Positions 1 to 34,119 of a stretch of DNA of 34,119 nucleotides are shown piece by piece. The notes below the pieces were generated by a model, which saw only the letters and a program-made list of their open reading frames with translations, was not told the DNA's origin and ran no database searches. The translations under genes and the position numbers were made by a program. This stretch comes from an uncultured bacterium (GTDB taxonomy: Bacteria; Patescibacteriota; Minisyncoccia; Phycocordibacterales; UBA9973), in assembly GCA_903907175.1 (NCBI GenBank), contig CAIVNB010000069.1, positions 1 through 34,119 on the forward strand, written 5' to 3'. Position 1 is the first letter of the stretch. Every line of letters begins with the position of its first letter.

Positions 1-2229
1 AAAATCTATGTGTTTTATTTCTTTAGTTCTCTTTTCGTATTCTTCTTTTGATATTTCTTCATAAGGGGCAAGTTGATATACATGTTCTGAACGAGGAAGG
101 AATGATAGCCCTCCAACAATGTCCCAATTTTCATAAACAAAGTTTGCAACTTTTATCCATTCATCAGAGCCAACATAAATTGTAACTGATGGATTGTGCT
201 CAATGTAATTTATTTTTAATTTTTTCCACTCTTCAAGTAAATCAATTGCTGAAACTTCGTTACGTGTGATTGCACCTTCTGGTGCTTTAATTGGAAATTC
301 TAACACTGCGACACTTGAGTTTGCAGTAGAATATCCAACTTCTGCTTTTGAAGGAACTCCCTGATCTTTAATCAAAGCAAAAAGTGGGTCATTTGTAGCA
401 ATACGAACTCGTCGAATAAAATATTTGGCATACCATGGATGCATACCACTCCCAACATATAAAAGTTGTCCTGAATTTCCGTGAGGCTTAACTGTAGTAA
501 TACAAGTAGAATGATTTATACCAAACTTTTTTGCATATTCTTTGTTTGTCTTTATTGCTTCAAGGCGAAGCTCACTTAAAACTTCGGCATTACGAATTGT
601 CTTATTGTCATAATATCCTGTAATTGAAACACCAAGCAAGGCTTCTTCTTCACAATTTTCTTTCCATTCTTTTGATAAGTATCCAAAATGTGTAAGAGTT
701 GCCTGATATGTTCCTAAAATAGTTGAAAGTCTTACTTTTCTTTTCAAATCTTCTACACTATCGTTTGGTCTGACAACAATAGAAGTAAGATTACAGAATT
801 GCTTTGAACGCAAAGTAATCTCTCCACAAGGATTACTTCCTGGAAGACCCACAATAACATTTTGGTCATCAATAATACCAGCCTTTTTCCAATTATCAAT
901 TCTACGCTTTGGTAATTGGGTCATAAGACCACCACGATTGAATATTCCGCGTTCTCCAGTGCCTGATTTTATAAGCTCTATCCATTCATTTAAAAATTCT
1001 GAAGCTGAAGGTTTTTGGGAGTAAACTGCAGAATTATTAGCCATAGAACGCTGACCATTATCAATCCAGAATTGACCTTGTTTGCTCTTTCTCATTGACT
1101 CGTCATCAATATCGGAAAGTGAGATAAGAGCACTTCGGCGTACTCCACCTGCAACTACAATCAAACCAATCTGACAAATAATATCATGGAGATCTATATT
1201 GGTTAGTCTTTTCGCCTGACGCGCTAATATTTTAGTTTTAGTAAAATTAATTAAATCTATGAGTGGCTGAGGGCCTGAAGCTCTTCCCCCTGCAGTTTTC
1301 AATCGTGCCCCTGCTGGACGAACTTTGGAATAATCAAAATTAATATCATAACCATCTGCCCAAGTCTTACATGCAAGAACATATGCATCCGCCCATCCTT
1401 CTTTACTGTCTTCCACAACGTGTGTTGCTAATTTTTTTCCTGTCTGTCTTCTTATCTGAGGAAATTTTTGTACAGTTTCTGATTCAACAGAAAAGCCTAA
1501 ACCTGCTCCACACATTAAGATGTACATTATTTCTCCAAGATCCTGCCATGCAGATGGTGCAACAAAAGAACAATTGTATGCCCAGACATTTGATTTTTTA
1601 CAAGCCTCACCCGAGGACCATAAAAGTCTCATTGAAGGACAAACATCTTGTTTTAAAATTCCCTCGCGGACATCCTTAAAATCTTTATCGGAAAATTTCT
1701 TACCGAGATTTTCTTTCATGTAAGCCATGAAACGATCTGTTGTTTCTATCCAAGTCTCACGTCTTCCAAGATTATCTTGCCATTTTGAATATGTTCTATA
1801 AAAAATAAATTCCTCGTATGACCCAACAAAGTATGAACTTGATTCATCAAAAACTTTTTTGTTTTCAGATGGAACAATACCAACTTCTTTTCTTAATTCT
1901 GCTCTTTTTGACCTATATAAAATATAAGATTTAGCTGTTGTATGATATCCGAGATCCATAAGATGTGCTTCTACTAAATCTTGGATCAATTCAACGGTTG
2001 GAATAAATTTTTCTTCTCCTTTTTCTTCATTTATGTGTGTTAATTTGTGAAAAACTTTATTTGCAACACCTTCTGCTTCTTTTTCTCCACCTTCGTGGGT
2101 TATAATAAAAGCTTTATTAACCGCATCAATAATTTTTTCAATACTAAAAGGAATAATTTCCCCTTCACGATTTCTAATGCTTTTAATTTTACCTAACTCT
2201 TTCTTGCTCAAAGTGTTGCTTTTATCCAT
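1..2229 (-). CDS. nrdJ: Adenosylcobalamin-dependent (class II, monomeric NrdJ/RTPR-like) ribonucleoside-triphosphate reductase with N-terminal ATP-cone; C-terminus runs off the left edge
   Basis: Not in the ORF track because it is open at the edge. Reverse-strand translation from ATG at 2229 is open to position 1: MDKSNTLSKKELGKIKSIRNREGEIIPFSIEKIIDAVNKAF (ATP-cone-like) ... VCPSMRLLWSSGEAC ... MCGAGLGFSVE ... GLPGSNPCGEITLRSKQFCNLTSIVV ... ITTVKPHGNSGQLLYVGSGMHPWYAKYFIRRVR. Confidence 0.88.
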   Translation of the reverse strand, partial: MDKSNTLSKKELGKIKSIRNREGEIIPFSIEKIIDAVNKAFIITHEGGEKEAEGVANKVFHKLTHINEEKGEEKFIPTVELIQDLVEAHLMDLGYHTTAKSYILYRSKRAELRKEVGIVPSENKKVFDESSSYFVGSYEEFIFYRTYSKWQDNLGRRETWIETTDRFMAYMKENLGKKFSDKDFKDVREGILKQDVCPSMRLLWSSGEACKKSNVWAYNCSFVAPSAWQDLGEIMYILMCGAGLGFSVESETVQKFPQIRRQTGKKLATHVVEDSKEGWADAYVLACKTWADGYDINFDYSKVRPAGARLKTAGGRASGPQPLIDLINFTKTKILARQAKRLTNIDLHDIICQIGLIVVAGGVRRSALISLSDIDDESMRKSKQGQFWIDNGQRSMANNSAVYSQKPSASEFLNEWIELIKSGTGERGIFNRGGLMTQLPKRRIDNWKKAGIIDDQNVIVGLPGSNPCGEITLRSKQFCNLTSIVVRPNDSVEDLKRKVRLSTILGTYQATLTHFGYLSKEWKENCEEEALLGVSITGYYDNKTIRNAEVLSELRLEAIKTNKEYAKKFGINHSTCITTVKPHGNSGQLLYVGSGMHPWYAKYFIRRVRIATNDPLFALIKDQGVPSKAEVGYSTANSSVAVLEFPIKAPEGAITRNEVSAIDLLEEWKKLKINYIEHNPSVTIYVGSDEWIKVANFVYENWDIVGGLSFLPRSEHVYQLAPYEEISKEEYEKRTKEIKHIDF

Positions 2230-2339
2230 AACAATTATTTTACTCTTTTCTAGCACTTAAACAAGAAAATCTACTAAATGAAACAACTTGAAAGTCTTGT
2301 AAAATGGCTTACTTAAAAATGCCTAATTCTAAACGATTT

Positions 2340-2807
2340 TTAACGCAAAAATTCTACCCTATTCCCTACTTCTAAATTATTCTTTTCAGAAAAACCATCA
2401 AAAACTTCAAGAACATACCTATTATCCACACCTGGTCCAAAAGAGTTTGGATACGAAGATGGTTGCGCACCTTTTTTTATATAAATTACTTTCAAATCAT
2501 CATTAATCCAAATCATATCAATAGGAAAATTCATATCTTTCATCCAAAAATAATTTCTTTGAGGTTTTGAAAATATAAAAAGCATTCCTTCATTTTCTTT
2601 TATATTTTCTCTACCAGAAAGTCCTTTTTCTTGATCCTTTTTGGTTAAGGCAAGATCAACTTTTACTATTTGTCCCGCAATTTTTACATATTTTATATCA
2701 TCTCCGGTTGTTTTTCTTAAAAAAATGTTCTGGCTGGTTAAAAAAAGTCCAATTATCACTAAAAAAAATGCACTTACAATAAAAATAGAGTATTTTTTAA
2801 ATTTCAT
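2340..2807 (-). CDS. DUF192 family protein with N-terminal membrane anchor/signal
   Basis: VDLALTKKDQEKGLSGRENIKENEGMLFIFSKPQRNYFWMKDMNFPIDMIWINDDLKVIYI matches the DUF192 pattern. Start moved from 2873 to ATG at 2807 (MKFKKYSIFIVSAFFLVII), just past the upstream gene's stop. Confidence 0.85.
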   Translation of the reverse strand: MKFKKYSIFIVSAFFLVIIGLFLTSQNIFLRKTTGDDIKYVKIAGQIVKVDLALTKKDQEKGLSGRENIKENEGMLFIFSKPQRNYFWMKDMNFPIDMIWINDDLKVIYIKKGAQPSSYPNSFGPGVDNRYVLEVFDGFSEKNNLEVGNRVEFLR

Positions 2808-2817
2808 AGAAAAAATT

Positions 2818-4212
2818 TTATTTATGTTCTCCATTCCAACCAAAAAGTTTTCCGATTGATTCTGCTGTTTCACGTTTTCGAATTATTTGAGTCATCCCAT
2901 CTGAAGCAATTATTTTTGCGGGTTCAGAAAGTAAGCAATGATGCGATGAGAGACTATCTTGATAGGCACCAGTATCCAAAAAAGCAACATACTGATCTTC
3001 ACCCTCAGGAATTTTTGGCATAAGAATATAATTTCCTCCAGCAGTATATTTATCATCAGAATCACAAGTACTTCCTGCAAACCAAACTGTCTTAAAAGGT
3101 CCATGCATATTATTGAGTGGTATCGTATGCCATCTCTGGTGAATCGTCCAAGTATCTTTCAAGTCATTAATAAAACTTCCATCAATAACGTACCATGCTT
3201 TCGCATTTGCTTTTGGAATATATTTTTTAGAAATTACTTTATAAATTGTTATTTGTGATGGTGCAACGATATACTGTCCCCATTCTACTGCCAAATTTGG
3301 ATGTCTAATCCCTGCTTTGTCTGATAAATTTTTTAAAATTTTTATCATCTTACTTGAAACACCTTTCGCAGTGTAAAACTTTTTCTTTTCATAAGGAACA
3401 CCAAACCCACCACCAATATCTAATGTATCTAAACTAGGATGTATTTTTTGTAATTGTACGTAAATAGAGAATGCATGTTTAATGCCATCTAAAATGCTTT
3501 TCTGAGTCTTTATCTGTGAACCCAAATGATAATGCATTATTTTTAGATTCTTCATCTTACCTAAAGACAAGACATCTTTCTCAGATAAGCCAAAACGATC
3601 AAATTTTTTGTCCCAATGTGTATCAGCTTTAATATCGAGATCTACCCGAATCCCTGTATCACCTTTGTATTTTGATAATCTATCAATTTCTTCCCATCCT
3701 TCAATAATAGGTATAATGTTCATACCTTTTCCACGCAATTCTTCAATTAAATCAAGATATTGGTCTGTTTTTGGACCATTGCAAAGAACTCTAATTTTTG
3801 AATTGAACTTCTCCCCTTCCCATAATTTTTTTACAATCCAAAGCTCATTTGCAGAGGTAACTTCCAAATTTCCTCCCTCTGAAAGAATTGGTAATATAAA
3901 TTCCTTATTTTGATTTACTTTCATTGGATAATGATAATAGAATTTACCCTTATATCCATAAATCTTCATGTATGCTTGAAAATAACCAATCAAATCTTTA
4001 AGTCTGTCTTCTATGATAAAGGGGAAAACTATTTGAAGGGGTGTCCCATATTTAATAGCAAGCCTGCTTAAGTCATAGACATGATATCCTTCTGTTGCAG
4101 TAAGATTGCCATCTTTGCTCACACCTAAAAATTGCGTATTGAATTCGTCAATACCCAATTTCCAAAATTTTCGCCAATTCTTCCCCTGTTTTTTTACTTT
4201 TTTCTTTCCCAT
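2818..4212 (-). CDS. PLP-dependent (alanine-racemase fold III) decarboxylase, biosynthetic arginine decarboxylase (SpeA)-like, short form
   Basis: FYYHYPMKVNQNKEFILPIL (PLP-lysine region), IMHYHLGSQIKTQ, LDIGGGFGVPYE, GSTCDSDDKYT motifs typical of SpeA-type decarboxylases; 464 aa versus about 630-660 aa for classical SpeA. Confidence 0.75.
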   Translation of the reverse strand: MGKKKVKKQGKNWRKFWKLGIDEFNTQFLGVSKDGNLTATEGYHVYDLSRLAIKYGTPLQIVFPFIIEDRLKDLIGYFQAYMKIYGYKGKFYYHYPMKVNQNKEFILPILSEGGNLEVTSANELWIVKKLWEGEKFNSKIRVLCNGPKTDQYLDLIEELRGKGMNIIPIIEGWEEIDRLSKYKGDTGIRVDLDIKADTHWDKKFDRFGLSEKDVLSLGKMKNLKIMHYHLGSQIKTQKSILDGIKHAFSIYVQLQKIHPSLDTLDIGGGFGVPYEKKKFYTAKGVSSKMIKILKNLSDKAGIRHPNLAVEWGQYIVAPSQITIYKVISKKYIPKANAKAWYVIDGSFINDLKDTWTIHQRWHTIPLNNMHGPFKTVWFAGSTCDSDDKYTAGGNYILMPKIPEGEDQYVAFLDTGAYQDSLSSHHCLLSEPAKIIASDGMTQIIRKRETAESIGKLFGWNGEHK

Positions 4213-4252
4213 CTAAGTAAAATTATTATAGCAACCTGTCAAAATTTGTAAA
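4213..4252 (-). promoter_or_regulatory. Candidate promoter of the decarboxylase gene: TTTACA - 16 nt - TGC-TATAAT, 12 nt before ATG
   Basis: Reverse strand reads CTTTACAAATTTTGACAGGTTGCTATAATAATTTTACTTAGATG. Confidence 0.5.
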
Positions 4253-4257
4253 GATAA

Positions 4258-5571
4258 TTACCCACCTTTTAAATAGTTCCCCAAAAAATCTTCTTTGAAT
4301 TCAAAAAAGTTGTCGTCTAAAATTGATTGTCGAATTTTTTTTACCAAGCTAACAATAAAATGCAAATTATGAATTGAAGCAAGTGTGCCTGCCAACATTT
4401 CTTTGCCATGAAATAAATGTGCAATATAGCTCCTTGTGTAATTTTTACAAGAATAACATTCACAATCTTTCTCAATTGGTGAAAAATCATCTCTAAATTT
4501 TTTATTTGTAATAATTATTTTACCAAGCTTTGTATAAATAGTTCCATTCCTTCCAAGTCGTGTTGGTAGTACGCAATCAAAAAGATCTACTCCATTTTCT
4601 ATTCCCATAAATAAATCCTCTGGCTCACCTATCCCAAGTAAGTGACGCGGTTTTTCTTCTGGCAATATTTCATTGACCCATTTTACTGCAGAAGACATAT
4701 CTTCTTTTGCAAAAGATCCACCAATACCAAAACCATCAAAATGTTTTCCATCAACATTTATTTCAGAAATTATTTTTGCAGATTCTTTCCGCAAAGATTC
4801 TTCTCTGCCTCCTTGCACAATTCCAAAAAGTGCTTGAGTAAAAAACAAAGCAGAATTTTCTTGAGGTGAGCTTCTTTCGATTTCGAATGTCCGAGGGTCC
4901 CGCCCCGTACTCGGGGAAGGGTGCAGGACTGAGAAATTGGAAGAAGCGAGGCGAATGTGTTCCCTTAAACTTCTCTCTGCCCAACGGTGAGTTCGTTCGA
5001 GAGCCTCACTTTGATATTTTAAATCCTCTGTTGGACTAGTACACTCATCAAAAGCAAAAATAATATCCGCACCAAGGTTACGTTGAATCTGAATTGATTT
5101 TTCAGGAGTAATATAGTGGATGGAACCATCTAAGTGTGATTTAAAAGAAACTCCATCATGTCCAATTTTCGCAAGTCGTGGAGCATCAGAGTCATCAAAA
5201 CGTTCAGGTATTAAAAGAGATGGGTCGGTAATTTTTGTAATCTTTGAAATATCTTTTCCATAAGCAGCGCCTAACGAAAAAACCTGGAAACCCCCAGAGT
5301 CGGTCATCGTCGGACCCTTCCAATTCATAAATTTCCCTATTCCTCCAGCATCTCGCACAATTTCATCTCCTGGTTGTAAATATAAGTGATAAGTATTCCC
5401 AAGTACTACTTCTGTGCCTGCGTCTCGCACCTGTTCAGGATTTAAAGATTTAATCGTCGCTTTAGTCCCCACCGCGACAAATGCTGGTGTATAAATTACC
5501 CCATGTACGGTCTCCAGTGTTCCAGCCCGCCCCAAGTTGCCTTTTAACTTTTTTTCGATTTTAAAATTCAT
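4258..5571 (-). CDS. tgt: Queuine tRNA-ribosyltransferase (tRNA-guanine transglycosylase)
   Basis: TPAFVAVGTKATIKSLNPEQVRDAGTEVVLGNTYHLYLQPG, MTDSGGFQVFSLG, FAFDECTSPTED, ALFGIVQGG, GFGIGGSFAKE, HLLGIGEPEDLFMGIENGVDLFDCVLPTRLGRNG, CECYSCKNYTRSYIAHLF. Carries about 30 extra residues before ALFGIVQGG. Confidence 0.95.
   Translation of the reverse strand: MNFKIEKKLKGNLGRAGTLETVHGVIYTPAFVAVGTKATIKSLNPEQVRDAGTEVVLGNTYHLYLQPGDEIVRDAGGIGKFMNWKGPTMTDSGGFQVFSLGAAYGKDISKITKITDPSLLIPERFDDSDAPRLAKIGHDGVSFKSHLDGSIHYITPEKSIQIQRNLGADIIFAFDECTSPTEDLKYQSEALERTHRWAERSLREHIRLASSNFSVLHPSPSTGRDPRTFEIERSSPQENSALFFTQALFGIVQGGREESLRKESAKIISEINVDGKHFDGFGIGGSFAKEDMSSAVKWVNEILPEEKPRHLLGIGEPEDLFMGIENGVDLFDCVLPTRLGRNGTIYTKLGKIIITNKKFRDDFSPIEKDCECYSCKNYTRSYIAHLFHGKEMLAGTLASIHNLHFIVSLVKKIRQSILDDNFFEFKEDFLGNYLKGG
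4870..4947. repeat. GC-rich palindromic element inserted in frame in tgt (encodes ASSNFSVLHPSPSTGRDPRTFEIERSS)
   Basis: Outer arms GCTTCTTTCGATTTC (4870-4884) / GAAATTGGAAGAAGC (4933-4947), 13 of 15 paired; GTCC (4889-4892)/GGAC (4926-4929); CCCCG (4903-4907)/CGGGG (4912-4916) with TACT loop. Confidence 0.7.
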
Positions 5572-5575
5572 TACA

Positions 5576-6367
5576 TTATTTCTCTACTTCTACAGATTTT
5601 AATTGAAAAATATTTACGGGGCTCGAAAGAAGTGCCTTTTGATATGAATCGCGCGGATCAGAAAGAATTGTTTGTACTATTGCAACGGTATGTGGTGTTA
5701 TCCCTGGCAAAAAAACTTCTGCCCCTTTTTCTATTAAAAAATCTCTAGGCAGTAACATCTCAAAATTTCCTCCACCTCTACCAATGACTTGCATATAAGC
5801 ATCCCTACCAGATACAACAACTTCCGTTTTTTCTGCTGGATTTGAAAATAAAATAACTTTAGAGGAATTTGAATAAACCTCTCCGATTTTCCCAATCGGC
5901 ACGTTCCCTTGCGCAAAAACTTTTTGTCCAATGATAATTCCGTTTTTTGTTCCAATATCTATGATAAAAGTATCGTACGGAGAACTATTTGGTTTAGACA
6001 AAATATTTCCAAGAATTAGATTGTTATTTCCCCCACTTCTTCCCAACGCATCCTTGAGTTTAGTATTTTCATCTAGAATAGAATTGTAATTCGACATCCT
6101 CGCTTCATCAAGACTCTGATTTAACTTTAGAGTCTGGTTTTCTAAAGAAAGCATTTTCTTAGAATTAAAATATACCCCCAAATTTTTAAAATTATTTCCA
6201 ATATTGTTACCTAAAAATACAAAAGGACGAAAAACAAAATGAGAAGTAGCAGATAGTCCACTCATTACACCTGATCTAAAATAAATTAAAAAAAGAAAAA
6301 AAACAGCAATTAATGCCACTCTCTTAATCTTTTGTCTTTTTATTTTTTTATCTAGGAGGTAACTCAT
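5576..6367 (-). CDS. mreC: Rod shape-determining protein MreC
   Basis: N-terminal TM, coiled coil, then MreC core (LGNILSKPNSSPYDTFIIDIGTKNGIIIGQKVFAQGNVPIGKIGEVYSNSSKVILFSNP); directly downstream of mreB. Start taken at MSYLLDKK. Confidence 0.88.
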   Translation of the reverse strand: MSYLLDKKIKRQKIKRVALIAVFFLFLIYFRSGVMSGLSATSHFVFRPFVFLGNNIGNNFKNLGVYFNSKKMLSLENQTLKLNQSLDEARMSNYNSILDENTKLKDALGRSGGNNNLILGNILSKPNSSPYDTFIIDIGTKNGIIIGQKVFAQGNVPIGKIGEVYSNSSKVILFSNPAEKTEVVVSGRDAYMQVIGRGGGNFEMLLPRDFLIEKGAEVFLPGITPHTVAIVQTILSDPRDSYQKALLSSPVNIFQLKSVEVEK

Positions 6368-7394
6368 CTTGATTACCAATCAAAACTTCACGATAATATT
6401 CTAAATCGTCGAGTATAATTCCAGTCCCTCTTGCAACAGCTGAAAGTGGATCATCTACTACATAAACAGGAATTCTAAGCGCATTTTGTAAAAGCCTATC
6501 AATCCCTAAAAGCAAAGCCCCTCCCCCAGAGAGCATTATACCGTTATGCATTATATCTGATAGAATTTCAGGTGGAGTAGTTTCGAGTACATCCTTTACT
6601 CCTTCAACAAAATCTTTTATTGAAAGAGAAATTGCCTCACGAACATCAGAATCAGTTACCACCACCTCACGAGGCAATCCTGTTAATAAATCTCTTCCTC
6701 TTACCTCTATTTCCATATACTCTCCTGGAATAACAGATCCAATAGAAATTTTAATAAATTCGGCAGTTCTTTCTCCAATAAGTATCTTAAATTCATCTCG
6801 CATATAAGTGATAATGTCATTATTTAGTCTATCACCTGCAATTTTTAAATTTTTTGATTTTACTATTCCCCCAAGAGAAATAACTGCAATATCAGTAGTG
6901 CCTCCACCGATATCTATCACCATAGAGCCAGTAGCATCTTTAATGGGAAGTCTAATGCCAATAGCCGCAGCCATCGGCTCCTCTACTAAAAATACTTCCC
7001 GAGCTCCAGCCGAGCGAGCAGCATCATAAACTGCCCTTGTCTCCACATTTGTTGTGCCTGATGGTACTCCAATCAAGACTCTCGGTCTTGCTATTTTTTT
7101 TGACATTTTGTCTGCCTTATTAATTAGATACGAAAGCATTTCTTCGGTTACTTCAAAGTCTGAAATAACGCCATCAACAAGTGGCCTTATCGCCTTTATA
7201 TGTCCTGGAGTTCTCCCAAGCATTTCTTTTGCTTTTGCACCTACCGCCAAGATTTGACTAGTCTTCATATTCACAGCCACAACCGAAGGTTCATTTATGA
7301 CAATTCCATGACCCTTCAAATACACCAAAGTATTAGATGTTCCTAAGTCTATGCCAATATCATTTGAAACTAATTTGTAAAATTTATCAAACAT
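6348..7394 (-). CDS. mreB: Rod shape-determining protein MreB (actin-like)
   Basis: DIGIDLGTSNTLVYLKGHGIVINEPSVVA, IGVPSGTTNVETRAVYDAARSAGAREVFLVEEPMAAAIG, SMVIDIGGGTTDIAVISLGG, IMLSGGGALLLGI. Confidence 0.97.
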   Translation of the reverse strand: MFDKFYKLVSNDIGIDLGTSNTLVYLKGHGIVINEPSVVAVNMKTSQILAVGAKAKEMLGRTPGHIKAIRPLVDGVISDFEVTEEMLSYLINKADKMSKKIARPRVLIGVPSGTTNVETRAVYDAARSAGAREVFLVEEPMAAAIGIRLPIKDATGSMVIDIGGGTTDIAVISLGGIVKSKNLKIAGDRLNNDIITYMRDEFKILIGERTAEFIKISIGSVIPGEYMEIEVRGRDLLTGLPREVVVTDSDVREAISLSIKDFVEGVKDVLETTPPEILSDIMHNGIMLSGGGALLLGIDRLLQNALRIPVYVVDDPLSAVARGTGIILDDLEYYREVLIGNQDELPPR

Positions 7395-7403
7395 AAAAAT
7401 ACT

Positions 7404-8657
7404 TTAGATGCTAGACTTTAGTAATTTTATTAATTCATCGACAGAAACAACCTTCCCTTTTTCTTCAGTTCTCTTTTTTAATTCAATTCCGTTCTCTTTT
7501 ATACTACGAAGAGATATAACTGCACGATATGGAATACCAATTAAATCAGAATCCGCAAATTTTTCTCCCGCAGATAGTCCCACTCTATCGTCAAATAACA
7601 CTTCTATTCCATTTTTTAATAATTTTTCGTAAACATTATTCGATTCAGCTAAAACCCCATCATCATTTCCCAAAGAAAGTAAATGAACCTGAAATGGAGC
7701 AATAGACTCTGGCCAAATAATACCCTTGTCGTCAGCCAACGCTTCTACCACAGTACCCATAAGACGGCTAAGCCCTATCCCGTAGCAACCCATTAAAATC
7801 GTGTGTTTTTCACCTTTTTCATCTACATAAGATAAATCAAATGGCTCTGAATACTTGGTTTTTAAATCAAAAATGTTACCAACTTCAATAGCTTTGTGTT
7901 CTACTAATTTTTCTTTTTTAAGACCTAAACTTTGCAATACTTCTTCATTAAAAACTTCTTTATTAACAGCGATAGAGCTTTCTTCGTCTATATAAATTGT
8001 GTCTTCACCAGCAGAGGTAATCGTCTGAAATTCATGAGAATATTTTGAAAAAGTTCCGCCAGAAGCAAAAGTGAGATAAGTCAAATGCCCGATACCAGCT
8101 CTCTCGAAAATGGTTTTATAAACTATTTTCATTTTATTATAAAAATTCTCAAAATCTTCTTGTGTAGTGTGAAAAGAATACATGTCTTTCATAATAAATT
8201 CTCTTCCTCTTAGCATCCCTGATTTTGCACGAAGTTCCATTCGGAATTTATTTTGAATTTGATATAAGGCAAGAGGTAAATCTTTATAAGAAGATATGTA
8301 ATTTTTTAGAATTGGCACAACTATTTCTTCGTGAGTAGGGCCAAGTGCAACTTCTCTACCAGATGAATCACTAACCTTATATAAATCTGTCATTGATTCC
8401 CAACGACCTGTTTTTTCCCAATTTTCCTTTGGCTGCATTGAAGGCATCAAAATTTCTTGCCCTCCTGCCTTATCCATTTCTTCTCTAATTATATTTTCAA
8501 TCTTTTTAAGAACACGAAGTCCAAATGGTAAATAAGAATAAACTCCGGCCATTTCCTTATGGATAAATCCTCCACGAATAAGAAATAGAGCGTTATTTGA
8601 CACTTCATCTGTCGGAGCTTCTTTCTTTGTTTTAGTAAAAAGTTTCGATTGTTTCAT
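7404..8657 (-). CDS. proS: Prolyl-tRNA synthetase, short form lacking the large insertion (INS) editing domain
   Basis: GVYSYLPFGLRVLKKIENIIREEMDKAGGQEILMPSMQP, LGPTHEEIV, QIQNKFRMELRAKSGMLRGREFIMKDMYSFH, GCYGIGLSRLMGTVVE, C-terminal anticodon-binding domain. Start placed at 8657 (MKQSKLFTKTKKE), 7 nt after a good -10. Confidence 0.93.
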   Translation of the reverse strand: MKQSKLFTKTKKEAPTDEVSNNALFLIRGGFIHKEMAGVYSYLPFGLRVLKKIENIIREEMDKAGGQEILMPSMQPKENWEKTGRWESMTDLYKVSDSSGREVALGPTHEEIVVPILKNYISSYKDLPLALYQIQNKFRMELRAKSGMLRGREFIMKDMYSFHTTQEDFENFYNKMKIVYKTIFERAGIGHLTYLTFASGGTFSKYSHEFQTITSAGEDTIYIDEESSIAVNKEVFNEEVLQSLGLKKEKLVEHKAIEVGNIFDLKTKYSEPFDLSYVDEKGEKHTILMGCYGIGLSRLMGTVVEALADDKGIIWPESIAPFQVHLLSLGNDDGVLAESNNVYEKLLKNGIEVLFDDRVGLSAGEKFADSDLIGIPYRAVISLRSIKENGIELKKRTEEKGKVVSVDELIKLLKSSI

Positions 8658-8693
8658 TCCTTCCATATTACCCGAAAAAAGTCTTTTGGTCAA
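8658..8693 (-). promoter_or_regulatory. proS promoter: TTGACC (8688-8693) - 17 nt - TAATAT (8665-8670) - 7 nt - ATG; predicted leaderless
   Basis: Reverse strand: TTGACCAAAAGACTTTTTTCGGGTAATATGGAAGGAATG. Confidence 0.6.
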
Positions 8694-8726
8694 AGAATTA
8701 CAATATATATTAAAAAATGAATAAAT

Positions 8727-8762
8727 TTGCAAAAAGTATCTATTTCTGCTAGAATTACCGTT
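8727..8762 (+). promoter_or_regulatory. rpsB promoter: TTGCAA (8727-8732) - 17 nt - TGC-TAGAAT (8750-8755) - 7 nt - ATG; predicted leaderless
   Basis: ttgcaaaaagtatctatttctgctagaattaccgttATG. The tracked ORF start at 8727 coincides with this -35 hexamer, so it is probably not the true start. Confidence 0.65.
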
Positions 8763-9497
8763 ATGCAAAAAGTAGAAAATAAGAAAATAAAAGAAGAAGT
8801 ATCAATAGAAGATATGTTTAACGCTGGTGCACATTATGGTTATTCAAAGACCAGAAGACACCCATCCGTATCTTCATATATTTATACGACAAAGAACAAA
8901 ACAGACATTATAGACCTTGAAAAAACAAGTGTTCAACTCGAATCTGCAAAAGAATTCGTAAAGGGTCTCGGAGCTAGAAATAAAGTAATTCTTTTTGTTG
9001 GCACTAAACCCGAAGCGAAAGAAACAATAAAAAATATAGCTGAAGCATTAAATATGCCTTATGTTAATGAACGTTGGATTGGAGGCACTCTCAGTAATTT
9101 TACTGAAATTAAAAAAAGAATTGCAGAACTTGAAAATTATCGCAAAGAAAACAAAGAGGGGGGGCTCGAAAAATATACAAAAAAAGAACGAGTGGTGATG
9201 GCAAAAAAAATGGAAAGACTTGCAAGATATTATTCTGGATTAGTTGGACTTAAAAAAATACCAGATGCACTCTACATAGTAGACGCAAAAGGAGAATCCA
9301 TAGCACAAACGGAAGGGTTGAAGTCAAATGTCCCAGTAATTGCACTTCTTAACTCTGATTCAAATATAAAAAATATTGATTACCCTATAATATGTAATGA
9401 TTCAGGAATCCCTTCTATTAAACTTTTCACAGAATCAATTTCAAATTCTTATAAAAGTGGTCAGATGTCCATTCCGACAACTGCACCCGTTAAATAA
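8763..9497 (+). CDS. rpsB: 30S ribosomal protein S2
   Basis: MFNAGAHYGYSKTRRHPSVSSYIY, NVILFVGTKPEAKE-like stretch (NKVILFVGTKPEAKETI), YVNERWIGGTLSNFTEIKKRI, LGLKKIPDALYIVD-like stretch, followed by tsf. Confidence 0.96.
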   Translation: MQKVENKKIKEEVSIEDMFNAGAHYGYSKTRRHPSVSSYIYTTKNKTDIIDLEKTSVQLESAKEFVKGLGARNKVILFVGTKPEAKETIKNIAEALNMPYVNERWIGGTLSNFTEIKKRIAELENYRKENKEGGLEKYTKKERVVMAKKMERLARYYSGLVGLKKIPDALYIVDAKGESIAQTEGLKSNVPVIALLNSDSNIKNIDYPIICNDSGIPSIKLFTESISNSYKSGQMSIPTTAPVK

Positions 9498-9507
9498 AAT
9501 AAAAAAT

Positions 9508-10284
9508 ATGTCAAAAATAACAACTGAGTTAGTAAAAGAACTTAGAGATACTACTGGCATTTCTGTAATGCAATGTAAGCGTGCTCTCGAGGAAGCAGAT
9601 GGTGATATGAATAAAGCTCTAGCAATCTTAAAAAAAACAAGTAGCGATATTGCTCTTAAAAAAGCTGATCGTAACGCAAAAGATGGAGCGGTAGCCGTAA
9701 AAACAGAAAATGGTAAGTCCGTCTTAGTTGCACTACGCTCGGAAACTGATTTCGTATCAAAAAATGAAGATTTCGTTTCCCTCTTAAGCAAACTTACAGA
9801 TATCGCTTTTAAAGAAGGTATTGAAAAAATGAAAGAAGTATCAAAAGACATGATTGATCCAATCATTCAGAAAACTGGAGAGAACATTCAATTGGGTGAT
9901 ACTTATATAGTGCAAGGAGAAATTTTAGGAGTATATATACATAACAATAAGAAAGCAGTAATTGTAAGTCTAGAAGGAGGCAATCAAGAACTTGCAAAAG
10001 ACATAGCAATGCATATAACAGCAATGAAGCCAGAATATATTTCTAAGGAAGACATCACAGAAGAAATAAAGAAAACAATGTTTGAAATATTCCAAAAAGA
10101 GGTTGCAGGAATAGATAAACCAGAGGAAATAAAGAAAAAAATGTTAGAAGGTAAAATATCAACCTATTTTAAAGAAAAAACACTACTTGATCAACCTTCC
10201 ATTAAAAATCCTGATGAAACAATAGGGAAAATATTAGAGCGCGCAAAGGCAAAAATCAAAGAAGTAAAAAGTTATTCAATATAA
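9508..10284 (+). CDS. tsf: Translation elongation factor Ts
   Basis: MSKITTELVKELRDTTGISVMQCKRALEEADGDMNKALAILKK, LRSETDFVSKNEDF, DIAMHITAMKPEYIS; adjacent to rpsB. Start corrected from 9397 to 9508. Confidence 0.96.
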   Translation: MSKITTELVKELRDTTGISVMQCKRALEEADGDMNKALAILKKTSSDIALKKADRNAKDGAVAVKTENGKSVLVALRSETDFVSKNEDFVSLLSKLTDIAFKEGIEKMKEVSKDMIDPIIQKTGENIQLGDTYIVQGEILGVYIHNNKKAVIVSLEGGNQELAKDIAMHITAMKPEYISKEDITEEIKKTMFEIFQKEVAGIDKPEEIKKKMLEGKISTYFKEKTLLDQPSIKNPDETIGKILERAKAKIKEVKSYSI

Positions 10285-10290
10285 ATAAAT

Positions 10291-10713
10291 ATGTATTTTT
10301 TCTTTATCTTATTTTTTATATCCCTTACAGCAATCATATTAATGATTAGTAGAAAATTACTATTGATAAACAATATAGAAGGACATAATATTGATCATCC
10401 AAATGAATTACTTGTATCTGGAATTTTAGATTTTGATAAAATAAAACATTCCACCATCAAAAATGCAAAAAAAACGATACACGCTCTCATATGGGTTACT
10501 CTTAGAACCTATATCGTTTCTGTTAATTTTATAAATAAAAAAAGAAAAGAGATTGTAATAAAAATAAAAAATAAATTTAGAAAACACCATCATGAAATAG
10601 AAGAAGTAGAAGAAAAGAAAGAAGTTTCCAAATATATAAAAATTATTTCAGAATATAGACAAAAGATAAGAACGATAAAAAACAAAATAAGAGAGGAAGA
10701 AGGAATTGAATAA
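10291..10713 (+). CDS. Small protein with N-terminal TM helix and basic/coiled-coil C-terminus, unknown function
   Basis: MYFFFILFFISLTAIILMIS... then charged region HHHEIEEVEEKKEVSKYIKIISEYRQKIRTIKNKIREE; 6 nt after tsf. Confidence 0.6.
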   Translation: MYFFFILFFISLTAIILMISRKLLLINNIEGHNIDHPNELLVSGILDFDKIKHSTIKNAKKTIHALIWVTLRTYIVSVNFINKKRKEIVIKIKNKFRKHHHEIEEVEEKKEVSKYIKIISEYRQKIRTIKNKIREEEGIE

Positions 10714-10762
10714 ACATTTGTAATTGTTTTTAAGTTTGATAGTATAGAAATACCATAAAAAT

Positions 10763-10835
10763 GCCGCTTTAGCTCAGTTGGTAGAGCAACGCTTTTGTAA
10801 AGCGAAGGTCCTCAGTTCGAATCTGAGAAGCGGCT
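10763..10835 (+). tRNA. tRNA-Thr (anticodon TGT)
   Basis: GCCGCTT TA GCTC AGTTGGTA GAGC A ACGCT TTTGTAA AGCGA AGGTC CTCAG TTCGAAT CTGAG AAGCGGC T; cloverleaf folds by eye with one mismatch at the base of the anticodon stem (27-43). 3' CCA not encoded. Confidence 0.93.
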
Positions 10836-10887
10836 CAAGATAAAAAACTATAATAAAAAATACTAAATAAGTATGAGTGATATTCCG

Positions 10888-10917
10888 TTGGGATTATTCG
10901 AACCCGAAGCGGCTCAA
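10888..10917 (+). repeat. Partial second copy of the tRNA-Thr 3' end (tRNA remnant / possible att-like site)
   Basis: ttgggattaTTCGAAcccgAAGCGGCTCAA. AAGCGGCTCAA (10907-10917) exactly repeats the acceptor strand plus 3 downstream nt of the tRNA at 10763-10835; TTCGAA T-loop core also shared. Confidence 0.6.
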
Positions 10918-10918
10918 A

Positions 10919-12097
10919 TTAAGATAGTTTATTTTTATATCCGTGTTTTTCTTTTAAAGCCAAGAGTCTTTTCTCAAAAAAACGATACGAAGTCAAAGAA
11001 AAAATTACAGCCAACAAAAAAGCTACTATAATTTCTGATATATATATTAGAAAATTATGATTTACAAGAGAAATGCCGAACAAATGAAAAATATAGAATG
11101 TAAAGAATATTGCTATCATATGATAGCAATAAAGACCATAAGAACGAACTCCTAGGTAATTTAAAACCTTAAAACGTCCTAATTTTACTAGCGATTGGTC
11201 TGCCATATTTTGCTCTAAGATAATAAAGGCAAAAAAGATTGAAAAAAGAAGTGGTTCAAAAGAATATAAGAAACGGTACAAATAACCATGCGAAAAAATC
11301 GGTAAAAATGTACGCAAGGGAATCAAAACAAAGCCAATAATGTAAATAGAAAATATAACGTATTTGGGACAATTTTTTATTGTCTTAAAAAGAAAATTAC
11401 TATACATGGTCGCATAAGCAACTAAGGCGCCCACAGCTAAATCTGACATAACAGAAAAAGTAGAATATTTTACAATACTATAATTATCATAATAATAAAA
11501 ACGATATAAAAAAGAAGCACCAATTATTACTAGTAGCACTTTAATAATGTTTTTTTTAGAAACAAAAGAAAGAATAGTCGGCCAAATGAGATAAAATTGT
11601 TCTTCAATAGAGATAGACCAAAGAACCGCAAGTACGACACTCCCCGTTCCCAAGAAAGCCATTTTAATATTAGCACCTAAAAAAATATACCATGGTAAAG
11701 AACTGTAACTTTCAGTAATCAAAAATGGAAAATTGATACCAGATTTTAAGGCAATAGGGTAAATAACAAAAAATCCCAAAAAGAGTGTCAAAAAATAAAG
11801 TGGCCAAATACGTAGAATCCTACGTAGATAAAAATGTGGCAGTGAAATATTTTTAGAATTATCTTTTTCTGTAAGTAAAAGAAAAGTAATTAAAAAACCA
11901 CTTAAAACAAAAAAGAAGTTCACCCCCAAGTCACCATGAACCAAAAAAACTTTTTTTATAAAATTAAAAGAATGATTATTGCTCTCATAGCCTAAAAATA
12001 AAGCCACATGAGAAACAAAAACAGACAAAAACGCAAGAAAGCGTAGAGCATCAAGATTATTGAAGTATACCTTTGGTAAGCTTTTTATATTTTGCAT
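10919..12097 (-). CDS. Acyltransferase 3 family membrane protein (OafA/YrhL-like)
   Basis: NNLDALRFLAFLSVFVSHVALFLG, GDLGVNFFFVLSGFLITFLLL, FYLRRILRIWPLYFLTLFLGF, LWSISIEEQFYLIWP, YGLYCYHM. Confidence 0.92.
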   Translation of the reverse strand: MQNIKSLPKVYFNNLDALRFLAFLSVFVSHVALFLGYESNNHSFNFIKKVFLVHGDLGVNFFFVLSGFLITFLLLTEKDNSKNISLPHFYLRRILRIWPLYFLTLFLGFFVIYPIALKSGINFPFLITESYSSLPWYIFLGANIKMAFLGTGSVVLAVLWSISIEEQFYLIWPTILSFVSKKNIIKVLLVIIGASFLYRFYYYDNYSIVKYSTFSVMSDLAVGALVAYATMYSNFLFKTIKNCPKYVIFSIYIIGFVLIPLRTFLPIFSHGYLYRFLYSFEPLLFSIFFAFIILEQNMADQSLVKLGRFKVLNYLGVRSYGLYCYHMIAIFFTFYIFHLFGISLVNHNFLIYISEIIVAFLLAVIFSLTSYRFFEKRLLALKEKHGYKNKLS

Positions 12098-12109
12098 AGA
12101 AAAGTAATT

Positions 12110-12814
12110 CTATTGAATTTTATCTGTTGTTACAGTTTTTGGATTATTTACAGGCATTGTCTCTTGAAGTTTAAAAGAATTTTTTATTCGTAAATCTAAT
12201 TCTTCAATTGTATTGAACCCTGTTAAAACCTCATCGTCTATCACAAGAGCTGGAAGAGCTGTATCTTTGATCTTATAGATATCTAGCATCGCTTTTACCG
12301 CAGAAAGATCAACACTATAATCAAAAGAATAAACCCTGAGTTCTGGATATTTTTCCCGAAGAGTAGAAAGTACTATCCCCTGCTTCTCACAAAGAGTACA
12401 GCTTTCTGCTTTTGTATAAAAATAAAGAATAAACGCTGATTTTTTACCACAACGAGAAGATACCTTTTTCATTAATAGATAGTCCTTTATCTGAAGTAAA
12501 GAATAATATTTTCTAAGATATGTTACTTCATCCGTATTGCTTAAATTTTCTTGCCCCCATTCTAGTTTTTTACCCAATTCATTTAATTCACTTGAAAGCA
12601 CAGAATCAGAAACATTTTTACAAGATAATTCAGAGAGTAATGAAAATTGAGTTTCAGAAGAAAGTATGTCTATCGAAATGGTATCTTGAATAGATTTCAA
12701 TTGATTTATTTTTTTATTACCAAAATAGTTACTCAAATACACAGCTGTTAAAAATAAAGCCAGTGTTATAAAAAAAACTATTAAATATCTTCTCCAATCA
12801 AATTGTTGTTGCAT
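12110..12814 (-). CDS. Membrane-anchored thioredoxin-like protein with CxxC (CTLC)
   Basis: One N-terminal TM segment; C-terminal FILYFYTKAESCTLCEKQGIVLSTLREKYPELRVYSFDYSVDLSAVKAMLDIYKIKDTALPALVIDDEVLTGF has a thioredoxin-fold pattern. Confidence 0.65.
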   Translation of the reverse strand: MQQQFDWRRYLIVFFITLALFLTAVYLSNYFGNKKINQLKSIQDTISIDILSSETQFSLLSELSCKNVSDSVLSSELNELGKKLEWGQENLSNTDEVTYLRKYYSLLQIKDYLLMKKVSSRCGKKSAFILYFYTKAESCTLCEKQGIVLSTLREKYPELRVYSFDYSVDLSAVKAMLDIYKIKDTALPALVIDDEVLTGFNTIEELDLRIKNSFKLQETMPVNNPKTVTTDKIQ

Positions 12815-14096
12815 TTTGTTTTTTGGGCATTTCTACTTCTCTCTCAAGAACCCAACTCGATTCTTTAGATCGCAATACATTAAATATTGCCTTGAGAAGC
12901 CAAAAAGGCGCTAATATACTATAAATAATCATAAAATAGAACATGTCAAAAGAAACACGGGGTTTCCCTTCCAATATTCCTCTGCCTATCAAAAGAGCTA
13001 TTATAACAGAAGTATACAATATTATTGTTATAAAAAATATAGCTTTTGTACTAAAGAAAAATGGATCAAAATTAATATTTTGACTTATCTTCAAAGTATG
13101 ACCGAGTCCAACTGTATTTATTATAAATATTTTCTTATAAATGAAAGTAAAAAAATTATAACCTAACATCCAAAATAAAAAAATAGCTGCAAAAATTGAG
13201 ATAACTCCAGATGGCAAAGTAAATAAAGCGATAGTCCCATATTTTTTTCTAAATAAAAGTCTTCTGTAGTCTATGACATTTCTAATAAAACCGTAAATCC
13301 ACCTTGATCTTTGTCTATACAACTTTTTTATTGAATTTGGAGTAACTGTATAAACATAAGCATCAGGACAATGATCAATTTTATAATTATGTTCCTGCAT
13401 GCGTAATGCAATTTCTTGATCTTCTGTATTATGTGCATGTCTATAAGGACCTAAGTCATCAAAAACTTTTTTTCTAAAAATAGAAAAGGGTCCGGGTGTA
13501 ACATGAATGCCACCAAGAAAGGCAAGCATCTTTTTAGTATAAATCGACATATCATATTCAGCTTTTTGAGCCCCTTGTAAAATATTTTTTGGTTCATAAA
13601 CTACAACAGAGGGAGCAACAGCCATTGTATTTTTATCATCAAAATAAGTTATTATTCTTTTTAGAGCTTCCGAATCAACAAAGGAATCCGCATCAAGGCA
13701 GCCAACAAAAGGAGTATCTAGATATTGAAGTCCTAAATTTAGTGCAGTATATTTACCACCATTTTTTTTATGAAAAACTTTAATATTAGGGTATTTTTCA
13801 AATTCTTTTATAATCTGCCAAGTGTTATCTTTACTTCCATCATCAACAATGATTAATTTAAGTTTGTCTTTTGGATAATCAAGGTCAAGGAGAGATTCAA
13901 TTGTTCCTCTTATCGTTTCACCTTCGTTATAACATGGAACAATGATTGTAACTCCAGGGTATTCTGGAAGAGAAATAACCCCTTTGCGAACAAGAATTTT
14001 GTTTTTTCTCTCAAAGAAAGTAACAAGAAAAAAGACCTGCACATAAACAGAAAGAAAGCTTAATATATAAAATATTATACTTGAAGTTGAAACCAT
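12798..14096 (-). CDS. Family 2 glycosyltransferase, processive poly-N-acetylglucosamine-synthase-like
   Basis: PGVTIIVPCYNEGETIRGTIESLLDLDYP, LIIVDDGSKDNTWQII, GCLDADSFVD, TEDQEIALRM, RQRSRWIYG (QxxRW), C-terminal TM helices. Confidence 0.9.
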   Translation of the reverse strand: MVSTSSIIFYILSFLSVYVQVFFLVTFFERKNKILVRKGVISLPEYPGVTIIVPCYNEGETIRGTIESLLDLDYPKDKLKLIIVDDGSKDNTWQIIKEFEKYPNIKVFHKKNGGKYTALNLGLQYLDTPFVGCLDADSFVDSEALKRIITYFDDKNTMAVAPSVVVYEPKNILQGAQKAEYDMSIYTKKMLAFLGGIHVTPGPFSIFRKKVFDDLGPYRHAHNTEDQEIALRMQEHNYKIDHCPDAYVYTVTPNSIKKLYRQRSRWIYGFIRNVIDYRRLLFRKKYGTIALFTLPSGVISIFAAIFLFWMLGYNFFTFIYKKIFIINTVGLGHTLKISQNINFDPFFFSTKAIFFITIILYTSVIIALLIGRGILEGKPRVSFDMFYFMIIYSILAPFWLLKAIFNVLRSKESSWVLEREVEMPKKQNATTI

Positions 14097-14136
14097 ATTT
14101 GCTTATATAATAACATTTTTTGGTAAAAAAGTAAAA

Positions 14137-14162
14137 CCAGCCCATTTTTAAAAATGGGCTGG
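14137..14162 (-). terminator. Perfect 26-nt palindrome, probable intrinsic terminator of the DUF378 gene
   Basis: CCAGCCCATTTTTAAAAATGGGCTGG followed on the - strand by TTTTACTTTTTT. Confidence 0.7.
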
Positions 14163-14179
14163 AAAGTAAAAAAAGTAAA

Positions 14180-14497
14180 TTATATTTTAACTTCTTCCTT
14201 TTTTTCTTCAACAGGACAACATGCGTTTTTGCATTTACCACACTTACAACCAAAAATCATCATAACTGAAGCAATACCTACAAGAACGTAGACAATTGCC
14301 TCAAGCATAGACATAGAACCTAAAATCAAATGAACTACATTGAAAGCATCAGCACTCTTGCCTAAAAGCATTCCTATGCCAACTAACCCCCAATTTATTC
14401 CACCTATGATTACCAAAATTTTAGCAACCATACTCATTACACAACCACCCTTGCAACATTTTTCTTTACAAACCCCATCTTTACAATTTCCACACAT
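14180..14497 (-). CDS. DUF378 membrane protein flanked by cysteine-rich N- and C-termini
   Basis: Core MVAKILVIIGGINWGLVGIGMLLGKSADAFNVVHLILGSMSMLEAIVYVLVGIASVMMIFG is DUF378-like; N-term MCGNCKDGVCKEKCCKGGC, C-term CKCGKCKNACC. Confidence 0.85.
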   Translation of the reverse strand: MCGNCKDGVCKEKCCKGGCVMSMVAKILVIIGGINWGLVGIGMLLGKSADAFNVVHLILGSMSMLEAIVYVLVGIASVMMIFGCKCGKCKNACCPVEEKKEEVKI

Positions 14498-14581
14498 ATC
14501 TTTATTTTTATCTTACTTAACTTCAGAAAAAGAAAAGTAAGAATTTTAATTAATTAATAATGTTTATAATGACCTTATCCA

Positions 14582-14617
14582 CTAGTATAACATATTAAAA
14601 AAAATATGTTATACTAG
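14582..14617. promoter_or_regulatory. Perfect 15-bp palindrome with A6 loop, carrying a TATACT -10-like box on each strand between divergent genes
   Basis: CTAGTATAACATATT (14582-14596) AAAAAA AATATGTTATACTAG (14603-14617). Confidence 0.6.
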
Positions 14618-14629
14618 GATATTAATAAT

Positions 14630-14668
14630 CCCGACGTAATGTCGGGACTCCGACAGTATCGTCGGAGT
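14630..14668 (+). promoter_or_regulatory. Two tandem hairpins in the leader of the DsbA-like gene
   Basis: CCCGAC-GTAAT-GTCGGG (14630-14646) followed directly by ACTCCGAC-AGTATC-GTCGGAGT (14647-14668). Confidence 0.7.
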
Positions 14669-14691
14669 TTATAAATAAAAAAATAAACAAC

Positions 14692-15429
14692 ATGGAAAAT
14701 GAAGAAAAAATAGAACATATACACCATATTAAAAAAAGCACAATAAATCAAAGCCAGATAGCTGGAGCAATTATAGTTGCAGGATTAATAATTGCTGGTG
14801 CAATATTATTAAAAGGACAACAACCTACGCAACAAGTTCCAGCAGCGGTAAATAATGGTAATCCCACAGCTCAAAATGTACAAGTTAGAGCTGTTAAGGC
14901 TGATGAACATATAGCTGGAAATCTTAATGCTAAAGTGGTTATAGTTGAATATTCAGATACTGAATGTCCTTTCTGTAAGATGTTTCATAATACAATGAAT
15001 CAAGTTATGACACAAAGTTCTGGAAAAGTAGCTTGGGTATACAGACATTATCCTATCGCTCAACTCCACTCAAAAGCATTTAATGAATCTGTGGCAATGG
15101 AATGCGCTTGGGAACAAGGAGGAAATGATTCATTTTGGAAATTTACCAATGAGCTTTTCGTAAGGACAGGATCAAATAATACACTTGACCCACTTGAACT
15201 TCCCAAAATTGCAACAAGTATTGGTATTAACGTTGATACTTTTAATACTTGTCTTTCTACCCAAAAGTATGCAGACAAGGTAAGAGCTGATATGGCAGAC
15301 GGTACAAAAGAAGGAGTAAACGGTACACCTCATTCTTTCATTTTAAAGAATGGAAAAGTAGTTGATGTCATCGCGGGAGCTGAGCCAATCGAATCTGTAA
15401 TGCAGAAAGTTAATGCAGCGTTAAAATAA
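14692..15429 (+). CDS. Membrane-anchored DsbA-family thiol-disulfide oxidoreductase (CPFC)
   Basis: VVIVEYSDTECPFCKMFHNTMNQVM, WVYRHYPIAQLHSKAFNESVAMECA, GVNGTPHSFILKNGKVVDVIAGA; N-terminal TM. Confidence 0.92.
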   Translation: MENEEKIEHIHHIKKSTINQSQIAGAIIVAGLIIAGAILLKGQQPTQQVPAAVNNGNPTAQNVQVRAVKADEHIAGNLNAKVVIVEYSDTECPFCKMFHNTMNQVMTQSSGKVAWVYRHYPIAQLHSKAFNESVAMECAWEQGGNDSFWKFTNELFVRTGSNNTLDPLELPKIATSIGINVDTFNTCLSTQKYADKVRADMADGTKEGVNGTPHSFILKNGKVVDVIAGAEPIESVMQKVNAALK

Positions 15430-15440
15430 AGAAAAATTAA

Positions 15441-15467
15441 AAAATCCCCCATATCGGGGGATTTTTT
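15441..15467 (+). terminator. Intrinsic terminator of the DsbA-like gene
   Basis: AAAATCCCCCATATCGGGGGATTTTTT. Confidence 0.88.
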
Positions 15468-15497
15468 AATTTAATCAAAGTATAACTAGATACAATG

Positions 15498-15556
15498 TTT
15501 TGACTTCACTCGGACATTGCATGCATAAATTCATGCATGCTCCTCGTTAGTCAAAA
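15498..15556. repeat. Composite inverted repeat overlapping the rpoD stop codon
   Basis: Outer arms TTTTGACT (15498-15505) / AGTCAAAA (15549-15556); inner perfect arms GCATGCAT (15519-15526) / ATGCATGC (15533-15540). Confidence 0.65.
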
Positions 15557-16725
15557 TAGTTTTTCAAACGAGCTATTTTTTCATGCTGGCGAAGTTTTTC
15601 GTGAACTTTTGCTTCAATCTGTCGAATTCTTTCGCGTGTCACTTGAAATTCCTCCCCTACTCGCTCAAGAGTATGCTGTATGCCATCAATCAAGCCATAA
15701 CGCATTTCAAGAATCTTGCGTTCTTTTGGATTTAGCTCTGAAAGAACTTCTCGAATTTGATCAGATAGAATTCTACGAGAAGACTCTTGATCTGGACGTA
15801 AAATCTTATCATCTGGTATAAAATTCTCAAGAGTTGATTTGTCATCATCATCTCCTACTGGCTGCTCAAGTGAGATAGTTTCTTGACTGATATTTTCAAT
15901 TACATGTATCTTTTCAACAGGAACCCCCATTTCAGTGGCAATTTCTTCAGATAATGGATCTCTACCCAAATCTTGACTCAATCTTCTATAGACTTGTTTG
16001 TACTTTGAAATAGTTTCAACCATATGGACAGGAATACGAATAGTACGAGATTGGTCTGCAAGCGCACGAGTAATAGACTGACGAATCCACCAAGTTGCAT
16101 AAGTTGAAAACTTGTATCCTTTCGTCCAATCAAATTTTTCAACTGCTTTAAATAAACCCAAATTCCCTTCCTGAATTAAATCAAGCAATGTTAAATTTGC
16201 ACTTCTTCCTACATATTTTTTTGCAATTGAAACCACTAAACGCAAATTAGCACGAGCAAGTAAATTTTTTGCTTCTATGTCTCCATGTTCTATTCGTTTT
16301 GCTAGATCTTTTTCATCAGAAGCATAAATTAAAGGATATTGACCTATCTCTTTTAAATACATCTGGATAGAATCATGCATTGTGGACTTATTTAAATCAT
16401 CATTTACATCAACATCAAGATTCAATAAATTTCCACCCTCAAGCACATCAATACCTGCTACGGTGAATTTTTCATAAAGTTCATCTAAAAAAAATATATT
16501 ATTTTCAATATCAGGAAAAGTTTTTAATATCTCATCATAAGTAACAAAACCTCTTTTATGCCCCTTTGCAATAAGCTCATTTGACAAGCGACTTAGCTCT
16601 TGAGTCTTTTTCTCCCCAACTGTTAATTTCTTGGTCGTTATTTTTTTTGATAATTTTTTGTTTACTTTTTTTATAACTTTCTTCAATTTTTTAGTTTTTG
16701 CCTTTTTTACTTTATTTTTTTTCAT
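15547..16725 (-). CDS. rpoD: RNA polymerase primary sigma factor (sigma-70)
   Basis: [95 protein letters not shown], region 4 [44 protein letters not shown]; very Lys-rich N-terminus. Confidence 0.96.
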
Positions 16726-16740
16726 ATATAAAAATCAAAC

Positions 16741-18501
16741 TTATTTCTTAATCCGACCATTTTTAATTTCTTGTATCTTGTTATTAATCTCATTGATTTC
16801 TTTCAAAATTTGGCTAGATTTATCATTCTCCTTTTTTATCTCACATATATGTAACTCTTGCATTTTATTAGCCAAATCTTCTTTTAAATATTCCTCTTTT
16901 AGATTATTCAATAATTCTAAAACATCTTTTTTGATGTCCATATCATTTGTATAAAAAACTTCTGCTTCAAAAATTAAATCTTCTTTATTATTTTTTACTC
17001 TCTCAAGTAATTCCTCTTCATTAATTTTTAAAATATCAACAATTTCTTTTAAGAGAACCTCCGTATCTAAACTCTGTATTTTCAAGGTCTTTTGCCAAAG
17101 TATTATCCCAAGCAACCTACGTTCTATATAATCTTTTCTAAACATTTTAGATTCTATGTTTTTTGCTTCTTCTATTTCTTTCTTTTCAAATTTTGATTCT
17201 TGTTCAACTTTTTTCAAATCATCTTTAAGCGCCTCTTCTGAAATTTGTGACATATCACTTATTAATTTTATAAAATGAGCTTTTTCAATAGAGCTATTAA
17301 TAGAATCAACGTACGGCAATATTCGTTCTTTTATTTCTCTTCCAATATATCGGGAGTCTTTTGTTTTGTTATTTAATATTTTATTTAGCAAAAATTCAAT
17401 TATATGTTTTGAATTACGAATTGCTTCGTGCCATGCATCTTTCCCAACTTTAGAAATCAAATCTGCTGGGTCAACTCCTTCTGGAAGAGATGCTACTTTC
17501 ACATCCATATCAAGTGACAATGCTATTTTACTTGCTCTGGTTGAAGCATTAAGGCCCGCCTTGTCTGCGTCAAATGCAAGTACGATGTTCCCTGAAAGCC
17601 TTCTGATTAATCCTAAATTTGAAACTATATTTTCTTTCGATACTGCCCTGTCGGTCAAAGCAGTCCCTGAAGTCGCTACGGTATTTTTAAAACCCGCCTG
17701 ATGAGATAAAACTAAATCAAATTGACCTTCTACTAAAATCGAAAAATTATTTTTACGAATTGATTCTTTCGCTTTATCTAATCCATAAAGCACTGACGAT
17801 TTAGAAAAAATTGGAGTATCTGGGCTATTGAGATACTTCGCCGATTTTCCATCATCTATAAATAATCTCCCAGAAAACGCAATCACACGTCCACTAGAAT
17901 CACTTATAGGAAACATAATTCGTCCACGAAAACGATCATACATCGCCTTGCTTTGATCATCTGGTTTTTTTGCAAGTCCAGCAAGTTCTATTTCTTTGTC
18001 ACTAAATTTCTTTGTTTTTAGGTAATTATAAACCTGTCTCCAGTCTTCACTTGCAAATCCAATTCTAAAATCAGAAATCGATGAATCTAAGAGACCGCGA
18101 GATTTTAGGTATTCCAATACTTTTTTATTTTTAGATAAATTATCTACAAAAAAATTAGTAGCTTCTTCCATTGCTCTATATAATCTTTCCTTTTCACTTT
18201 CTTCCTCGTTGTTATATTGCTCTAAAATCACACCTGCTTTTCCTGCAAGTAACTTTAAAGCACCCTTAAAATCAAGACCTTCAAATTCTTCCACAAAGGT
18301 AAAGATGTCTCCCTTCGCTCCACAGCCAAAGCAATAATAGCTCCCGCGATCCGGAGACACAAAAAAAGATGGCGTTTTTTCATTGTGGAATGGGCAATTC
18401 GCCTTCAGATTTGAACCCGCGTGATCAAGCTTTATATAAGAAGAGACAACATCTTCGATTGAAAGTCTCTCCTTAATTTTTTGGACAGGAGAGTTTATCA
18501 T
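16741..18501 (-). CDS. dnaG: DNA primase
   Basis: Zn-finger CPFHNEKTPSFFVSPDRGSYYCFGCGAKGDIFTFVEEFEG, FRGRIMFPISDSSGRVIAFSGR, YLNSPDTPIFSKSSVLYGLDKAKESIRK, NIVLAFDADKAGLNAS. Confidence 0.96.
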   Translation of the reverse strand: MINSPVQKIKERLSIEDVVSSYIKLDHAGSNLKANCPFHNEKTPSFFVSPDRGSYYCFGCGAKGDIFTFVEEFEGLDFKGALKLLAGKAGVILEQYNNEEESEKERLYRAMEEATNFFVDNLSKNKKVLEYLKSRGLLDSSISDFRIGFASEDWRQVYNYLKTKKFSDKEIELAGLAKKPDDQSKAMYDRFRGRIMFPISDSSGRVIAFSGRLFIDDGKSAKYLNSPDTPIFSKSSVLYGLDKAKESIRKNNFSILVEGQFDLVLSHQAGFKNTVATSGTALTDRAVSKENIVSNLGLIRRLSGNIVLAFDADKAGLNASTRASKIALSLDMDVKVASLPEGVDPADLISKVGKDAWHEAIRNSKHIIEFLLNKILNNKTKDSRYIGREIKERILPYVDSINSSIEKAHFIKLISDMSQISEEALKDDLKKVEQESKFEKKEIEEAKNIESKMFRKDYIERRLLGIILWQKTLKIQSLDTEVLLKEIVDILKINEEELLERVKNNKEDLIFEAEVFYTNDMDIKKDVLELLNNLKEEYLKEDLANKMQELHICEIKKENDKSSQILKEINEINNKIQEIKNGRIKK

Positions 18502-18506
18502 ATTTA

Positions 18507-21500
18507 TTATTCTTCCTCGGGAATCTTTTCTTTATTTTTAAATCCAGTTCCTGCTGGAATTAAACGTCCAATGATAACATTTTCTTTCAAACCTCTTAAG
18601 TTATCAACCCCACCCTTAACTGCATTTTCAATGAGTACTCGATTAGTATTTTGGAATGATGCGGCTGAAAGCCAACTCTTCGTACGAAGAGAAACCTCTG
18701 TAATACCAAGTACAATTGTTTCTGCTTTTGCTTCTTTTTTATTAATTTTACTAATTCTGCTATTTTCTTCGATAAATGCTGTATTTTCAACAATATCACC
18801 ATTAGAAAAATTGGTTTCTCCTGAATCTTTTACTTTTCTCCTTGAAAACATCTGGCGAATAATTATTTCGGTATGTTTTCTTGAAATCGAAGCACTTTGT
18901 AATTCGTAAACTTTATTTATTTCTCTAATTATATACTCCTCAACTAATTCTTTTCCTCCGTATTTGAATATCTCAGCAATATCAGCAGACCCATTTGTTA
19001 AGATTTCACCTTTTTTAACTTTATCTCCCACTTTAACAATAGGCATTCTATTAAACGGAACGAGGTATTCTATCTCATTTGATTTTCCATCAATCTTAGA
19101 GTCAGAAAGAATTTTAATTATTTTTTCTTTTCCATCTTTGTCTTTAATTTCAAATATTTCTCCGTCTGTTTCTGAAACTATAGCTGGATTTTTAGGAATC
19201 CTTCTTTCAAAAATTTCTTCAACACGAGGCAATCCTGTTGTGATGTCTGTCCCTGCGACACCTCCAGCATGAAACGTTCGAAGTGTGAGCTGAGTACCTG
19301 GTTCTCCGATTGCTTGAGCTGCAATAATACCTACTGCTTCACCTAAATTAACAAGATGGTTTCTACCCAAATCGAGACCATAACACTTCTGACAGAGGCC
19401 ATGAACAGTGCGACATGTTAAAGGAGAACGTACAAATACACTGGAATATCCTTTCTTTTCAATAATATAAGCTTCTTCTTTGGTAACTAAAAATCCTTTT
19501 TTATAAGCAACATTTCCATCCTTATCTTTCAAATCTTCTGCTAAAATTCTACCTCTAATATTCTTTGAAAGAGGAATTTCTATTCCAGAAATATTTTCAC
19601 GTGATACCATTTTCCCTTCTTTTGTTCCACAATCTTCTTCAGTGATAACGACATCTTGTGCAACATCAACAAGTCTTCGTGTTAAATATCCAGCCTTTGC
19701 GGTATTGAGAGCAGTATCAGAAGCACCCTTTCTTGCACCGTGAGTGGTAATGAAATACTCAATCGGAGAAAGTCCTTCGTGGTAACAAGGAATAATAGGA
19801 AATTCCAATATTCTACCCTGGTTATTCTGAATTAAACCTTTCATACCAGTCATTTGAGTTAAACTCGTAATGTCTCCACGTGCTTTTGAAGTAAATAAAT
19901 CATAAGTGGAACCATTTTTAGGAAGAGTATTGGGTAAAACTTTTTCTATTTCCTTTTTAACCTGAGTCCAAATCTCAATAATCTTTTGATATTTTTCTTC
20001 TTCTGAAAGAAGGCCTTCCTTCCACTCAGAAATTACTTGATCCTCTTTCTTTTTCCCTTCTGCAATAATTTTTGGTTTTTCTTCTGGTACTTTTACGTTA
20101 TCAAAACCCCAAGTAGTACCTGAAACAGTAGCGTATTTATAACCAAATTCTTTTATTTTATCTAAGACTGGCGGAGTATTGTCGACTCCATAGTGCACAA
20201 TAAGTTCATCAACAAGAGCTGATAATCTTTTTTGTGTCATTTCATCATCTACAAAAGAAAAATCAGAAGGTAAAATACTATTGAAAAGAATTTTGCCAAC
20301 AGTAGTATCGAAAATCTTTTCACCAAATTTTTTATACTTAAATGAACTTGTAGCCAATACTTTAATCTTTGCTCGAAGAGAAACCACGCCATATTCAAAT
20401 GCGGTCACAGCAGCATTTGGACTTGAGAAATATTTCCCTTCTCCCATTTCTTCGTCTAGAGATTTTGTCATCCAATAAGCACCAAGCACAATATCTTTAC
20501 TTGGATGCACAATTGGATCTCCGTTCTGTGGTTTAAGCAAGTTTTTATTTGATGCCATTAATTCTCTTGCTTCCATTTGTGCTTCTTCAGAAAGTGGTAC
20601 ATAAACAGCCATCTGGTCTCCATCGAAGTCAGCATTAAATGCCTGACAAACAAGCGGATGTACTTGGATAGCATTTCCTTCAATAAGTATTGGATTAAAT
20701 GCTTGTATGCCCAATCTGTGCAAAGTTGGAGCACGGTTTAGTAAGACATATTTCCCCTGAATTACTTCTTCGAGCATTGCCCAAACTTCCGGTGTTTGTT
20801 CTTCTATAAGTTTATTTGCTCCACGAATATTAAAAGCAATTTCTGCTTGTAAAATTTTAGAAATTACAAAGGGACGGAATAGTTCAAGTGCCATGTGTTT
20901 GGGAAGCCCACATTGATTAAGTTTAAGCTGAGGTCCAACCACAATTACAGATCGTCCTGAGTAATCTACTCGCTTACCAAGTAAATTTTGTCGGAATAAT
21001 CCTTGTTTTGACTTTAAGTTATCAGAAAGAGATTTAAGGGCTCTTTTTTGAGATTGACTCATTGCAACATTGTCATTTTGTTTCGCAATTGAGTTATCAA
21101 TAAGCGCATCCACTGCTTCCTGGATAATTCTTTTTTCATTTCTTAGAATTACATCTGGAGCATTTATTTCCTTTAACTTCTTTAGACGATTATTCCTATT
21201 AATAACACGTCGGTATAAATCATTTAAATCAGAAGTTGCGTGACGTCCCCCATCTAATGCTACCATTGGACGAAGCACTGGCGGGATAATAGGAATAACT
21301 GTAAGCAACATCCATTCTGGTCTAATCCCCGCATAGATCATCGCACGAATCAAAGAAAGTCTTTTTTGTAATTTATCCTTTTCAACAACACTGGCTTTTT
21401 CTAACATCCCTTCTGTGTGTGCTTTTAATTTATTTAGATCTAGGTTTTTGAAAATAGAATAGATTGCTTCTGCTCCAATATTTGCTTCAAAGCAAGTACC

Positions 21501-22115
21501 ATACTTAAGAGAATAGTGATGAAAAGAAATTTCATTTAAAACTTTCCCTTCATAAATTTCCCCAATCTCTTTTTTAGTACTTGAAAGTAATGCCTTTAAT
21601 TTTTCTTTTGTCTCATCATCGTTAGTATTTTTTACTTTTGTCTTATATTCTTTATCCAAATTCTGAACAATTATTTCTTTTTCTTCTTCATATACCTTTG
21701 TGATTATATAACCAGCAAAGTATATAACCTTTTCAAGATCAGAAACAGAAATGTTTAAGAGTATACTCATTCTAGATGGCACACCACGTAAAAACCAAAT
21801 ATGTGCTACAGGAGTAGAAAGTTCAATATGCCCCATTCTTTCTCTTCGTACGATAGAACGAGTTACTTCAACTCCGCATTTTTCACAAATAATATCTTTA
21901 TAACGAATTCGGCGATACTTTCCACAATAACATTCATAGTCTTTTTCTGGTCCGAATATCTTTTCATCAAACAATCCTCCACGTTCGGATCTCCCGGTAC
22001 GATAATTTATAGTTTCAGGTTTTGTAACCTCTCCATAAGACCACTCCTTGATTTGTTCAGGTGATGCAAGTTTGAGAGTGATATGATTGAAATCTGTTGT
22101 GTTTAAAGTTTTCAT
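18507..22115 (-). CDS. rpoC: DNA-directed RNA polymerase subunit beta'
   Basis: NADFDGDQMAVYVPLSEEAQMEARELM, LLGKRVDYSGRSVIVVGPQLKLNQCGLPKHMALELF, YECYCGKYRRIRYKDIICEKCGVEVT, GEPGTQLTLRTFHAGG. Confidence 0.98.
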   Translation of the reverse strand: MKTLNTTDFNHITLKLASPEQIKEWSYGEVTKPETINYRTGRSERGGLFDEKIFGPEKDYECYCGKYRRIRYKDIICEKCGVEVTRSIVRRERMGHIELSTPVAHIWFLRGVPSRMSILLNISVSDLEKVIYFAGYIITKVYEEEKEIIVQNLDKEYKTKVKNTNDDETKEKLKALLSSTKKEIGEIYEGKVLNEISFHHYSLKYGTCFEANIGAEAIYSIFKNLDLNKLKAHTEGMLEKASVVEKDKLQKRLSLIRAMIYAGIRPEWMLLTVIPIIPPVLRPMVALDGGRHATSDLNDLYRRVINRNNRLKKLKEINAPDVILRNEKRIIQEAVDALIDNSIAKQNDNVAMSQSQKRALKSLSDNLKSKQGLFRQNLLGKRVDYSGRSVIVVGPQLKLNQCGLPKHMALELFRPFVISKILQAEIAFNIRGANKLIEEQTPEVWAMLEEVIQGKYVLLNRAPTLHRLGIQAFNPILIEGNAIQVHPLVCQAFNADFDGDQMAVYVPLSEEAQMEARELMASNKNLLKPQNGDPIVHPSKDIVLGAYWMTKSLDEEMGEGKYFSSPNAAVTAFEYGVVSLRAKIKVLATSSFKYKKFGEKIFDTTVGKILFNSILPSDFSFVDDEMTQKRLSALVDELIVHYGVDNTPPVLDKIKEFGYKYATVSGTTWGFDNVKVPEEKPKIIAEGKKKEDQVISEWKEGLLSEEEKYQKIIEIWTQVKKEIEKVLPNTLPKNGSTYDLFTSKARGDITSLTQMTGMKGLIQNNQGRILEFPIIPCYHEGLSPIEYFITTHGARKGASDTALNTAKAGYLTRRLVDVAQDVVITEEDCGTKEGKMVSRENISGIEIPLSKNIRGRILAEDLKDKDGNVAYKKGFLVTKEEAYIIEKKGYSSVFVRSPLTCRTVHGLCQKCYGLDLGRNHLVNLGEAVGIIAAQAIGEPGTQLTLRTFHAGGVAGTDITTGLPRVEEIFERRIPKNPAIVSETDGEIFEIKDKDGKEKIIKILSDSKIDGKSNEIEYLVPFNRMPIVKVGDKVKKGEILTNGSADIAEIFKYGGKELVEEYIIREINKVYELQSASISRKHTEIIIRQMFSRRKVKDSGETNFSNGDIVENTAFIEENSRISKINKKEAKAETIVLGITEVSLRTKSWLSAASFQNTNRVLIENAVKGGVDNLRGLKENVIIGRLIPAGTGFKNKEKIPEEE

Positions 22116-22145
22116 ATATTTTTTAAATTATTATTAATGTACCTT

Positions 22146-25100
22146 TTATTCCCTATCAATATATTTCTCAAGCTTTACATCAAGTGCAAGGCCTCTCAAA
22201 TAATTTAGCATCACATTGAAAGATGCAGGAGAATTAGGAGCTTTAATGGGTTCATTTTTAATAATATTATCAAAAGTGGAAGATCGACCTAGTATATCGT
22301 CAGATTTTATAGTTAACATTTCTCGGAGTGTATAAGCAGCGCCGTAACCTTCAAGTGCCCAGACTTCCATTTCTCCGAATCTCTGTCCTCCACCCTGAGC
22401 TTTTCCACCAAGAGGTTGTTGAGTAATAAGAGAGTAAGGACCGATAGAGCGCATATGGATCTTGTCCTCTACCATGTGGTGCAGTTTCAACATATACATG
22501 TATCCAACAGCAATATCTTGACCAAAAGCCTCCCCTGTTCGTCCGTCAAAAAGTTTCATTTTACCATTTTCTGCAAACCCAGCCTTTTTTAATTCTTCTT
22601 TTATTTCCTCATGTTTTGCCCCTAAGAATGGAGGTACAATTGCTTGATAGCCAAGCGTATTTGCCGCCATCCCAAGATGCATTTCTAATATCTGTCCCAA
22701 GTTCATACGAGAAGGAACCCCGAGTGGAGACAAAATTATATCAATAGGAGTACCATCCGCTGCATATGGCATATCTTCTTCAGGTAAAATAGTCGAAATA
22801 ACGCCTTTATTTCCATGACGCCCAGACAACTTATCGCCAATTGAAATATTTCTTATTTGAGCAACTTCAATGACAATTTTCTTTATAATTCCAGCTTCGA
22901 GAGTGTGTCCTAAATCACGAGAAAATATTTTCACTCCGATGATTCTTCCTCTTTTGCCATGCTCTACACGTAATGAAGTGTCTTTTACGTCACGTGCTTT
23001 TTCAGCAAAAATTGAACGCAATAATCTTTCTTCAGGAGTAAGTTCTGTCTCACCTTTTGGAGTAATCTTACCAACTAAAATATCGTTTTCTCTTACTTCT
23101 GCTCCGATTCTGACAATTCCATCTTCATCTAAATCTTTTAACTTAACTTCTCCGATATTTGGGATGTCTCGAGTTGTTATTTCAGGCCCCAACTTTGTAT
23201 CACGAACTATACAAATAAATTCTTCTAAATAAATAGAGGTGAATTTGCTCTTTTTAACTAATTTTTCAGAAATGATTATTGCGTCTTCATAGTTTGAGCC
23301 ACTCCATGACAAAAAGGCAACGAAAATATTTTGTCCAATAGAAATCTGTCCATTTACGGAACTTGTAGTATCAGCAAGAACATCCCCTTTCTTAATCTTA
23401 TCTCCAATATTTACAGATGGGCGTTGGTGAAAAACAGAAAAATTATTATTTCTTAAGAAATTTACAAGTGGATATATTTTCTCATTTTTGCCTTTTACTA
23501 TTATTTTTCTTGAATCAAGATAAGAAACAACGCCATCCTCTTCTGCAATGACCAATCTACCTGAATCTCTAGAGGCTAAACCTTCAACTCCAGTAGCTAC
23601 AAGTGGCGCCTCAGGACTTACACAAGGCACTGCTTGTTTCTGCATATTACTTCCCATGAGTGCTCTATTGGCATCGTTATGTTCTAAGAAAGGAATCAAA
23701 GAAGTTGCAATAGAAAAAGCTTGGTTAGTAGCAACATCAATATAATCAAGTTCATCACGAGAAATTATCCCAGGATTATTTTTTATTCTAGCTTCAACTT
23801 TTTTTTCTGTAATTACTCCGTGTTCATCATAAGCAATTCCAGAATGAGCAATATTACATTTCTCTTCATCAAGAGCATTTAAATAAGAAACTTCCCCTGT
23901 TATTTTTCCATTTTTTACTTTAACATAAGGAGTTTCTATAATTCCAAAATCATTTATTCTTGAATAAGTTGAAAGATGTACAATAAGCCCAATGTTTGGT
24001 CCTTCTGGTGTGTGAATAGGACACACTCTTCCGTAGTGAGATGGGTGCACGTCACGAACTTCAAGTCCCGCTCGTTCGCGCGTTAATCCTCCAGGTCCAA
24101 GAGCTGAAAGTAAGCGAATATGTTCAATTTCAGCCAAGATATTTTCTTGGTTCATGAATTGTGAAAGCTGGTTTGTTGTAAAAAATTCTTTAATACGAGC
24201 TTGGAGTGGGCGTTGGTTGATTATTTGAATTGGCATTGCTGTATCTACATCAACAATGGACATTCTGTCTTGAACATTTCTTTTAATTTGCATCATACCA
24301 GTACGTATTTTTTGTTGAAGCATTTCCCCAACAAAACGTACTCGTCTTTGTCCTAAGTGATCTATGTCATCAGATTTTGCATGAATATCGTTATTTAACG
24401 TAACAATATTCATAAGCACAGTTACCAAGTCCTCTTTTGATATAGTACGGCGGGCAAGTTCTTCGTCTTCCATATTCTTTTCAAATCTCTTATTAAATCT
24501 ATATCTTCCAACTGGAGATAGATCATATCTTTCACTGGTAAATAGAGAATCAATAAATTCACGAGCATTATCAGCCGTAGCCATATCACCATCTCTTAGG
24601 CGTTTATAAATCTCTATATATGCATCATTCAAAGTTTTAGCGGTATCTTTTGCTAAACATGCTTTAATGGACTCTGTTTGATTCTGATCTTTTTCAAACT
24701 CTTTTAAGATCATCTCATTTGAGTGATAACCCATAACACGAAGAAGTGCAGTAACTGGAAATTTTCTCTTTTTATCTATTCTTACATAAATTGCTCCATC
24801 AGATTCTGATTCTATCTCAATCCAAACACCTCTTGCAGGAATAATTTTTGCTCCAAAATATCTCTTACCCTTACTCTCAGATTCTGTAAAGAAAAAACCA
24901 AAAGAACGTGCAAGTTGTGGAACAATCACACGCTCTACTCCGTTTATAATAAAACTACCATGTGGAGTCATTAAAGGAAGATCAGACATAAAAATCTCCT
25001 GTTCCTTTATTGTACCCAATATTTTATTTGTTAATTTTACTCGTGCTTTGAGAGATCCTTGATAAGAAATTTTATTTATTTTTGTTTCATTTTCATTAGA

Positions 25101-25316
25101 TTTTGATTCACCAAGCGTGAAAGAAGTAAATTCTAATTGAAATTTTTTTCCAGAATAATCTTTTATTGGAGAAAATTCTTTAAAAACTTCTTTTATTCCT
25201 TCTTCTACTAACCACTTATAGGATTTTACTTGTGCTTCGATTAGGTTTGGAAACTCTATTAAAGGTTTCTTGTATCTTCCAAAAAACTTTTGCGGACGCT
25301 TTACTTCTTTTTGCAT
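22146..25316 (-). CDS. rpoB: DNA-directed RNA polymerase subunit beta
   Basis: MTPHGSFIINGVERVIVPQLARSFG, GPGGLTRERAGLEVRDVHPSHYGRVCPIHTPEGPNIGLI, IGDKLSGRHGNKGVIS, KAQGGGQRFGEMEVWALEGYGAAYTLREMLT. Start moved from 25355 to 25316 (MQKEVKRPQKFFGRYKKP). Confidence 0.97.
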   Translation of the reverse strand: MQKEVKRPQKFFGRYKKPLIEFPNLIEAQVKSYKWLVEEGIKEVFKEFSPIKDYSGKKFQLEFTSFTLGESKSNENETKINKISYQGSLKARVKLTNKILGTIKEQEIFMSDLPLMTPHGSFIINGVERVIVPQLARSFGFFFTESESKGKRYFGAKIIPARGVWIEIESESDGAIYVRIDKKRKFPVTALLRVMGYHSNEMILKEFEKDQNQTESIKACLAKDTAKTLNDAYIEIYKRLRDGDMATADNAREFIDSLFTSERYDLSPVGRYRFNKRFEKNMEDEELARRTISKEDLVTVLMNIVTLNNDIHAKSDDIDHLGQRRVRFVGEMLQQKIRTGMMQIKRNVQDRMSIVDVDTAMPIQIINQRPLQARIKEFFTTNQLSQFMNQENILAEIEHIRLLSALGPGGLTRERAGLEVRDVHPSHYGRVCPIHTPEGPNIGLIVHLSTYSRINDFGIIETPYVKVKNGKITGEVSYLNALDEEKCNIAHSGIAYDEHGVITEKKVEARIKNNPGIISRDELDYIDVATNQAFSIATSLIPFLEHNDANRALMGSNMQKQAVPCVSPEAPLVATGVEGLASRDSGRLVIAEEDGVVSYLDSRKIIVKGKNEKIYPLVNFLRNNNFSVFHQRPSVNIGDKIKKGDVLADTTSSVNGQISIGQNIFVAFLSWSGSNYEDAIIISEKLVKKSKFTSIYLEEFICIVRDTKLGPEITTRDIPNIGEVKLKDLDEDGIVRIGAEVRENDILVGKITPKGETELTPEERLLRSIFAEKARDVKDTSLRVEHGKRGRIIGVKIFSRDLGHTLEAGIIKKIVIEVAQIRNISIGDKLSGRHGNKGVISTILPEEDMPYAADGTPIDIILSPLGVPSRMNLGQILEMHLGMAANTLGYQAIVPPFLGAKHEEIKEELKKAGFAENGKMKLFDGRTGEAFGQDIAVGYMYMLKLHHMVEDKIHMRSIGPYSLITQQPLGGKAQGGGQRFGEMEVWALEGYGAAYTLREMLTIKSDDILGRSSTFDNIIKNEPIKAPNSPASFNVMLNYLRGLALDVKLEKYIDRE

Positions 25317-25514
25317 ATTTTTATTACTCCGAAATAAACAAAAAATACAAAGCAAAAAGACGAAAAACGCTTTCTCTTAGCTTTTTATTATTTGAATCGG
25401 ATACTAAATTAGTTTATACCTATATAAATAAGGCTCTAATAATGTGAAACAAGGAGTACATCCGAAACACAATCTATCAATCAAATACAGCTTACTCTTT
25501 TTATAAATTTTGTC

Positions 25515-25554
25515 AAATATAAAAAACTAGCGGTATCGCTAGTTTTTTATATTT
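25515..25554 (-). terminator. 18-bp perfect stem, probable terminator of the upstream - strand gene, upstream of rpoB
   Basis: AAATATAAAAAACTAGCG (25515-25532) GTAT CGCTAGTTTTTTATATTT (25537-25554). Confidence 0.85.
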
Positions 25555-25623
25555 AATTAACTGATAAAACAAACCTCTCTTTCACCTAATTAATCTAAGG
25601 CCGTTTTATTTGGAACGATAGAT

Positions 25624-26091
25624 TTAATTAGTTTTTGTTCCGGTTGTTTTTATGTCTTTCTTAACTTTTAACATAGCTGTCTTTGTAATAATCTTTACTG
25701 TTTTAGCTGTTAAAATATTCGTCGTTTTGTCTAGGGTCCCAGAAACAATAACCTTCTGTCCCACTAAAACATCCGTTGCTGTTGCAGAAAGACCATCTTT
25801 CTTATACGTTGTTGTTGCATTTGTCACAACATCAACTGACGATGTTGCTTTGGTTTTCATGTTTGTTACATTTACAGTAAACCCCGTACTAGTTAAAGCG
25901 GATACAACCCCTACTACTCCATTTTGCTTATTTAATCCTATTGTTTTAGGATTAGTTTTATTTTGTTTTTGATAAGTTTTTGGAACATTTTTTATGCCTA
26001 AATCTTGGGGTGTTGCCGCATAAATTGTAGAACCAGAAACTAATAATGATAATGCTAGTGCCCCTGTTGCTAAATGTTTTTTATATTTCAT
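25624..26091 (-). CDS. Secreted protein, DUF5666-like beta domain
   Basis: Signal peptide MKYKKHLATGALALSLLVSGSTIYA; GVVGVVSALTSTGFTVNVTNMKTKATSSVDVVTNATTTYKKDGLSATATDVLVGQKVIVSGTLDKTTNILTAKTVKI. Start moved to 26091. Confidence 0.65.
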   Translation of the reverse strand: MKYKKHLATGALALSLLVSGSTIYAATPQDLGIKNVPKTYQKQNKTNPKTIGLNKQNGVVGVVSALTSTGFTVNVTNMKTKATSSVDVVTNATTTYKKDGLSATATDVLVGQKVIVSGTLDKTTNILTAKTVKIITKTAMLKVKKDIKTTGTKTN

Positions 26092-26184
26092 AATTAATTT
26101 TAATAAACTTATAATACTAATAATAATGTTTACACCTATGACCTTTAGTGTATGCAAACATTATATATTTGTGAGATGAAATCG

Positions 26185-27207
26185 CTATGAAGAGATAGGT
26201 AGAGAAATTATCACATTTGTACCCTTATTTACTTCACTTTTTATGACTATCGTTCCTTTATGATTTTCAATAATTTTCTTTGACAATGTAAGTCCGAGAC
26301 CCGCCCCTAGAGTATTTCTTGATGCATCGCCTCGAAAAAACGGATCAAATATCTTGTCTAGAACACCCTCTCCAATACCAATACCGGTATCACTAACAGT
26401 AACAACATATTTATTAGAAACGATTTTATCGGATATGGTTATTACCCCATTTGGGGAAGTGTATTTTATGGCATTATCTAAAATATTGAAAAACACTCGG
26501 CTAAGTTCTGTTTTATCTCCGAGAACATTCGCCGTCAATTCTATTTTCGATTCAATATTTATGTCTTTAACATGAGCTAAATTATTATTTTTTTCTATGA
26601 TTTTTTTTAATAATTCATTAATAACAATAGGCTCACATTCTAAACATATTGATCTATCATATTTTGATATATCTAATAAACTATTGCTGAGTTTTGAAAA
26701 TTCTCTCATTTCATCCAAAGTATCTTCTAATGTTTTTTTAGCTCCGATGAGATCTAATTTTTTATTATTTAAATTAACCTCGAGGCCGGAAATGACTACG
26801 GCTATCGGAGTACGGAGTTCATGAGATGCATCAGCAATAAACCTCTTTTGTTTTTCCATGTTTGATTTAATTGGTTTAAGAGTTTGTTCAGTAAGCAAAA
26901 ATCCTAATATAATAACAAAAAATATTATAAAAGCATCTATTGTTATAAAACGATTCAACAATATATCTTGGGCTTTATCTAAAATTGCAACAGCTAAATC
27001 TTTATTTATAAATGGATTTTCTGAAATTGACTGGGCGAGATTAGAGAGAATTGTATTGTAAAGTACGATACTTGAACCCCCCAAAATTACCATCGCCGTA
27101 AGGGAATAATATAAAGTAAGTCTAAGTCGTGCTAAAAGAAACTCATCTTTTAGGTCAGTTTTCCATTTTATAACCGACTCCACGAATTGTTTGTATAATT
27201 TTTCCAT
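26185..27207 (-). CDS. Sensor histidine kinase
   Basis: Two TM segments; KRFIADASHELRTPIAVVISGLEV (H-box), FFNILDNAIKYTSPNGVI (N-box), VSDTGIGIGEGVLDKIFDPFFRGD, GAGLGLTLSKKIIENHKGTI. Confidence 0.95.
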   Translation of the reverse strand: MEKLYKQFVESVIKWKTDLKDEFLLARLRLTLYYSLTAMVILGGSSIVLYNTILSNLAQSISENPFINKDLAVAILDKAQDILLNRFITIDAFIIFFVIILGFLLTEQTLKPIKSNMEKQKRFIADASHELRTPIAVVISGLEVNLNNKKLDLIGAKKTLEDTLDEMREFSKLSNSLLDISKYDRSICLECEPIVINELLKKIIEKNNNLAHVKDINIESKIELTANVLGDKTELSRVFFNILDNAIKYTSPNGVITISDKIVSNKYVVTVSDTGIGIGEGVLDKIFDPFFRGDASRNTLGAGLGLTLSKKIIENHKGTIVIKSEVNKGTNVIISLPISS

Positions 27208-27823
27208 TATCATGAATTTTTTTTCTTAAATTTTTTATATGCACGTCGACGGTATTACTAAATGAAGAATCTGCAAAATCCCATGCATGTGAATAAAGAT
27301 CATCTCGAGTAATTACTTTGTTATGGTTTCTCATTAGATATTCTAACACCATAAATTCTTTCAAGGTAAGAGATATCGGTTTATTTTTATAAGTTACAAC
27401 TCTTCCCGTTGTATTAATACTGATATCTTTATGTGTAAGTATGATTGGTGCAGACTGTTTTGGTCGACGTAAAAGTGCTTTAATGCGAGCAAGAAGTTCT
27501 TTAAAAGCAAACGGCTTTGCCAAATAATCATCTGCCCCTGCATTAAGACCTCGAACTTTATCATCTGTAGTGTCTAATGCTGTAAGCATTAATATTGGAA
27601 TAACTATCTCATTCTCACGCCAACTATTACATACAGATACACCATCTTTGCCAGGAAGCATTCTATCAAGAACAATAAGATCATATTCATCACGATTAAT
27701 AAGTATCCTGCGTTCTGCAACAAGTCCATCCTCTATGATATCAACAGCATACCCTTCTTGCATAAGGCCTTGCTTGAGGTTTTCAGCTAATTTTGTATTA
27801 TCTTCAACAACTAATATTTTCAT
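27155..27823 (-). CDS. OmpR/PhoB-family response regulator
   Basis: MKILVVEDNTKLAENLKQGLMQEGYAVDI, DLIVLDRMLPGKDG, MLTALDTTDDKVRGLNAGADDYLAKPFAFKELLARI, winged-helix C-terminus. Start at 27823. Confidence 0.95.
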   Translation of the reverse strand: MKILVVEDNTKLAENLKQGLMQEGYAVDIIEDGLVAERRILINRDEYDLIVLDRMLPGKDGVSVCNSWRENEIVIPILMLTALDTTDDKVRGLNAGADDYLAKPFAFKELLARIKALLRRPKQSAPIILTHKDISINTTGRVVTYKNKPISLTLKEFMVLEYLMRNHNKVITRDDLYSHAWDFADSSFSNTVDVHIKNLRKKIHDNGKIIQTIRGVGYKMEN

Positions 27824-27877
27824 ACTATTATGATAGCACTTTAAAAGTGAAATCTTCATGAAGTTTATCTAGTTCTG

Positions 27878-28882
27878 TTATTTTAAATATTTAAGTATAT
27901 TTGCTTGGTGTTCTTCGTAAGTAACTGCACAATGAGTTATACGTTCTTTATCATGAAGATAGTATAAACAATCTGTTTTAGTTGGGTTCAATACTGCCTC
28001 TATCGCGGGTATCCCAGGATTTGAAATTGGATGAGGAGGAAGTCCAGCATTTTTATAAGTATTATATGCTGAGGTTGTTTTCTTATCGGCAATGGTTATT
28101 GGCGCCCACCAACCATTACCCTTATTTCCACGAACATATTGAAGCGTCGCATCGACAGAAAGTGGAATTTTTTGATTAAGACGATTTAATAAAATTCCAG
28201 CAATGAGTGGCATGTCGGCATCATTCGCAGCTTCACGTTGCACTATCGAGGCTAGGGTTAATCCTTTTGTCCATTGTATGTTTTGACTTTGGAAACGAGG
28301 CAAATACGTTGCAAATTTTTCGTTAAACCTAGCTACCAATCTATTCGCCACCAGAAGAGATGTTTCTGCAACTGGAATTAAATAAGTATCAGGAAAATAA
28401 ACTCCTTCAATGTAATCAAATTTCATTTTTGTATATTTATTTATCCAATTACTTTTTTGCAACTTCGTCCAGCCTAAATTAGTAGCTAAAAGTTCAGAAA
28501 TCTCCTCTTTGCGTAACCCTGGGGGGATAACCACCCATTTCATATATGGTTTGCCATGCAATATTTTAGAAATACTATTTACAGTCATTCCTACACTAAT
28601 CTTATATGCTCCAGGTACTATGTCCCCTTTTGTTTTTGAAAATATTGAAATAAAATTATTTTTATCGCTAATATACTTCTGATCCAAAAGACTTTGAGTA
28701 ATTTGATCAAAAGTATAATTAAGTGGTACAACAAATTTATCAGGAGCAACGACAGGAGTGTTTGTCACTACTGTATTTTGTGAGACAGTTTGCGCATTAA
28801 CAGTTAAAATACCTATAAAAAATAAGGCTGCAGTTGCAAATAAAATAAAAAAACCTTCATATGTTTTTTGTGTAATTTTCAT
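27878..28882 (-). CDS. mltG: Endolytic murein transglycosylase MltG (YceG family)
   Basis: IPPGLRKEEISELLA, LEGVYFPDTY-like EGVYFPDTYLIP, LTLASIVQREAANDADMPLIAGILLNRLNQKIPLSVDATLQYV, SAYNTYKNAGLPPHPISNPGIPAIEAVLNP. Confidence 0.94.
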   Translation of the reverse strand: MKITQKTYEGFFILFATAALFFIGILTVNAQTVSQNTVVTNTPVVAPDKFVVPLNYTFDQITQSLLDQKYISDKNNFISIFSKTKGDIVPGAYKISVGMTVNSISKILHGKPYMKWVVIPPGLRKEEISELLATNLGWTKLQKSNWINKYTKMKFDYIEGVYFPDTYLIPVAETSLLVANRLVARFNEKFATYLPRFQSQNIQWTKGLTLASIVQREAANDADMPLIAGILLNRLNQKIPLSVDATLQYVRGNKGNGWWAPITIADKKTTSAYNTYKNAGLPPHPISNPGIPAIEAVLNPTKTDCLYYLHDKERITHCAVTYEEHQANILKYLK

Positions 28883-28963
28883 CGAATTTGTATTATAGCA
28901 AAATAAAGCAAAATCTGTATAAAAAATTACACTAGACTAGATTAACCAAAAAATCTTTAAAAA

Positions 28964-30961
28964 CTACTGAGCATTTACTGTTTGGGTGGGAAAAGGTAAA
29001 TTCAAAAACCCATAACTATTATACCAGTCATTCGTGTAAGGACCATTAAAATTATTGTGTACATTGGGAAAAGATTCAGACATGTCAGACCATAAAAAAT
29101 TATAATAACTAACCAAAGAAGAGTCTAGCCCTGTTTTAGATAAACCATAATAAAAACTTGAAAATGATGTTTTTAAATATCTGCCTCCAGACAATAAATC
29201 AGTGTCTGAAGGGATGTTGGTTGTAATAGAAGCAGAAGTAGAAGATGAATTCAAATTATTAACATAAGCTTTTAGTGTATATGTATGAGTTTCTCCCGCA
29301 GGAATCACTTCTTCCTGTTCAAATGTCAAAACAATTGTATTTGTTGTACCTGTCCCTATCCCAAGATCTATCGTTAATGGAGAAAAACTAGACCCCATTA
29401 CACTACCAATGGAAACTGAATTTGAATAATCATTTTTATCTTTAAGGAGAGAAAATTTATTCAACCGAAGATTATAATTACTTGGATCACTGAGTGTCAC
29501 AAGGAAGGTTACTTGCTTAAAAGATATACTTCCGTTTGGATCAGAACTTACATTAAATGTATATAGATTTATGTTTGAACCACTTCTAACACTTGAATTG
29601 GTAGAGGCAATATATGCAACAGTTGGAACACTATTAAATAAATAAAGACCATTTACAGTAACTCCGCTCGATGGCAATCCAAGACTATTAGTAGGGGCAC
29701 TGTAGTTAATATAATCCGTGGCAACTCCATATGTTAATATCCCTGTACTATTTGTAGCTTTAGTATAAATTAAAACTGGAGCAACATTTATATTTGTACT
29801 GCTAGAATCAATTGTCTTATTTAAATCATAATTAATTGTTATATATTTTGATGAATTCATGGGGACAGAAATATTAGTTAGAAAATCAAAAGTCGAATTA
29901 TTACTATTATAGTCATTTTTCAACACCGCAGTTGCCAATACATTTTGATTACCAGAATCTACTAAAGTAACATTTGATATTACAGCAGTATTTTTTAAAT
30001 TTGGGATAGCGAATTTTAATTCAGATACAACATAAGAATCAGCGCTAGCAGTAAGTTGGAATTTGCCAGCAATAATTTTTTTATTAACTACAGAAAATCT
30101 TACAGTAGGAGTTGTGCCATCTTGGTATGCTGACAGAGCACCTGCGCCAATAGTAATACTCTGTCCTGGAAATAAAACATTTAAATTAGAGTAAACATTA
30201 GAAGAAGAAGCCGCAGATGTTCCTGATATTAATAAATTAGAATTAATAATTGACCCTAGTGGTGTTGAAGAATTAATATCCCCATAAATTGATATTTCGA
30301 TGGATTGACCTACTGGCAATTTAAAATTTATTGCCCAAAAATTATCATCATTCGCTATATCAGAGATAGAGGTTTTATTATCTCCATAAACAGCATACAA
30401 ATTTGAAACATATAAATTCATCAAATATTGATTAGAACTAACATTAAAACCAGCTTCTATTTTATTTAAATTTATATCTTCCGTCGTATTATTTTTTAAA
30501 AAAAAATTAGCTAATTTAACCTTCACCCTAGGAACAGAAACTGACTGGTTAGAATAAGATCCCCCTAATGCTAAATCTAATGAACCGCTGAAAGGCACAA
30601 CCACAGCCGGAACGACTGAAGGAGAAGGAATGTTTGCTACTGCATTTGTTGGGCTAATCGTATTTGAAGATTTTAGTTTATTAGCAACAATTAAAGCTGC
30701 TTTAGTACGGCTAGCCTTACCAAAAGAACCATCAGAAGATAGGCCATTGGCTAGCTGAAATGCCTTAACTGCACTTAGTGTAGCTGGGCCATACTTTCCA
30801 TCTACTTTGCCTTTTAAAAAAGCCTGAGTCTGTAAAAAAATTTGAAGTTCTGTAACAGCAGAACCGCGAGATCCATATTTTAAACTTACATCAAAAGAAG
30901 CAAATGATAAATTTGGCAAGAAAATACTAAATACAAAAACAACCAACAAAATCTTCTTCAT
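28964..30961 (-). CDS. Secreted peptidoglycan-binding-domain protein with large Ser/Thr/Asn-rich beta region
   Basis: Signal peptide; PG_binding_1-like SLKYGSRGSAVTELQIFLQTQAFLKGKVDGKYGPATLSAVKAFQLANGL; about 550 aa of beta-rich sequence; C-terminal FLWSDMSESF...NDWYNSYGFLNLP. Confidence 0.8.
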   Translation of the reverse strand: MKKILLVVFVFSIFLPNLSFASFDVSLKYGSRGSAVTELQIFLQTQAFLKGKVDGKYGPATLSAVKAFQLANGLSSDGSFGKASRTKAALIVANKLKSSNTISPTNAVANIPSPSVVPAVVVPFSGSLDLALGGSYSNQSVSVPRVKVKLANFFLKNNTTEDINLNKIEAGFNVSSNQYLMNLYVSNLYAVYGDNKTSISDIANDDNFWAINFKLPVGQSIEISIYGDINSSTPLGSIINSNLLISGTSAASSSNVYSNLNVLFPGQSITIGAGALSAYQDGTTPTVRFSVVNKKIIAGKFQLTASADSYVVSELKFAIPNLKNTAVISNVTLVDSGNQNVLATAVLKNDYNSNNSTFDFLTNISVPMNSSKYITINYDLNKTIDSSSTNINVAPVLIYTKATNSTGILTYGVATDYINYSAPTNSLGLPSSGVTVNGLYLFNSVPTVAYIASTNSSVRSGSNINLYTFNVSSDPNGSISFKQVTFLVTLSDPSNYNLRLNKFSLLKDKNDYSNSVSIGSVMGSSFSPLTIDLGIGTGTTNTIVLTFEQEEVIPAGETHTYTLKAYVNNLNSSSTSASITTNIPSDTDLLSGGRYLKTSFSSFYYGLSKTGLDSSLVSYYNFLWSDMSESFPNVHNNFNGPYTNDWYNSYGFLNLPFPTQTVNAQ

Positions 30962-30978
30962 ACTTATAATAATACCAA

Positions 30979-31001
30979 AAAATCGCCTTACAAGCGATTT
31001 T
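30979..31001 (-). terminator. Hairpin downstream of the 31037..31999 gene, possible terminator
   Basis: AAAATCGC (30979-30986) CTTACAA GCGATTTT (30994-31001). Confidence 0.55.
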
Positions 31002-31036
31002 AATGATGCCTATATTCATTTTTCCCACAAAAGAAA

Positions 31037-31999
31037 TTAAAATTTCCCCGGTTGCTCAGTTATCTTGTCTACCATATTCTTTGTATCCCCAATCCCCATA
31101 AAGTTCGCAGCTCGTGACTCAGCTCCATCTTCTTCTTTTTGCATTTTTACAATTTTTTCTCTTTGCTCAGGCGTCTCAACTCTAATGATATTTCTTAAAT
31201 CTAATTCAATTTTTTCTTCACCTCCTTTAATTATTGCAGTTATTATTGGTCCACGTTCCTTGAGCTCTTTTTTCTTTTTTTCTTCAAATAATTCTCTTTC
31301 TTGAAAAGATCTTTCGCTGCCTTCTTTGTATGGCAAAAGCCCTGATGTCTCACTAAATTCCTTATCTCTCTTTATTTTACCGTTCTCCCATATTTTTTGT
31401 TCTTCCTCAACAGTAGGTGTATGGATATTATAAATTTTATAGAAATTACCATTACTATAAACTTCATCACCTGGTTCTAATGGTTTTTCTTTTAACTTTT
31501 CAGTAGGTTTCCCAATTTCTTTTTTACTGTCATCTTCAGCTTCTTCATCTTCGGGTTTAACATTTTCGGTCGTGTCTGGTTGCTTTGATATTTTTGAACC
31601 ATCCTTTTCTTCTACTTCCTCATAATCGACATCTTCAACATTTGCTTTTTCTGTAGCAATATTTTTCATTTCCTCTTGGCCAGACTGTATTATTTCTGAT
31701 TTCTGTTTTTCAAGGTCACCTAATTTATTCTTAAGAGTAGCAATTTCTTCAGGAGTACAGGAATCCAAATCTAAATTATTAACTCTTTGTTCAAACTTAA
31801 CAATCTCACCCTTAGCTGATTCAGTTGATTGTTCTTTTGTTGTATTTAATTTATTATTAAAATATTCTAACGCTTTAAATTTTCTGTCAAAAAAAGATTG
31901 GTCCTCAACACCAAGTTCCCATGGGCGCTTTGTTGTCTCAGAATTAGTTTCATTTTTATTGATTTCCAAATTTTTTTCATTCTTAATTTGTTCATTCAT
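31037..31999 (-). CDS. Highly charged, coiled-coil-rich hypothetical protein
   Basis: Uninterrupted 320-aa ORF, Glu/Lys-rich, no family recognised. Confidence 0.65.
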   Translation of the reverse strand: MNEQIKNEKNLEINKNETNSETTKRPWELGVEDQSFFDRKFKALEYFNNKLNTTKEQSTESAKGEIVKFEQRVNNLDLDSCTPEEIATLKNKLGDLEKQKSEIIQSGQEEMKNIATEKANVEDVDYEEVEEKDGSKISKQPDTTENVKPEDEEAEDDSKKEIGKPTEKLKEKPLEPGDEVYSNGNFYKIYNIHTPTVEEEQKIWENGKIKRDKEFSETSGLLPYKEGSERSFQERELFEEKKKKELKERGPIITAIIKGGEEKIELDLRNIIRVETPEQREKIVKMQKEEDGAESRAANFMGIGDTKNMVDKITEQPGKF

Positions 32000-32014
32000 A
32001 TAATTTGTCTAAAA

Positions 32015-32197
32015 CTAATTTAATAATAATTTTCTAATTTGTTCAATTTTCTCTTGTTCTTTTTGCTTTAAATAATCTGACACAATGTTTTTTTGTTCTT
32101 GTTCAAGTATTTTAATTTTAGACGTTGTATCATTATAAATAGCCTCAATTTTTTGGAGAGTTTCTCCTTCATTTTTATCTAATTGGCTATTATTCAT
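32015..32197 (-). CDS. Small charged hypothetical protein (60 aa)
   Basis: MNNSQLDKNEGETLQKIEAIYNDTTSKIKILEQEQKNIVSDYLKQKEQEKIEQIRKLLLN, preceded by extended -10 TGATATACT 6 nt before ATG. Confidence 0.5.
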   Translation of the reverse strand: MNNSQLDKNEGETLQKIEAIYNDTTSKIKILEQEQKNIVSDYLKQKEQEKIEQIRKLLLN

Positions 32198-32332
32198 AGA
32201 TAGAGTATATCACAAAAAACCTTATAAAACAATTCCAAATACCCCCAATAGCCCTAAAATTAAGGCTTAAATATCAATGCGCGACCTAGTGGACGAAGTG
32301 AGAACTGCGATACGCAACCATAATGGTTATAT

Positions 32333-33364
32333 TTATATACCAGTTTTAGGCAAAAAGCTAGAAGCACTTGAAACCGCATAGCTTTCAATCTTACTTTTCA
32401 GCTTCTTGGCGTTGCCGTGGCTTACTAGCCCAAGATAGGATTGTATTGTTTCTGGCTTACCTTTTCGCCTCTCTATACCCCTAAACATCCTCTGTTTTGT
32501 AATAGTCCTAACCACTCTATGATCGGGAAATAAAACCCAGCCCAGAAAGTCCACGCCCGAGGCAACTGTGCTTATAGATACTTTTTTCGGATGCAGGTGG
32601 AGATTGAGTTCATTTTCAAGAAAATCTTTTATCTTGGGCAACATATCTACAAGCGACTGCTTATCATCCGATAAAATCACAAAATCATCGGCATAGCGAA
32701 TATAGTATTTTGCCTTAATTTTATGCTTCATAAACTGGTCAAACTTATTCATATAAATGTTTATAAATAATTGTGAGGTAAGATTACCAAGCGGAAGACC
32801 TTTACCCTTTTCGGTAGAATAAAAACTGCTGATAATCTCGTAGAGCAAAGAAACAATGTCAGTGTCTGGTATATAACTCTTTATCATTTCAAGCATCACC
32901 CCTTGGTCAATTGAAGCGAAAAACTTTCTTATATCTCCTTTCAAAACCCAAGCCGTTCTCGTATGATTTTTTGATACTTTGTAGGCAAACTTTCTAAACC
33001 TATCTATTGCTTTGTGTGTTCCCTTATTTACTCTGCAAGAATAGGAGTCGGCAATAAATGTCCTATCAAAAAATGGATACAGCACTCGGTAAATAGCGTG
33101 ATGTAATAATCGGTCCCGAACTTTTGCTTTATGTATATCTCTGGGTTTGGGGTCTGAAATCTTAAATGCTTCATATTCAGAATGTTTGTATGTTTTATTC
33201 ACTAGGTCCTGGTGAAGTGAAATTATATTAGCCATCAGATTTCTCTCAAACTCCTGCACATCTTTGCGAGATTTTTTGCCAACCTTAAACTCTTCCCACG
33301 CAGAGAGCAAGTTGTCTAACCAAATGATATAGTCATAATTATGAACAAGTTGAATGCGGGACAT
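32333..33364 (-). CDS. Diversity-generating retroelement (DGR)-type reverse transcriptase
   Basis: ISDPKPRDIHKAKVRDRLLHHAIYRVLYPFFDRTFIADSYSCRVNKGTHKAIDRF, WVLKGDIRKFFASIDQ, KGLPLGNLTSQLFINIYMNKFDQF (DGR-type GNxxSQ motif), YYIRYADDFVILSDD (YADD), LHLHPKKVSISTVASGVDFLGWVLFPDHRVVR. Confidence 0.93.
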   Translation of the reverse strand: MSRIQLVHNYDYIIWLDNLLSAWEEFKVGKKSRKDVQEFERNLMANIISLHQDLVNKTYKHSEYEAFKISDPKPRDIHKAKVRDRLLHHAIYRVLYPFFDRTFIADSYSCRVNKGTHKAIDRFRKFAYKVSKNHTRTAWVLKGDIRKFFASIDQGVMLEMIKSYIPDTDIVSLLYEIISSFYSTEKGKGLPLGNLTSQLFINIYMNKFDQFMKHKIKAKYYIRYADDFVILSDDKQSLVDMLPKIKDFLENELNLHLHPKKVSISTVASGVDFLGWVLFPDHRVVRTITKQRMFRGIERRKGKPETIQSYLGLVSHGNAKKLKSKIESYAVSSASSFLPKTGI

Positions 33365-33760
33365 ATTATTTATTCTACCCCCCCCCCCCCGCTTTTGCCA
33401 CTACTGGCAAAAGCGAAAAGCTGTTATTTACAGTGGATTACTTTTTACGAAACTTTGCCAAAAATCCACAAATATACTCTAGGGCAAAAGATTGATACTT
33501 TGTTTGTTGAGGTAATAGAGGCAATCTCTATCGCCACCTTTTTATCTCGTGAAGAAAAACAACCGTGGGTCCGACTGGCAATCAGAAAGACAGATACTCT
33601 CAAGATACTTTTGATGGTTTTATGGGAAGCAAAATCTATTGATAATAAAAAGTATCTTGCTTTATCTGTAAAAGTAGAAGAAATAGGAAAGATGCTCGGG
33701 GGTTGGAGTGGACAGCTCGCAAAACAAAACTCTCCCGCAATAAAGACGAGAGAGAAATGA
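33341..33760 (+). CDS. avd: Avd-like four-helix-bundle protein (DGR accessory variability determinant family); start uncertain (ATG 33341 or TTG 33395)
   Basis: LLAKAKSCYLQWITFYETLPKIHKYTLGQKIDTLFVEVIEAISIATFLSREEKQPWVRLAIRKTDTLKILLMVLWEAKSIDNKKYLALSVKVEEIGKMLGGWSGQL: KYTLGxKID...IGxMLGGW pattern of bacterial Avd/four-helix proteins, beside a DGR RT. Confidence 0.82.
   Translation: MNKLNAGHIIYSTPPPPLLPLLAKAKSCYLQWITFYETLPKIHKYTLGQKIDTLFVEVIEAISIATFLSREEKQPWVRLAIRKTDTLKILLMVLWEAKSIDNKKYLALSVKVEEIGKMLGGWSGQLAKQNSPAIKTREK
33378..33390 (+). repeat. C13 homopolymer (G13 on the - strand) at the avd/RT 5' junction
   Basis: tattctaCCCCCCCCCCCCCgctttt. Confidence 0.9.
33390..33415. repeat. Perfect 11-bp hairpin adjoining the C13 tract
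   Basis: CGCTTTTGCCA (33390-33400) CTAC TGGCAAAAGCG (33405-33415). Confidence 0.85.
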
Positions 33761-33905
33761 AAAGAGTTGCCAAAGCGGAGTGCGGGATTGTTGGAGTTCC
33801 AGTTGTTGTCCAGCCAGTTCCAGTTCACCACAACCTTGCCACCGTTCTCATAGAGATACGGGACATTCAGGTTGCCGTTGCGGTTCTGCACGAAATGTAT
33901 GGGAT
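33761..33905 (-). repeat. DGR template repeat (TR), approximate limits
   Basis: On the - strand: CAGAACCGCAACGGCAACCTGAATGTCCCGTATCTCTATGAGAACGGTGGCAAGGTTGTGGTGAACTGGAACTGGCTGGACAACAACTGGAACTCCAACAATCCCGCACTCCGCTTTGGCAAC. One frame reads QNRNGNLNVPYLYENGGKVVVNWNWLDNNWNSNNPALRFGN with 11 AAC and 2 AAT codons, as expected for an unmutated TR. Confidence 0.75.
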
Positions 33906-34119
33906 TTCTTCTAGTTCCACTGCCCTTTGAATACTCTCGGAGCTGTATCGTATTCGGCATAGTAATGCCCTAAAACCCCATACCAAGTATATTCATTTTT
34001 TATGAAGTGCTACATACACCACTCTATTTGAAACCATAGTCGCAAATACTCTCAATGTATGGATACTGGTCTCGGTGGCAGAAAACCTTAATCTTCTACA
34101 TATTCACCTATCACCGATT

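Follow-up and report, generated by a model that had tools for sequence, protein, structure and literature searches.

The analyzed window comprises a whole contig of 34,119 nt from a Patescibacteria-type genome of 835 kb. At its right end, the contig carries a diversity-generating retroelement (DGR) with a reverse transcriptase (RT) gene, avd, and a template repeat (TR) (Table 1). The RT and avd genes are divergent with overlapping 5′ ends, and the DGR-type RT directly adjoins Avd. The positions assigned in a preliminary description of this DNA to the start codons of avd (ATG 33341) and RT (ATG 33364), to the C13 homopolymer (33378–33390), and to an in-frame TTG (33395) were all exact.

Table 1 Features of the DGR locus at the right end of the contig
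Feature	Position	Strand	Observation
avd (accessory variability determinant)	33341..33760	+	Pfam bAvd PF22296, E 6.5e-11; ON at C13 from ATG 33341
DGR reverse transcriptase (RT)	32333..33364	-	RVT_1; ATG 33364, 13 nt past the G tract
C13 (+) / G13 (-) homopolymer	33378..33390	.	inside avd codons 13-17; proposed slippage tract
avd start codon ATG	33341..33343	+	antisense to the RT His8 codon
Extended -10-like TGATATAGT	33325..33333	+	7 nt before ATG 33341; within RT codons 11-14
Perfect 10-bp inverted repeat adjoining the tract	about 33390..33416	.	
Template repeat (TR)	33767..33893	-	RT strand, beyond antisense avd
Alternative in-frame TTG, Leu of LPLL	33395..33397	+	judged not to be the main avd start

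In a frame test from ATG 33341, avd was open at C10, C13, and C16, giving ORFs of 138, 139, and 140 aa, whereas C11, C12, C14, and C15 resulted in stops after 46 to 51 codons. The earlier claim that avd is in frame only with 13 or 13 ± 3n C residues was thus borne out. Runs of at least nine C or G residues occur just three times in the whole 835-kb genome, and C13 is therefore far from a chance occurrence. A second run was found at L304 (G000:C48, about 7023), where G10 lies within codons 9–13 of a gene (145 aa) from the DpnI/Dam-replacing family (PF06044, E 1.2e-8); this gene is in frame at G10, and either G9 or G11 leads to a stop within 20 codons. As judged from these frames, it is likely a second phase-variable gene of the genome and possibly encodes a restriction enzyme. 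The third run, at L306 (G000:C49, about 23917), is a G10 upstream of a small ORF (MEGAPIVNKDN...), and this G10 could represent a promoter-type tract. In other genomes of the genus, C9–C10 runs at L032, L033, L047, and L050 are located near DnaA boxes of the TTATCCACA type or near TGTGGATAA sequences and look like part of an origin region.

The comparison set comprised 169 deduplicated divergent avd-RT loci, nearly all from Patescibacteria. A simple repeat within the first avd codons was present in 124 of them (73%), far above the genomic background of 12 in 4505 windows elsewhere in these loci (0.27%) obtained with the same detector; the 124 repeats, like C13 in the window, are long enough to slip and lie in the 5′ coding region. 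At the avd genes located on the RT strand, the same detector found no repeat in any of 65 loci. The repeat is a poly-C of 7–14 residues in 111 of the 124 repeat loci, and the others carry (GA)n, (CT)n, (CA)n, (CAAT)7, (AACC)10, (ACGA)9, (CAGC)n, (AGGAC)7, or one 7-mer at the same site, with (AACC)n found at L116. Among the 124 loci, the units are 1, 2, 4, 5, or 7 nt long and never 3 or 6, that is, never a multiple of three, as is typical of SSR phase-variable genes. Four loci that are 82–90% identical over 1.5 kb bear C9, (CAAT)7, (AACC)10, and (ACGA)9 at one spot. Since unrelated units replace poly-C, a C/G-specific function (Pro codons, Shine-Dalgarno sequence, quadruplex, or promoter spacer) cannot account for the repeat set, and since the repeat rather than its sequence is conserved, the repeat set fits a function via frame-shifting slippage.

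Within the genus of the window, avd homologues were identified in 39 of 80 genomes, and the near ones have C7–C13 at the same place. A comparison of tract length among siblings, proposed in the preliminary description as a check, thus showed a tract kept at the same site with varying length. An RT-alignment search of species genomes added 80 loci from Patescibacteria; a run of at least seven G residues just upstream of RT was observed in 62 of 75 Patescibacteria loci with full flank versus 2 of 71 RT loci from viral contigs. No pair of distinct loci in the comparison set was more than 92% identical. Length variants of the same species were found neither in a pattern scan of viral contigs nor in plasmids, and the comparison covers one genome per species. 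In five Patescibacteria loci (L025, L030, L129, L139, and L145), the repeat is absent, broken, or short (e.g. CCCCGCCGCCGC in L139), and avd is in frame in all of them; as judged from their reading frames, these are natural locked-ON forms.

Individual functions of the tract were also considered and rejected. A purely coding Pro stretch is at odds with tracts that occur in all avd frames and with their replacement by unrelated repeats. As a general role, a Shine-Dalgarno sequence of RT or a G-specific RNA/DNA element was discarded because (CAAT), (AACC), (ACGA), (CT), and (GA) substitute for the G tract. An IMH-like target site is unsupported, the tract being located between RT and avd and away from the TR and the variable repeat (VR).

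The upstream ATG was in frame in 35 of the 124 repeat loci (28%; 47 would be expected for a random frame) versus 45 of 45 repeat-less loci (p = 2.4e-19), leaving 89 repeat loci that are not ON. For 120 of the 124, at least one of the three phases offers an ATG no more than 60 nt upstream. The ON/OFF state showed no phylogenetic signal (31 changes versus a shuffled mean of 30.0), and the presence of the repeat did (14 changes versus 40 in shuffles). Median dN/dS values for the avd body were 0.112 for OFF-OFF pairs, 0.098 for ON-ON pairs, and 0.037 for pairs of OFF alleles without any start codon. Thus, as known for SSR phase-variable genes, ON and OFF alleles coexist among relatives with an intact coding body under selection (dN/dS about 0.1). 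The purifying selection on OFF alleles indicates that they are expressed often enough to be selected, and reversible slippage would provide for that.

Most tracts derive from short-read MAGs, in which homopolymer length may be wrong, and OFF alleles might accordingly be homopolymer assembly errors or else decaying pseudogenes. Loci whose units are di- to heptanucleotides (n = 13) are free of the homopolymer problem; multi-base repeats are out of frame too, with 3 of 13 ON. Assembly errors alone would leave more than one-third of the loci ON, above the 28% seen, and would not account for a repeat in 73% of loci against 0.27% in the background; pseudogene decay is contradicted by dN/dS values of about 0.1 or lower. 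We therefore regard this explanation as scarcely credible. A MutS domain was not found in any of the 13 genomes of the genus searched and was present in 11 of 14 control genomes. Loss of mismatch repair increases slippage at short-unit repeats, and slippage would thus be favored in this genus.

The start of avd was evaluated together with its upstream region. As had been described, TGATATAGT is followed by 7 nt and ATG 33341, and in 52 repeat loci a TGnTAnnnT element is separated from the upstream ATG by exactly 7 nt. The element lies opposite RT codons, on the antisense strand, and RT could account for part of its constancy. At this site, however, 72 of 110 repeat loci use ATC as the RT Ile codon versus 584 of 2317 Ile codons of the same genes (p = 7e-18); in divergent repeat-less loci, 7 of 28 use it. 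The ATC excess points to an avd promoter retained within the RT gene, which would place the mRNA 5′ end at the ATG or close to it. The antisense avd ATG itself may partly be kept by the RT residue His8.

If avd began after the tract, at TTG 33395 in the window, tract length would be irrelevant to Avd and the tract would serve something else, a caveat already raised in the preliminary description. The TTG is present in frame at the Leu of LPxL, and TTG makes up 43% of the Leu codons at this position versus 16% in the body. However, it is as common without the repeat as with it (7 of 13 repeat-less loci with ATG, 23 of 52 OFF loci, 7 of 21 ON loci), and 19 out-of-frame repeat loci have no ATG, GTG, or TTG whatever that is able to start the current frame. 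In addition, the upstream ATG is always present in the repeat-less loci (n = 45), mostly 66–77 nt before the anchor, a fixed point in helix 1. The TTG is thus weakened as the main start, and an avd beginning after the tract appears distinctly improbable. TTG 33395 is a possible weak second avd start in the window, and downstream TTG/GTG codons could give some Avd in many loci, the window included.

A perfect 10-bp hairpin, CGCTTTTGCC-ACTACT-GGCAAAAGCG, directly adjoins C13 and had escaped the earlier description. Stems beyond those in shuffled sequences were detected in 26 of 111 C-tract loci versus 1 of 45 repeat-less loci, and base pairs covary among relatives (L003–L024: CGC/GCG, CAC/GTG, AAC/GTT; AGCGC/GCGCT, AGTGC/GCACT). 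The hairpin may stimulate slippage or act in RNA; as a general component of the system it was rejected, being enriched in only part of the loci and mostly in the genus of the window. Some frameshift sites are likewise followed by a hairpin, and programmed frameshifting or transcriptional slippage could in principle yield some Avd at every tract length, which would result in a constant dose and no heritable switch. Most relatives lack the hairpin, however, no single phase is preferred among repeat loci, and neither the ribosome nor RNA polymerase would be expected to slip in this way on units of four, five, or seven nucleotides. We consider such a constant dose very improbable in comparison with a heritable change of tract length at replication.

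The preliminary description had proposed that the tract switches avd by frame and at the same time RT by the spacing of its promoter. The comparative evidence given above strongly supports the avd half; the RT half was not supported, as the promoter arrangement is not conserved. The elements themselves are present as described: TAGAAT directly follows the G tract, 7 nt before the RT ATG, and TGGCAA lies 17 nt before TAGAAT. In addition, TAGAAT adjoins the tract in 10 poly-C loci, and a -10-like TAnnnT abuts it in 36 of 111. On the other hand, TGGCAA matches TTGACA at just 3 of 6 positions, the best -35 at the 36 loci mostly matches at 3–4 of 6, and the geometry is rare in the family, so that a -35/-10 pair conserved around the tract, as in a slippery spacer of the porA type, was not found. 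The commonest tract lengths of 7–10 would make spacers of 11–14 nt, and the di- to heptanucleotide arrays elsewhere (28–40 nt for tetranucleotides) cannot hold a promoter spacer. Joint switching of avd by frame and RT by promoter spacing in the window is therefore unlikely.

The two genes may be coupled in another way. In 90 of 123 repeat loci, and likewise in the window, RT has its own ATG after the repeat; since this ATG lies 13 nt after the G tract, the RT frame is independent of the tract, and coupling by reading frame is inapplicable to the window. The other 33 of 123 loci lack an RT ATG beyond the repeat, and 27 of these 33 have a phase that opens both genes. Where each gene has a single opening phase, this phase was shared in 17 of 17 loci without an RT ATG of its own versus 5 of 13 loci with one (Fisher p 2e-4). 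For L056 and L059, which are homologous at the starts, both genes are OFF at G10 (L056) and ON at G9 (L059). Part of the phase coincidence could stem from the shared codon register of antisense starts, and some RTs without an ATG after the repeat do have a TTG or GTG there. On balance, it is likely that a subset of relatives starts both avd and RT beyond the repeat, with one repeat switching both; as predicted from the reading frames, such a coupled switch probably exists in about a quarter of the relatives, the window not being among them.

The activity of the DGR was assessed with the sibling genome G030, whose RT and TR are 91% and 93% identical to those of the window, respectively. Its TR-VR pair showed 18 differences in 127 nt, and 18 of 18 are located at an A of the TR. 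The G030 avd is out of frame (C9), as would be expected if the DGR had been active earlier and the majority captured by the assembly were now OFF. The assembly of the window yielded the TR alone and no VR; only 226 nt of contig follow the TR, and because the target gene adjoins the TR in G030, the target of the window DGR is probably located off the contig. Among 110 Patescibacteria loci, 109 have avd divergent from RT, on the strand opposite to the TR-RT interval, and a TR-RT transcript would consequently carry antisense avd. In DGRs of viral contigs, avd is mostly located on the RT strand (59 of 68).

Systems to which the locus can be compared are the SSR contingency loci of Neisseria, Haemophilus, Campylobacter, and Moraxella (e.g. 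PMC6321876, PMC5084427, PMC5320596), DGRs of the BPP-1 type and the clade 2 CPR DGRs of Roux et al. 2021 (PMC8144416), and phasevarions (PMC5149525). With SSR contingency loci, it shares 5′ coding poly-G/C, tetra-, and pentanucleotide repeats with units that are not a multiple of three, a conserved coding body, and a random distribution of ON and OFF, there across strains and here across relatives; it differs in that those loci comprise surface structure or restriction-modification genes, whereas avd codes for an accessory factor of hypermutation and the host belongs to the Patescibacteria. As in known DGRs, there are an RT, Avd, and a TR, with A-specific TR-to-VR differences in G030; unlike in those, avd is divergent, overlaps RT at its 5′ end, and bears a repeat, which same-strand avd loci lack (0 of 65). 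As in phasevarions and phase-variable mutators, one switching gene would alter many downstream outcomes, but the outcome here would be targeted sequence diversification instead of methylation or mutation across the genome. The full-text literature searched, most subscription papers being outside its reach, contained no report of a phase-variable DGR, in line with the preliminary description, which knew of no DGR controlled in this way. Both SSR phase variation and DGRs are well known.

Taken together, we consider it highly likely, on the basis of these sequence comparisons, that the tract is an SSR contingency locus that switches avd by frame. In the proposed mechanism, slipped-strand mispairing at replication would alter the number of C residues, or of other units in relatives, in the first codons of avd, whose start would be an ATG on the antisense strand of the 5′ end of RT, the divergent gene. 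Avd would stay in frame at one repeat length in three; the others would truncate it, and OFF cells would lose the Avd protein. In the DGRs studied, Avd is required for mutagenic retrohoming. OFF cells of this lineage would therefore lose mutagenesis, and a population should mix cells with DGR mutagenesis ON and OFF. The repeat, frame, and selection data together are what characterizes an SSR contingency locus, and phase variation of DGR mutagenesis is therefore very probable in this Patescibacteria lineage. For Patescibacteria as a whole, we think it likely that DGR hypermutation is bet-hedged: the repeat in the gene overlap would switch Avd, and in a subset Avd and RT, and divide populations into a diversifying and a stable part.

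DGRs are abundant in Patescibacteria, and how the cost of targeted hypermutation is limited is an open question. A heritable, reversible, and random DGR switch, if true, would explain how variable proteins are able to diversify and yet be retained. Annotation pipelines would call many of these avd genes truncated or overlook them. If the switch operates as proposed, metagenomes should show mixtures of avd repeat lengths, and new VR variants should be more numerous where the ON length is frequent.

Follow-up and report, generated by a model that had tools for sequence, protein, structure and literature searches.

A diversity-generating retroelement of Patescibacteria with an antisense avd gene and a candidate slippable repeat at the avd start

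At the right end of a Patescibacteria contig, genes for a reverse transcriptase (RT) and an Avd-like protein are grouped with a template repeat (TR), avd lying between the other two on the opposite strand. The window, that is the whole stretch of DNA analysed (34,119 nucleotides), is an entire contig (G000:C69:1-34119), hence its right edge is an assembly end. The draft genome to which it belongs, assigned to Patescibacteria through its relatives, comprises 88 contigs with a total of 835 kb and is 92% complete. The coordinates of all features are collected in Table 1. A preliminary description had recognised a diversity-generating retroelement (DGR) from the proximity of an RT with the motifs GNLTSQ and YADD, an Avd-like protein and a TR, and profile searches agreed with it. 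The RT matched Pfam RVT_1 (E 3e-24) and PHROG_1423 (E 6e-109). The Avd protein scored above the cut-off of bAvd and matched phrog_3206, 'Avd protein of DGR' (E 6e-14); its match to NF033474, 'DGR protein Avd' (E 2e-15), nevertheless lay under the 80-bit cut-off of that profile. In a search of solved structures the RT resembled 8ub7, which we take to be the Bordetella phage bRT, far more than RTs of group II introns or retrons (8ub7, the best match, E 4e-46; top-scoring group II intron RT, E 9e-19). Its GNLTSQ motif is of the DGR type GxxxSQ, where group II introns have QGxxxSP. Placement outside the DGR clade had been named as a result that would speak against a DGR; besides having 8ub7 as its best match, the RT groups with phage DGR RTs in a tree built without group II intron or retron RTs. 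Judged from sequence comparison, the identity of the locus as a DGR is near certain.

Table 1. Features of the retroelement at the right end of the window
Feature	Position	Strand	Remarks
DGR reverse transcriptase	32333..33364	-	343 aa; GNLTSQ (within LPLGNLTSQ), YADD; RVT_1, PHROG_1423, 8ub7
avd, accessory variability determinant	33341..33760	+	bAvd, NF033474, phrog_3206; in frame through C13
C13 (G13 on RT strand) repeat	33378..33390		first avd codons and RT 5' leader; proposed slipped-strand switch
Palindrome CGCTTTTGCC-ACTACT-GGCAAAAGCG	33391..33416		10-bp arms; 11 pairs with the inner C-G step
Terminator-like hairpin, TTTTGTTTT tail	33730..33754	-	directly 3' of TR, inside the last avd codons
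TR core, 127 nt	33767..33893	-	homologous to the L035 VR
Structured leader RNA, ~225 nt, 5' of TR	33894..34119	-	covariation; model hit 33981-34116; helix partners down to ~33894

Relatives of the RT are present in 71 of 149 related genomes and also occur in named Nomura-, Yanofsky-, Campbell-, Falkow-, Vogel- and Moranii-bacteria. A degenerate-pattern scan found none in viral contigs, so that nothing points to a viral origin; the identity of phage RTs does not exceed about 40%.

The opposed orientation of avd, noted in the preliminary description, is real, yet it is no oddity of a single locus but the rule across this Patescibacteria RT clade. In the window the avd ATG overlaps the 5' end of the RT gene by 24 nt. 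Among about 95 loci examined for gene order, an antisense avd directly precedes the RT gene at every locus with an RT of ~46% identity or more and with the RT-upstream region on the contig. Where a TR/VR pair (VR, variable repeat) could be found at these inverted loci, TR lies on the far side of avd and VR before TR. In a quick tree, the 80 inverted rows, together with one row whose avd side is off the contig, form one RT clade with a support of 99. Four more distant Patescibacteria DGRs have the order VR-avd-TR-RT, all in the same direction, and in annotated phage DGRs such as FP_Lagaffe and ACA1 avd is in sense, upstream of the RT gene. The simplest reading would be that avd was inverted or relocated once, in the clade's ancestor. 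Further arrangements were seen in two related DGRs: in L089 the RT gene comes first, with TR and avd downstream in sense, and in L090 avd is antisense downstream of the RT gene. An inverted avd was not described in the literature searched; earlier mention is possible in the surveys of CPR DGRs (Paul 2017) or of cassette types (Wu 2018), and the cassette classes of a 2019 DGR survey were built on TR, VR and RT only. An annotation that expects a sense avd upstream of TR will misplace or miss the gene at inverted loci.

The start of avd carries a simple-sequence repeat, in the window a run of 13 C. Repeats were found there at 72 of 81 loci and were absent in nine. Usually the repeat is a run of 7-13 G (mode 9) on the RT strand, between the starts of avd and RT; other units occupy the same place at some loci, namely (GA)n in six, (GT)11 in L052 and (CTGA)8 in L009. 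Such sequences are rare elsewhere. C13 is the sole G/C run of at least 8 in the window, the draft genome holds three G/C runs of at least 9 in total, and within 545 kb of loci the avd/RT junction accounts for 61 of the 64 G/C runs of at least 8, for 6 of the 8 long dinucleotide arrays and for the only tetranucleotide array. With the conserved Pro-Lys motif of Avd as anchor, the tract lies mostly 23-30 codons ahead, and most repeat-less loci have an ATG 26-37 codons ahead. Sense-oriented Avds of Patescibacteria start with MAQYSHLPI at a similar distance, measured by eye. These distances agree, thus the repeat stands where the Avd N-terminus begins. The Avd profile starts right at the tract which, if translated, encodes PPP, (SL)n, (HT)n or (SVSQ)n.

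Next to the tract an inverted repeat with a stem of at least 5 bp occurs at 28 of 69 loci (3.0 ± 1.9 expected). In the window this is a perfect palindrome of 26 nt that adjoins C13, and a compensatory change is found in L035, the closest relative (Ca. Nomurabacteria, 88% nucleotide identity over the shared stretch). Many relatives carry palindromes of different sequence, equally placed beside the tract.

The two other long tracts of the draft genome lie outside the DGR. A G/C10 tract (L114; G000:C48, 7023-7032) closely follows the start codon of a gene for a DpnI-family protein (PF06044, E 1e-8), a usual site for a phase-variable tract, and is a candidate for a second slippage switch in the same genome. 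The third, a G10 (L115; G000:C49, 23917-23926), has a PaaX/Cas2-like gene on one side and a small ORF without known family on the other.

How the tract bears on the avd reading frame was examined across the relatives. All 69 loci measured have, within 60 nt upstream, an ATG from which at least one phase reads into the tract without a stop. In Markov-shuffled sequences this was so at 40.7 ± 3.9 loci (maximum 51), and with boundaries shifted into the RT gene at 14-56. At 57 loci it holds for exactly one phase. The upstream ATG is often antisense to an RT His codon (CAT), and conservation of the RT may explain part of the excess. With one genome per species, frame states being compared between species, and with homopolymer lengths that can err by one in metagenome assemblies, the upstream ATG shares the frame of the Avd core at 24 of the 69 loci (35%) and is out of frame at 45. 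With C13, the window avd is in frame. The out-of-frame genes retain open frames of at least 120 codons. An in-frame share of about one third together with intact out-of-frame genes looks like a snapshot of a phase-variable gene, for decay would leave stops.

Start codons between the tract and the Pro-Lys motif were also counted, a few rows of this table (L025, L074, L077, L081) having taken a different short run as the repeat. No ATG, GTG or TTG is present in this interval at 27 of 71 loci, so that any expression of avd at these loci requires translation of the tract. The other 44 contain at least one such codon (ATG in 22), the window having two TTG, and at some loci, the window included, Avd could start behind the tract. 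From these comparisons we infer that avd is probably phase-variable through slipped-strand changes of the tract.

The tract also lies close to the RT gene, within its 5' leader at 50 of 69 loci. At 19 loci the RT has no ATG after the tract; most of these have an ATG upstream of it in some phase, and in most of the 19 the tract may belong to both avd and RT. A different role, as a cis element, has therefore to be weighed: the repeat could be a spacer in the RT promoter or part of a ribosome-binding region, its length tuning the expression of avd and RT like a rheostat while the frame stays unchanged. The frequent location in the RT leader, the adjoining inverted repeats and the purine-rich, ribosome-binding-site-like nature of a poly-G or GA run all suit this role. 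They are offset by the GT and CTGA arrays found at the same place, which do not resemble a ribosome-binding site, and by the loci without any start between tract and Avd core, where an expressed avd includes the tract. We therefore regard a cis element as unlikely, though it is the strongest competitor of a frame switch. Poly-G as the ribosome-binding site of the RT in particular is disfavoured, since GT and CTGA arrays replace it.

On the other side of avd, the preliminary description had placed TR within 33740-33960. Its core is indeed there, with limits fixed by alignment of the L035 VR (79% identical); the stretch up to 33960, however, is leader RNA and not repeat. Sixteen leaders with 67 supported pairs were aligned (A1), and a model (R1) built on the first 136 positions scored 152.7 bits against the window, with no second copy in the genome. 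Paired cells make up 93.7% with the leader pairs in register versus 36-47% with partners slid, a comparison that favours the structure since it was derived from the same sequences. Double changes are stronger evidence and were found at 37 pairs (21 ± 2.4 in shuffled alignments) and in 137 cells (44 ± 5.8), and the covariation score was 0.446 versus 0.234 when shuffled. The last long helix closes just before TR (GTATGGG/CCCATAC in the window, GCACGAGA/TCTCGTGC in L009). By eye, most aligned relatives have a -10-like box (TGNTATACT or TGNTAAAAT) about 11-14 nt before the leader, and the window promoter is predicted just past the contig end.

Searched against Rfam 15, the leader matched no family, the only hit being a chance-level match under the gathering score, and L035 and L036 matched none except tRNA. 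The leader model found matches in 42 of 149 genomes. Of the inverted loci scanned, about three quarters matched, including 16 that had themselves gone into the model. No match was obtained among the sense-oriented Patescibacteria or phage DGR loci scanned. Some leader RNAs have no RT or avd within ~2.5 kb (L119 in G115, L120, L122-L127, L129-L131); L119 has a TR/VR pair, yet its genome contains no RT above the cut-off. Such loci are possibly templates served in trans, or remnants. An avd-start repeat or a DGR 5' leader was likewise not described in the literature searched, outside of which lie Paul 2017 and Wu 2018.

Directly 3' of TR, all 79 of 79 loci carry a hairpin with a T-rich tail. From this hairpin to the tract, synonymous codons of the avd body vary at chance level, constraint being confined to the two ends. 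Taken together, the hairpin, the unconstrained avd body and the leader suggest that the TR RNA is separate and ends before antisense avd; it is probably a discrete transcript of ~400 nt. Alternatively, the TR transcript could read through antisense avd into the RT gene as in BPP-1, the antisense avd acting as a spacer RNA bound by RT-Avd. TR, antisense avd and RT do share one strand, and the spacer 3' of TR is essential in BPP-1 (PMC12875486). Read-through of this kind is nonetheless improbable here: the hairpin looks like a terminator, the conserved structured RNA sits 5' of TR, and the chance-level variation of synonymous codons led us to reject the antisense avd body as a functional spacer RNA.

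Programmed slippage of RNA polymerase or ribosome, by which a fixed share of Avd would be made at any tract length and no heritable switch would exist, appears slightly less probable still. It would account for the intact out-of-frame avd genes, and transcription can slip on long stretches of G or C. Against this, GA, GT and CTGA arrays at the same place suit slippage of DNA better, and tract length varies widely (7-13 for G).

A DGR also requires consideration of its VR and target gene. In the inverted clade, 69 TR/VR pairs were compared over 8077 aligned bases, with repeat ends trimmed because non-adenine mismatches of untrimmed pairs come mostly from over-extension. Of the 1168 mismatches, 1145 are at TR adenines; VR differs at 1145 of 2171 TR adenines versus 23 of 5906 other bases. 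By this measure the elements of the inverted clade are in use. In the window itself, the absence of a second TR core copy was correctly noted in the preliminary description, and neither a VR nor a target was found in the draft genome either. The VR had been guessed to lie to the right, and L035 leads to the same prediction. Its target gene encodes 198 aa, with the VR forming the 3' end; counted outward from the position equivalent to the window edge, the stop codon follows after 185 nt and the VR spans about 185-320 nt. Since L035 continues past this point, the contig end is the best explanation for the missing VR, and hypervariability of the VR could itself have broken the assembly there. That the window element is a remnant without target, as the lack of a VR in the draft genome might suggest, is very improbable, given that RT, avd, TR and leader are all intact and that a contig from a genome in 88 pieces stops 185 nt short of the stop codon of the relative's target.

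The target proteins themselves were viewed upstream of the VR at about 60 loci. They are mostly about 160-310 aa long, with very diverse N-termini before the VR domain, and a few share 'LNAIVKKLGGEEG..FLRGE'-like starts. The L035 target matched no Pfam family. About 75 nt past its VR stop is a long hairpin (L035:7138-7185), at the position where other DGRs carry an inverted repeat behind VR.

We propose the following working of the element. From a promoter just outside the contig, a discrete RNA of ~400 nt comprising leader, TR and hairpin would be transcribed, with the transcription units drawn as suggested by the sequence. RT and Avd would reverse-transcribe TR, inserting random bases opposite adenines, and the mutated cDNA would replace the VR of a target gene just beyond the contig end. 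The avd and RT genes start back to back, and the slippable tract separates the avd ATG from the Avd core. As repeat units are gained or lost, tract length presumably changing within a population, avd would move into or out of frame, so that at a given time only part of the population would make Avd and could diversify. In BPP-1, Avd is needed, and nonsense mutations in avd lower retrohoming to about 1e-9 (PMC12875486); a frame switch of avd should by analogy act as an on/off control of the present element. Since the one long conserved RNA structure lies 5' of TR, our guess is that recruitment, perhaps also priming, proceeds from the 5' leader in a retron-like topology.

To the model as a whole, that is a Patescibacteria-specific DGR clade with the order target (VR), leader RNA-TR-hairpin, antisense avd and RT, and with a slippable avd, we assign a probability of about two in three. 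The stricter version, in which a clade of single origin is gated by phase variation of avd and makes a discrete RNA whose 5' leader has replaced the BPP-1 3' spacer in its task, is in our judgement just on the probable side. The C13 tract, the leader RNA and the terminator-like hairpin were absent from the preliminary description and probably alter the likely working of the element; the repeat at the avd start and the structured leader with the hairpin outweigh in importance the features noted earlier.

The element suggests that these cells leave it to chance when one of their own genes is mutated. If true, a repeat switch on avd would be a simple and testable answer to the question of how DGR activity is timed, in a group enriched in DGRs (PMC8144416). 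It would join two classic routes to diversity, phase variation and mutagenic retrohoming, and would place the mutator itself under a random heritable switch. The leader RNA, a strongly covarying domain without Rfam family, marks DGR templates even with the RT off the contig and offers a second RNA architecture for asking how DGR cDNA synthesis is primed.

By all features testable, the element is a member of the DGR family, yet it is not a cassette of the BPP-1 type. Like Bordetella phage BPP-1 (mtd-avd-TR-brt), it has an RT and an Avd of the respective families, adenine-specific TR/VR differences in its clade and, as predicted from L035, a VR at the 3' end of the target gene. Recruitment of RT-Avd and priming of cDNA fall in BPP-1 to a spacer 3' of TR (PMC12875486), whereas the structured RNA here is 5' of TR and only a short terminator-like hairpin lies 3' of it. 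Unlike the BPP-1 avd, which is in sense and upstream of TR, avd in the window and in its clade relatives is antisense between TR and RT, and it has a repeat at its start.

In the msr-msd RNA of retrons, structured RNA lies 5' of the reverse-transcribed part, and the leader resembles this arrangement. The element departs from retrons in its DGR-type RT and in what is copied, a TR that has its homologous VR in a target gene; that the leader primes is a guess.

Another counterpart is DGR clade 2 of Roux et al. 2021, which is restricted to Patescibacteria/CPR, a group in which DGRs are enriched (PMC8144416). The present elements are likewise restricted to Patescibacteria and cellular, with targets without recognisable domains, and their RTs probably belong to the same clade; the text on clade 2 describes no avd orientation, repeat or leader RNA (PMC8144416).

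By its anatomy, finally, the element is a candidate phase-variable system. As in slipped-strand contingency loci, the repeat stands just behind the start, its unit types are interchangeable, it occurs far above chance, and both frame states are found, between species, with about one third of the snapshots in frame. A phase-variable cofactor of a mutator system was not found in the literature searched. Unlike in known phase-variable genes, what would be switched here is such a cofactor.
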